A stretch of 64,000 nt of DNA from Proales similis (taxonomy: Eukaryota > Rotifera > Eurotatoria > Ploima > Proalidae). The notes beneath the pieces are model-generated. The model saw nothing but the letters and a program-made list of their open reading frames with translations. It had not been told where the DNA came from and made no database searches. Each line of letters begins with the position of its first letter. The first letter of the stretch is position 1. Below are positions 1-64,000 of the stretch, piece after piece. Made by a program: the position numbers and the translations under genes. The DNA is taken from positions 682,001-746,000 of the forward strand of contig JAGVRJ010000006.1 of NCBI GenBank assembly GCA_019059635.1, read 5' to 3'.

Positions 1-1657
1 CAATCTGGACTCAATTGAAAAAGCATGCATCTCATTGAAGCAGATATTTGAGTCAAGTTTGAGAAGCGTCTCTATTGATCACGCCGAATTTGTCAACAAT
101 CTCGTCGATTTGGGATCAAATGCACTCAGCTCAACGCTTCTTAATCTGAATGATTTAACTGATACCATAAATGCCAAGTGCGGCGAGTTGTCCGGAAGTT
201 GCCTTTACATCAAAGAACTTGCAAGCCAGACAAACGAGGCGGCCATTCAACTGAGAAAAATTCCCAGAAATCTGCCAGACGAAAAAGAGATGCAGACAGG
301 AGTTGGCATCGCGATTCCGGTCCAACTTGTACGAACTTGCCACGAGCTTGTAGAACGGTTCTACTTTTACGGAGCGACGATCGCCGATCTTAAGAGTAGC
401 ATCCAAAAGTGGTCTCCCGAAGCTGAAGAAAGTGTGACTGCAAATTTCGAAAGCTTGGTCTGCCTATCTTGCGAAAAATATTTCAAAGAAGATGATCGAT
501 CGCCGATGGAGCTTCTAAAATGGCTAATTCAAGAATTGAGAAGCTGCATAGAGACTCTCGCGACTGCTTGTGAAAACGGTGAATTTGAAAAGAAATTGAG
601 CGCCGAGGAAATCAATTCAGATCGGTTTAATGTCAATGCGCCAATTTTGAAAGCAGCAGAGAGTTTCAAGCAATTGATGCTCGACACAGAAACCGTTCAA
701 TTTAAGCTCGATCAGAAGGATGAGGAGCTTAAGGAGCTTCGCAAATTTCTAAAGCAGAAGACTGACGAGATGTCGGAACAAAAGCTTCGTGCTAGCCTGG
801 CAGAAAAGAAAGCCCAGACTTGTCAAAAAGAGTTTGAGCAAAGAATAGACGAGCTAGAGAAGAGGATAAAAGAGGAAGAAGAGAAGCTGAGCGCCCAGGA
901 GAGGAAGCATTCGGAAAGCATGGAGGCGATGCAATATGAGATCGACTCGTTGCAGGAAGAACGGCGCGAACTCAAAGAGAAAATACGCTCAGGCTTGAAG
1001 AAAAACTTGTTCGACAATTTGTCTCAATCGATTCCATCCGAAGCAGCTGTTGTGTCCTCCCCCGATACCCAGGCTTTGTTGAACGACCTTAAACTGGCTC
1101 GGGACGTTAATCGTCTTCTTAAAACTCAAATAGCTCAACTCAACAGTCAACTGGCCGATTCGAAACTTAGCCACTTGCCAACTTACGAACGCTCTCTGGG
1201 ATCGATAAATTCAGCCGATAGAAAGATGATGAGGAATAAAGCGCAGCATATCCATGAGGTATTTGCGATTTTGCCAACGGCTCAGATTGCATTAGGTCTA
1301 CTTGATTTTGTCAGGGACTACTCGAATGGCTTAAGGACTTTCAAATAGAGGAGCTAAAATCATCTAGGCCGAAGCATCAGACCAAGCACATCAAGGAAAT
1401 GATAAAGATGAAGGTAAGCAACTTATTGATCGCGCATGAATACAAACTAAGCAGAAACGTTTGACATTGTTCAGAGCCTTTGGAAAGATGTTGCGAGTTT
1501 AACTGGAGAACTGAAGAGAAATACCGGCAGTGAAGCAATGGGCCTAGAAAAGAGATTGCTAGTTGAAATCGAGCTTCCCGAAGCTGCAGGAGCCGATGTT
1601 CGACAGATCAATTTGCGCTCTTTGGATGAAATCAAGGATCTAGTTAAATTAATTTGA
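1..1657 (+). CDS. DCTN1: Dynactin subunit 1 (p150Glued), 3' part only
   Basis: Dynactin p150 links cytoplasmic dynein to cargo and microtubules. The reading frame is already open at base 2, so the 5' part (CAP-Gly and first coiled coil) lies outside the window. What is visible is the C-terminal region: a globular stretch, a long charged coiled coil (about 640-1000), a Ser-rich linker and the conserved tail. Three exons: 1-1258, 1315-1413 and 1475-1657, with introns of 56 and 61 bp. Splicing gives a tail containing HIHEGLLEWLKDFQ and ending in DEIKDLVKLI. Similarity to the dynein-associated region of animal DCTN1 (coiled coil plus the QISQL-like segment) supports the call. A stop appears in frame without splicing, so the first intron is required. 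Confidence 0.82.
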
Positions 1658-2274
1658 AGCGTGTTTGATTAAAATATTCTTATTCGTTCGTATTTAGTTT
1701 TAATCTACTATGAAGTATCTATCTTGTTTAAAGTGCCCTGAGCAGCCATAAATCTATTAAAAACTACAAGTCCATAAACAACAACAAGCGCCAAAGCGAT
1801 TTATTTTTATTAATAATTTACATTCTGTGTTGCATCCTTTGACTTTTGGCATTACTGTTTCAATTTGTCTTTTTCTACTCGATATTTATCAAAGCCCTTC
1901 ACCTACTTTCCTTCAAATTTCCCTACTCGTCTTAATAAAGCGTCTGAAAGAAATAATTTTGGAAAAACTGAGCCAAATCGATTGAATAAACTGAAGAAAT
2001 TAGACCACGGTAAGTTCGGAAAGCAAAGTAAATGGGAGCCACCAAGTGACTAATCATGTTTCAAATAGTTTGCGTTTATTATGAAAGCATATTATGCGAG
2101 TTTGCTTCGACTTAGGCTCATAGGGGTCCAGATTGAGTAGTTGTTTAAAATTAGATCGCTTTGCTTAACTAGTTTGCAGGGAAAGTTGTGTTTAATAGCT
2201 CATCCGTGAGTCGACGGGCTTTTGCATCTTAATTTTATATTTTCTCTCTCTTTCTAACAATTAGATCGGCGAGG
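1658..2274. other. Intergenic DCTN1-VPS13
   Basis: AT-rich sequence of about 0.6 kb between two genes on the same strand. It must hold the DCTN1 3' UTR and the VPS13 promoter. I see an AATAAA near 1934 that could end the upstream transcript and a CT-rich stretch (about 2240-2260) just before the VPS13 start. A 62-codon open stretch at 1865-2053 has no recognisable content and was not called. Confidence 0.5.
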
Positions 2275-5200
2275 ATGTTTGAAAGTCTCATCGCCTCTCT
2301 CTTAAACAAGTATCTGAGCCAATACATCGATGAAGTCGACTACAACAACTTGAAGCTTGGAATTTTCTCTGGTAAGTCTCTAGATCTAAAGCAGTTCACG
2401 TGCACTCAAATAGAGAATGCACATGTTGACTAGGCACACTCGAATTGCGAGATATCAAGATAAAGCCGAGCGCCCTGGTAAAATGCAACCCCTCAAGCAT
2501 GGAGTTGAAAATATTCTAACGATTTTTCCCAAGTATCAATTCGACTTGCCCATTCAAGTGAAAGCCGGCTCAATCGGAAAGCTTAAAATTGACATATCAT
2601 GGCGTCATATGATGAGCCAGCCAACAGTGCTGATACTCGAAGATCTCTTCGTTATTCTCGGCCCATTCAAAGAGCAAATTCACGACCCCAAAAAAATTGA
2701 AGAGCTTTTAAGTGCTCATAAGCAGAAACAGCTGCTTGAGGTTGAAAAAATTGACGAGCTTCAGTTCGAAGGTAACTTGACTTGATTCGATCGCCGCTGG
2801 AGTAGACAACGACAAGCTTATGGCAATTTTAGAAGAGGGAGCCAAAGATAAAGGCTTTGCCGAGCGTCTCCAGGACACTGTTATCAACAATATTCAAATA
2901 TATGTGCGAAATGTGCACATTCGATACGAAGACGATTACTCGATTGAGGGAAAAACAATCAGTGCCGGAATCTATTTGAAAGAGTTCCGAGCAGAAACAG
3001 TGGACGCTGATGGAAAGCCCAACTTTCTAAACGCCGAAGAACGCGTCATATTCAAAAAGGGCACCTTGGATGGCTTTAATCTGTATTGGAATTTCGATCA
3101 GTCGATAAAATCGTTAATTTCAAACGAAACCAAAGGGTCTAAATCGAATTGGAAGGTAAGCAACCAGTAAATTGAGTAGCAGCTAAACGACCGCTCTAGA
3201 TTCATTTCTCAAGGATCAATTAAAAGCCGCAATCGAAACAAAGACCATCAAAGACTATCCTTTCGATTTGTGTGAGTTGCAGTGCCCTCATCTATCTTAA
3301 AGTTCGGAATTTTATTAGCTTTTCATTCAAGTCATTGAGGATAACTTGAGCTTAGAGACAAGCCTCAAGCTTCGCCGCTCGATGCAACGTGAAGATCTAA
3401 ACGAGCCTAAAATTACATTTGATTCAAATCTCAAATCGATTGAATTTGTTTTTAGACGCAAACAAGTAACCGATTCATGATTTTTTTTGTTGATCTCATG
3501 GCCTGCAAATTTGTTTTTAGTACAAAAGTATTCTGCAAGTTGTAGACTACTATTCTTTGCTGAACACGCACAAGCGCTATGTCAAGTATAGGCCAGCCGA
3601 ACTCGCAACAGATAAGGCCCCTTCTCGTCTTTGGTGGAAATATGCTTTTAAAGCAACAGCAGAGACCCGATGGCGTTCTTATTCTAAGGACCGAATGCTA
3701 AGCCACTGGTAAAGGGATCTCTTTTGCTTTAATTAAGAGCCTCAGCTGAATACAGTGAAATTTGAAGGAGGAATTATCGGGACTACTTGCAAAAATACGA
3801 GAACAAACTCGTCAAGAACAAACAAGAAAAGCCGCTTAGCGATAAGGAAAAGGCTGACTTGCTATCACTGGAGAGAAAGCTCACGCTCGAAGCTATATTA
3901 GACGCCAGGCAACTTTGCAACCAAAAAATTCTCGTAATTGAAGTTCATGAAGATTTTTGTTTTTTTTTTCTTAAGCTTTGACTTTTATTTAGGGAGGACG
4001 CTCGCAAATCCGCGAGAAATTTCTTGAAGATAGTAAGCTTGATTCAATTCAATTCTTCGTTTCGGGCATATTTAACTGATTGAATGTTTCAGAAAAGGCA
4101 ACCATGGCTGACAGGCCCATGAATTATGTCGAGTTTAGAGCTCGGCTTCAGTTTGATTTGATTTGCGTTCGGCTGAAAATTTCGCACTATGACATACTGC
4201 AGATCGATTTCGAGAACATCTCCTCACTGTTTGAGTTGATGCCGATTCGAGACTCGATATTTTTCGGTCTGAAGACCCAGAGCGTAAACGTACTAGGCGC
4301 TTACTACAAAAACTCGTTGGGCAACGTTGACGATGAAACAGGCGACCTTGTTCCAATCGTTAAGTCGAGAAATTCACGCCAGTCAAAGTCCGGCCAGGAA
4401 GACTTTTTGTTCACATTTTCTTTTGAAACGAATCCACGAGACGTGGAAAATGTAGAATTCAGCATACGAACAAAATTCTCCTCGGTTGAAATATTCTATG
4501 AAAAGACGGCCATCACTGAGTTGTTGCGATTCTTTCGAACAGATCTGATCGATCTAGAAGAAGTCAGAAGCATAACAGACGTTTGGTCCAGAGCAGGCAT
4601 CATATACGCAGTCGAAAACCACAAGCAGTTTCACATAGATGCTCAACTATCTTCGCCCTTTTTCATAATTCCAGTGAAAGGCAGCAGTCAAGAGCCAGGC
4701 GAAGCGGTGGTGTTTTACTTGGGTCAGACCACTATTAAGAGTCAAGTTCAACAAAAGCTAAGCAACTATGCAGCCCAAAGCATTGAAGATCTGGAGCAGA
4801 ATTTCTATGACAAGTTGAGTTTAAACGTCACTGATGTTCAAGCTCTGCTCATTCCACAAGGAGTGGACTGGCATCACTATCTTAGAGAGCAGAACGACTT
4901 TCGCTATCACCTTCTCTATCCGGTCTCGACCCGAAACCTGATGTATTTATCTATAAATCCGAGTTACAAGAAACTGCCCAAACTTAAAATCGAAGCGTCA
5001 TGCTCATCGATCAGACTAAACTTTTCCAACCAGAAGATAATTCGACTCGACTGGTTTGCGAAGCATTTTCCTCTGCCCGATATGCCCAAGTCTTCCTCCA
5101 CCAATAACTTGTACACCAGTCAATTGAATGCGCCGAAAATCGAAACAAGCAGGCCCGTCAAAGCGCCGCTGAACCCTTCTCCGTCCCGAACTAGACAACC

Positions 5201-8200
5201 AAATGACGGCCAGTCAAGTCCAGCTGAGCCAGACCATCCTTGGAACGGTCCATTCATGCGAGCCAAAGAAATAAATGGAGACCCGACTCCGAATTACACG
5301 CAGATCCTTTTCGTGTTCGACATAAAGGATATTGAAATCGATCTCAAAGAATGCCGAGATTTGGCGGCTGCAAAGCCTAAAGACAACGATTATCTGAGCT
5401 TGTTGTTTGGGAACATTAAAGTCGACTTGGCAATCACCAAATACGGTTTAACAATGCGAGCAGGTCTGGGCAATCTAAAGCTGGTCGATCGTATTCATCC
5501 AAGCATTCATGGACAAGAGCAGACTGAGATAATGTCCAGTCAAACAGGCCTTAACGAAGAGCAGTTTATTCAATTTTATTATCGTCAAGTCGATCCGATG
5601 GCGCCCAATTTCAAAACTCTTTATGAGAGCACCAAAACTAGCGTGTTGTTCGAGTGTGAGAAAATTCAAGTAATTTGTCATCGCACGGCGATTATCTTCT
5701 TCATAAGCTACGTGAAAAACATTACTGATAACTTGAGTCAGTCAAGCGGCACGTTTGAAAATTCAGGGAAACCGGCTGCAGTCGATGAAAACAAAGAAGC
5801 AGATAAGAAAGCGATTGAAAATCAGGCGTCAGTCGCATCAACTTCTGATGTCATGGACTTTCGGCTGCAGGCCAAAATGAAAGAGTTTGTGTGGAACATG
5901 TTTGACACTGACTATTCGTTTGGATTTCTAAACTCTCGCGAGTTGAAAATTGATTTTAATCTTTCTGGTCGGCGCACATTCCTGAGCACCCAGCTGAACA
6001 CCATGTCAATACAGTACGATAATAGACAAGACACGAGTGATGAGCTCTACGACCAGTACCGGCAAATAGTTAGCTGCACTGCCGACACAGAGTCCGATTA
6101 CTTTTTTGACTTCAATCTGATAATGTTCGATCGGAAAGGCTTGAAAGAGAAGATTGACTTGGACGACGACTCGCTCGAGGATCGAATTAAGCTTCGAATA
6201 GGAACAATCAAGGTGATCGGCCTTCTTAAATTCGTCAACGAGTTACTTGAGTTTATTGAGCCGATCATTAATCCATTGCCCGATCTTACTGAACAAGTTA
6301 GAGAACAAGCGATCGAGGCGGTAAATAAAGTCAAGTCTGCTTATCAAGAGCAACAAGCAGTCAATACCAAGATGCATTTGAACATTTACATCGCGTCACC
6401 ACAGCTCGTGGTTCCGCAGAGCTCGCATTCTCTTTATGCATTTCTTATTGATCTCGGTGACCTGCATGTTCAAAATCGATTTTTGGACGGCCAAAATCTT
6501 ATTGACGAGATGAGCATTCAGCTCAATGACCTAGAGGTGAAGCGAGTTGTCTTCTCTGATAGCCAAGTCGACTTTCGCGAACAGGTTATTGAACCAATCA
6601 GTCTCAAGACGACTGTGAGGAGAGTGATTGGAAGTAATCATACTCGCATCCCGGATATTGAAATTCAGTCTATTCTCAACGACATGAGTTGCGTTTTAAG
6701 TCTTAGAAGTGCCAAGCTCATTTTTGCTATTCTGGCCGAAAATCTCAATGAAGGGTTAGCTGAAAAGGAATTGGCAGAAAAGCCAGCGGTAGTTCGCAAA
6801 AAATCTGGAAAACAAAAAGAGCAAAAAGAGGAAGAGAAAAATGCCGAAAGCGATCTATTGCGAAAGGAAGATGACAAGAGCCAAGAAAACGATCTAGGCG
6901 AAGAAGTGAGCATCAAGATTGGCATCAAACTGAACCAGGTTCGGCTGAGCATCGTTGAGCTCGAAAAAAGGAAAAAGGATCCAGCTCAAGAGTCGGAGGA
7001 CTCGTCCAAAGCGCTATTTTCGGCCAAACAAAACTACTTTAGCTTGTTGAAAATTAAAGAAGTCTGTGTTGACTACGAAAAGTTCAAGCGTGACGCTTGG
7101 AATGCCAAGTTCAAGATGCGAGCCCTCAAGCTGGACGATGTGCGCTCTGAGTCGAATCTGGCTGTGAAAAAAATGTTCGTACCTTTATCCAAAGAAAATT
7201 ACATAATTGAAGTAGATTATTGCTACGAGAATAAGTCTGCTTGGATGGATTTTAGCGTTGACCATCTACGAATCAATCTCTGCTTGCCCTATATTCTTAA
7301 GCTTTACGGAATGGCCATGGAGGCAGTGAATTCGAGTAATCCGCAGCAGAGTTCGAGCATAAAAAACAAGGTTTCCATAAAGAGACCATCTGGAGTTCCG
7401 GCGGCAAGCACTGTCCAAGAAGCTGAAAAAGGGCCGCAGAATGCTTTGGAGGTAAAAGGCCGGGTCAATGTTCCCGAGGTTATTCTCTTTGCTACGCCTG
7501 AAAAGGAGAATAGCAAAGTTCTTGTGCTGAATGCTGATCTTGGCATCATGTTCCGCTCCAAAGACCAGGAGACCGATCTTCAATTAGCCATAAAGCATCT
7601 TGATCTGCGCCTGGGCGAGCACGGAAATTACGAGAAACGAGGCATCCCTTTCCTTATTCCGTGCAAATTCTCCATTTCCATGAAACAAACTGATCCTTCT
7701 CTGCCAGCTCTATACAGTGCGCAAATACCGTCGCTTCACCTGAATATGACTCCCACGTTATACGAAGTTGTCATGGGAGTAATAAACACGATAAACAAAA
7801 GCGGAACCGAACAAGTCGAATTGGAACACAAGCGACTGCAGCTACTGGAGGCGGCTGAGCCATTTGTTAAGCATTCAATCGCCAAAGACGAATACCAAGG
7901 GCTTACTCGTCGACTTGGTGAAGAAGCTCAAAAAGCATTGGAAGGAAGCGACAGCGGCTCAACTCAACAAATAACCGTTACCCCCAAAACAACTACGAGA
8001 AAACTTCTAGAGGCACTTGACTTCAGCGTGAATGAGGCCTACGTTACGTTCTGTGAAGAGACAGGACCTGACATTCAGCAGCTGGCTATTGTAAAGCTTC
8101 AGCTCGATGGCAGAGTGGCCAACTGGACGAAAAATCTACACACAAAAGCGGTGGTGAAGCTAGAGGCTAGCTATTATAATGATCGTCTGAGTCTATGGGA

Positions 8201-11200
8201 ACCTCTTATTGAGAACATAATGCTTTGTGAAGACTCATATAGGCCGTGGATGTTCAGTCTCTGGTTCGCAATGGAGCCAGGAAGCATACTTCAGCCGCCT
8301 GCAAGCAACAAGGGCATCGACACTCTAACATTTCCTGTGGAGGACCTTGACTATGGCCAATTTCAGTTGCCTGAGGAGCAAGGCGATTCTGAAGTCGACA
8401 CTCAAGAAACAGCCCTTAATGACAGTGACGAAGAGCAAAATGTCAACGCGAGCTATGTCCTGGTCGAATCGCGCGATATTCTCAACTTGAACATAACTCC
8501 TAGCGCTTACAAGGTGATCATGTACCTTGCAAAGATAACCGCAGGCTCTGGAGACGAAGTGATTGAGAACGAAGAGAAACTGCCGCTTAAGTTGTTCAAT
8601 TTCATCGGTGAAAAGTGCCAGCTTTTGGTTCCTCGGGGCTCTTTTATCAAACCAGAGCATGCTTATCAGTTCGAATTGATGGAGATGGATCAACAAGACA
8701 ATTATCTGAATCAAAGGGCAAACAGTCACGCCAATGCACACAAAATAATTCTTAAATCGCAGCGCTCTCAGGTAGATGTCGCCCCGGACGAAGGGCACAA
8801 ATTTGCGCTTCAGCTGAAAGAGTTTGAAAAGTGCGAGCTATTCATGAAAAACGACGGTGCATTCCTTATTCAGCTCAAGAAGCGCGCCGATAGCTCTCTG
8901 GCTGACTCAATAGTCTACAATATGCTCTATCGAGTCAGAACAATGTACGGCCGAAAAAGGATTGTTTTCAGCTCTCCACTGCAAATCGAAAATTTGACCA
9001 AAGTCACTCTGCTAATTATGGTCGAGAGAACCGAACAAAATCAGTCATATGTGGATCGGCTGGAGCCACTTGAGACCTTTGAAGAAATAGACGGAACATC
9101 CAAGCGTTCGCTGTCCCTCCTATTTAAGCTAGAGCCGTCGAAAACCTTTTATGTTCCACTTTACGCTGCTTACAACTGTCGCATATATGCCACGCCCGAG
9201 AATCAAGAGTTTAGGAGCGATCAAATATTTGACATTCGTGGATACAATCTGAGGCTAGATGAGCATCGAGAGGTGAGATTCAAGCGAAAGCGAGTATCCG
9301 AAGAATCGATTCGAATTGAGACACGCGACTTTGAACTATTGCGGCAGCTTGATCTAAACGTGGCATCACATCGCAACGTCATGCCGTCCATGCACGCCAA
9401 CTACATCGTCCGGCTATTTCCTCCCGTGCAAATATTCAACTGCTTGCCAATGAGCATTCGAATAGATGTAGACGAGCATACTTCGTTTTCGACCGACATT
9501 AATCCTGGTGAGAATGTCAGTGTGCACATGCTACGCAGCCGATTGGATAACTGCCGAATTCACATTGTCGATTACTTGAACACTAGCTGGGTTGGCGTTT
9601 TCAGCCTGGCAACTTTCAAAGCCTCGCAACCACTGAGAGTGGAGATGACCGTTTCACCCATGGACCAGATGCAGGTTACCGGCAAGCACTTGGCCATCTA
9701 TTTGATCTTTAAAGAGCCGAACCACATCAGCTTTTTCTCGCCTTATTGGCTCATAAACAAAAGCGGAGTTCCGATTCGCATTCGCTCGTTGCATGACTCG
9801 CGCATATTCGATTTACAAGAAGAGTCGGCGATCATGTTCGACTTCAAAAAAGTCCGCAAGAACAACAAAGTGCGTATGAGTGTTTTGGGTGGCAAATGGT
9901 CTTCTGCGTTCAGTTTGGAGGCGGCTGGAACCACTGGCATGATAGAGTGTAGAGACGAATTCCGAACTTATAACGTAAGCTGGTCATTAGGATCATAATT
10001 CATTCAGTTGATCATTGAGCAATAAATGTCTAGTTCCTAACGCGGGTCACAATGAGCAACTCGTCAAGAGCCAAGCTAGTCACATTTGCTCCATTTTTGA
10101 CGATCGCTAATCATCTCGAGTTCGCCGTTAATGTTCACGAATGGCCAGAGAATCCGAAATCGCCCGACTCGACCAAAGTGGAGAGCATCAGTCAAACTGG
10201 AAAGCCGTGTCCGTTTTGGCCGCGATTGCCTAAAAACGACAAAACGTCCACATTCTTTGTTCGTGATGAGCAAGGCCTTGAGACTGAGCCTTTTCCGCTG
10301 GAAAATCCCGGAAGGTTAATTTTTCATTTTCTCATTTCATTCGTCTCTCTCTCTCCTAGTCTAAGTCTTCTCTTGCGCAAACAACTTTTCAGATTTGTGT
10401 TGATTGCCAAGAGACCATCCAGCAAAAGTACTCAACTCGACGAGGAGCACAAGCTCATTACAGTCCTGATAAGTGGAGGAAGTAAAAGCTCGGTAACAAT
10501 TTTATTCCGCCAGTATGAATACGGGGATTCGGTTGCCAAGTAAGCGTTTCAAGTGATCAAATATTGTAAAATGAATATTAATTGGACATATCTCTGAAGG
10601 TTTATGAATCTTTGCGATGATCTCAATTTCACTCTAAAGCAGACGGCGAGTGCTAGCGCTTGGAAGCTAGAACCAATGCACTCAATGTTTTTCGTGTGGC
10701 CCGAGCTATGCAAATCGACTCGCGAGCTCAAGTGGTCGGTTAACTCAATCGATTCATCGGCAGATGAAAGCCAGCTCTTCGAGCTTAATCGACTAAGCAA
10801 AAGTGGCACTAGCAAGTTTAGTGTAAAAATACGCCATTCTGAACATCATCAATCACACAATCACGAGTCAATGAACGAGAGCAATGACGATCGAAGGTTA
10901 TTGGGACCATCGGAGCCTGGTCAAATTGACGAGCTGGATATATTCTGCGTATCCTACATGGACGGAATGCAAAGAGTTATTGTATTCACGACGAATGGAG
11001 CTCTGGCGGAGATCGAGCGCCGAAAAGAGTCGTCAACCATGGAGGTTTTCTTCACTTTGCGAGGTATACAGGCGTCAGTGATCAATAATCTGAATCTGGA
11101 GATTGCGACTATTTCGATCACTGACAGCCGAGCCGAGTGGATCCTCGTCAAAACCAACGAAAAAAAACGATTCTCAAACGCTCATTCTGAATGGCTTGAC

Positions 11201-13714
11201 AAAGAGTTTGCGGCTTACCTTGGTCGGCTACAGACCAGTCTGCCAATTCAAAACACTGAAGTGGACACTGCTGAACCAACTGAAGGCGGTCTGGCTCCTA
11301 TAAAGGTCAACTTTGCCAACATGTCAATGAGTGAGCCAGAAAAAGGTTCGCTTAAGAGAATCTGGCAGCCGGGTTTATCTTTCCAGTACCGAACTTCGCC
11401 CAGTCTAATGAGTCTTAAGTGCACAATTCAAAACATTCAAGTGATCACTTCAACTAAACTGCTTTTCATGAGGATTTTGACTAAACTGTGCTTCTTATCT
11501 ATGTAGATTGACAATCAGTTGCCCGATGCATATTTCCCAATCTGCTTGTATCAGACGCCCTTTTTGTTCCAAGAGGTTGAGACTCCTTTTATGGTTCTGA
11601 GTCTTTTCACCGAACAGCAAGAAGTTCTTCAAATCTACCGGTTCGTTTTGGCCTTTCGCATTAAAATTTTCAACAAATTACTCAAAAGAACTTTTATTTC
11701 TGCAGCTACTTTGAATGCTCGTTTCAGGAGTTTTTCCTGAAAGCAGACAAAGGATTCATTCTGTCCTGGAAAGATTGGTATGATGCCGCACTTGCGACAG
11801 TCACTGACGAAGTCAAGGTGATTTCTCATTCTCATCCTTCACCTTCTGTTTAATAACCGTTTAAAATGCGTTTGTTCTCAATACAAACTCTTTAAGTTTG
11901 ACTCGGAAGAGGAAAATTATCATTTCAAAGACATTGTATTGATTGTCGATCAGGAGCGTGGCTTACTCGAAAAGATTGAGGCCGATTTGAAGATGACCAA
12001 GGAAATAATGGAATACGTGGATCAGAGCGGGGTAACTTTTGGCTGTCGTTTTCCATCCTGACAGGCTCCTTCAAATATTTTCTAGGGTCTGAAACAATCG
12101 GCTCACATTCGTTTCGAGGAGTTTTATCTTTCACCGATTGTGGTAGGACTAGAGTAGCAGATGGCGGGCATTTTTCAGACTAAGAATGCTTTCTAAAGGT
12201 GAACGTGAGCTTCAGTGTTAACGGAACTGCCCACACTGATGACAAAGAGCTCTCGATCGGCGCAATTGATTTCTTACTAAACTTTTTCCTCGAATCGATC
12301 GGTGCAACCATAACCGAGTTCACTGATGTCAAGTTCAAACTCAACAGCTTCGCCTTGTTGAATCAAACCAAAACCTGGTCCGATATTTACAACGACATAT
12401 TCGACCATTACAAATTTCAGATTTTGAATCAAGCCTATGTGCTTATTCTCGGACTGGACGTTCTTGGCAACCCGTTCGGGTTGGTCAGTGACTTCTCTGA
12501 GGGCATCACTGACCTGTTCTACGATCCCCTCATGGACTATTTGTCAAAATCTGATGACGCGTCTAAAATCGGATTAAAAATGACCCGAAAAGCCCGCTAC
12601 ACAATAAACAAAACTATAAGCAGTGCAGCTGGCTCTGGATCTCTCATAACCGGTTCAATTGGACGTGTAATGGCCAGCGTAACGCTTGACAACGTTTACA
12701 AAAAGGTAAATTTTCATTTTATTTGGTTGTTTGTCTTAGCGGCACTAGCTCCCATAAATTGTAGAAGAGGCAGTATAACTTGTCCAAATATGCCACTGCT
12801 TCTCTTCCCGATTCGCTTACGTTTGCTGGCAAAGACATAGCCGCCGGACTCATAAATGGAATCGTCGGCGTGGTCCGAAAGCCGATTGAAGGAAGTAGCA
12901 AAGGCCCACGGGGAGCATTAAAGGGAATGGGACAAGGTGCATTAGGCCTGTTTGTAAAACCAATAGGCTCTGTGTTTGACGGCGTGTCCATCTCGCTCGA
13001 TGGAATCAAGAGATTATCGCAATCAGGCTCAAGACCGATTGAGAACGTCCGTCCACCTCGATATCTCATCAGTGACATGCCCATTCAGCCTTATTCTGAG
13101 TACCAGGCAAACGGTTGCGAAATATTACGCGACCTGCAAATCGACGGCATGGCCCAGGATGAAATTTATTGGGCTCATATTGAGTTTAAAGGCAGGAAGC
13201 ACAAAGGCTTGCTATTCATCACCGATCTGTAGGTTTAAAAAAAAAACTCTTCTCTCGACTGTGGATTCTGAGCAACTTTTCTTGAAAGACATATTTATAA
13301 ACTTCGAAAAACTCGAACACAAATAATTAAAAAGTGGACTCTGATCGAGAAAAAGATACCAGTTCAGCATCTAACCGATTTGGATATTAAACTAGTGCAA
13401 GAGGCCGAAGCCAATTTAGATGCGACCAAGCAAAGGAAAAAGTCTACACATCCGTTCAATGAATTTCAATACGTACCTGCCGACTCGGAAGGAGCAACTC
13501 ATTATTTGGAGGTAAATTGAATTCTCTACATATTTGACGGTGCAAATCGTTAATGAACTAATTGGATTAAAAGGTTTCATGGATGCCTGCTCATGATCAC
13601 CAAATGCGAACAGCTGTTCTACTCACTTCGGATTTGGCCACATTACAATGGATCAAGGCAAAGCTTGAAATGGCTCGCAAATATCATAACGATCACGTGA
13701 CCGCTAACAAATGA
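2275..13714 (+). CDS. VPS13: VPS13 family bridge-like lipid transfer protein
   Basis: VPS13 proteins form long hydrophobic grooves that move phospholipids between membranes at contact sites. I resolve 21 exons totalling 10,239 nt (3,412 aa): 2275-2371, 2434-2477, 2534-2771, 2806-3155, 3214-3271, 3332-3465, 3521-3708, 3768-3933, 3993-4032, 4093-9974, 10034-10314, 10393-10539, 10600-11440, 11507-11640, 11706-11817, 11897-12031, 12086-12142, 12199-12705, 12765-13228, 13289-13511, 13574-13714. The N-terminal chorein region starts MFESLIASLLNKYL; further signatures are the WWKYA segment with its helical DYLQKYENKL, the IDNQLPDAYFP motif and the C-terminal GIVGVVRKPIEG segment. Length matches VPS13A/C (about 3,100-3,700 aa). 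I cannot assign the paralogue. Exon 10 alone is 5.9 kb; the intron at 2772-2805 is only 34 bp. The exact junction of exons 19/20 is the least certain. Confidence 0.93.
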
Positions 13715-13795
13715 ATTTTTTTTGTTTAAACCGCATTCGAGATGATAAACATCATGGTTAAAAATCGATTAAATTAGACTGTTGTTTGAAAAATG

Positions 13796-13801
13796 AATAA
13801 A
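13796..13801 (+). terminator. Poly(A) signal of VPS13
   Basis: AATAAA 82 bp after the VPS13 stop codon, at the spacing expected for a short animal 3' UTR. Confidence 0.6.
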
Positions 13802-14522
13802 ATTTACGATAGCGCTTCCAAGCAATTTGAGTTAACTTGAAGGTCAAGAATTATGATAAAATGGACAAATTTAGTTTGTTTCCAAAGGTATTTAGATTTT
13901 TTCCCAAATGATCGACGGTAGAGAATTGGCGGTTTTAGTTCTTTGCAAAATCTGCACCATAGTGCGTTTAAATTACTTTAAGCGCTCATCTTTGAGCATC
14001 TGAGATCTGTTTTGAAAAATTATTCACTGAATTGTTACAAACTAATATCAACAGACAGAATGAAGAGACTGCCGCCATATTGGGCTTTTCGATGATCATG
14101 TCAACGAAATTAAATTTCGTGAATTTCAATGTGATTTAATCGTTTGCTTTGGCCTGAGAGACTAGATCGATGCAACTTTCAAAAAAAAAACATCTCCCGA
14201 GATTTTATTGAGACATTTCATCTCAGCTGGTCGCAAATGAAATGGATCGAAAAAAGGCGATTCTTTTGAATTAGGAGCTTAAAAGGCAGCTTATCTCTTG
14301 ATGGGGCCGAATGAGATTGCTTCTCGTTCTTCAATTCAACAATCTACGGAAATAGATGGCATCGAAAAGCAGTTTATTGATTGAACAATGACAAGAGAAG
14401 GATACAGTTACTCTTCTCGCATAAATTAGAAATACTGAGCGGGCCAGTAGCATCTGTGATACAGATTGAGGAATATATTGAATCAGAGATATTTAAATAA
14501 AACGAAAAAACAACCCTTAAGG
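13802..14522. other. Intergenic VPS13-sulfotransferase
   Basis: AT-rich spacer of about 0.7 kb that should contain the promoter and 5' UTR of the sulfotransferase-like gene. The reading frame of that gene is open upstream of its first ATG back to 14466 but contains no earlier ATG. No repeat or RNA gene was recognised. Confidence 0.5.
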
Positions 14523-15524
14523 ATGAAGCTAGTTCTAAGAAAATCAGCCATTCCTCGTATTTGCATCCTTCTCTCTTTCCTGGTTTTGGTTTTCAAAAAA
14601 GTAGACTTTTGCAGTTATATTAAGTGGCCGAGTTCACCTTTTTCAAGCAAACAAGAGTCACGTTTAATAGACGATTTTAACGCTCAAAAGATTCAGCTGT
14701 ATCCAAACCTGCTGATTATTGGAACTGCAAAATGCGGAACAGGCACATTCAAATATTTTTTGGAAAAGCATCCACTGGTGTACGGCACCAAGAGAGAAGA
14801 GGTCAGGTATTTTGATTTGGACGAAATGCCTCCCAAACGTTGGTTTTTGAAGCAAATGCCTTTGATCCCACTTGAGCGATATATAAAGAATCCCAATCTG
14901 GTGATCATTTCGAAACGACCGCGCTTCAGTGAACCATTCGCGCTAAAACGAATCGTCCAGTTCAATCCGTGGATGCGCGTCGCCATTCTATTTTGTGAGC
15001 CAGTTCGCAGAGCCGAGTCTTTTCTCAATGAACTGCTGCAAGCTAATCGTGGCAAGCGTTCGAAATACACTCAATTGGTTGAGGATGTCACCGAAAAACT
15101 AAATTCAGGCGAATCGATAGATCGGATATCCGGAAAGTATGATGAGAAACTGATCAACTTCATCAGCAGTGGACATTACGACGTCTATCTTGATCAAATT
15201 TATGAGCATTTTCCCAAACAACAAGTCTTGGTCATCGACGGTGATCGACTCAAGTCCGAACCGTGGATTGAGCTCGAACGAGCCCAGCGCTTTCTTCGCT
15301 TGCCACTCAGACTTACAAAACAAAACTTTGCATTCTCAAAGAAAAAAGGCTTCTTTTGCTTTTCTGCTAAAACTAATCAGCCGCTCGAATGCTTAGGAAA
15401 AAGAAAAGGTCGCAGACATGTCAAAAAATTTTCTAATGAGACTCGCTCCAGGCTGGCACTGTATTATCGGCCTCACATGACTGGTTTGCAATCGCTCGTC
15501 AACCGTTCTTTTCTGTTTGTCTGA
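14523..15524 (+). CDS. Heparan sulfate 3-O-sulfotransferase-like type II Golgi enzyme
   Basis: Single-exon, 333 aa. A short basic N-terminus and one hydrophobic segment (about residues 10-24) give the type II Golgi topology typical of glycosaminoglycan sulfotransferases. The catalytic domain resembles the HS3ST family, which transfers sulfate from PAPS to the 3-OH of glucosamine in heparan sulfate. Visible motifs are the 5'-phosphosulfate loop GTAKCGTGTF (Lys70), the acidic REEVRYFD (candidate catalytic Glu93), the 3'-phosphate region EPVRRAESFLNE, VIDGDRL, KKGFFC with a downstream Cys, and GKRKGRRH. Oddity: the usual LRDP of the 3'-phosphate loop reads LFCEP, so the Arg is Cys158. ATG 14523 is the first ATG in frame. 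It converges with the cadherin on the other strand, 106 bp stop to stop. Confidence 0.8.
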   Translation: MKLVLRKSAIPRICILLSFLVLVFKKVDFCSYIKWPSSPFSSKQESRLIDDFNAQKIQLYPNLLIIGTAKCGTGTFKYFLEKHPLVYGTKREEVRYFDLDEMPPKRWFLKQMPLIPLERYIKNPNLVIISKRPRFSEPFALKRIVQFNPWMRVAILFCEPVRRAESFLNELLQANRGKRSKYTQLVEDVTEKLNSGESIDRISGKYDEKLINFISSGHYDVYLDQIYEHFPKQQVLVIDGDRLKSEPWIELERAQRFLRLPLRLTKQNFAFSKKKGFFCFSAKTNQPLECLGKRKGRRHVKKFSNETRSRLALYYRPHMTGLQSLVNRSFLFV

Positions 15525-15553
15525 CTCTTTTTTGTTGCCAAATCTTGCAGGAA

Positions 15554-15559
15554 AATAAA
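15554..15559 (+). terminator. Poly(A) signal of the sulfotransferase-like gene
   Basis: AATAAA 30 bp after the stop, inside the 106-bp gap between two convergent genes. Confidence 0.65.
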
Positions 15560-15630
15560 GTTGCAAGAAAATTATTTAAAATTGAACCAGAGGTAGAGAA
15601 GTGATTTCGAAATTAGAAAAAAATTTGTAT

Positions 15631-18378
15631 TTAAATATAGGAGCTAAGGCTAGAGCTATTATTTGAAATGCTAGGATTACGATTGAGAGAGCTCTTGAAA
15701 GAGTTCATGTTCTGAGAGCGATAGCCGGCCACGTTATGAGCAGAAAAAGTCGACGAAATGGGAAAAAAATCATCGTAGTCAATGATGATTTGTTTGGCCA
15801 CTTGATACACGCCTCCGTGGCAGATTGAGTTGGAGTCAGCTGCCGCATCTACAACTAGACTGTCCGCCTGATTTATGTAAAGAGGTTTACTCTGCGACTT
15901 GATCGTGTTCAGGAGGGCGTTGTTGATCATGGCACTCGGAATTGTACAGCTGTATGCTTCTGGCTTGCTCAGTCGGCTGAACGAGCTCGAAACAGAACGT
16001 GGAATCGCCGGACGAGAAGAATAGTCGGCGTAGAAATTCGGTCTCAGACTGCTTTGCCTACTCTCTTCGGAAACCTTGAGCTTGGCATCTTCGTCTTCCT
16101 CTTGTTCTCTTGACGAGGATTCAGTGGTTTCTCTCGCACCGGCATGCTTCATAATTGTCTCTTTCATTCGCCGCGCAATCACAAGATTAAAATGAACTCC
16201 TTTTTGGGCTTCTTTACCCATTTTCTGCACAAATTGCTGAAAAGTAATTTTGAACTTTTTGTTTAGCAGACTGATTGAGAAAACAGCGGCCACAAGAATG
16301 GCTATTGATATGATCAAAACTACGCCAAGTGTAAGTTTTGATAACCGCAAAGGAAGGCGGTACCAATCTGACTCGACTGCGTCTTTACTTGGCTCTGCGG
16401 TTTCTGCGGGCGGTTGTGTTTGTCTTTTCACCGAATCCAACAGTCCCAGCCTGAGCCTTTCGGCCCGTTCGATTAACATTGGTCGATTTGCGTCATTTTT
16501 TGAAAACACAATTGCCAAGTGCGCAACAGATGAAACTTGATGGGCCAAATCGCTTGCCTCGACCGTCACAAAACAAAACGTCGCGTTGCGTTCAACTAGA
16601 GAACTCATTCCGAACTCGGTTACTCTCAATTCACCGATTTTGTTCAGCTCGAACATTTGATTGGTGCAATACTCATTTGTCTTGGTGGCTGGAAGCACAA
16701 CCATCTGATATTTGGGTATAAAGCGCGGCTGGAAATCGGAGTTGGAATTCGATTCCTCAGAAGTGTCGAATTTGATTATCGGCTCACTCAAAGACAGCAA
16801 GTCGGTGTGATCGAAAATGAGAGTGAGATTTTGAGGGGACCAGGAGAGTCGAAGCCTCTTTTGCTGCGATGAAGAAAATCGTCTTATGAGAACCGTTGCA
16901 TTAGCAGACAATCGAGGCAGTCCGTTATCTTGCACAGAGATCAATAGGCGAAATTCGTTCTCCTGAGCGAGCTCAATATTCGCTGAAGTGCGGAGAACAC
17001 CGTATTTGTCAATAAAGAAGTAGTCACGGTTAGACGGCTGCAAGCTCTTCATAGAATACTCGAGGACTGAGTTATCCGCTTCGTCTCGATCAAAGGCCCT
17101 GAGCCAAGCAACGAACTTGAAGGGCGACTCATTTTGGTTAATAGTGAACTGGACGGGCTCAATGCTTGTGTTTTCTTGCAGCCTCTGGTCGTAGAAAACG
17201 GGAGCGTTGTCGTTTTTGTCTAAAATTTTGATCCTCACCAAAGCCGGCCTGGAGCTCGATCGGGAAAGTGGTTTGCCTTGATCGAACGCAATTATTTGAG
17301 CTTCAATTGCTTGAATTTGTTCTCTGTCCACTAATGCTTTTACACAAATCAAGCCGGTCTCTGGCTGCACTGATAAGATCTCTCCCTGGTAAGTGCTTGC
17401 TGACGATTCACGTCGAATGAAGCTCGTTGAGACGCTTGAAATTCTGTAGCGTATGATGGAATTGGGTCCGTAGTCAGCATCAGTGGCTTGAACTCTTCCC
17501 AAACATCGCTCGACAGGCTCATTCTCATAAATACTGAAGTTGTAAATAAGATGCTCGAATTCCGGCTCGTTATCATTTTCGTCCTTTAATCGAATATTTA
17601 GTTTATATCTCAAAGCGCTGTTGGCAAACCCGATCGAAATGAGGTGCTGGTCTTGTTTCTCGCGGTCAAGCGCGTTTCTCACTTCGAGAGCATAGAGCCG
17701 AATGAGTGGTGTCGAAGAGACGTTAGCACTTGCGGCCAAGGATGTTGAAGCGACCGCGCGGATTTTGAAATTGCTTTCGCTTTTCTTGTCAATCACAATC
17801 TCGGGTCCCGCTCGAGTGGCCAGATAGCACACGAAGCTTCCCGGGAGCAGATTTTCCGATAGTGTTACATTCTGCTCGTATGTCCTTGGCAGTTGTTTGA
17901 CGAGTAAATCTTTCCATTCCAGAGACTCGAGGGTGTCAGCAAACAAAAAAGCGATCGGGCTTTCTACTTGCTTGGAGCGGAGGCTTCTGCGTTTTTTACA
18001 CTTGGCGGGGATGCGAAAATTGTATTTGATTTCTAACTCTTCCAAACATAGGCCGCTCTCTGTTTTGTGAACAATAACCTGTCCAGACAGTCTTTTCTGA
18101 TTAAATCGCAGGCTATTTAAATGCACCCGTCCATTAGTGGCGTTCAAAACGAGCTGATCGTGATCACTTGAAACAAGAGTGAAACGTAGGCCCGGTCGAT
18201 TGGAAACTCGATGATCCGATTCGAAAATTATTTGATTTGCTTTACAGTGAGTCAAGGTCTTGTTTATTGTTCGATACGACTTAACCAGACAGGCTTTTAC
18301 GAAAGTAGAAGAAGACAGCAACAAGACGCTCAAAGCAAGCCGAGTGAAAATTCTGAGAGTGTCCGCTGGGACTTTCAT
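15631..18378 (-). CDS. Protocadherin-like cadherin, single exon
   Basis: Transmembrane calcium-dependent adhesion protein of 915 aa if translation starts at the Met at 18378, which is followed by a good signal peptide (LALSVLLLSSSTFVKA). The frame stays open upstream to 18603, with an ATG there, but that extension lacks signal-peptide character. Cadherin repeat ends are visible as LKDENDNEPEF and ILDKNDNAPVF, with matching ATDADYGPNS and AFDRDEADNS motifs; later repeats are degenerate. One transmembrane helix lies near residues 680-703 (VVLIISIAILVAAVF), followed by a cytoplasmic tail of about 210 aa without a catenin-binding signature I recognise. An intronless ectodomain is typical of protocadherins. 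SHC lies upstream on the same strand. Confidence 0.85.
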   Translation of the reverse strand: MKVPADTLRIFTRLALSVLLLSSSTFVKACLVKSYRTINKTLTHCKANQIIFESDHRVSNRPGLRFTLVSSDHDQLVLNATNGRVHLNSLRFNQKRLSGQVIVHKTESGLCLEELEIKYNFRIPAKCKKRRSLRSKQVESPIAFLFADTLESLEWKDLLVKQLPRTYEQNVTLSENLLPGSFVCYLATRAGPEIVIDKKSESNFKIRAVASTSLAASANVSSTPLIRLYALEVRNALDREKQDQHLISIGFANSALRYKLNIRLKDENDNEPEFEHLIYNFSIYENEPVERCLGRVQATDADYGPNSIIRYRISSVSTSFIRRESSASTYQGEILSVQPETGLICVKALVDREQIQAIEAQIIAFDQGKPLSRSSSRPALVRIKILDKNDNAPVFYDQRLQENTSIEPVQFTINQNESPFKFVAWLRAFDRDEADNSVLEYSMKSLQPSNRDYFFIDKYGVLRTSANIELAQENEFRLLISVQDNGLPRLSANATVLIRRFSSSQQKRLRLSWSPQNLTLIFDHTDLLSLSEPIIKFDTSEESNSNSDFQPRFIPKYQMVVLPATKTNEYCTNQMFELNKIGELRVTEFGMSSLVERNATFCFVTVEASDLAHQVSSVAHLAIVFSKNDANRPMLIERAERLRLGLLDSVKRQTQPPAETAEPSKDAVESDWYRLPLRLSKLTLGVVLIISIAILVAAVFSISLLNKKFKITFQQFVQKMGKEAQKGVHFNLVIARRMKETIMKHAGARETTESSSREQEEDEDAKLKVSEESRQSSLRPNFYADYSSRPAIPRSVSSSFSRLSKPEAYSCTIPSAMINNALLNTIKSQSKPLYINQADSLVVDAAADSNSICHGGVYQVAKQIIIDYDDFFPISSTFSAHNVAGYRSQNMNSFKSSLNRNPSISNNSSSLSSYI

Positions 18379-18939
18379 GTTCGTAATGTAAGAACTGCTC
18401 AAACACGAAAGAAAATGTTGATAGAGCAACTGGGACTCGCCCATGAGCCGAGATAGAGAAGCGTGATTAGTGGACCTAATTAGGCGACGTACTTCCGTCC
18501 TTGATCGCACAAACACATACTGTGTCGTTCTGTTTGGCGACTTATTTGGCATTCTGTTTGACAATCGTGGCCTAGAGCAGCTAATTAGAGCAGGCTCATT
18601 CATGCATGACCTTTGAGCTTGTTTACACTTAGCTGGCTTAACGCAAGCTCAGAGCGCATGGCATGTCGCAGCCGCGTCTCGCTGTTTGCAAAGCGGATAA
18701 TTTGAACGCCCTCTACGAGCGCCTTCAGAACGCGCAGCTCTTTCGCGCCTCTTCTTGCCTCTTTGCCCCATGTCTGTGCAGACTAATCCAAGTGCAAAAT
18801 CAAAATCGTAAAAGAAAAAAAAACGCGACACAGAAAGGCCATTCAAGTAATTAAATCTATTTTAATTGTTTTAAATCAATTAACGGCTAAATATTATGAA
18901 AGAGATTCGACGCTCGAAAAATTATTGAATAGCTCAAGT
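18379..18939. other. Intergenic cadherin (5') - SHC (3')
   Basis: About 0.56 kb between two minus-strand genes: SHC 3' UTR and cadherin promoter/5' leader. It includes the open but probably untranslated leader of the cadherin frame (18379-18603). Nothing else was recognised. Confidence 0.45.
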
Positions 18940-20238
18940 TCAGACTCGTTTAGTAACTGGTGTCAGGAGCAAAAGCTCATTATCCTTTGAGATTATGGGA
19001 ATATTGTTGTCTTGGTGGTGCTTGATCAGATGGTTGATGCTCTCAAACACTCTGTCCTTGGTGCGGACTATGCCGCTCGGATCGACCAGGAATATGTGTC
19101 GACACTCGCCCTTATACCTGCCCGAAAGAACGTACTGTCTTTGTGCTTTGTTGGTCTCTCTGACCAAATAGTCTCCGTCCTTGATCAGAAGTTTCTCGGC
19201 GCTCTCTCTGCTCATGAGGCCATGAAACCATGGTTGATTTTCAAGTGCTTCGCTCGGCCTTTCTTCCACATTCAAGCGCTCGTGACTGGATGAAAGTAGA
19301 GGAGTGGCGTTGAATCCGGCAGTTGGCTGCTTGGATGCATGACGCGCCTCCAGCGCTCCTGAGGTGTTTTCCGCTTCTCTAATTCGGGGCCTTGAATTGA
19401 AATTGTGTGAAATTCGAAACGAATCGGTGAATAATTACGAAGATCCCGGTGACATGGAGCTGAGAAATTTGCGGAATCTGAGTTCAAAAGCCTGGCCAAT
19501 GCTGGTAATCACGTTGTTTGCTAGATGAGGAGGACATTCGAATACGAAACAAGCTCGACCGTTCTTTTCGTCTTTGGCAACGTAAGCCACATATTCGCTG
19601 ATATTCTACAGGGCCGGTTTAGCAAGCGTGAAAGATAATTTGCTTTTGTTCTAGTTTTACTCCATCGCCGCCACAGGCAAAACTGATGTTCTGCATGCTG
19701 TGAAGGAAAAGCAGCTCTCCCGTCTCAAACTGAGTGGCCTGCAAGCATTTGGTGCTGACCAACAGTTGAATATTCATCCCCGACCACTGAGTAAGGCAAG
19801 TTCGACCCAGCATGGCAGATATTTGCTTAAAGTTTGAGTAGACTTGGCCCAAAACGACAGTTTTTACACTTAAAAGTGCACCTACATGTGAGTTGGTTCG
19901 AGAAAGGTTCGTCAACTTGGCTGCATCGACCACTCGTCGAATAGACTCGCTTTGAAACAAGCGATAACAGGAAAAGCAGAGAAGTGAAAGAGGACGCGAT
20001 CACTCACCGAGCTACTTGGGTGCGCACTTCAAAACTGAGGCTCTTCATGCTCTCCTTTATGCTTATGCTTCCCACATACTTGAGTGAAATCGAATATAAA
20101 CAAGTTTGTTTGGCTGTGAAGAGCAATGAAGCTAACCTTGACGTTGAATGTAATTCCCTGCTGAATAAGGCTCTCAGAGTGAGGCCAACCCCGCGCTGGC
20201 TTCTCCACTTTTTCCATTGATCCAAGGCTTGGACTCAA
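18940..20238 (-). CDS. SHC: SHC adaptor protein (PTB-SH2)
   Basis: SHC proteins couple phosphorylated receptors to Ras signalling. Five exons (20238-20137, 20078-20008, 19949-19661, 19605-19439, 19390-18940) sum to 1,080 nt, 359 aa. Residues about 12-185 form a PTB domain: GWPHSES start, [47 protein letters not shown] and [12 protein letters not shown]. Residues about 255-350 form an SH2 domain starting [15 protein letters not shown], with the phosphotyrosine Arg in GDYLVRET and [15 protein letters not shown] as in SHC. The PTB-then-SH2 order is diagnostic of SHC. Oddity: the CH1 linker is only about 60 aa and contains no tyrosine, so the usual GRB2-docking YxN sites are absent. The start at 20238 is the first in frame; a second Met lies seven codons later. 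Confidence 0.9.
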
Positions 20239-20879
20239 TTCGCAACTGGACAGGCGGATCGCTAATATGCAAGCTTTGAATCGATGAGAATGACCTTTGA
20301 CGAGTATGACCGCGTTGACGACTTTATCGTCTTAGCCAATAATAAAATGGCTTCTATGCGCACAAGTCGACTCGCTACGTGTCTGGCTCGTTGCCGAGAT
20401 TCAATTGATCGTCGTTACCCTGAATACTAATTACGCAATCTAAATTAATCCCGTCCCTCTAAATCCAGCGTAACTTATCACAACTTGCCCTAATCCCTAT
20501 CAAACCGCTGAGGCTTATTAGCAGCGGCAACCTAACGTTAAACAAATAGCGGGTAAAAAACTACTCAACTTGCTACCTTGATAGTGTAGCCGGCCTTCTC
20601 GTTCAACGCTCACGAGTAAATAGCGATTGGTCTAGTCATTGCAGCGAGTTGGTTAGAGTCGAGCACGAGGCTTATGTTTGTCATCAATGTGATAGCTTGC
20701 AGACCAACTCCAATTTGCTCTTTGAACCTATTTACTATCCCAATTTCCGACAATTTAACTGAAAACTCTGAAGTAGTTTATCTCGCAATTTAATTCAAGT
20801 GATTTTTTCTCTATAAAGACTCCGAGTAAAAAAAAGGCAAATAAACGAGCGTCAGACTAGAACAGCGTCTAAAAGGCTC
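20239..20879. other. Intergenic SHC (5') - PPP6R (3')
   Basis: About 0.64 kb holding the SHC promoter and the PPP6R 3' UTR. No additional gene, repeat or RNA was recognised. Confidence 0.45.
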
Positions 20880-23800
20880 TCAGTCGAATTTAGCCCATTG
20901 CTCACTTTCGGGAGGCTCTTCTTGAGATTGTGTTGATGACTTCCATGGGTCATTGCTGGAAGAAGGCGAGTTGAAATTGTCAAAATTAGCCCAGTCGTTT
21001 TGATTTCTTTTTAAACGCTCGTGTTAGGACATCAGGCGAACTGCGCATCAGACATCAAGTTACCCTTTTGTTTCCATCGATTCAGCTTTTTGGTCTTCTT
21101 CGTCCGAAGAAGAGGACGAGTCCATTGCTAGTTGGTTACTTTTAAACATTTCACTTAGTTTGGAGTTGTAGTTTTGGTTTAATCTTGAAATCAACTGATA
21201 AAGACGAGCAGTTCAGAAGAACGCATCTTCGATTTGTAATTACTCTTGATCGAAAGCGTTCTGATCACCGAATGCACTTGCAAACTTGAGCTCTCGCGTT
21301 TCCCAAACCTCCTGCTCCATGATTTCGTTCTCATCATCATTCATGTCCTGCCTTACTTCCATCCGTTGGGTACAAAGCTCTTCAAACATGTCGATCTGCG
21401 CAGCTTTTAAAAATGCGTCCAATTGTAATTGTTGCATGATTGAGGCTTACATTTGAAGCGTCTGACTTGAGCTCGAAAGATATTCGTCGGGTTTTCTCGC
21501 TAATTCTAAATATTAGGGCGATTGGTTGAGATGTGCGATCTTGAGAAAAAAGGTTCGAACAGGACACTAACTCAGAAGCGGAACCGAATAGCTGAGTTTC
21601 TCCCTGGCCGAATTCGTCCACGTAATTCACTTTCATCTCTTTTTGCATGTCCCAGAACTTTTTGTTCATCTTCTCGTCGTCCGGCAAATCAATAAAATCG
21701 ATTTCAAGTTTTGAGTCGTTCAGGCTCGCCACGTGAGGGTTTCGCACCTAAATGCCCATCGTAGAGATTTTTTTTTTTATCTAAAAATTGCTTTTGTATT
21801 GAATCGAGTACTCACCAAATCTTTTGAATTTATTTGGTTTAAAACCGAGACCCGCTCATTCATAATTCGGTCCCATTCACTTCTCACAGACTCGGAGACC
21901 ACTGAGAGACAGCGAATAAGACATCATTTAGATTTAGATTCAGAAAAGAGTTTTACCGCTTTGAATAATTTCCTCGAGCTTTTTGGCCAGCGGCGAGTCT
22001 GCTTTCTCTTCGGATCGCAGCTCGTTGCTTATCACAGCCAGATGCCCGAGGTAGCCCACCTCTTTTTTGAGAACTATTCTCCCTTCACTTTGTAAGCTTT
22101 GATTCATCTGTGCTCGAAGAAGGTCTCGTAGATAATTACGCGCTAAGCTGGTCTATGCCATTCTGCTTCCACTGTTCAACGAGCTTTTGAATTAGATTGC
22201 AATCTTTGATCAACTAAAAGACAATTTAATTTGATTTATCGTCAAAATCAGACCGATGCTCGTCAAGTCTGATGCAGAGGGAGAGGTCTACTCTCAATCA
22301 AGTGAACTTACGTGGCGCAACAAATCGATTTGTTCGGGCTGAATTGAATCATCGGAGCTGTAGTGGAGGCAGGTCTGAACGCACTCGGTCACATGTGAAT
22401 GCAGAAAGTTGTTCCATTTGAAGGTGAACATCATTTCCTATGGAAATTTGCTTTAAATTTCTTGGCCAGTACAATTGGCATTGTTCTGTTTACCAGAAGC
22501 TGCGAAAGAGAGTTGGCCGAGATGAAACCTTGGGAAAACTTGGCGTTGCGAAGCGACAGCAACTTGGTCAGCAGTTTTACAACTTTGAGCCGAAGTGGCC
22601 CTAAGACTAGCACTCGATTCGCGTCGTTGGATTGGACAGCCTCTTTCTTTTTAGCACATGAATAATTGAAAATTTGGCTCTTATTTGAATGGCAAACTAC
22701 TTCGGATTGGCTCATGGCTAATAGCTCGGTTAGCTTGCGAACGTGCTCTGCGCAAGATGAGATGACATTTTCGGTTCCTTTCTCGCTGATAATTGCTCTA
22801 TCTCTTTCACGTCTAATGGCGTCCAAGTCGAGCTCGACGCTTTTCACTCTTGAAAAAGGAATCATCAGTAGATTCAATTAAATTTTAGTAGTCCAATTTG
22901 ACAGCTGGTTACATTTTTTCGTTTAATCTAGGTTCGATAATTGTCATTAAAAAGTCTATTGCGCCGTAGCGTATAGTTGGCGTAGAATCATTAACAAGAT
23001 GAGCCAGTACGTGTTCAACAGTCTCTTTTCTTAAAATAAGAATCGAGGTTTATAAATAAAGAAGAGCGGGCGATTATTTTCATACGATTCTAGATCCACA
23101 AGCAAAGTGTCTTGGTAGAGCTTTTGAATGAGCTCGAACTTGGGCTCGTCATTGGCGTAATCTTCTGATTCGAACAGAGCAGAGAGTATTTGCTCCCTAC
23201 TGACCCGTATCAAGTCGATCAATAGCTGGACTGCATTCTCCTGAACTTCTTTGCTGCTAGTGGGGTTGATGAGCTCAATGAGACGAGCAACAAGCTGATT
23301 CTCTCGCAGCCATTCGACAAAATTCTTGCGCAGCTCATTTGTCTCGGGCATTGTCACCAGGCGCAGGATTATGTCCACGATCGAAGAGGTGTCGATATTT
23401 TTCAAAATTTTTCCCAGCTGATCTTCATTTTTTCGAAGACTTTCAATAAGCTTTTCGACTAAAGAGTTACAGACTTGCAGCTAGAAAAATGCCGTCGGCA
23501 AATGCCTACCATTTGGGAGCGACGAGAAATCAGGAGGCCGATGATTTTTGAGAAAAAGCTGGCCAAGACCGGATTGAGTGGCTCCCTGTTTTCAAGGAAC
23601 GAAAACAACTTTTTCATGTGAACTTCACTGTTTATGAGAGCATCGTTGAGCACGTCTACTTCGCTCGTCAACAGCTCGCAGGAAATGCTTCCGTTTTTGA
23701 ATTGTACAGCCTCGTCTAGTCTCTCCTCGGGCATTTCAAGCGCATAGGAGAGAAGCGCGTTCAAATTTTGCTCTTGGGCAAGACTTGAACGATCGACTTA

Positions 23801-24044
23801 GATTAAGAGACAAAGTCGGGCGGGCTAATTGTGACTTACAAGTCGACAAGTTTCTCGTTGTTCGACTTGCACTCTTGAAGAACGTCCTCTTCGTTTAGAA
23901 TCTCCTCGAGTGTTACATCCTAAAAAAGAGAACGCCGTTAGACAAGTCTGGGCAAGTCTCAATGCGTTGCAAGTGCGCTCAGCTTGCCTCTTTTTCAAGC
24001 AGCGTCGGAATCTGTGAAGTCGAGTAGCTGAATCTCCAAAACAT
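20880..24044 (-). CDS. PPP6R: Protein phosphatase 6 regulatory subunit (SAPS domain)
   Basis: SAPS-domain subunits bind and target the PP6 catalytic subunit. Sixteen exons total 2,250 nt, 749 aa: 24044-23988, 23919-23840, 23783-23510, 23480-23086, 23029-22913, 22848-22701, 22646-22494, 22437-22312, 22213-22140, 22087-21957, 21901-21816, 21747-21568, 21499-21451, 21403-21282, 21194-21064, 21006-20880. Family marks include the start MFWRFSYSTSQIPTLLEKE, ILNEEDVLQECKS, REPLNPVLASFFSKIIG, FTFKWNNFLHSHV, GYLGHLAVISN and the C-terminal VWETRELKF plus acidic and WANFD/WAKFD segments. Intron 1 has a GC donor (GAG|GCAAGC). Intron 3 is only 29 bp. The intron at 22647-22700 is stopless and in frame, so it could be retained. 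The donor of exon 14 (GCAAGT after TTT) is the weakest junction. Confidence 0.88.
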
Positions 24045-24229
24045 TCTGACAATTAAAAACCGATTGATCTAAAGCGAATGGCTGAACATAACATCAGCTA
24101 TTCACTGACTAGGCTTTGCATGCATGCAGTCAAGCTGGAGAAAGACAATGGGCGACAGAGTGAACAAATAATTGCGCCCGTGTCGCAAATGTATCTTGGC
24201 ATTCTGCGCAATCGATTGAACGCTCAAGA
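24045..24229. promoter_or_regulatory. Divergent promoter PPP6R / MED8
   Basis: Only 185 bp separate the start codons of PPP6R (minus) and MED8 (plus), so both 5' UTRs and a shared bidirectional promoter must fit here. No TATA-like element stands out. Confidence 0.6.
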
Positions 24230-25062
24230 ATGGTGGTAAGAGCTTGTGAGCATCTCGATTCAAGCCGTTAAAAGCTCTAAATGACCAAAAAAAGGAAACC
24301 AAACTCAATGATCTGCTCGAGGTGCTCTGTCACGATGTACGAGACTGCAAAGGATCGCTGCAAATGCTTCTCTACAAGCTTGATCAGATGAATCAAGCCG
24401 AGCTGGACTGGACCAATCTTCTCAACAGCTTGAGAATACTTTCATCCGACTTCATCTCGGTGACCAAGTTCCTCAGGGATCGAAAAGAAATCATTCTCAA
24501 GTCGAGCGTCATCTTGCCCAAACACTTTTCCGAGCAAATCGATCCCGCCGTTCAGGTTTGCGGCTTTCGCAATTATTTTCTGCCCCTCCCGATCTTGGAC
24601 GAGACATCAACTCAAGGCTCTGAGCGAAAATCGAATCAGCGTTTTCAATCAAGACGTGATTCCTCAAATTCTGCGAACTAAACTCGTTCCAGCTTTGGAA
24701 GAAGACGAGATCAAGCTGTATCAGGCTGCCAAGGAGTTTGAACTAGCGCGCAGCTCTGACGTAAGCCCAAATGTTCAGGGTTGAAAAGAGTTCGTCTCAA
24801 GAACTGTTTGGTCGTTTTAGAAAAGTGTGTCGCAGCTGAAAAAGAGTTTGGACGAATCAGCGAATCTGATTGAGAAGCCTCGTCGGGAACAAGACTCAAG
24901 TAACCCAGCATTCAACCCTTTTAGATTCAAAGCTAACGCTGTTTGCAAGCTCGCCTGACCCTTGCCGGACAAACTTTCAACTATCAGGACACGTGGCAGT
25001 TGGCGAATGTTTTGGTAAATCTCTCCAAGGGCGCTCGACCAGGCGGACGCAATCCAATTTAA
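24230..25062 (+). CDS. MED8: Mediator complex subunit 8
   Basis: MED8 is a head-module subunit of Mediator, the RNA polymerase II coactivator, in the nucleus. Five exons (24230-24235, 24295-24555, 24617-24760, 24821-24899, 24950-25062) total 603 nt, 200 aa. The first coding exon is only two codons (Met-Val). Recognisable parts are LNDLLEVLCHDVRDCKGSL with the following LYKLDQ helix, FISVTKFLRDRKEI, SVILPKHFSEQID, the segment VIPQILRTKLVPALEEDE, and the C-terminal QTFNYQDTW motif matching QTFNPTDTN of human MED8. Shorter than the human protein (about 270 aa) because the Gln/Gly-rich tail is absent. Head-to-head with PPP6R. Confidence 0.85.
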
Positions 25063-25346
25063 GGCCAACGTGCTCAGCTGTATCGCTTTGATTCTAATCT
25101 GCTCTCAAGTGAATGAAGTTTTGCAACATTACGTTGAAGGCGGGAGAAGTATCAAGTCCACGTTAACACTCAAATCAATTTCCTTTTGGTGCCCTGACGA
25201 GCATCATCATCATCATCATGATTCTTTTAAGAAAAATTCCTACTTGTGTGTCACAAATGCTGAAACAGTTGCGCGGATTGTGAAATTTAATTTCAAATCG
25301 GAATAAAAGCCTTGAACTAGAACGATTCATTAATTGCAAAATTAGA
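25063..25346. other. Spacer MED8-GTPBP1 with a CAT microsatellite and poly(A) signal
   Basis: 284 bp between two plus-strand genes. It contains a short CAT repeat at about 25202-25219 and an AATAAA at 25302-25307, only 40 bp before the GTPBP1 start codon. Either the MED8 transcript ends almost at the next start or the two genes are co-transcribed. Confidence 0.5.
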
Positions 25347-27457
25347 ATGATTATGTCACCACCATCTGAAATAACAGATGGTCCAACGATCGGGCCTGGG
25401 ACGAGCGACGATAGCCGCAATCGATCAGGATCAACAGAGTCGGCACAAAAAACTGTAAGAGCTAAACTTGACCACACCCGTCAACTGTTTAAGCTCGTTC
25501 GTATTTAAGCTGAACTGGGAGCAGCCAAATCAAGAGCAAGTTGGCGAGCTGAAAGAATACATAAACAACCGCCTGAAAAATGGGAACGGCGAGTGCATAA
25601 TTACCATCGGTTCAGGCGGTATGTCCAGCAATTGAGTTTAAACTTGCCAGGATTCAGGGTTAATTTTGAGAAATGAAGACGAAGGCTTGACCACCGAGAA
25701 GCTTCTCAGGTGCCAGGAAACTCTACACAGCTTGCAAGACGAGTTGAAATTCCGTGCCACCAGATTGAGAGAAAGAAAAAAAGCGGACCAAAGCGACTGT
25801 TTCATCAGCGAATTCCATCTACGACGTCAATTCAACGAGGACGATTTCATTGAGATCCGAGTAGCCGTTGTCGGCAATGTAGACTCGGGAAAATCGACTC
25901 TGCTGGGCGTTCTAACGCATGGAGTATTGGACGATGGCCGAGGTGAAGCGCGCACGAAGCTTTTCCGACATAAACACGAGATCGAATCTGGACGGACGAG
26001 TAGCGTCGGCAATGACATTCTTGGTTTTGACCTCAATGGCCAAGTGGTCAATCGAACAAATCCGAATAACCAAAGAAGCATGGACTGGGAGACAGTCTGT
26101 CGCCTCTCCTCCAAGGTCATCACGTTCATCGATCTCGCTGGTCATGAAAAGTATCTGAAAACGACCGTATTCGGCATGACTGGCCACGCTCCTGATTTTT
26201 GCATGCTCATGGTATGTAGAAAAATGCGGTCCACTCGATTTTGCGCAAGTTGAACTTTCCTTTTCAAATAGATTGGATCGAACATGGGTAATTAAACAGC
26301 AAACCATTTTTTAAGTGAATAGCTATGAAATCTCGCGCGCAATCTAGGTGTGATTGGCATGACCAAGGAACACCTTGGTCTGGCTCTTTCGCTTAACATT
26401 CCTGTGTTCGTGGTCATCACCAAAATAGACATGTGTCCGCCGAACGTCTACCAGGAGACACTCAAAGTTCTTCAAAAGGTGCTCAAGTCACCGGGATGTC
26501 GTAAAATAGCCTACATTGTGGAAAACTATGATGACATGATCACGTGCGCACTCAATTTCACATCAGAGAGGTAAATGATTATCAGCAGTTTCAATCGTCT
26601 ATTAAAACTTTACATTTAGACTTTGCCCAATAATTCCAGTCTCAAATGTGACAGGCCAGAATCTAGATCTGCTCAAAGCGTTTATAAATCTGCTTAACAA
26701 CCGCGTAGACGATTTCTCAGATGATCCAGCCGAGTTTCAGATAGACGAGATCTACTCAGTGCCCGGAGTAGGCACCGTAGTATCTGGCACATGCCACAAG
26801 GGCCGTGTTCGCGTTAACGAAACGCTCTTGCTCGGGCCCGACCTCATAGGTCAGTTTAGGCCCGCCACTATCAAAGGAGTACACCGAAAGCGCCTGCCTG
26901 TTAAGGAGTGTCGAAGTGGACAAACCGCCTCGTTTGCGCTCAAAAAGGTAGTCAAACTTCGATAATTAGAGCAATTGATCTTGGAAGGCGCTTTTTGATA
27001 GATAAAAAGATCGGAACTTCGTAAAGGAATGGTTCTGATAAGCGAGAAGCTGAATCCATCGGCTGCGTGGGATTTCGAAGCTGAAGTTCTGGTACTGCAC
27101 CACCCCACTACAATAAGTGTAAACTACCAAGCAATGGGTAGGCAATCAGAATTTCATCGTTGAATCGATCACGAACTTAATTCACATTTTTTTGCAGTTC
27201 ACTGTGGCAGCATCAGACAAACAGCTACAATAAAAGCGATGTCTCTGCAGCATATGCGAACCGGAGACAAGGCGAATGTGTCGTTTTCATTCATCAAACA
27301 CCCAGAATACTTGAAAGTGGGACAAAAAATGATATTCAGGGAAGGTCGTACAAAAGGTAAGCAATTGATTTCTATTGCCGCACTAGTTCATACTGTGCAA
27401 GTGTTGAGTCTAGCGGTTGGAACGATCACGAAGGTATTTCCTTGCAGGTCAACATGA
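25347..27457 (+). CDS. GTPBP1: GTP-binding protein 1 (translational GTPase-like)
   Basis: EF-Tu-like GTPase implicated in mRNA turnover and ribosome surveillance. Nine exons: 25347-25454, 25510-25618, 25658-26211, 26272-26287 (16 nt), 26348-26570, 26620-26947, 27002-27137, 27198-27356, 27414-27457; 558 aa. G motifs are visible: G1 GNVDSGKST, the family motif [21 protein letters not shown]3 [10 protein letters not shown]4 TKID and G5 SNVTG, followed by the barrel-domain signatures [21 protein letters not shown] and [12 protein letters not shown]. The 16-nt exon encodes IGSNM, equivalent to the conserved VGSNAG. The 3' end is ambiguous: after AVGTITK the unspliced frame stops at 27457, while skipping 14 nt would give a more family-like ending at 27489. 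Confidence 0.92.
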
Positions 27458-27694
27458 GTCCGAATTCGAAGCCATTTAACATGAATTGAACTTTTATTTG
27501 GCTAAAATATTTAATTTTTTTACTCATCTATAAATTGAACAAAACTGGGAGGAAACTCGCCATTGATATGTTGGCCGTTAAAGGAAAAGGTGTGCGTTGA
27601 TATGTTTTTGGAAAGTGAGGTGGGGGGTCTTGATATGTCGGATTTAAAGAGGCTGAGGAAACAACATTTAGCTGTTGGAGGCCCGACTGAAGGC
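27458..27694. other. Convergent 3' ends GTPBP1 / choline transporter
   Basis: 237 bp between the stops of two convergent genes. On the minus strand an AATAAA (plus-strand TTTATT at 27493-27498) could end the choline-transporter transcript, which would then overlap the 3' end of GTPBP1. Confidence 0.45.
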
Positions 27695-29706
27695 TCATTT
27701 TTTCAATTCACGTTGCTCTTCCTCTGTGTAGTTGACGTTGGCGTTTACGTTTATTCGCGAGAATTCGTCTAAAGTAACGCTCTCTTTGAGCGTGATCGAG
27801 TCGATGGGCACATTGACAATGCATTTGAACACATCCAGCTCTTTGCGTAGAATGCCCTTCTCGAATATGTAGTTGGTGCCAAAAGATACAGCAAGATTGA
27901 CAGCCAGACTGATAAGCATGCTGAAAGTTCGAAACGGAAAGGTCTGCAACTGGTTTTCTTCATCGTAGTACGGATACTTGATTATGGCCGGCAAGTTGAA
28001 GAGCGGCTCGCCGCCCAGTAGTCTCAGAACTATACCTATCCAATAAGCTGAAAGCGATCCGTAAGTATTTGCCTGCTTGATGTAAACAACGCAAAATAGC
28101 TGAGGCAGTAGCACAACGTACACCAGATCGGAACAAAGAAACCACAGGCCGTAAACTGTTTTCACCAATATTCCCATGACAGTGGCCAAGAGCGCCACCA
28201 CAAATATTCCGAATCGCATCACCCAGAGTATTTCAAACTCGCTCGCCTATTTTCAGTGGATAAATAATGATGAATGGATTAGCAGAAACGACAAGCGGTA
28301 AGCCCAAAGAAGGAGTACTTACATCTTGACGAAACACAGATTTCCATACATTTCGTGCAAACATTGAGCTGGCGCTTAAAACACTGGAATCAGCAGAGCT
28401 CATCACTGCAGCAGAGACAGCTCCTAGACCAAAAAATGAGACCGCCGGCGGAGTCAGGTACTGAAGTACCAGCGGCAAAATAAGTTTTTGCTGTTCCGGT
28501 GGAATCGGATTTGTGGCGTTATAGCCTGTTTTGCTCCAATCTGCACAGATGCATGAAATATTCGATTCGCCTCACTTGACGCTGCTTAGCTTACCGGTAG
28601 ATCTTGCCACAGCTCCAATGATCAGAGGAGGAATTCCAGCGACAAGGCATCCAACCGAGGCAATGTATGACAAATACATGGCACTCTTCTCTGTTTTAGC
28701 CGACAGAACGCGTTGAAAGTATACTTGCCAAGGAATTCCGCCTTAAATAAAGGAGAAATTAGATCGATTGAAAGGCGTTTAAAAATAAATCGTGAATTAC
28801 CAAATATGAGAACGAGAAATAGATCAATGTAATAGCCGAGTTCTTTAACCTTGAGCTCTCCGACCCATTCATGTTTGGTGTCTAGTATGCTGCTCGCCGC
28901 CGGGTGACTCATGGCAAACGGGATCGAAATAATCTTTGCATTAGCTAATTAGTCAACGAGAACGCTAATAATCAATAATAATGAGAAAATTGAAAGCCGT
29001 ACGAGTCCCAGAAAAATGCAGAAAAGTTGCACTACATCAGTGTAGGCAACTGAGTAGAGTCCTCCGAATAGCGTGTAGACGACCACCACAATTGCAGATA
29101 CAATAATGGCCACAGAATCGTTCAGGTCCAAGATTACACTCAGAGTTCCACCTCGAATATCGAATTAGAAAAACCAGAAAAGAGATGCTTCGAAGAAAAT
29201 TTGGAGGTACCAAGGGCCGATAGAATGGCAGCTGTCCAAAACATCTCACCAAGTAGGGCAGGGATAAACAGCAGACCGCCCATTCGCTCGCCAAATTTGC
29301 GCTGGAAAGGATCAATCATGGTGACGTAGCCTTCACGTCTCATCTTTCGAGCAAACAGGAGACCACCGAAGACCAAGCTCAGAGCGTAACCGACTGGAGC
29401 TTGACACCATATCAGACCTGATGAGTAAATAACTTCAGCAGTTCCATTAATAAAGCCTCCGCCGACCCATGTGGCTGAAAAGTTCGATTGAATAAAGCGA
29501 GGCGTAAAAATAAAAAAAGAAGGAATCTTACCAGTCATGGTGAACACGCCAACTAAAAGGCCGATATTACGGCCGGCGAGCATGATTTCCTCCGTATTGG
29601 GGTCCTTTTCAGTTGATTTCTGCTTTCGTCCGGCCCATATGCCTACGCCCAGAATTAGGACATAGAACACAATGATGGAAATCAGGCCGCCTATGTAAAC
29701 ACTCAT
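27695..29706 (-). CDS. SLC5A7: High-affinity choline transporter (SLC5A7/ChT1)
   Basis: Sodium-coupled plasma-membrane transporter that supplies choline for acetylcholine synthesis in cholinergic nerve terminals. Seven exons (29706-29532, 29474-29211, 29151-29003, 28933-28801, 28741-28595, 28540-28323, 28246-27695) total 1,638 nt, 545 aa. Very close match to ChT1: [118 protein letters not shown] and [12 protein letters not shown]. Length and the thirteen-helix pattern fit the family. The C-terminus is shorter than in vertebrates. Presence implies a cholinergic nervous system. Start chosen at the conserved N-terminal Met before helix 1. Confidence 0.96.
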
Positions 29707-30766
29707 ATCTAAATTTGATTCGATGAGAAATGGAAAACCGAATTGAAGCCGACTTGGGATGCCAGTATGCTGCTGACGAATTGGTAGAAAAATTTAAAGT
29801 GAGAAAGAAACATGCAAATAGTCATGTATTACAACAGCCTTTATTTTTAAACTCGAGTGTGCCTCTCGAAACAAGTATTATGCGCTCTTATTGATTGTAG
29901 CTCAATTTAAAATGTTCGATTGTCTACTAATGAGATACGCGTTTCGGTTCCAAATCCCATTTATTTTATAGAAAACTAGTTTCTTCATTCATTGTCAAGC
30001 AAAATCAATAATTTATGTGGAAAGCGGAAACTGTTAGTCAAGAATGAGGCGAACGGCATGCGTCAGTTACATTGAGGCGATCATTATTATACCGACTAAT
30101 TAATTTCCTTAATTATTTTGCCGCTGCCAATCTAAGACTCTTAATATGAACAGTTCTTACACTCTCGGCTCGCTTTTGCTCGTTCGCTCTGTTGCTCTCT
30201 TGTTCATTCTCTCCCATCCTTTGTGCTCTCTTTCGTTCTTTTCTTATAAAATGTTGTTGCAAATCTAAATTATGAAGCTGGAGTGACAGGCTCAATGCAG
30301 CTCTAATTTGGTTTATCCGGCCACATACCCAATCGCCCAGCGCTTTCAACTCTAAGATCCAATTTAACGCCAAATCGCTCACAATTAAATCAAGGCATGC
30401 GTGCGTAATACAACCTTCTAATAATTTCTCTTATCTTCCCTCCCTCGGCGACTGGTTTCTAAAAATGAGCGAACGCCATCTTTACAAAAGCCACCTAAAA
30501 GCTACCAAGAAATGACATTATAAAGGTAAAATGGCGTGTAATCAAAGGTCAAACTAGTTTCTCACTTGACATCTAAAAAGAGTTTATGGTCCCTTTAAAG
30601 TTTTGGGATAAGGTTAGATAAATTGCTACACCAAGACAAGTGAAAGGCCTCTGTCTATTCTGAGTTTGAAAAATGTTGCCATGGCAACTGTCTATTTCTT
30701 TATTCAGCTTTTTGGCGTCAAAAGTTTCCTTTAAAACTACAATCAGCATCATCGTCATTGAATAAA
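29707..30766. other. Divergent intergenic region, choline transporter / PPIL6
   Basis: About 1.06 kb between two divergently transcribed genes, presumably both promoters. Composition is AT-rich with a purine/pyrimidine-skewed patch at about 30150-30240. A 90-codon open stretch on the minus strand here is compositionally unlike protein and was not called. Confidence 0.45.
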
Positions 30767-32047
30767 ATGACTTTTAAAAGAATCATAGTCAACGGCCTTT
30801 TGTCCAGCTGGGAGTATCAGAAAGCCAAGCACTGTGCGCTGGTGAGTTGAAACAAGGTGGAATTGGTTCTGAGAAGCTTAAAGCAGCTGGCTTTAGGACG
30901 TAAGCAATTCACGCTCAAATGAGTTTGAAGCGCCGAAACTGGTCGAGATGCTCGAGTTTCAATGGTCGACTTGGTTACAGGAGAAGAAGAACGTATGAAA
31001 AAGTCGATGAGTTTCGAATAATTTAACCAAAAAGAAACCAAAGGAGCTGAAGGGCGACCTTTGGTCATTCAACGAGCCCGTTCTCATTTTTATCGACTTT
31101 CATGTAATCGGTGGAGTCGATCAGCTACTCAAGTGGGCTTCAGATGTTTATCACTACATCGACACTCGAAACGTGTCTCTGTACGAAACGCTCCGCCAGG
31201 AAGCTTACTTTAACTACATCCAAAACAGCGGGGTAGGAGCGAGTTGGAACTTTCTCAATCTACTCAAAGCTTGAACATCATCATCACCATCGTATTAGAA
31301 TCAATACGTTTTTATGGAATTTGAACAAGACGGGCAAGAGCTAGGCTCGATAGTAATCGAGGTTGTGCTTCTTATTTGAATGGCGTAGTCCAGTGATTGT
31401 TGCTAAGTGTTCTATTTCAGCTATTTAGTCGAATCGCACCAAAAACGTGCGAAAACTTTCGGCTGCTTTGCACTGGCGAGAGGGAAAGATCAGAGAACAC
31501 GTCGCATCGTTTACACTACCTTAATACGATTGTGCACCGAATCGTTCCTAACGGGTGGATTCAAGCCGGTGGTAAGCTCTGCTTGAATAATTGAAAATCA
31601 GAACCTGAACCTTGTCCACAGACTTGGTCGGAGGCAAAGGCATCGGCAGCGAGTCAACATTCGGCGACCTCTTCGAAGGTTAGCCTCTAAAATGCTTTTT
31701 ATTAGTTCAAAGTGATTTGAACTCAAAAATTTAGACGAGACATTTGCTGTGAAGCACTCATCTCGAGGAATAGTTGGGATGGCAAACAAGGGACGCCACA
31801 CGAACGGCTCACAATTTTACATTACTCTGGAGCCTTCGCCCTCTATGGATCGTAAATTTGTCGCGTTCGGGTTAGTTCAAGTTGCTTTGAGTCGACACAA
31901 AGCCTTTTTCTTATTCAGTTTTTTAGGAGAGTTGTAGAAGGAAGCTCGACAATCAAAAACATAGAAAAGATCAAGACTCAAAATCAGAGACCTCTGAAAG
32001 AGTGCCGCATTTCCAATTGTGGAGAATACATTTTCAACTTTTCCTAA
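30767..32047 (+). CDS. PPIL6: Cyclophilin-like protein PPIL6
   Basis: Peptidyl-prolyl isomerase-like protein, ciliary/axonemal-associated in other animals (family knowledge). Nine exons (30767-30841, 30884-30899, 30931-30992, 31035-31232, 31299-31361, 31421-31571, 31622-31678, 31735-31870, 31927-32047) total 879 nt, 292 aa; human PPIL6 is 311. The N-terminal half contains FQWSTWLQEKKN, matching FAWHQYLQEKKR of the human protein. The cyclophilin domain (about 140-292) shows PKTCENFRLLCTGE, HRIVPNGWIQAGD, GMANKGRHTNGSQFYIT and DRKFVAFGRVVEG. Exon 2 is 16 nt and the next intron only 31 bp. The first two introns are the least certain, since the N-terminus is poorly conserved. Confidence 0.88.
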
Positions 32048-32280
32048 GCCTTCCGCAGAATATGATAAATAAGAAAAAACGCATTCACTCATTAAAAGTC
32101 TTAGGGACGGGTTTGCTTGAAACCAAGTGTGCGGAATTTTTACAATGCATTTTTCTTATAATCAGAAAAGAAAGGAGAGATTATGAACATTTACGTGTAG
32201 ATGCTAGTGATCTGCTAGTAGGCTGGTTGTCATGGCAATCGGCGTTCAGCTCTCAACCTGCAGCTCATGGGATATTTCGA

Positions 32281-35200
32281 ATGTTTAATATGGCTGAACA
32301 GGGAAAGGGATTTAGCTACAATCTTATAAACGATTCCAAAACTGCAAAGCAAGAGCCAACCATTTGCGAGCAGATAAATCAAGCGCCCAAGTCCGATCTC
32401 GCCAAGTCAGATCTAAAGCAGCTTGTGTCTGATAAATGGGATGATGTGATTGAAAAGCAGTTCGGCAGCTACCTGAGCCAGGGGAAATTCGCAACTCAAA
32501 AAGAGTTGGATCAAGTGCCGAGATGCATTCGTGTCTTTGTTTCATCGACTTTCACCGACTTTTTCAACGAAAGAGAAATTCTCGTCAAAAAGGTTTCGAT
32601 TACTGCACTTGACCTTCTTGTTTAGACCGAATACACACTTACTCTTCTTTACTTGAGGTGTTCCCCGTGGTTCGTGAATGGTGCCGCCAGCGCCAAGTGG
32701 ATTTAGTCGAGTGCGATCTAAGATGGGGAGTGCCAACGGACAGCACTTCAGACCAAACGATTCTCACCTGCCTTAATGAGCTTGATCGTTGTTACAGCGA
32801 GAATCACGGAGAGCCGTTTTTCATTGGAATGCTCGCCGAAAGGTTCAATCTTAGTTGAACGCTTCTTCCTCGAGTGACACTTTTAAACTCGAGCTCTTAG
32901 GTACGGATGGGTGCCTGACATATCTATTCTCAGTTCGGAGATTACACAAGCATATGACTGGATTCCGGGCGTTTCAATTACATTCATGGAGTTCCTGCAT
33001 GGAGCGATAAGATCGAAAAACCAGAACGCACTGTTTTTCTTTCGATCGCCAGATGTCATCGAGTCAATACCTGCCGATCATTTAGACAAGTTTTTCGACT
33101 CTGAACCAATCAGTCGGGCTAACTTAGAAGTGAGTGCAGTCAAAGTCAATTAACGCTACAAGAAAAGCTAATTACTCAACATCGAAGGTAGAAAAAGAAA
33201 GACTGAAAAGGCTGTTTCCTGATCAAGTTATAGATTACAGCTGTTCGTATGTCGGAATTGAAGACGTAACTGGCAGGAAAAAGGTAAAGGCTGAGATGGC
33301 AGAGCATTCATCTACTTGGATGATTCAGCATGTCGCTTAGGTCAAACTTGGCAACTTGGACATGTTTGCCCTGAAAGCTCAAGAGTTCCTCATAAGTGCA
33401 ATAGAGCGCAGCTACCCTTCTATGAAAGAAGTAAACAATTTCACAAATCCATTCGGCCAAAACATTTTCGAGCGAAGTAAATTGGGTCGGAACGTCGTAA
33501 AATGCTTCTCACGATCTATTCAGAATTCCAATAGTCAATGCTCAGCGCAAGATGGTCATTTTTGACAAGCTCTCGTTTTTCGTCGGACGCGATGAGGAGC
33601 TCAAGGCACTGAAGCTGTATTTAACCAAGTCTGAGCACGAGTCTATAAAACTTTTGGGTAAACCGAGAAAGAACGATCGATCTTGAACTGCGTTTTATGC
33701 CGAATTAAAGAGACGGATAATCGCTGGCGTCGGTTGATGATTTACGGTCCAGAAGGATGCGGAAGTAAGTGAATAGAACGCTTTACGTCTGGAAATCTTA
33801 TTTTTCAAAAATACCACTCCCTACAAAAGAGTCTGCCCTGATGGCCAAAGCTGCAGCTTGTTTCGAAAAGGTAGGTCTTTGCATCTGATCGATTTTAAGT
33901 TAAAAGCGTAAAAAGCGCTTAAAAGGATGGCTGGAATGTTTTTAGCTGGTTCTTGCAAATGAACTGCGACTCTCGCTTGGACGAACAGATGCTTGTGGGC
34001 TTTGTGCTTCACTTCAATCGTAAGTGTCTTCAAACCCATTTACTGTTTGATAAACGCAAATTTGTGTTGAATGCGTTCCCATTGAAAATATATAATTGGT
34101 AAACTTTAGAGGACGTTCGCAACCATGAGCAACTGGTCGATTTGGGACAAAGTGAACTGGATGATCTAGTTAAGCAAACGGTTGATAAGATGAAAGATAA
34201 ATCTAAAATTTTGATCTTAATCGATGACCTTAGCCATGTGAACAGATTGAAAACATTTTTCCGACGAATTCGTTTGTAATAATTTTTCTCTATTTAAAGC
34301 GTACACAACTTCCATCAGAGCTGCCGGAAAACGTTTTTTTGGTCGTTTCCTGTGACCTGGAAAACTACGAAAAGATAGAAGAGGAGTGGGATCGCATGGA
34401 GCTGAAAGGCTTACCCAAACAAGATGCCAAACTCTTTATTGAGAACTACTTGAAGAACTACAACAAAGTAAACTCTTTCTAAAACACCAAGTTGATTTGG
34501 CCGGATTCTAAGAGGGATGTGTTTAAGACATTGGAAGAAAATCAGATGGCTCTTGTACTTGCCAAGGAGCCTACTTGCTTCAGTCCACTATGGTTGGGCT
34601 ACGTAGGCAACGAAATTCGCATATTTGGCGAATTTCGCAGGCTAAATGAAAAGATCGAGCAGCTGCCGTCGGGCTTATCTGAGCTGACCAAGAATATGAT
34701 TGAAAGAATAAATGCTGACTTTGAGGACAATTTAGTTGCTGATGTAAGTGTCTTGCCAAAAATGACCTTGAACAAGGCAGGCGAATTGATGCTCTTCCTA
34801 GTTCTTGTGCATTTTGTACGCTTCTGAAAATGGAGTGCCAGAAAACGAGGTGCCATCTGTCTTCAAATCACTGTCTGACTCGGACGGAAAAGTCAACAAA
34901 CTTAAATGGAGTCAGCTAATTCACAGCCTGCAGCCATTTCTGACCAGCTTTTCGTTTGCTTCTATTCAACTCATTGAATTCAGGCACAAATCAATCAAGA
35001 AGGTATTTTTATTCTCTTGTCAGAGCCTATTGATTCAATAGCTTTTGCTTAAAAGATCCTTCATGAGATTTTTTTCGCCGACGAGACACGACCGCTGGAA
35101 AATTTCCACACTCGTCTGATTGAACTTTACAAGAACATGGAAACGCACCGACTGTTTGCTGTTCGCTCTTTGAGCTTTCACCTAAACGAGACCCAAAATT

Positions 35201-35721
35201 TCATCGAGCTAGCCAAGCTTTCACAAACACGAGACGGCATTTTGTATCTCAAGCCATTCGAACGCTCCTCTTATCTTAAGGTTGGTCTCACTCAGCAATT
35301 TCTCAAAAGTTTCCCAGCATTTCTGAGCTTTATTTCCTTAAGAATATTCGCTGCCCCTACATTTTTCAAGAATCGCGTCGAGGCGAGGTTCTAATCTGCC
35401 GAATTTGCGCGCAGAAAGTTATAAATCAGTTCCAACTGGAAATGAGCTGCATCATCTGTGGCGGTCACATTCTGCATGGAGGCAAATCCCTAGCAGGCTA
35501 CTGTAGCACACACTGCGAAATGGGAATGCCCAATGGCTATTTTAAATGTGGTAATTCAGTTTATTTCTGATCTTCAATATCAACGACTCAAATAAAATCA
35601 TTCTGGTCAAGTAAACTGCCGCGCACTTTTAAAGAGAGACGACCAAATTTTCAAGCCAGTCGAGGCTCGTCTCTGCCCTTACTGCAATTTATTTAATCGA
35701 TGCTGCAAATTGACTGAATAA
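32281..35721 (+). CDS. DUF4062-NACHT (STAND) NTPase with C-terminal Cys-rich module
   Basis: Sixteen exons (32281-32592, 32658-32842, 32901-33129, 33188-33283, 33341-33476, 33535-33657, 33711-33764, 33830-33870, 33926-34019, 34110-34237, 34300-34467, 34513-34743, 34802-35002, 35056-35280, 35343-35550, 35612-35721) give 846 aa. DUF4062 begins at about residue 83 (IRVFVSSTFTDFFNERE) with DLRWGVP and ITFMEFLHGA. A STAND NTPase follows: Walker A GPEGCGKSAL (about 373, split by an intron) and Walker B KILILIDDL. This is the N-terminal layout of NWD1, TEP1 and TTC41. Instead of WD40 or TPR repeats it ends in a module rich in CxxC pairs (CRIC, CIIC, CSTHC, CVNC, CPYC), probably zinc-binding. The intron between exons 11 and 12 (34468-34512) could alternatively be only 24 bp. 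The start is tentative because the frame is open upstream. Confidence 0.8.
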
Positions 35722-35722
35722 A
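35717..35722 (+). terminator. AATAAA overlapping the stop codon
   Basis: The stop codon of the STAND gene (TAA, 35719-35721) lies inside an AATAAA hexamer. If used, the 3' UTR would be only about 15-30 nt. Confidence 0.4.
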
Positions 35723-36763
35723 GCAGCAGGTAACGCAAATAGTCGGTTGATTATTTTTTTTAGAAAATTAGGGCCCAAGCATTGAATTTAGAAGCAGAGT
35801 GCTCGCTAGGTTCTAATTCATGGTAGAGACCATTATCACAATTAAAAGTTATTCGTCGCTCATATAAAACAAGCCTAAATTGGCGTGCGTTTTCGAAGCG
35901 TTGCTCCCCAACTGCAGTGGTGGCATACGAGATTTAGAATCGTACCACAAACACTTATGCGTCTAGCAACCGCTTGGTCTCAGACCCTGTTTGCTTACTA
36001 TTATGCGCGCGGTCGTCGCAGGTTGTCACAATCATAAGTATTAATCGCTGCATCGCTAAGGTGGGCGAACTAGAGTTTATTCAAAGCGCATTTTTGAATA
36101 TTTAAACGAACTGGGCATATTTTTTCGTTACAGTCGATGGTTGATTAAGCTCTAAACTCATCCAGTTTGAGTGTATAAAGATTTTGTTTCGTTTATTTCA
36201 ACTACGTGATTTTGGTAATTATTTTGGTGAGTTCGAAAGAGACCTTTGTTCTCTCTTTTCTATGACAAGCGAAATGGAGAGGCGGCCGGAGAAGTAGAGA
36301 ATTAGGTGAGATGCGAAAGCAAAGCCGGCCAAGAGAGGGAGACAATCAGCGGCCAAAGTTCAAGCGCGTTGGTGTCCTCTGATATGCTTCATTGCTCACG
36401 CATTAAATTCGATCTGCATGTGTAACACAAGATCAGTTTCATTTATTTTAATAAGAGCTCAGAAGAGAATATTCTCAATCAATTTTGAGATGTGATGGCT
36501 TGAGATGTGAGACTTGGCGTGTTAGCTGCGCAATCTTTACGGTTCGCTTTCGCCACACGTTCATACACACGTGCTTTCACTTTGATGCGTTTCTAGTCGT
36601 AGTCAATGCAACTGACTCGTTATGCATAAGTTTATGCGTGTTGTTGCGGTTCGGTTAATAACTCAGAATGCTCAATTAGTTTAGAACGACTCTCAGCTCG
36701 GGCATTTAAATTTTGCACACACAGACACTCACTCATTCACGGTGAACCAAGGCAACAGAATCA
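35723..36763. other. Intergenic STAND gene - ELOVL6
   Basis: About 1.04 kb containing the ELOVL6 promoter and 5' UTR. I see a purine-rich stretch at about 36240-36345 and CA-rich sequence (CACACACAGACACTCACTC) just before the ELOVL6 start. No further gene was recognised. Confidence 0.45.
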
Positions 36764-37702
36764 ATGGGCGGCATGGATTCATTTTTCGTCAGTGGTCAAT
36801 TTCAGGCGCGTAGCGGATACAACTACACCCACTTGTTTTTTGTCGAGCGTAAATTCTTCATTAACGATTATGTACTCTCCAAACGCGAATGGATGAACGC
36901 CAACTGGCATCTCAGCATCGTTTACGCCTTTGCATACATCATTGCGATATTTCTAGGAAAAGCGTACATGAAAGACAGGCCCAAGTATGACCTTCGAGGT
37001 GCTCTAATCGCCTGGAATATGCTGCTTGCCGTGTTCAGCATTATTGGCGCAGTTCGATTCTGGCCGGAGTTCTTTTACACTTTGACTCAGAAAGGCATCG
37101 ATCACTCGGTCTGCAACGACGACTACACGCATGGAGTGAGCGGCTGCTGGGCCTGGTATTTTATTCTCAGCAAATTGCCCGAGCTGGTCGACACCGTATT
37201 TATTGTTCTCCGCAAACAAGAGCTCATCTTTTTGCACTGGTACCATCACGCCACTGTCCTTGTTTATTGTTGGTTTTCGGCAAAAGACTTCACTGCATCG
37301 GGTCGATGGTTCGTTCTGATGAACTACACCGTGCACGCCGCAATGTACTCTTACTACGGATTCCGGGCGATGCGTTTCAAGATCCCCAAATGGGTGAACA
37401 TCGCTATCACAAGCGGACAGATATCGCAAATGATCATCGGAATTTATGTTAACTGCTTGGCCTATCTGAAAAAGCAACGAGGCGAAGCATGCCAGGTGAC
37501 CGACGAGAACATTAAATGGTCATTCATCATGTACTTTACCTATTTCCTTCTTTTCTTCAAATTTTTCTATGACGCCTACCTGTCGCCCAAGAGCAAAAAG
37601 TTTGTCAAGCCGAACGAAAAATCCGTCCATTCAAATGGAAGTATCAAAGCCAATGGCCACACGCGCCAAGATCAAAACAACAACACCAAAAAATCCAATT
37701 AG
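36764..37702 (+). CDS. ELOVL6: Very-long-chain fatty acid elongase, ELOVL6 type
   Basis: 3-ketoacyl-CoA synthase of the ER, which condenses malonyl-CoA with saturated C12-C16 acyl-CoAs. Single exon, 312 aa. Diagnostic motifs are KLPELVDTVF (about 137-146), the catalytic histidine box LHWYHH (His158, 161, 162), MNYTVHAAMYSYY and QISQMIIGI. ELOVL6-specific sequence includes YDLRGALIAWNMLLAVFS, KGIDHSVCND and LRKQELIFLHWYHHATVL. About seven hydrophobic helices are visible. The tail is Asn/Lys-rich and ends KKSN, a dilysine KKxx ER-retrieval signal. ATG 36764 is followed by a second Met three codons on. Its 3' end lies in a sequence block duplicated at 40054-40409. Confidence 0.95.
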   Translation: MGGMDSFFVSGQFQARSGYNYTHLFFVERKFFINDYVLSKREWMNANWHLSIVYAFAYIIAIFLGKAYMKDRPKYDLRGALIAWNMLLAVFSIIGAVRFWPEFFYTLTQKGIDHSVCNDDYTHGVSGCWAWYFILSKLPELVDTVFIVLRKQELIFLHWYHHATVLVYCWFSAKDFTASGRWFVLMNYTVHAAMYSYYGFRAMRFKIPKWVNIAITSGQISQMIIGIYVNCLAYLKKQRGEACQVTDENIKWSFIMYFTYFLLFFKFFYDAYLSPKSKKFVKPNEKSVHSNGSIKANGHTRQDQNNNTKKSN

Positions 37703-37787
37703 GACGCTAACAAGCTGAAGGAGAGTGGAGTTGTTAAGGAAATTAAGGAAAACCTCATTTAGGGCTGGGCTCAGTATTTCTTTTCCT

Positions 37788-37799
37788 TTTATTAATAAA
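37788..37799. terminator. Palindromic bidirectional poly(A) signal (copy A)
   Basis: TTTATTAATAAA is its own reverse complement and supplies AATAAA on both strands. Here the plus-strand AATAAA (37794-37799) lies 92 bp after the ELOVL6 stop. The same 12-mer is kept in copy B at 40092-40103. Confidence 0.6.
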
Positions 37800-37981
37800 G
37801 TTATTCACTTATTAGCAGAAGAGTGCGCACGGTTTTTCTCAATCCAAAGATATCAATAACACAAGTCTCGCTTGGGGGCATACTTTTGAAGGGCTAAACT
37901 TTGAATTAGTAGATTGAGTATAAATCGCTTCGGGTTGGGATCGTGTTAATCTAGTCGAGTTCACGGAGTTTGTTCAATTGA

Positions 37982-38105
37982 TCATGAGTTTTGTTCAAAG
38001 AGCATGAGCTGTCAGAAGCCGGAATCAAACAGGCGAACAAGTTTTTTTTCTGCTGGTTATCTCACCTTATCGCGGAGCTCCTGGATTTTATAGAGAGCTG
38101 ACGTG
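37982..38105 (-). pseudogene. Truncated duplicate of the ROGDI 3' end
   Basis: Exact copy of ROGDI exon 10 (37982-38008), its last intron (38009-38065) and the final 40 bp of exon 9 (38066-38105). It stops abruptly at 38105, with no upstream ROGDI exon before it. It cannot encode a protein and is a by-product of the repeat that flanks the insertion. Confidence 0.88.
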
Positions 38106-40053
38106 GAAAGAAAGCCGTAACAGGCAAAACCGTTTTCGCAAACAGCAGGTACCCATGTCATAAGATATTCGAAAAATATGGCGGATAAGCTGGGTCTATT
38201 ACATTAACTTAATATTTTTCACTCATCTAAAGAAGAAAAGAATTTTAAAAGCCCTATGAATGCGCATTCGAAACTTCCCTGAGCGTCAAAGTCACCCTAA
38301 AACTTAAAATTTTCATTGAGCGACTTCATATGTTTATTTTGACAGAAGAGTTGATTCAATTCGATGGTCATCGTCAAACAGATGGCCTGTTTTCCAGCGA
38401 GGAAAGGGAACGTTCAGGGTTGGATTGAACACTCTCGTAAATCTGCTTCCTGACTTCGGGGTTTTCGATATTCAATCTGTCATCGAAATGAACCACATCA
38501 GGCGTTTGAAAATCTCCGCCCCAAAATACCCCTTTGCTCTTTGCTTTTCGAATAAAGCACTCTGCGTATTCAGGCGCTGGCGGAGACAAGCATTCACTAT
38601 TGCACCACTTCCCGTCAGAGCTGATCACGTTCAGATCGACGGCATGGCCAACAAAGTGATTTGATGATTTTGCTGGTGTAACGATCGACCCGGAAATAGG
38701 AGTTTCAGTTCGCCTAAATGATGAAGTTATGTGAATTTTTACCTGGCACTCTTGTGCCGCGGCGAATAAAGAGTCAGCATGCGGCACGAAACCAGTGTGT
38801 ACGAAGAGCTTTGAACTCGACGGAAAAACAAGAGATGCAGGCATTTTGTAATGAATAATTTCACAACTTGATGGCGCTGGACTAGTTGATGTTGGAGCAG
38901 TTAGAGTTGAAGATGTTGAAGAAGGTGAAGTTGAAGTAGCTGAAGGGGAAACAGGCTCAATAATGTCCTTAGCGCAAATTTGTTCGGGGGGTGGCTTATA
39001 ATCGGGAAAAAAGTAATCACTGGTGACATAATCATCATCCATTAATACACAACCAGTAGATCCAATAGAATGGGTGCCATAACCGGCAGGGCACTTATAG
39101 CAAAATGTGGCTCCTGGATACCCATAAGCTCTATTAAAATAATAGCCAATAGGACATGGAATCGGAGACTGAGTCGGATCTGGGCAATAATGACCATTGG
39201 GACAGTATAGACAGCTTTGCATGCCAGACTGGTCTGCATAATACCCTCGTTTGCATGAATCACAAATAACCGCGCCTGGATAACCATAAGGTCGAGAAAA
39301 AGCGCTACCGGCTGGGCATGGTACCGGCGATTGAGAAGGATCGCAGCATTTGTGACCGTCCGGGCAGTAGTTACAACTCAACCAGCCTGTTGAATTGGCG
39401 TAGTATCCGGGATTACACTTGGGGCACACAGTTGCGCCAGAATGCCCAGAACACCATTACAGAAATGGCCTATTGAACACGGGATGCAACTGTTTCCACT
39501 TGGGTAATTCCCAGAACTGCAATATTGCGAACCGGAAGTCACCTCAAGAAATTGAAACCAAATGGTCAGAAGAAGAAAACATATCATGTTGAAGATTTTT
39601 TTAAAGAACTAACCTTTGATCAGTAGTAAGATTTATTTATACCAGATTGTTTCATCATCAATAAGCTGATAAAAAGTTAGAAGATCGTCTCGATAAAATT
39701 TACCAAGCTTTAGCAAAGAGGAACAGGTGCGGCTTATTAAAATATGAATAAAAAGGTTCTTGCATTTTTAAAATTCCCACCATCATTCCCTTACTTTTCT
39801 TCAATTTCTTGAAACATCTGCTATTTTCGGATTGATCATCGATTCAAACAACAAAAGTTATTGTGAAATACGTTCTTCTTACCTTGAACTTATCGTTAAG
39901 AGAGTGAATTAACAGTCCCCAAATTCACCTAGTTTCGGGTGTGTACTCAACTCACGCTATGATCATGAATTCAACGGCGACTTTTTTTGGCATTGTTTTA
40001 TCGCCTTTTTCGTTGGTTCGAACTTATTTGCACATCTAACTCAGTTATTGGAT
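38106..40053. other. Inserted segment between the direct repeats
   Basis: 1,948 bp lying between copies A and B and absent from the inferred ancestral ELOVL6-ROGDI junction. It holds one minus-strand gene (38374-39587), a minus-strand AATAAA (plus TTTATT at 38333-38338) 36 bp after its stop, and about 0.47 kb upstream that could be its promoter. No terminal inverted repeats, transposase or poly(A) tract was recognised at its edges. Confidence 0.8.
38374..39587 (-). CDS. Secreted Cys-rich (GCC2/GCC3-like) peptidase M15 protein
   Basis: Signal peptide (MICFLLLTIWF onward), then a Cys-rich region of ~40-residue repeats with CPAGSAFSRPYGYPG, CPDGHKCCDPSQSP and CPIGYYFNRAYGYPG, resembling GCC2/GCC3 (ephrin-receptor-like) repeats. 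A Ser/Thr/Pro-rich linker follows, then a C-terminal peptidase M15 domain. M15 zinc ligands are visible: SSNHFVGHAVDLN (SxHxxGxAxD type, about residues 282-294) and VVHFD (about 343), with ITSSFRR before and WGGDF between. M15 enzymes (VanY type) are D-Ala-D-Ala carboxypeptidases acting on bacterial peptidoglycan, so a digestive or antibacterial role is plausible (inference). Two exons, 39587-39455 and 39386-38374, give 381 aa. The 68-bp 'intron' is itself homologous to repeat coding sequence, so the alternative is a frameshifted gene. Confidence 0.8.
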
Positions 40054-40409
40054 AAAACCTCATTTAGGACTGGGCTCGTATTTCTTTTCCTTTTATTAAT
40101 AAATTTATTCACTTATTAGCAGAAGAGTGCCCTCGGTTTTTCTCAAGCCAGAGATATCAATAACACCAGTCTCGCTTGGGAGCATACATTTAAAGGGCTA
40201 ATGTTTGAATGAGTAGATTGAGTATAAATCGCTTTGGGATGGGATCGCGTTAATCTAGTCGAGTTCACGGAGTTTGTTCAATTGATCATGAGTTTTGTTC
40301 AAAGAGCATGAGCTGTCAGAAGCCGGAATCAAACAGGCGAACAAGTTTTTTTTCTGCTGGTTATCTCACCTTATCGCGGAGCTCCTGGATTTTATAGAGA
40401 GCTGACGTG
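40054..40409. repeat. Direct repeat, copy B (ROGDI side)
   Basis: Second copy of the block at 37749-38105. On the minus strand it contains the functional ROGDI exon 10, last intron and the end of exon 9. On the plus strand it contains a copy of the ELOVL6 3' UTR beginning at AAAACCTCATTTAGG. Confidence 0.92.
40092..40103. terminator. Palindromic bidirectional poly(A) signal (copy B)
   Basis: Same TTTATTAATAAA palindrome as in copy A. For ROGDI (minus strand) it lies about 185 bp past the stop. A second minus-strand AATAAA is at 40104-40109. Confidence 0.55.
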
Positions 40410-41516
40410 AAAAGTCCCATAATCTGATTAAGTTGAACAACGTTCTCAGACTCGATCTTAAACCAAGAAATTTGTGAGCTTTGAATGATAGCAAGCAAGC
40501 GAACGTCAGAAATCTACCACGTATTTTGTTGATTCACTTCCCTTAAGCAAATAAATGGCCAGGACTATTTTGGCGCCTTGGGTGTAAAAGCTGAAAACCA
40601 GATCGTTGGGAACAAGCGGAAATATTCTCTTCAAACACAAGCGCTATATGTGAACTATACCGAGAACAATTGAACCACGAGACCAATTTACCATATTTTT
40701 TTGATTCTGAAGCTCACTGATGTGGCGCTTCTTGGGAAAGAGCAGGGCGTTACGAGCCGCATTGAATGACTCAAATATTCGGTCCATTTCCTACAACGAT
40801 TGTTAGGAGGCGAGAATCGACACAGAATTGATAACGAAAAGCTCACATAAATGGCCTGATCAAGCCCACAGAAGTTGAGCATGCTCAAGTCTCGTTTGAT
40901 TGACTCGGTTATCTCATAGGCATTCGACACCTTGTTACTTTTGTGAGATCGGCCATTCAGCAAACATTCAGCATTTTACTTGATAAAGCGTCCAGTGCTC
41001 GTTATCTTTTGATTTGTAAAAGAAGTTGTTATGACGACTGCTTGGACGATAATTAATTTCCTTTTGGTACTCTGTTTCAGATTCTGTGTTTCAAATCAGA
41101 TGGAAAGCTAAAATGAAATTACAATGTTTTGAAGGTGGCTGAAGTTCATGCTGAGTTGGCATCTGATTCCATCATGTCTGAATTTTGACATTCTAAAAGT
41201 CAATCTGATTTCAAGTTGATGCCTTTTTAACTCTTCTTACGTGTTGGAGCCGAGAAAAAGTCTTCCGTTGGGAATTGAGTCCGAATTGATGGATTTGAAA
41301 TTTTGAAGAATCAACTTGAACGTGAGATTTTTTGGAATTACTATCAAACGCCTTAATTGAGCTTTGGTATTTATAGCCTACGTCTACGAGTTGACGCAAT
41401 TGATCAAGATAGAGTGGCACCTCAGCGCCCAAGAATAAAGCCAACTCCTACAAATGGCAATGCTCAAACCTAATCAATTGAATATTTGACTTGCTGCTTA
41501 CTCGTCGCTGCTCCAT
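40286..41516 (-). CDS. ROGDI: ROGDI homologue (Rabconnectin-3/RAVE partner)
   Basis: Leucine-zipper-type protein of the rabconnectin-3 complex that regulates V-ATPase assembly (family knowledge). Ten short exons (41516-41502, 41447-41382, 41314-41241, 41192-41123, 41069-40980, 40930-40847, 40790-40692, 40628-40518, 40456-40370, 40312-40286) total 723 nt, 240 aa. Human ROGDI is 287 aa. Matches to the family: LGAEVPLYLDQLRQLVD, GRLFLGSNT (family FILGSCG), NNFFYKSKDNEHWTLYQ (family NNQLLHFAFREDKQWKLQQ), DRIFESFNAARNALLFP, FPLVPNDLVFSFY and YKIQELRDK. The first exon codes only five residues. The last exon (LMLFEQNS) is assigned by splice signals and phase only. Convergent with ELOVL6 before the insertion. 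Confidence 0.85.
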
Positions 41517-42800
41517 TCAGTTCTATTATCAAAATTTCTGACAAATAAATGAGACCAAACGCAGAGGTTTGCTTATGTTTCGGAAAAATTATGCAAAAAT
41601 GTTAGTAATTTCATGCAACTTCCCGTTTATGTATGAAAAGAAGCGAAAAGAAGAAGACAAAACAGCAGGTCTGTCTATTCCGCTACTCAAGTCTTTTCTG
41701 AAGCATTCAAGGCCACATTGGTCTCTCCACATTGAACCAAGTAAATAAAAACAAATTCTTTCGCTTTGTCGAATCGAACCTATGTGCATTATCATTAAGG
41801 AACTGGATTTAAAACCTAGCCCGACAGAGAACTGTTTCCGAGATGTCCAAGTGTCGCTCATTTGCGTTAATACCACAAGGATGGGATTCCTGTCAAATAA
41901 ATTAGCCGTAAGAAGCGGTTCGGAGCCAAGGCCATGCGATTCGGTGACCATAAGCATTCGTACTAATGACTGGCATACGATTTTTGGAATCAGGAGACAT
42001 CTCAGTGTTGTGAAAACAAAAATATAGACGAGGCTGATACAAAATTTCACTGGAATGACCAACTCGACTCTTGGATGAACTCAGACTAGCTGAAAGAAGG
42101 CACACGTTTACATGAGTTTGCTCACTTTCGGGTCGAAGGTTCAGCGAGCGGCAGGTAGAATTACCTGCAGGAGCGAGTAACAGAATGTTAACTTTAATAC
42201 TCCCGCTAATGACTCGCATACCTAAATCACATGGAACGCGTCATATAAATCCTAAATATAAATAGAATCTAAACTTGTATTAGTGTAGAGATCTCTCGAT
42301 TAAGTCAACTTTGACAATAAATATTGCACACCAATACCAATCGTATAGCAGGTCTAGCACCTAAAGGACACGATCTTAGGTTTTTTTTTCGTCTTTCAGC
42401 TCCTAAAGGATTCATACAAGCGTGTCTTTCGGTCGCCATCTTTTACACTTTGCAAGAATAGCTGATAAAAAAGAGAAAGCTTGACTATTTTCCAGACCTG
42501 GCTTCGAAGATGTCAAAGTTTTTCAAGATCGTTGTTAGGGAGCGTTCTTTTATACTCAATACTTTTGTTTATCATTCAAGCTTATCTTATTGACCCCTTG
42601 ATAAGTGAACAAACAAGAAACTATTTATGAACGTTCAAGACCAGATTTGCTTCGAAAATAATTCTTTTGTAAAAATCCGTTGAATAAATTCTTTAAATAA
42701 ATAATCATTCATAAATAATCGGCTCAATTCTCACGAGGGACTTGATTTTAACTTTTTAAAAACTTAAATGTTTAATTAAAAGACCTAGCGCGTTCTGCAG
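41517..42800. other. Unassigned region upstream of ROGDI
   Basis: 1.28 kb between ROGDI (5') and the DOMON gene (3'), both on the minus strand. It contains overlapping minus-strand open stretches (41589-42062, 41902-42219) that I could not join into a credible gene. A very faint resemblance to the N-terminus of a trypsin-like protease (around 41870-41960) is not strong enough to call. An AATAAA lies at about 42316 on the plus strand. Confidence 0.35.
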
Positions 42801-45800
42801 CTAATCTGTCGATGATTCGCTCAAACTATGTGATAAAGAGTCCAAGTTAATGGGCCTTTTCTGGTCATCCTCTATTGTCTCGCCCAAGCAGCTCTCAGTC
42901 TCAGTGTTTTCGTCTTTCTCAATTGTCTGATTTGGAGCGATTACATTTATCGTTGGACGAAATTGGTCCGCTTTAAAGTCCATGAATGAAGAAAACTTGG
43001 TGTCGAAATCTTCGACTAATTTTTGTTTTGAATCGCTCTTGTCGATATCTTGATCGTTCAACCCAAAAGGCCAACTCTTAACGTTGAGTTCATGCGAAAG
43101 CTCTTCTGAGCCGACCATTTCCTCTTTTATGTCCGAGTCCCATTTTTCGCTTGCGAGCCGCAAGTCCTTTTGTTTATCCAGATTGGAATGGTTCGCACCG
43201 TTTTCTTGATTGCCATGGACTAATTAGAATTTTCTAAACCATCGATTGCCCGAAAGTCGTTCCAGTTACCTATCGAAGAATAGTAAGCTTCCTGTTCGCC
43301 CAAATTCTCCACGTTTAAGAATACGCAAGATTTCTCTCTTAATGCTTTGTCCAGTTTCGTGAAGAACTCGTTTTCTCCAACTCCCTCGAGTGTTTCCGAG
43401 TCTAAAGAGAGGAGCTTGTCGCCTCGCAACAGCCCAGCCTTCATAGCAGCCGATTCGTTCTCGATTCGATCAATTATCAAATATTCTCCTTGTTTCGAGA
43501 ACTCAATTCCTATGCTTTCGTCGGGCGAACTAGTCGCCAGCATGCAGAGCCGAGTACAACGAGTAATGGCTAGCAGATGATTCCAGGATAATCTCCGAGT
43601 TCACAAGGCTGATTTCAAAACTTACCTGAGTCGTCAAATGGGTCCTTTAATTGATTCAGATCATCAATTAGACTATCTTTGAGTGGCCCTTCCAACTCTT
43701 GGTTGAGCTCTTGATTAAAAGTTTCGAATTTGCCTCAAGCAAATTTAAAGCATAAAATCGATGATTACTTGTTGTTTGTTTGAAGCTGTCTACTGACTTG
43801 TGCGGCTCGAAGTCAAGCTTGGCCTCATAGGCAGAGGAGTTTAGGCTCGAGGTCTGCTCGTCGTTCGGGTCCAGCGACAACTGACTGGCTTTTTCGTGGT
43901 CGAACTTTTCAGCAGTTGAGAATCCCAGCGCCGCCTTGACCTCTCGACGTGTTCTCATTGACTCGTAATCTTCACTTCTTCGATCAATGAGTGGGGACTC
44001 TTTTAAGCTAAAAGGCGCCCCGAGGTCTGTGAAATTATTCTCGTTCTTGTTAAAATAAGAGCTGAAGTCCTCTTCTTCGAATTTCCTCTCAGACTCCTCA
44101 TCCGAATCGAGGTTGAGGCTCGGCTGCTTCAGCTCAAAGCTTCTATTTCCCTCAGCCGTGGTCCCGTCAAGTCTGAGTTGGACTGAGCCAGCCGATAGAT
44201 CATCCAGCCGATGTTGATAAGCCGTGTCTTCATTTGGGCGCTTCTCATGTGAGTCTTGAGCAAAATACCTTGCGCTGTCGAGATTCTCTCGTTTGGCTAG
44301 TGCTTCAGAAATTATTTGACTCAGGCCCTGTGGATTGGAGTTGTGCTCATTGACAGTCTGAAGCTTTTGCTGAACTTGTCGCTGATACGGAGGCGGGTCT
44401 ACGTCAATGCCCACCTCACGGCTACCTGTGAAATCGGTGTAATTGTACACGTGGCTTTCGTGTTCGGAAAAGGCCGGATTGTCGAAGTTGAACTCCATAT
44501 TGTGATGAGTGCGATTTCCATTTTCTCCCAGTTCCTCGATTCCCATTTGATGAAAATTGGCTTGAGCTAATCGATAGCTTCCACTTCCAGCTCTATCAGG
44601 CCAAAACGAGCCTCCCTAAAACGAGATCTGTATTGCTGAACCAGTTTGCATTCCGAATGACTTGTTCTTCACCTGCGATCGATTGGTTCTGGGAGAGCCT
44701 TGCGATTTTTGCCAGAAGTGATAAGCAGTCAAAAAGCTTCCGCCCAGGATGACCGAGACGAACAAACAGATGATCAAAGTGAGAACCCAGTGTCCTTGAT
44801 CATTGTTTTTTAGCGGCGCTAGTTGTTTGTTCGAGTTTTAATTAAACTGTTCAGAAAATAAGAATCAGACTCCCAACCTGCCTCAGTGGTCGTAGGCGCC
44901 GGCTGAGTGACACTCGCCCTGAAATCCGCGTATTGAGGCGAAGCTGCCAAGGATGTTGTCAAGTCGTTGTTCAGTTGATTAGCTGTTTCTTCTTTTGAAA
45001 CGGGCGATCTGACAGCGGCCTGGAAACTTCCCCTCGTGCTAGCTGAAGTGGCTCTAGCAATAATTTGCCTCGATTGACTGAATTGACGGTCTAAGTCAGC
45101 CGATTCAAAATTCAATGGTTTTTCGCTACCTGAATGAGAGTGGACTTAGCTCCGCGATACTTAGTTTCGAGTTGGCTTGAGCTAGAGACTCCGAGAGCTT
45201 AAATTCAATTGAGTTTAAAAAACTCTCAATTGCCGACATGAACAGAACGCTTTAATCACCCATTTGAGGAGCTCGCTGGTTACGTCCTTGGCCTTTTGGC
45301 TGTCCGGGTTCTCCAGTGCTGTTGACCATTCTAGTTGAGTAAAGCGCAAGTTCAGGTAGAGAGTAACGTCATTGAGGTTTTCTTTTGTTTTAGAGCATGA
45401 TGAAAACATCGTTTGATCTTGAGCCTGTCTCTCGCTTCTTTACCTTTGTTTGTGGTTGAAGCCGGTGCCGCGGATGTAGTTTCGTATTCACTTGTTGCAT
45501 TCATGCTCTGTTCTACTTGGCTAGTCGATTCTGTTTGGTTTTGCATCGCCGATGTTGACTGAGTAGTTTCTTCTGATGTAGTGCTTTCAAGTTCAACTGA
45601 GGGTGAAGTTTGGCTTAACTCGTCCGTTTCATTAGCACTAGTGGAGTTTATAAGCGATTCAGTCGTAGCGATTGAGGTCGATTCAAAGAAATTTGTTGAT
45701 GATTCAGTTGTCGGCAAATCTTGAGTAGTGGCATTTGCCAAATCTGAGACTGTTCCATCTGAAATTGTACTCGTGACCAAGTCCATTTCAGAACTTGCCA

Positions 45801-46958
45801 GAGTTGAATTCTGAGACGTAGGCGAATCGCTGGCCAAAGAAGTCGTTGTTGGATTGTCCTCTGCACTGGTTGATCCAGTCGAAATAGTCGAAGAGCTCTG
45901 CTGATCAAGAACAGTGGATCCTAATCCCTGAGAAGCTGTTTCAGTTTGAGATGAGAAAAGAGCGGTGGTCGGCTGATCTGGACCTGAAGCACTGGTCGTT
46001 GAAATTTCTGATGTTAAGCTTGAGCTTAGTGATGTGTCTTGGCTATTTATATCGACCTGCTTTTGGGCAGATATTTTAAACATGTTGTCGACCCTGTGGT
46101 CGCGTAGAGAAAAAACTTTTATGCTCGAATCGGGACATTTTTCAAAGCAATATGGCCCCAGTCTTCTGGGCGGCGAGGCTTGGCTGAATGAAATCTTGTT
46201 GTTTAGATCAAGCCATCCACTCATGTGAAATATGTAAAACCCGTCCGTCTGGTTTGAGCACTCATCGAATGAAATGCTGCTCTTTGGTGTAGAGAGCCTT
46301 CGCGAGAAGTTTATGTCAACAAAACGATCTGTCAACGACACACTACGCTCAGTAATCTTTTGCCTTGACTCGATCTCTTCGTCAAGAACCACATCGTAGC
46401 CGCGTATGACTCCGGTCAAAATATGGCTTTGATTGTCGTCGAGTAAAATCGCAATCACAATGTCCGACTGGTTCTTAAGTTGCATCGTAAATTAATTGCT
46501 TTATGACTCTTGAGATCAAGATCATTTACCAGCTGGAGGTTTTGATTCGAGAAAATCAGCGCGACCCATTGATTCGTGGAGAATTTGTATTTGGTCAAGG
46601 AAAATTTGACCAAGTCATCTCTAATACGCCAGTCGAGAAAAAACTCGCACTGGCTTTGGTCTGTCTGATTGGCGCATGTGTAGGGATAAACAATGGTGGC
46701 CGCACAGTTATCTGTCAAATTAAAAAAAAAAAAAACGCGGGCTGAAAGGCGTTCGTTGAAAAAGAGCCCAGGGCGAAAGAGTTTACCTGGGAAAGGTCTA
46801 AAGACACACGAGTCGCCTTCAACTTCGCACTTACGATCGTCCTCTGCTCTCAGTTCTTTACCGATACTGAAAAACTCTTGATTGCATGTGGAGTCGGGTA
46901 TTAAAGCCAGGAGAAGAAAGAAGGCAGCACAAGAAATTGTTGGGCGTCTTAACCACAT
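42801..46958 (-). CDS. DOMON - mucin-like - SEA - transmembrane - PDZ protein
   Basis: Eleven exons (46958-46787, 46711-46530, 46473-45444, 45381-45260, 45197-45130, 45077-44878, 44818-44673, 44615-43769, 43733-43626, 43569-43270, 43219-42801) total 3,594 nt, 1,197 aa. Order: signal peptide (1-26, FFLLLALIPDSTC); DOMON-like domain (about 40-215; CEFFLDWRIRDD, VIRGYDVVLDEE, GFYIFHMSGWLDL); Ser/Thr-rich stalk (about 265-455); SEA-like domain (about 462-580; VTLYLNLRFTQLEW); transmembrane helix (about 603-625, LTLIICLFVSVILGG); cytoplasmic tail with YxN and PPPY-type sequences; a PDZ domain (about 965-1050; DESIGIEFSKQGEYLIID, AGLLRGDKLLSLD); acidic C-terminus. I know no family with this order. 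DOMON binds haem or sugar in other proteins; the ligand here is unknown. One intron (43734-43768) is 35 bp. Confidence 0.78.
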
Positions 46959-48990
46959 TTTGACCCTAAACGAAAATTGCGAAAAAATAACAATAAGGTC
47001 TGGTCTGGTTGCTTTTTGGTTGGGTTGAGTCAAGATTTGAATAAGAAGGCTCTTTCTCTCTCTCTCTCTCTTGCGCTATTGTCGCAGGCAATTTTTTTTT
47101 TAAATTGTTTCATTCATCAAGTTAAGTTATTCAGATTTGCTCACAAAGCAGCACACAGCCCTGAAGCTAATATTCGCCAGATTCGAAACACCTATGCGAA
47201 GAAGGCTTAGCAACCGTACAGGTAGCAGAAATTATTTATAGCTCGAAAAGTCGCATCGTCGTTAAATTTCAAAATCAGAGAGCTGAACTACCGTTTAACA
47301 TACATAATCTTGATATTCGGCTAAACATTCACTTGATTCGCGGCATCTGCACCGAAAACAAAATTGCATTTGATTAGAGGCTATCGTTTTCGAAAAGTCG
47401 AAAAAAAAAATAGAAAGGCTTGTGTTGCCTTCTGTCTTTTATGCAATGAAAAGAGAATCACGCATGAGGAGAGCACTCTAACAAATGCAGTTGAATGAAA
47501 AAAAAAAATTGGAAAAAAAAAGCTGAGTTGAATTGGCAACAACTTTAATCAAAGCTCGTGCGACGCATCGACAATCAAAAGAGAAAAAAAAAGTAAATAA
47601 CGAGCAAGCAAGTGGTCTAGTGCTCTAGACTCGGGGTCAGTCGAGATTTGGAGAAGAAAAGCCACATGGGAATAGGTGGGGAAGAAAGAGTTGAGCGCTA
47701 CCGTGATCGTGCATCCGTAATTATGTAACAATCGCGAAAACGAAAAAAGCATATTATGCTTGTGACGTTGTTATTAAAAGAAAGAAAAGAGATAATCCGA
47801 GGGATTTCTCAAACATGGAATATATAGAATACGTCTTCAACGAATTAGTCAAGCTCAATTCGAGGAAGATGCGACGGATGCGACGTGTTTAATTATATGC
47901 ACGCTTCTCACCATGCTACGAGTATTGGCAAGAAAATGCTTTATGGCCCTTTAGATCTATTAAGTCATCATCAGAATTTGGCGAGTAGTAAAGTTTCGAA
48001 TTTGATAAAAAAAAAAATAAAAACTACGCTTTTCATTGAGAAACGCTCTGACTCTCGAATGAATCGTAAAATAGAAATCAAGCCAAAGCAATGAGCGATA
48101 TTCACGAGTGAATGGTGGGATAGTATGCGTTAGATCGAATTTGCTTAATAAGAGTCAAAGTAAACCACAGAGGCATTTAGTTGATTAAAATGTGTCTCGG
48201 TTTGATCACGGATTCATGTCGAACTTAGCCAACTGTCCCGATAAATATTTAAAAGGCGGCGTGCTCTCGCGCTTCGAGTCCAAAGTTTCAACGTGCTCAT
48301 TCAGCTAGAAAGTTAATAAGCGGCCACGGAAAATATTAAGTCTAATTAACTTGGCTGGCTAATACCATCAATAATTAGTCCGAAGTTTGAAGGCCTTTTA
48401 AAACAGACCGAGCTAGACTGCTCTAGACTTGAGAGTTAGGTTCAAATGAACCGAGCATCCATGGGCAAGCGCGTTTTACAAAGATGATGAGTATGTCATC
48501 TCAGGCAAAAAGCACGAATTGCATACTTGTCGCTGAAATTCTTGATCAAGTTCTATTAGAGCTTGAGATAATCACACGATTCTTTCATTTCAAAAATTGC
48601 CCACGACATTCTGAATTCAAATAATTCTGAATCGGTTTTTGTATTTTTAAGACTGCTTCGCGTCAAATCTTGCGTATTCACCTTCAAACTCGTCTCGAAG
48701 GCTAGGAAATTGCGGCATAATTAATACACTCGCATCGAATTTATGAAAAGCGTTGCAAATTTTGGGATATTGGCACCATGGTCAAAATTAAAATGAGCAT
48801 AAAATGAAAAAAAAATCGAAGAACATATTGCGCGCATTTATTGATTGGTTTGGCAGCTTCACAACCACCTTTAGAGTCCTTGAATCGCATTGTTAAACTT
48901 GAGCTGAATGGATGATAGGAAGCACACCATCCATTCAGAACGCAAATCAGGACAATTAAAAGTCAATAGAACGATTTGTAAAAATTCACG
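46959..48990. other. Intergenic region with a CT microsatellite
   Basis: About 2 kb between the DOMON gene (5') and the REDD homologue (3'), both on the minus strand; presumably the DOMON gene promoter. It has a (CT)n tract at about 47051-47071 and many poly(A) runs. At 48240-48310 a TATA-like ATATTTAAAA is followed by GC-richer sequence, reminiscent of a core promoter, but no gene follows it on the plus strand. No RNA gene was recognised. Confidence 0.4.
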
Positions 48991-48996
48991 TTTATT
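48991..48996 (-). terminator. Poly(A) signal of the REDD homologue
   Basis: TTTATT on the plus strand is AATAAA on the minus strand, about 310 bp after the REDD stop codon. Confidence 0.5.
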
Positions 48997-49303
48997 TTTT
49001 TGCTCAAACTAACACAGCCGTTGTAAATGTCATTTTTGTTATGAATTCTCACAGAGTTAAATTCAAGTTGAACCCGATGGTGTTGTTGATTGAGATTCTT
49101 GTTTTTGTTTTCTGTTGCCTCAAATATATTGAAAATATATTTTGTTATGCTGCATACTCGAGAATTGGGTTTTGTTTGCGAAAGAGAAAAAAAAGATAGA
49201 CGTCTCAAAACTAAGGACGACGAGAGAACTAAACTAAAACCTGTAAATGTTGATGGGGAGGGGAAGGAACAAGAAGGGAGCGGGGCTCTTAAAAATGCTG
49301 GTC

Positions 49304-50098
49304 TCAGTAAAGTCTACGTTTGCTGAGCTCAAACGAATCAGGTTCGAGCGTGACTGTTTGCGCCGACTGTTGCTCAAAATTTCTAAACATCTGACCTTGA
49401 CTGCACTTCAACGCAAGATTTAGCTCAAAAGTAACGAGTGGATTGTTCACATCAAATCTAAATTGGCCCACAAGAAAGGACTCATCCGGCTCGTTGAGTA
49501 GAAGATTTATCAAGCAGCCCTTGAGGCCACAGGGTTCATTTTGACATTCTTCGAATATGTGGCGAGAAATTTTCTGAACGAGCCTATGACTGTTGGTTCC
49601 ATTCTCGTCGCCTTTTACTTGTAACTTAAGCCCCTGGGCAAGTTCATACGTTCGACTAAGGAGCATGTACGCAATGTAATTGCTCATGAATTTCACGTCA
49701 AACTGGTGTCCTTCTTCGTCAATCAGGTGAACGAATGGCTCGAACTGTTGTCTTAGCTCGTTTGGATTGGATTCAAAGCGAAGTGACCGGCAAAGTGGAA
49801 CGCTCAAAAACGGATTTGACGCAGAACAACGGGAATCTGGCGCTCTCTTTGGCTCAGGCTCACTCGGAGACATGTGAGATATAGGGTCGGGCATGATTGG
49901 CTTTTTGTTGTTTATGCTGGTGCCGCTCAACGGCCGAAATATTTCCATTATCTTGGAGCGGAATCTCTCTAATCGGCGCCTTATTGTGTCCTGGCGAGCG
50001 TTTTCTGGCTGATTGATAACGGCTTCGACTGCATTTGTTGGAAGGGACGATTTCCTCTCACTGGGCTCGATGATGGCAGTGGCAGCTTTGTCAGCCAT
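49304..50098 (-). CDS. DDIT4: REDD/DDIT4 homologue (scylla/charybde), mTORC1 inhibitor
   Basis: Stress-induced cytosolic protein that restrains mTORC1 through TSC1/2 (family knowledge). Single exon, 264 aa. The N-terminal half is low-complexity and poorly conserved. The C-terminal RTP801_C domain (about 130-264) is clear: SRTYELAQGLKLQV, RLVQKISRHIFEECQNEPCG (human LSSTEPCGLRG region), LKGCLINLLLNEP, PLVTFELNLALK (human PTFELTLVFK), and the terminal LEPDSFELSKRRLY matching SSGFRLVKKKLY. A single ORF without introns fits a rapidly induced gene. Whether it is closer to DDIT4 or DDIT4L cannot be decided. Confidence 0.87.
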   Translation of the reverse strand: MADKAATAIIEPSERKSSLPTNAVEAVINQPENARQDTIRRRLERFRSKIMEIFRPLSGTSINNKKPIMPDPISHMSPSEPEPKRAPDSRCSASNPFLSVPLCRSLRFESNPNELRQQFEPFVHLIDEEGHQFDVKFMSNYIAYMLLSRTYELAQGLKLQVKGDENGTNSHRLVQKISRHIFEECQNEPCGLKGCLINLLLNEPDESFLVGQFRFDVNNPLVTFELNLALKCSQGQMFRNFEQQSAQTVTLEPDSFELSKRRLY

Positions 50099-50793
50099 AT
50101 TTGCTCGCCTCTAAAAATATACCCGAGTTAGAGAGTGTTTTGTACGATGACTAACCGACAATTATTATGTTCGTTCTAGTCGCAGTGCTCAAAAGCGTCC
50201 AGCTGAGCTCTGAATCAAATTATAACCAGGATTCGACCAGCATATATGCATTGCGCACGCTCCTTTATGCTAATTTTATTAATTCGAGCGAACAAGTTAT
50301 TCGCAAGCAGCGCGCTCAGTGAGCCTGTCTCATCGCTCGTCTACGCATATTTACAAGTGCATTCCGCTGACCAACTCGAGTGTTTGCTTGTTTTCTATTG
50401 GCAAATCACACGAGGACGGTCAATCGCCACTCCCTAGAAGCTCTCATTGACTAGCAAGAGTACGCTCGAGGTCGTGAAATAATAATTTGCATCAAAGCAA
50501 ACTGCAAACATGACAGTGTCCAAAGCCTGTGACCTTTTCCCTGCTTTTGAAATCCAATTTTTCTACTCTTTAAATCTGTTTCGTGACCGCGCTGATGATT
50601 TGCCAGAATCCTATAATTCGGGTACAAGTGTCGCCGTTAACCCACGGATGAATTGAAATGAAACTCAGGCCCCAGGTCACTTGACTTGATTCAAATGCCA
50701 CGTATGAAGATTTCAAAAAAGGTTGCGGTCAGGGTTTCAATATACAATTTGATGCATTTTTTTTTTAAATAAAAGGGTCTAGAATGACAAAGT
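50099..50793. other. Intergenic REDD (5') - EED (3')
   Basis: About 0.7 kb: the REDD promoter (minus strand) and EED 3' UTR. Small minus-strand A/T runs are present; nothing else was recognised. Confidence 0.45.
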
Positions 50794-52516
50794 TCAATTT
50801 TGCTCGGCCCAGATGAATATTCTTGATTCATCGTTGACGGCAAATATAAATTTTCCATTTGCAGCAAACGCCACCGAACGAACGTCGCTTGTCGAAAATG
50901 AATCCTTGAGGACTAGTGGCCTGGCGTGGAATATTTTAGAAACGGCAAGAATGCAGCACATTCTGGATAGGCTTACTCGGTTCTGTCGATATTCGATAAG
51001 CTGAATAGCAGTATCTCTCCTTTCATTGTTCCGAGGCAAATCAGCTTTAGATAAACAATAAGAATTGCTGAACAGCCCAAGCAGCCAAGCCGATCAGCCT
51101 CAAACCTTGGAAGAGAGATCGATTGCGAATCGTGTGAACCATAGATCACAATCCTTGAGCTTAAACTGAGAGAGGATGGCAGCATTTTTGTTTAGACGAT
51201 TTATGCTGGTCCAGTCTTCTTCGAAAAGACCAGGCTTCCACACGGCCAGTTCGTTTTCGCACGACTTGTTGACAAGAAGAAGAGTTGAAAGCAAGAGATG
51301 AAGCGCTCAAATCAGAATTGGCTCAGACCTTGGACAGAATGAGATCGCCGAACCATCGAACACAATCAACATAGTTCGTGTGAATGTCCCGAGTAGAATA
51401 GTCAGCAAAGTTGACCATTTGCGGACGAAAAGCTCTTTGGGCGGCGCCATTAAGAAAAACTGCTCGAACATGAAATCGATCATTCAAGTTACTTGATTCC
51501 GTTTTTATGCCTATAGGAGTCTTCGACCGCTTCTCTAAGCGAATCGTGCGAGAGATTCCAAATTTTTATGTAATGGTCCATACTTCCAGTGGCCAGCTTA
51601 GTGCCATCCATATTAAAGCTCTTGAGGTCAAGAAAGTCTGAAAAAGACCAACAAGAGGCAGCCAGAGAGTCTTGAATACCAAAGTAAGAACTTCATCTCG
51701 GTGACCTTCATGCCCGCCGAACACTGCTATGCAAACTTTGGTTTTTATGTTCCACAGCCGAATAGTGTAGTCTTTGCTAGCCGTGGCCAATAATTCAGTT
51801 CTATCGGGACTGAAGCAAAGGTCGTTAATGGAGCTTCCGTGGCCCATCAGCACTTCTCCTGCATCGTCGCATTCCGGATCTAATAGCCGAACTACGCCTT
51901 TCAAGCCGGCAATAGCGAGCAGAGGCTCACTTAAACTTTGCGGTTGCCAAGCGCAGCAATAAAAATCTTCGTTGTTCTAGAAAGCGGTGGCCTTGAGAAT
52001 TCAGGAGAGTTGGGCTAAACGAAGTGCAAATGGGTTACATCAGCGTCCATAAAATACTTGACTACAGATATCTCGTTCGTTTTGGGACTGAAGTCGTATA
52101 CACTACACTTGCAAACGTTTTTTTTTTGATCATCCGACATCATTTGACCAAAAATGAAAATTATTTTATGACAAAAAGTACCCTGTTGGAGCCTACGCCG
52201 GAAATTCTGATATTGCAACCATCTGTCTCTAGAATGGCGATCGCAAAGAATTTCTCATTGTTTTCCTTAAATCTCTTGCTGCTGAAATGAATGTTCAACT
52301 CTTGCTCGATCTTTAGATTACTTTCACAAAGTTAACTAATTTAAATGGCGGAATTTTGCCGTTCGCGTGATTCTTTGCTTTAAAAAAAGGAAATTCGTAA
52401 TCAGTTAAACAACTGCTCCAGTCTTTCTTACCAGCCAAACTAATCTCATCGTCTTGTGAATGCCCATTTAAACTATTTGATCTCAACAGATTCGAACGTG
52501 ACCGCGTGTTTGCCAT
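50794..52516 (-). CDS. EED: Polycomb protein EED (WD40 subunit of PRC2)
   Basis: WD40 subunit that binds trimethylated H3K27 and stimulates EZH2 in PRC2, in the nucleus. Ten exons (52516-52432, 52377-52322, 52274-52182, 52107-52021, 51976-51680, 51620-51493, 51434-51329, 51264-51106, 51044-50977, 50920-50794) total 1,206 nt, 401 aa; human EED is 441. Strong matches: [108 protein letters not shown]. The aromatic-cage pair WY of the human IWYMRF motif is WF here, still aromatic. The N-terminal EZH2-contact region is short. Exon joins are constrained by homology throughout. Confidence 0.95.
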
Positions 52517-52778
52517 TCTTGTATTAAAGCATACTGCTCCAAGCCGACTACAGTTCGTTTATGCAAGTGACCACCATTTTCAAGCTGAGGAAAGATGGCA
52601 ATTTCTCTCCGTGGTTGGGCTTGAGCGCAAAAGATTCGTTTAAAACTTTGGATTCGGTTTATTTCTAGAAAAATAGGTTCTAGACGACATTTAAGCTAGA
52701 AACGACATGGTGGAGAAACTCTTCATACCGGAGAGCAAGAAAGGGCGTTAAGAAAGCAAATTTTGCAAATGTCGGTGT

Positions 52779-53389
52779 CTATTTGTTCGTTTCTTTTTGC
52801 GATAAGTTATATTTTATGAGGCGGGCTCCTTGAACTATTTGGGCGCACTCGTTGGTGAAGTGGCAAGCAAAGAGCAGAGAGTTTCGTGGAGTAACTCGAA
52901 TCGCAAATCTCATGAAAATGAGCGAGTAGAGGCACATTGCTTGGATGAAAAGTGCTCAGTGGTTACAATTACAATGTTGTTTTTTTTTGCCGCTTACCAG
53001 CTGTCATGCGTGGGCTAATTATACTAGGATCCTTTTTCAGATCTGCCAGAGCGGCAAGTGGAAGACCCCAGTTGGCAACTTGAAAAATAAATTGTTTTTA
53101 TCAGCTCTTAGGCCTCTGCAGGCGTTAAATTCGCTTCTTACCTGGTCCCCAAAAGTGCTTTAAAAGTCGAAAAAAAAAGAACTGATTACCGAGTCAGAAG
53201 GCTGGCCTAGGCTGTTTACTTACCGTGCTAGACAGTAATTTCGAGTTAGAAATCGATTAAATGCAAAACAACTATAGCCCACCTCGTGAGATAGGTCCTG
53301 AACTCTTTGCTCTTTAGGTGGTCAAAAATCTGGCGACCGAAGTCGCGCGAAAAGACGCGCTGAAACAAATTCAGTTTTTGACTTGCCAT
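52779..53389 (-). CDS. MPC1: Mitochondrial pyruvate carrier subunit 1, with a 4-nt exon
   Basis: Inner-membrane carrier subunit that, with MPC2, imports pyruvate into mitochondria. Five exons: 53389-53283, 53227-53224 (4 nt), 53157-53142 (16 nt), 53078-52998, 52939-52779; 369 nt, 122 aa (human 109). The joined sequence reads [16 protein letters not shown], then [54 protein letters not shown], and GARLIK, matching human [23 protein letters not shown] and onward. The 4-nt exon CACG, bounded by TAG and GTAAGT, is needed to supply the conserved Ser-Thr; both flanking introns (55 and 66 bp) have normal length. The frame is open upstream of the chosen ATG but contains no other ATG. Confidence 0.9.
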
Positions 53390-53845
53390 TGATCTAAATT
53401 GCCTGACGGATTTCGCGTCTTTTTCACAAGCGTTCTCCAACTCAGTCTGAATCCTAGCAGCATAATTTTCAACGCCAAACTCATCGACTTCAAATCCAAG
53501 TTTAAATTTGAGCTGCAATTTATGTTAGCAATATTTTGCCTCCTTGAGAACGGTTGAGGGAAAAATACAATTCAAACATCGGCATAGGACTTGATCGCGC
53601 ACATGGTCAATAAAAACGTTTAAAAACATTTTCGTTTGCTTTTTATTTCTCATCGTGCACGAGAGGACCCGAGCACATTTTGTGAAATTTCGTCCAGCAT
53701 GGCTCCACGTTTCTAGATTTTTGCTACTCGACGGAGAGCAGCACGTGCACTTAGTTCAAGTTTTTTTTTTTTTTCTTCAATATTTATTCCCAATTATCTT
53801 TGTACAAAAGATTTATTGTCCCAACTCTGAATCTAGAATTGTTGA
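53390..53845. promoter_or_regulatory. Divergent promoter MPC1 / nucleolin-like gene
   Basis: 456 bp between divergent start codons. It includes a run of 16 T at about 53760 close to the nucleolin-like start. Both 5' UTRs must lie here. The MPC1 frame is open through about 130 bp of it. Confidence 0.5.
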
Positions 53846-55504
53846 ATGAAAATGGGTGCTAAAAACAAGAAGCCTCAAAACAAGCCTCAGAATGGGAAGT
53901 TTGCGAACAAGCCAAACCCGAAAGCTCAAGTCCAACAGGTCAAGCAAAAAGTTGCTGGTGGCAATGTTCAGAAAAAAGGCAATCAGCAGCAGAAGATCAA
54001 TCCTCAACAAGTAAAGCAACAGGTGGTGAAGAACAAAGACTTCAAGCAGGCAAACAAAGGTCTGCCAGTCCAGAAGCAGCCTCAAAATCAAGCGATTGCC
54101 AAGAAGCCAAATCAGAAGGCAGCGAACAATGCGCCGAGCAAAAAAGCTAACAATGGTTCGAAGCCTAGTGCCAAGAGACCTGTTGAAAGCGAGGATGACG
54201 ACGATGATGATGATGATGAGGACGAGGATGACGATGAGGACGAGGATGACGATGAGGACGAGGATGATGATGAGGAGGACGTAGAAATGGACGATGACGA
54301 CGACGATGATGAGGATGATGATGATGACGATGATGATGATGACGACGACGATGATGACGAAGATGACGATGATGATGACGAGGAAGAGGAGAAAAAAGAG
54401 CAGCCTAAACCGGCTGCGAAAAAGGCTGAGCCTAAAAAACCAGAGCCCAAGCAACAAAAGCAAAAGGAGGCTGAGCCAGCGCAAAAATCGGACAAAGATG
54501 CCAAAAAAACCAAGAAGGCTAAGGAAGCCGAGCAGCCCAAGAAAGCCGAGGAGCCCAAAACAAAGGAAGATGACGCCCGAACGTTGTTCATCAAAAACTT
54601 GCCTGAAGCCGTGACTGAAGAAGAGATCAAGTCCTTGTCGGATGAGATCACTTCAGTGAGAATTAAAACCTCAAAGAGAAACAAAGGCAAAGAATTCAAA
54701 TTCGCCTATGTCGAGTTTGCGAGCCAAGAAGTAGCCGAGAAAAACTATGAAGTCATCAAGCAAAAAAAGATCCGCAACAAGGACTTGGTTGTTGACTTTG
54801 TCGGCGATAAAAGCTCGTATATAAAAAAAGAGGATAAAAAGAAAGGCGACGATGTCACCAGAGAGCCAGACTTGAAGCGTATTCATATCGGAGGATTTGA
54901 GAAGACCACGACAGAGCAAGACTTGAAGAAACTGTTCTCTGGCTGCTCTGAATTCAGCATGCCGATCAAAAAGAAGAATAATCTGAACATGGGCTTTGCG
55001 TTCGCTGTTTACCCCACCGAGGAGGCGGCTGCCAAAGCGATGAAGCAGTTGAACGGCAAAGAAGTCAACGGACGCAAGCTAGTCCTTGAGTATGCATTCA
55101 AGCGAGTTGAAGCCAATAAGCAGGTGGCTCAGAAGGAGTCAGTCGAGCCGGCTAATAAGAAACAGAAGAACGCCAAAGGAGAGGCTGTTGCGAGCAAGTC
55201 CGACGCCAAGAGCCAAGTCAATGGCAACAAAGCGCAAAATTTAAAAGTTGATGACAAAAAGAAAGTTGAACTGAATGGCAAGCAAAACGCCAAGAAGAGA
55301 AAGCAGGAGGAGGAAGAAGAAGATGACGAGGATGAGGACGACGATGAGGAGGAGGACGAGGAAGACGATGACGACGAGGAGGACGATGATGATGAAGACG
55401 ATGATGATGAGGACGATGATGATGAGGATGATGATGATGATGATGAAGACGACGATGAGGACGATGACGATGATGAGGATGATGACGAGGAAGATGATGA
55501 ATGA
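53846..55504 (+). CDS. Nucleolin-like protein with two RRMs and two acidic tracts
   Basis: Nucleolar RNA-binding protein, probably in ribosome biogenesis (inference from architecture). Single exon, 552 aa. Residues 1-110 are Lys/Gln/Asn-rich; about 115-182 is an almost pure Asp/Glu tract; about 183-240 is Lys/Ala/Pro/Glu-rich; RRM1 (about 241-315) has RNP2 LFIKNL and RNP1 KEFKFAYVEF; RRM2 (about 345-420) has RNP2 IHIGGF and RNP1 NMGFAFAVY; then a basic linker and a second Asp/Glu tract (about 487-552) that runs to the stop. The usual nucleolin C-terminal RGG domain is missing. Two in-frame Met codons at the start (residues 1 and 3) are equally possible starts. Fibrillarin- or FKBP-type domains are absent. 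Confidence 0.83.
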   Translation: MKMGAKNKKPQNKPQNGKFANKPNPKAQVQQVKQKVAGGNVQKKGNQQQKINPQQVKQQVVKNKDFKQANKGLPVQKQPQNQAIAKKPNQKAANNAPSKKANNGSKPSAKRPVESEDDDDDDDDEDEDDDEDEDDDEDEDDDEEDVEMDDDDDDDEDDDDDDDDDDDDDDDEDDDDDDEEEEKKEQPKPAAKKAEPKKPEPKQQKQKEAEPAQKSDKDAKKTKKAKEAEQPKKAEEPKTKEDDARTLFIKNLPEAVTEEEIKSLSDEITSVRIKTSKRNKGKEFKFAYVEFASQEVAEKNYEVIKQKKIRNKDLVVDFVGDKSSYIKKEDKKKGDDVTREPDLKRIHIGGFEKTTTEQDLKKLFSGCSEFSMPIKKKNNLNMGFAFAVYPTEEAAAKAMKQLNGKEVNGRKLVLEYAFKRVEANKQVAQKESVEPANKKQKNAKGEAVASKSDAKSQVNGNKAQNLKVDDKKKVELNGKQNAKKRKQEEEEEDDEDEDDDEEEDEEDDDDEEDDDDEDDDDEDDDDEDDDDDDEDDDEDDDDDEDDDEEDDE

Positions 55505-55541
55505 AAGCACATTCAAACGCAATTACTAAAAATTTTTGCGA

Positions 55542-55547
55542 AATAAA
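55542..55547 (+). terminator. Poly(A) signal of the nucleolin-like gene
   Basis: AATAAA 37 bp after the stop codon, with a second overlapping copy a few bases on. Confidence 0.6.
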
Positions 55548-56200
55548 AATAAATTTTTAGTATCAAGTCTATTTCATTGGTTTTGCTGGGCGGAAGGATG
55601 ACATCGGGTTTCTTTTTGCGTAGTTTTATTTCTCAGTCGAGATAGAGGTTGATAAAACGGCAGACAAGCTTTTGAAATTGGAAGCAGATGCGCATGGGGT
55701 AAACTGAATCAAATTAGAAACAGAGAGACGAAAAAGATGAAATTGAAATTCTGGAAAATTCCATATCTAATTTAACTTGACCACAAAATAAATAGCGAGA
55801 TCTGTGCTCAAAGCGTGAGCCAGTGAATAAACATGATTGCAACATCAGAGCGCTAGCCTATAAGATGACTGAATGAACATCACAAAGCAAAGTATCCAGG
55901 CAAAGACTTTCTCAATGCATATTGGCTATAACGGCCAATCTCTTCTAGGGCGTGTCTCATGATCGCTGTCTGGAAATGTAACATAAATTGTTTGAGTGTT
56001 CCAGATGGTGCGCTCATTCGCTCAGTATATATTCTTTGATCTAAAGAAAACTGCGGATAACTCATATGTCATACGTGGCCTCTCGAACTTTTACTTTTGG
56101 CCTTGTCATTTTAGATTTGAAAATTTCGGCTGAAAATTGTTTAAAGGAGAAAAGCGCCATTTTGGAAATAAAGCGATTGAATACTTTAAAGCACTTGATC
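55548..56200. other. Intergenic nucleolin-like - TAT
   Basis: About 0.65 kb before the chosen start of tyrosine aminotransferase. The TAT first-exon frame is open back to an ATG at 56066, so up to 45 additional codons may be translated. No other feature was seen. Confidence 0.4.
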
Positions 56201-57844
56201 ATGAATGAAACCCGACGACTAGAAACGGATGTTGGAAATACAAAAAAGCTAAACCCGATGAAAACAAGCCAGGTGATGGACAATAATAACAATCATTTTA
56301 ATAGTAAGGGCTTTAGCTCGATTGCTCTGGGTTTTCTAAATTGAATTAAGCGTTCTAAAGCCAAAAAGAGTCTCAAGCACGACCTGGCCACAAAGCAGGA
56401 GAGCAAAGGCTGGAATATAAGGTCTTCGATTTACTCAAAGCAAACATGCAATCCGGTAAGGCGGATGATAGAACAAATGAAAATGGAACCCAACCCAAAC
56501 TTGCCGGTTATAGCGCTGTCAATTGGCGATCCAACCGTGCTAAGTGAGCTAGGCAAGCCTAGCCAAGTAGTAGATGCAGTTGTGAACTGTATAAAGAGCA
56601 AAGCTGCCGACTCGTACACTCCGTCTTTTGGCACTGAGAGCGCCAGAGCCGCTATTGCTAAGTATGCATCTCGACCCGAACAGCTGGTCTATTCGCCCAA
56701 GGACATTTATTTGACGAACGGATGTTCGCAAGCCATAGACTTGTGCATTACTGTGCTGGCCAATCCAGGCCAAAACATACTTATACCGCGCCCTGGCTTT
56801 TCGATCTACAAGACTCTGTGTGGCAGTTTTGGAATTGAGGTCAAATACTACAATCTTATTGTGAGTAAGAGTCTTGAAACTGCTGACAGTTCCATTTTTA
56901 AAAAGCCAACTTAAGGCGGAGAAAAACTGGGAAATAGATTTAGATGGCCTAGAAAGCTTGATCGACGAGAATACCACAGCGATACTGATAAACAACCCGT
57001 CAAATCCATGTGGAAGTGTTTTCAATCGAAACCATATGCTAGATATCCTAGCGATAGCCGAGCGTCATAATCTTCCAATAATTGCCGACGAAGTTTATGG
57101 AGACATGGTAAGAGCAAAATGAAAGCTTGGCAATTGCTCAGATGAGAACTTGAGTCTGAAGGTTTTCCCCGGCAACGAGTTTTATTACTTTTCAGAGCTG
57201 ACGCGCGATGTTCCAGTTCTATCGTGCAATTCCCTTTCAAAGCGTTTTATTCTGCCCGGCTGGCGCTTTGGGTGGGTGGCTCTTCACGACCCAAATGGCC
57301 ATTTAGATGAAGTGAGAACAGGTCTTAACGATTTGACAACTCGCATTCTCGGCCCAAACTCTCTAGTTCAAGCTGCCTTGCCGCAAATATTGGAGTCAAC
57401 TCCACAATCATATTACGATGAGGTTATGCACAAGCTCAAGGTTAGATAAAAGATCGTCGGCTGTTGTTCGCTCAATAATCTGATGCCGTCTGACAGACCA
57501 ATGCTGAAATTGTCTACGAGAAAATGAGTCGCTTGCCAGGAATAGTGCCCAGGAAGAGCTCAGGAGCAATGTATCTTATGCTCGGGCTTGAGTTATCTCA
57601 TTTCCCGGATATTCAAGACGATTTGGACTTTGCCCAAAAGCTGTTTCAGGAGCAGTCTGTATTCTGTCTACCGGCATCGGTAAATATCAACACGTCTGTC
57701 ACGATTTTCTTCTCAATCAAACGTTCAACGTTAAAGATATTCGAGTGCCCCAACTACATTCGAATCGTAGTGACGATGAAAAAAGAAAGCATAACGGAAG
57801 CTTGTAACCGCATCGAAAACTTTGTCCTTGCTCACTACAAATAG
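56201..57844 (+). CDS. TAT: Tyrosine aminotransferase
   Basis: PLP-dependent enzyme converting tyrosine and 2-oxoglutarate to 4-hydroxyphenylpyruvate and glutamate, the first step of tyrosine catabolism. Six exons: 56201-56303, 56361-56860, 56916-57107, 57162-57440, 57497-57679, 57737-57844; 454 aa, the same as human TAT. Signatures: [83 protein letters not shown] (cofactor Asp and Tyr), [15 protein letters not shown] with the PLP Lys, [12 protein letters not shown] and CPNYIRIVV. Exon 1 is the uncertain part: the splice (56304-56360, 57 bp) fits phase and length, but the start could be the Met at 56066, 56201 or a later one. Confidence 0.92.
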
Positions 57845-60088
57845 ACCCTTGCTCTGTATTCAGAGTCCTAGCAGATTTACGACCGAACTTGGATTGTGAT
57901 CTGATCGAATTTGAAAAGGGTTATTTTAGGCTCAACAGCGCTATTTAGACTTTTAAGGTCCCTTCTTTCTTCATGCTTTAACCAATCTTAGCGGGCATTG
58001 TTTTCAGCTCAGTGATACAATGAATGAATGAATAAATCGATTTACTATGACTAACAAGAGTATTGATACACTTGATCATTCGATGATTACCAATTCTGCT
58101 GGTTGCTTGTAATTTGCAGATTATGATTTTGGTGACCAGGATCGAGAGCGCACACTCGACACACAACGTGGAAAGGGTCTTAGAGGCTGATCTAAGACAC
58201 TTGCGAGATGGGCGCCTAAGATACTATATACCAGCGGCTAATTCGCGCTCTAAGGATGTAAATGAAATGCCCGCGTTTGTCTCATTTGCATGCGACGGTC
58301 ACTAGATAAGGTTGATAGACAAGTAATAGCATCGACTTAACGAGGCAAATAATTGAATTCTCAGTTATTAACGCTCATTTAATTAGTTCTATAAGTGCTA
58401 ATTATGGAGCGGAGGTCTTGCGAGAAGATCATGTTTTATTCTAGCATTGGATAACGAGATTTGTCCACTTGCTGACGGTTCCTAATCAAAATTGCATGAT
58501 GTCGAAGAATTATTCTTTAGGCCAGTAACAAGTAATTTAGTTTATATTCCGGCGGCTACTAGTAGCTAGTAATTTAACTCTTCACACGTGAGCTCAGCAG
58601 AATCCCGAGTGCATGGCTATTCTCAAACGTGTCATGGTGTACTTGTGCCGCTGCTTTATTTCTCATTGAGTTAATTAAATTGGACTTTGAATCGTGTGGA
58701 TGCGGCTCTTCTAATCAAATGAGCCGGGCTAGTCGCTACACTTGCTAATCAAATAAACTGACGCAATGAGGCACTTGTTTGCTTCTTAGTACGTTAATCA
58801 TTCGGCCAGAGAGTGTTTTCTATTAAATACTAGGCCGCAGCCGGAACTTAAAAACTTTCATTTGCATACACCCTACTTTCAAGGAGCTCGATTAGGCGCA
58901 GAGAAAATCTCCTCCTAAAACGGATATAAATCGATCGATCCTCCCCACGGGTTACGCGTTCATTATTGAGCTCAGCCGCCTGCTGGCCGCTTTTACGCGT
59001 TTTTTTAATTAAATAAAAATAGCCTGACAATGATGCCTAAGCGAAAGCTTCGGAAGCCATGCATGCCATGCCGAGCACTCATAACGGTGAGACCATTCAG
59101 ACGCCTTCAAGCCGTGTTAATGATTATTTGAACGAGAATGGATCATTCGAGTATTTCGGTGACGCTTCCAATTGAGAAAAAAGACCCAAAACCGCAAGCC
59201 GGCTCTATTCGATAATTTCGTTCGAGTAGAACAAGTCGAACAAACACTGCTTTGAACATTTGAGAAACTCTCAAGAATTTGTCAAGCGAGGCTGATCGCA
59301 AATTGTACTTTCGAACGTCCTCTCAACAGCTTGTTGGTTTCAAAACTCTAATTATGCTTCTTACCATCCGTTAGCCTTATCGGCTCAATATTAGCGCGCT
59401 CACTAGTCACTATTATGGCAGTCTATTTTTCACATTATGGCTCGAGCAGTTTTCTTATTTCAAAGCTGACAAGCCGTCAGCAATTATTTAAAATTCTGTT
59501 TTTGATAGCATTACTTCCGAAATGCATCAGAATAGGGCTCGCGCTTAAATCGTAAATCAAAACCAAATATTTAAGCCTAAAGATTGAGTGCTTCCTTATT
59601 GATCGGAAATGATTTATTTCATTTTTCTTTGATCCCTCGACCGAGACAGGACCGGTCTTTTTAAGTGCATGTCATAGAGGGCGAGAAAATATTTATTAAG
59701 AAAGCGAGAAGGCTTGTGCATTTCTATTAAAATGCCAGCCAACGAGCGAATGATAAACATACACGATTGGCAAAAGTCGTTACATTGACACATATTGATA
59801 AAAGCCAACGACAACCAGTAGGAATAACAGAATATAATTAGAAGTGAGCGGATCCATCCGCTGTCGGCTAGCATTTCAAATTAAGGCAAGGCACGCTTTC
59901 TTGGTCTATTTTTAATCAAAGAGAATCAAGCGGGCCTATGCTGCACGTCATTTCCATGCTCATTTCCTAGTTTTTCAAATCTCTCTGTCTTTAACCAATC
60001 CTTTCCCAACTAGAGTCTCTTTTGAATCTCGAGATTTTCATTCCAACAAGAGTGATGAAATGGTCAAATTCAAATCAGCGCTCGATAC
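57845..60088. other. Large intergenic region TAT - cadherin
   Basis: 2.24 kb, the longest gap in the window. An AATAAA at 58031-58036 could end TAT. The rest is AT-rich with no open frame of protein-like composition, tRNA or repeat that I recognise; it is presumably regulatory sequence for the downstream adhesion gene. Confidence 0.45.
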
Positions 60089-63000
60089 ATGATTGAAGCA
60101 CGCTTACTCTTGTTCATTCTGCTAACGACTGTCGCAGTGGCAGCCGAGTCGTTGGATCAAATTAAGCCGGAGCCAATAAGACTATCGGAGAGAACTCGGA
60201 CTGGAGCAATTTTTACAAACTTGGCCGTTGCCACTCGGTCCAAATATCCAGAGGCAGCACTGTATTCGTGGTTCAATCTCGATGAAACACTTTCCTCGAT
60301 CTTTAAACTTGACGAAAAGACCGGCTCCATAATTGTTTCAAGGGAGCTCAACTTGGAAGAAATATGCCACATGGCCAAGTGCATGGGTGACGGCCATGAG
60401 TGCTTGATTGAGATAACGGCGAAATTAGCCTCGGAAACTCGGCCTGAGCAATACGTGCAACTTGAATTATTTATTTACGACGAGAACGAATTTGCTCCAA
60501 GTTTCGGACGACTGTCTTATGACGTTCAGATGTTCAACGTAACCGAGGAGACAGCTCCGATTCGACTGATGCTCGACAGCGCTGCCAGAGACCAAGACTG
60601 CAGCGACTGGAATTCGATCACATACTCAGTCAGATTAGTCAGAGTTAATAATTTGCCGATCGATCGGCTAACGGGCAAAAGCGAGCTTTCGCTTGCCGCT
60701 TTATTAAACGACTTTAGTGTATATAGTGACTCGACCAACTCAGTGCTCTTTCTACATTCGTCCAAGAGTCTTGATCGGGAATCGATTCAAAATATCGAGC
60801 TTCAAGTAATTGCCGCAGACAGGACTAGTCCAGATCGTCTGACCGACAGTCTAACAGTTGTAATCAATGTGATCGATATAAACGACCACTCGCCCAGATT
60901 CGAGAAAGCCGTTTATGAAATCGAAATACCAGCCAATGTGACGACAAACGATAAACTCTATCAATTCAAAGCTAGTGATCCGGACTTGGGCCTCAATGGT
61001 CGAATAAAATTCAAACTGCCCAAGGAAGTCGAGTCGTATTTTGAGCTCGACTCGAGCACAGGATGGCTAAAGTTTATTGCCAGTCGAGAAGCCTTGTTCG
61101 AAGCAGCGTTTGCAAAAAAGTTCACCATCAAAGCCGAAGATCTGGGCCCTGATCGCAAGTCGAGTCTGGCAATAGTCAAATTAAGCTTGAACGCTGTGGA
61201 AAACGAAGCGCTTCATGTAGAATTGAATTTTTTCGAATTCCCTGCTCTGACAGAACCTTGCTTTTTGAATCGAATCGAACATGATGGAATACTCGAAATT
61301 GAATCCGAACGGACTATATTCTTATCTACCGAGCTGCCATTAAACACTTCAATCGGAGTGGTGCTCGTACACGCCAAGGCCAGTAAAGTAGACGCAAGAG
61401 CTAAAAATGAAGTCGCATTCGAAGAGTCTCCATCGCATGTGGAAAAGTCTTTTGTTGTGGAAAAGTGCTTTGAACAGCGGCATCGTATGGCCGATTTCTA
61501 TTCGCCGGACATTCATTTGAGCTCAAAAATCGACCATTACATGGACAATATTGAAAGCTTTGCGAGATCCAAACAAGTAGACTGCTATTTAGTACGCGCC
61601 ATTCGATCAGACAGATCAAAAGAGAGCAGGATCGAAATAAAGGACTCGAGCGGATCAAGCTTGCTTCTTAGCTTTCGACTTATCTGGCAAACGAAATCGA
61701 TTGTGGCCGGGGCATTGCTCAATTCGTTCGAGTACGATTTTAGATCTTTGGTCGAGCGCAAGACGCTGCTGGTCGAGCTGCCTGAGAACAACTTGGTTCC
61801 TTTAAGGCTTGGTCACATCATGCCTCAGATGTTTGATATCGATGCCAAGCTGGATTCTCAATTTGATTACAAACTACATTCAGCGCCCAACGAATACTTT
61901 GACGAAAATTTAGCTCAACCATTAAAAACTCTGATTGTTTGTTCGGGCAGATTGATTTCATCAATTATAATCGACAACAGGGACGGCAGTGTCACTCTCA
62001 ATAGCAGCCTGGACCGGGAGAGCTGTCCAGAGTTCATGTTTTATGTTCAGATGAGCGACTTGCAACAGCCAATGATGAGCGCTTACATTAGATTCCGAAT
62101 TAAGGTGCGGGATATAAACGACGATCGGCCGGCATTCGAGTTCCATCACTACATTGTTCACGTTCTAGTCGACTCAATTGTCAACATGTCTCATCCCATC
62201 CGAGTCATTGACCACGACGTTGAGTCAAAACTCAATCTAACAGCAAACTCGACAAGCATGCCGAGCTTTGTAAGTGCTCTCAGCTTTACATCTGAGAGAT
62301 GTCTCAATGAATACTTCTATTGTGTGGGCCTGAGTCTGAATCAGAATATTGTGCCAGGCGACTACCTTCCCCAGACTGTCCGGATAAATCTTAACGTCGG
62401 TGAAATTTACGATGAGAGCCAAGCGCATGATTCAGCTCTTGTCGAGTTCATCATTCTTGAACCGCTGCGCTATATTCCCATGATAAATGAGATCAAGTCA
62501 ATAGCGCATGGCGCTGTCTTTATACAAGCAAAAGAAAGCGACAACTTCTTCATCAAGGTGGATCCAGTCAGACTGCGAGTCAAATCTGATGGCTTCATCG
62601 AACTCTTACAGTTCAACAGCTCTTGTGGCCAGAGCCAGGACCGGCCGAACTTGATTATTCTAAACCAGAATGCATTCGAAGTCGAATTCGACGAACAAAG
62701 TTTGTCTCATCGCAAAACTGGCGTTCAGTTCAGAGTGAAAAATTCTCTCTCTCAGTTGGAGGTCAAAAGAGGTATTTTAGAGGCAAGTAGCTCAATCGCT
62801 TCTGTCACAATACGACTTGAGAATCCAACGTCCCGGCAGCTCTATCACGACACTGTGCTCGTATTCGTTTTCACAACCTCAACAGACCTGCCCATGTTTA
62901 TCGAGCTGCAGAAGAACCTTGCCAAAATAGACCAAAACTTCTCGCTTTCCGATTTTCTGGCCGCCTATCAGTCTGAGAGGAGTCTGATATTGAGTAACAA

Positions 63001-63856
63001 GAAGAATGCAAAGAGCATCATCTTCAGGCTTGACGAACCTTACATAGTCGTCGGCATTCTAGTCGGCATCCTTTTTTTGACCATGCTGGCGATGCTGGGC
63101 ATTTCAATAATCTATTCGGTTTCCATATTCCGCAAATCGATACTTAAAATCTCAAGCAAAAAGCGTCGAAGCGATTCTGAAAAAGAAGAAGAGTTTAAGC
63201 ATAAAGCAAGTGCGGGGAGGAAGAGTGGCAAATTTCAAAGTAAAACTGCTGGCGTGCATTCGTCGAGCAGATCGCTGTTTGACGACGATCTGAGGTCCAA
63301 CTCACTCTTAGATAGCCCGATACTGGCGAGAAAACTACTCGAAGTCGGCGATAAAAACGCCTCGGAGAAGTTCATACGAAAATACCATTTGGAATATCTG
63401 CTGGAGACTGACCTTGACTCGAGTCCTTCATTAGTCTATTCAAAGCACTTGAACAGTTTTATGCTTTCTGACGCTTCTAGTTCGTCAGTTGAGCTGGATG
63501 CCGGGCCAACAAGGCAAGATAATAAAAGGCCGCTGTGCAAAGAGAAAACTCTTAGAAATGATAGCACAATCCGATCCGCGTTCAAGGCCAATTTACCGAG
63601 TAAAGTGACCAGTTCGAAAGTGACTACTTATTACAGTACTGATAGCGGCAAGAGAAACAAGCCTAAATTGTCTTTCTCTGACCAAAAGCCAGCCAAGCCA
63701 AAAGGAAGTGCATTAAAAACAAGCATCGGCAACGACACGACGAGCACTAATGGCACAAGTCGTTTGCGGCTGTCTTGTTATGCGCCAGAGAAACAAACTT
63801 GCCTCCAATCGAACAATTCAAGTAACCAAGACGTTTGGCTCCCTAAGGCACCGTAG
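60089..63856 (+). CDS. Divergent cadherin, single exon
   Basis: Type I membrane adhesion protein, 1,255 aa, no introns. Signal peptide MIEARLLLFILLTTVAVAAES. Cadherin repeats are recognisable but degenerate: linker motifs FIYDENEFAPSF, VIDINDHSPRFEKAVYEIEI with following ASDPDLGLNGRIKF, and RDINDDRPAFEFHHYIVHV; LDRES pentads (residues SLDRESIQNIELQV and SLDRESCPEFMF) occur twice. Long stretches between them keep only a faint beta pattern. One transmembrane helix at about 984-1009 (VVGILVGILFLTMLAMLGI), then a basic stop-transfer and a cytoplasmic tail of about 245 aa, Ser/Lys-rich, without catenin motifs. The tail is unrelated in sequence to that of the cadherin at 15631-18378. The stop lies 144 bp before the window end. 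Confidence 0.85.
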   Translation: MIEARLLLFILLTTVAVAAESLDQIKPEPIRLSERTRTGAIFTNLAVATRSKYPEAALYSWFNLDETLSSIFKLDEKTGSIIVSRELNLEEICHMAKCMGDGHECLIEITAKLASETRPEQYVQLELFIYDENEFAPSFGRLSYDVQMFNVTEETAPIRLMLDSAARDQDCSDWNSITYSVRLVRVNNLPIDRLTGKSELSLAALLNDFSVYSDSTNSVLFLHSSKSLDRESIQNIELQVIAADRTSPDRLTDSLTVVINVIDINDHSPRFEKAVYEIEIPANVTTNDKLYQFKASDPDLGLNGRIKFKLPKEVESYFELDSSTGWLKFIASREALFEAAFAKKFTIKAEDLGPDRKSSLAIVKLSLNAVENEALHVELNFFEFPALTEPCFLNRIEHDGILEIESERTIFLSTELPLNTSIGVVLVHAKASKVDARAKNEVAFEESPSHVEKSFVVEKCFEQRHRMADFYSPDIHLSSKIDHYMDNIESFARSKQVDCYLVRAIRSDRSKESRIEIKDSSGSSLLLSFRLIWQTKSIVAGALLNSFEYDFRSLVERKTLLVELPENNLVPLRLGHIMPQMFDIDAKLDSQFDYKLHSAPNEYFDENLAQPLKTLIVCSGRLISSIIIDNRDGSVTLNSSLDRESCPEFMFYVQMSDLQQPMMSAYIRFRIKVRDINDDRPAFEFHHYIVHVLVDSIVNMSHPIRVIDHDVESKLNLTANSTSMPSFVSALSFTSERCLNEYFYCVGLSLNQNIVPGDYLPQTVRINLNVGEIYDESQAHDSALVEFIILEPLRYIPMINEIKSIAHGAVFIQAKESDNFFIKVDPVRLRVKSDGFIELLQFNSSCGQSQDRPNLIILNQNAFEVEFDEQSLSHRKTGVQFRVKNSLSQLEVKRGILEASSSIASVTIRLENPTSRQLYHDTVLVFVFTTSTDLPMFIELQKNLAKIDQNFSLSDFLAAYQSERSLILSNKKNAKSIIFRLDEPYIVVGILVGILFLTMLAMLGISIIYSVSIFRKSILKISSKKRRSDSEKEEEFKHKASAGRKSGKFQSKTAGVHSSSRSLFDDDLRSNSLLDSPILARKLLEVGDKNASEKFIRKYHLEYLLETDLDSSPSLVYSKHLNSFMLSDASSSSVELDAGPTRQDNKRPLCKEKTLRNDSTIRSAFKANLPSKVTSSKVTTYYSTDSGKRNKPKLSFSDQKPAKPKGSALKTSIGNDTTSTNGTSRLRLSCYAPEKQTCLQSNNSSNQDVWLPKAP

Positions 63857-64000
63857 CCAGTCGGTGCTCATTTTCTAAGCCTGTTTATCTTAATTTACAT
63901 GATTTCATGAATTCAGTGCTCAGGTTAACTTTTAAAATTGAACTTTTGTGATCTAGTCAGAAATATTTTCAGTATTCAACTTGAGTCCAGCCAGTTAGCA

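Follow-up and report, generated by a model that had tools for sequence, protein, structure and literature searches.

Staggered breaks in rice are said to give rise to tandem duplications by patch-mediated repair. Breaks with complementary overhangs, when filled in by CST and Pol alpha-primase, have been shown experimentally to leave a direct duplication between two offset breaks, and in the experiments described there the products are small, being short insertions of less than 100 bp made from overhangs such as 49 bp (PMC8355091). A locus of the monogonont rotifer Proales similis resembles these products in its direct duplication, which would likewise lie between two offset breaks, but here the duplication measures 0.36 kb and its copies are parted by a 1.94-kb insert that bears a gene. 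Literature searches on insertions with duplicated flanks showed, by title or abstract, no case like this one between ELOVL6 and ROGDI.

The inserted gene also has described counterparts. Rusticalin-like proteins combine a signal peptide, Cys-rich N-terminal repeats, a linker and a C-terminal peptidase domain (MD clan) with a solved relative, Ply500 (2vo9). They are reported from tunicates, amphioxus, coral and Trichoplax, and rotifers are outside the distribution given in the main text (PMC6339383). The rotifer gene agrees with this architecture, but its start, signal-peptide-like by eye, is out of frame. Rusticalin is described there as having two beta-defensin-like repeats, with a fixed spacing of the Cys residues, whereas the rotifer gene has about three Ephrin_rec_like units and a Ser/Thr-rich linker. 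At E 10 there were five solved relatives, and the tick inhibitor was not one of them. The main text of Daugavet 2020 (PMC7379824) presents proteins that join Cys-rich repeats to prokaryotic-type lytic domains, and 6 of 124 carry PF13539, the same pairing as in the rotifer gene. The M15 examples named there come from fungi and Trichoplax, and the likeness is one of pairing. Rotifers appear in the main texts of both papers only as background or in references, and searches for M15 peptidases of rotifers led, besides these two, only to two papers with titles on Hedgehog and Vibrio.

We analysed a stretch of 64,000 nucleotides (the window; contig C6, positions 682001-746000) from an assembly that comprises 15 contigs and 32,716,893 bases. 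The published PacBio assembly is tabulated with 15 scaffolds and 32,722,929 bp (PMC11954553, Table 2). The same paper gives a GC content of 45.5%, and the GC of the window (0.428) is below this value. The features of the locus are collected in Table 1. The subtype number of ELOVL6 follows the naming of the original prediction, and the Pfam match supports the ELO family. A 147-residue piece of ROGDI, spliced by eye, matches Rogdi_lz (PF10259) with E 1.8e-6 and 27.9 bits, slightly under the cut-off of 29.4 bits, and the single Rogdi_lz match in the genome (22.1 bits) is likewise under the cut-off.

Table 1. Features of the ELOVL6-ROGDI locus (positions in the window)
Feature	Position	Strand	Basis
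Fatty acid elongase of the ELOVL6 type, 312 aa in one open frame	36764..37702	+	ORF; Pfam ELO PF01151, E 6e-74
Duplicated block, copy A, beside ELOVL6	37749..38110	.	local alignment and genome search
Back-to-back poly(A) signals of both strands, copy A, TTTATTAATAAA	37788..37799	.	motif search
Tract of 161 bp identical between the copies, candidate gene-conversion tract	37945..38105 (partner in copy B 40249-40409)	.	alignment
Orphan ROGDI tail in copy A	37982..38105	-	sequence comparison
Inserted segment, ~1.94 kb	38111..40053	.	genome search
AATAAA of the inserted gene (plus-strand TTTATT at 38333)	38333..38338	-	motif search
Main open frame, 351 codons: Cys-rich Ephrin_rec_like repeats, Ser/Thr-rich linker, Peptidase_M15_4 domain	38374..39429	-	ORF, Pfam, model
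5' part, not in the main frame: a start that looks by eye like a signal peptide, then the first Cys-rich repeat	39430..39587	-	translations
Duplicated block, copy B, beside ROGDI	40054..40414	.	local alignment and genome search
Poly(A) signals, copy B	plus 40098; minus (TTTATT) 40092 and 40104	both	motif search
ROGDI part read here, exons to the last one, gene continuing upstream	40286..41000	-	translations; end of last exon within copy B

Copies A and B are in direct orientation, as originally predicted, and are 95% identical over ~361 bp in a local alignment (17 substitutions in 361 aligned columns and one single-base indel). The block matched only these two places in the whole 32.7-Mb genome at E <= 0.001, scoring 690 bits at one and 569 bits (E 6.5e-162) at the other, which far exceeds chance. 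Outside the copies the flanks are unlike at both ends and the borders are abrupt; copy A ends at either 38105 or 38110, the last 4 bases coming after a mismatch. In a scan of 84 kb around the site for direct repeats (150 bp or longer, spaced 0.3-20 kb apart), A and B were the sole pair. The same scan of 200 kb of contig C1 gave six pairs, three of them within a cluster of related genes and three being 58-63% matches near 150-153 kb. Only one structure of this sort was seen in the 284 kb scanned (84 kb plus the 200 kb of C1). The gene cluster (106800-111013 of C1:1000001-1200000) contains two genes that share 98.7% identity along 701 bp, although their flanks are unlike, and a third that is 60-72% alike. 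By eye, the genes look like uracil-DNA glycosylases. The near-identical pair was considered as a similar case and set aside, as the two are neighbouring related genes; their 98.7% identity likely reflects conversion between direct repeats or tandem genes. The window also holds two short-period repeat arrays about 1 kb apart (54131-54471 and 55235-55560), in which most copies lie 9 or 12 bases apart.

The block starts 46 bases past the ELOVL6 stop. Each copy holds ELOVL6 3' UTR sequence and poly(A) signals of both strands; from ROGDI it has the last exon, the intron before it and 40 bp of exon 9. The block is in effect the shared tail of two convergent genes. The orphan tail in copy A consists of 27 bp of last-exon coding sequence (37982-38008), a 57-bp intron (38009-38065) and 40 bp of exon 9 (38066-38105); the intron and the last-exon coding part each occur once per copy. 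The prediction that copy A enters exon 9 by 40 bp is thus exact, and its companion, that copy B carries ELOVL6 3' UTR sequence, applies to both copies. Copy A would now provide the end of ELOVL6 transcripts, and copy B that of ROGDI transcripts. The ELOVL6 stop itself (TAG, 37700-37702) is followed by 19 in-frame open codons, rich in lysine, and a second TAG (whole stretch 37700-37762), and the duplicated block begins inside this extension. The extension could be the end of an older, longer ORF, or a product of chance.

The differences between the copies are distributed unevenly. By position in copy A, 37749-37944 holds 16 substitutions, 37945-38105 is free of them, and the remaining one is at 38106; the indel is in the left 196 bp. 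If the 16 substitutions were placed evenly, a difference-free run of 161 bp would have a P of 0.0009. Constraint could in principle keep such a tract identical, but the tract includes the intron and untranslated bases, and we therefore prefer gene conversion as the probable cause. The near-identical gene pair on C1, a further candidate case in this genome, speaks in favour of this reading. Outside the identical tract the copies differ by 8% (16 substitutions in 196 bp, with no clock applied), indicating that the insertion is not recent. The duplication looks old and partly homogenised. The locus had been called a snapshot of gene capture, which is supported only in part: the duplication flanking the insert is real, but its divergence fits an event caught in progress less well.

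The insert contains one gene, on the minus strand and with its own AATAAA, as had been claimed. The original prediction proposed looking for the ~1.95-kb segment elsewhere in the genome. When positions 38120-40060 were searched against the whole genome they matched only themselves, so that neither a second match nor a donor copy was found there. The two non-coding flanks of the insert match the rest of the window over no more than 13 bases, and a DNA-level comparison found no ELOVL6- or ROGDI-like DNA in them. The insert includes 466 bp upstream of the first ATG of the gene, and its left border has no A- or T-run, by eye.

Direct flanking repeats of target sequence, abrupt borders and unrelated filler are all present, as expected for an insertion that duplicates its target. 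An insertion is the simplest reading, because the block has two matches in the genome, the insert has no second match, and the insert flanks have at most 13-base matches to the window. We consider it about an even chance, or slightly better, that the whole course was as follows. An ancestral tail-to-tail ELOVL6-ROGDI junction would have been opened by a staggered break, with nicks on opposite strands ~356 bp apart. A 1.94-kb fragment whose gene encodes a secreted M15 peptidase would then have been joined into the break, presumably in a single event, and fill-in of both long overhangs would have left a junction on each side of the insert. One such event accounts for every border. Later, the ROGDI-proximal 161 bp may have been homogenised by gene conversion, while the remainder drifted to its present difference. 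Both genes keep a complete 3' end, because the duplicated junction carries the ELOVL6 3' UTR and poly(A) site as well as the ROGDI last exon, and this sparing of both ends may be the reason why this form survived. Three points speak against this course. The 356 bp would be long for a fill-in on the scale of the duplications presented in PMC8355091, the genome yielded no copy of a donor, and the 284 kb scanned offer no second case that would reveal a pattern. The originally proposed history, in which new DNA entered an ancestral junction and doubled the target, holds as the most economical account and is supported in part.

The main rival is a larger tandem duplication followed by deletions, which we judge unlikely but well worth weighing. 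The M15 gene would be an old neighbour; a unit of junction, ROGDI and M15 gene (or of M15 gene, ELOVL6 and junction) would have been doubled, and the spare host and M15 genes lost. This is a common route to spaced direct repeats, and tandem related genes are present in the genome sample. It requires at least three events, however, and the genome holds no second M15 domain or second match of the insert that such a doubling might have left; the insert flanks, free of DNA like either host gene, and the abruptness of both borders also speak against it. Somewhat less probable still is replicative template switching, in which a fork or broken end would leave ROGDI exon 9, copy the M15 gene from elsewhere and return to a point ~356 bp behind, or integration by one crossover of a circle that carried both the block and the M15 gene. 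The product would be the same as that of a staggered break. If the donor had its own, diverged copy of the block, this could be the source of the uneven divergence. With template switching the copied donor should persist, and none was found in the genome; with a circle, block and gene must already have been joined.

Mobilisation by a rotifer retroelement is very improbable, even though suitable elements exist in this phylum. A host gene might have been enclosed by terminal repeats of Penelope type, or the target might have been duplicated over a long distance as by the rotifer R9 elements, whose target duplications are reportedly exceptional in length. In the bdelloid Adineta vaga, host genes are described as framed by Penelope elements, with terminal repeats and with target duplications that are short (PMC3846280). 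The repeats in Proales are instead host exon and UTR sequence with two genome matches only, unlike element ends, which would be present elsewhere; the lack of an A- or T-run at the left border and the inclusion of 466 bp of upstream sequence also argue against a retroelement. An assembly artefact from misjoined haplotypes or reads is just as improbable, for although a frame slip in the inserted gene makes small errors possible, an insert found nowhere else and one-sided differences between the copies are hard to obtain by misassembly.

We return to the content of the insertion that we prefer, the M15 peptidase gene. The signal-peptide-like start has its ATG at 39587 (by eye) in a frame different from that of the 351 codons beginning at 39429. 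The frames part at about 39445-39460, where a comparison of repeat 1 with repeat 3 suggests a one-base slip, in a weak DNA alignment with more small gaps upstream. This slip may be an assembly indel or a recent lesion, or may be bypassed by splicing. Splicing could in principle bring the signal-like start into the main frame, and 12 candidate introns for this were within the limits set. A slip seems the simpler reading, because every candidate intron removes sequence resembling a repeat. One of the 12, a stretch of 74 bases, has ordinary-looking intron borders (39387-39460, GT...CAG) and spans the slip, and its splicing would keep the frame and lose part of a repeat.

The Cys-rich repeats match Ephrin_rec_like (PF07699) in about three units. 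The C-terminal domain matches Peptidase_M15_4 (PF13539) with 44.6 bits, against a curated cut-off of 25, and is the sole match of this family in the genome. Its His-Asp-His and WGG.F motifs are kept, and H73, D80 and H129, aligned to 2vo9, are invariant in all 30 rows (30 of 63 sequences aligned). We take these three residues to be the zinc ligands, as in the family. A model of the domain built on 30 rows has a pLDDT of 91. Its best Foldseek match is Ply500 (2vo9; E 1e-6, TM 0.49 and 0.54), with LysB4 also among the best, followed by other peptidases of this kind and then by Hedgehog signalling domains. The model thus places the domain in the M15/Hedgehog-DD-peptidase fold. From sequence and model, the product would be a secreted peptidase that cuts peptide bonds of bacterial peptidoglycan, with a putative role in feeding or antibacterial defence. 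Ephrin_rec_like has one other place in the genome (E 0.01), a multi-exon-looking gene with five matches at ~4780-5670 of C14:482500-492400. As a source of the Cys-rich part this gene was rejected, the two sharing only 34% identity at E 0.05.

The origin of the gene was traced mainly through its domain. Most of the 61 relatives found by a profile search are bacterial metagenome proteins or carry no label; one is labelled as coral (P0011; LOC144667463 of Oculina patagonica), with 45% identity over 77% of the domain. This coral protein has, like the rotifer gene, a signal-peptide-like start (by eye), but it has no Cys-rich repeats ahead of the domain. All five domain cysteines of the rotifer gene are present in it in a 63-row alignment; at two of these positions none of the other 61 rows has Cys, and at the others 3, 5 and 1 further rows do. 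These shared cysteines, two of them in no other row, make the domain look animal-like. In a free tree, from which P0002 was excluded, rotifer and coral are not sisters and form successive long branches beside 24 other relatives, an arrangement to which the warning about long branches applies. A constrained rotifer and coral clade is not rejected (p-AU 0.574) and is 1.46 log units better than the free tree. The tree is compatible with such a clade, for which the constrained test alone speaks, and is no proof of it. An animal-type, disulphide-rich M15 domain is favoured, on sequence grounds, over a newly bacterial one.

Searches for a bacterial or phage source gave little. A tblastn search against 50,697 phage records found no match at E 0.01; viral contigs gave one marginal match of 21 residues among 39 candidate stretches, and PHROGs gave weak endolysin matches. 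Contigs scanned with P0001 for a bacterial source were uninformative, as the 7 of 55 stretches that matched all concerned residues 42-168, before the peptidase domain. Protein searches with the gene returned two relatives and then one, and an NCBIfam search returned no match. ELOVL6 had no match among plasmid records either, a result that carries little information. For a recent bacterial or phage origin there is no positive evidence beyond the family itself. The term 'bacterial-type' in the original prediction holds less well, in view of the cysteines shared with coral, the Ephrin_rec_like repeats and the unrejected clade.

The gene was also called foreign-looking. Its codon usage is in favour of this, being the most atypical among 48 long ORFs: of the other 47, which come from the window and the C1 sample, none has a poorer fit to the host table. 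Its GC3 of 0.38 lies under the range of the 11 window ORFs (0.42-0.61), and only 1 of the 47 has a lower value. Atypical codon usage speaks against a quiet native history, and the low GC of the window relative to the genome may explain part of the deviation in codons and GC3. It is conceivable, if rather unlikely, that a secreted M15 gene with foreign codons came from another animal or a protist and was joined in at a staggered break, the duplication of the shared tail making the insertion tolerable. If true, convergent gene junctions would serve compact genomes as permissive entry points for new genes.

The proposed mechanism is of a known kind, and the example is unusually legible. The scars of gene arrival can rarely be read, and here both borders are readable nearly to the base. 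The finding also places a Cys-rich M15 peptidase in a rotifer, beside those reported for tunicates, amphioxus, coral, Trichoplax and fungi in the main texts of PMC6339383 and PMC7379824. The target is a compact junction, where insertion without duplication would probably cost one gene its 3' end. The locus is a concrete and testable example of the way in which genes come to be tolerated at new places in compact animal genomes.
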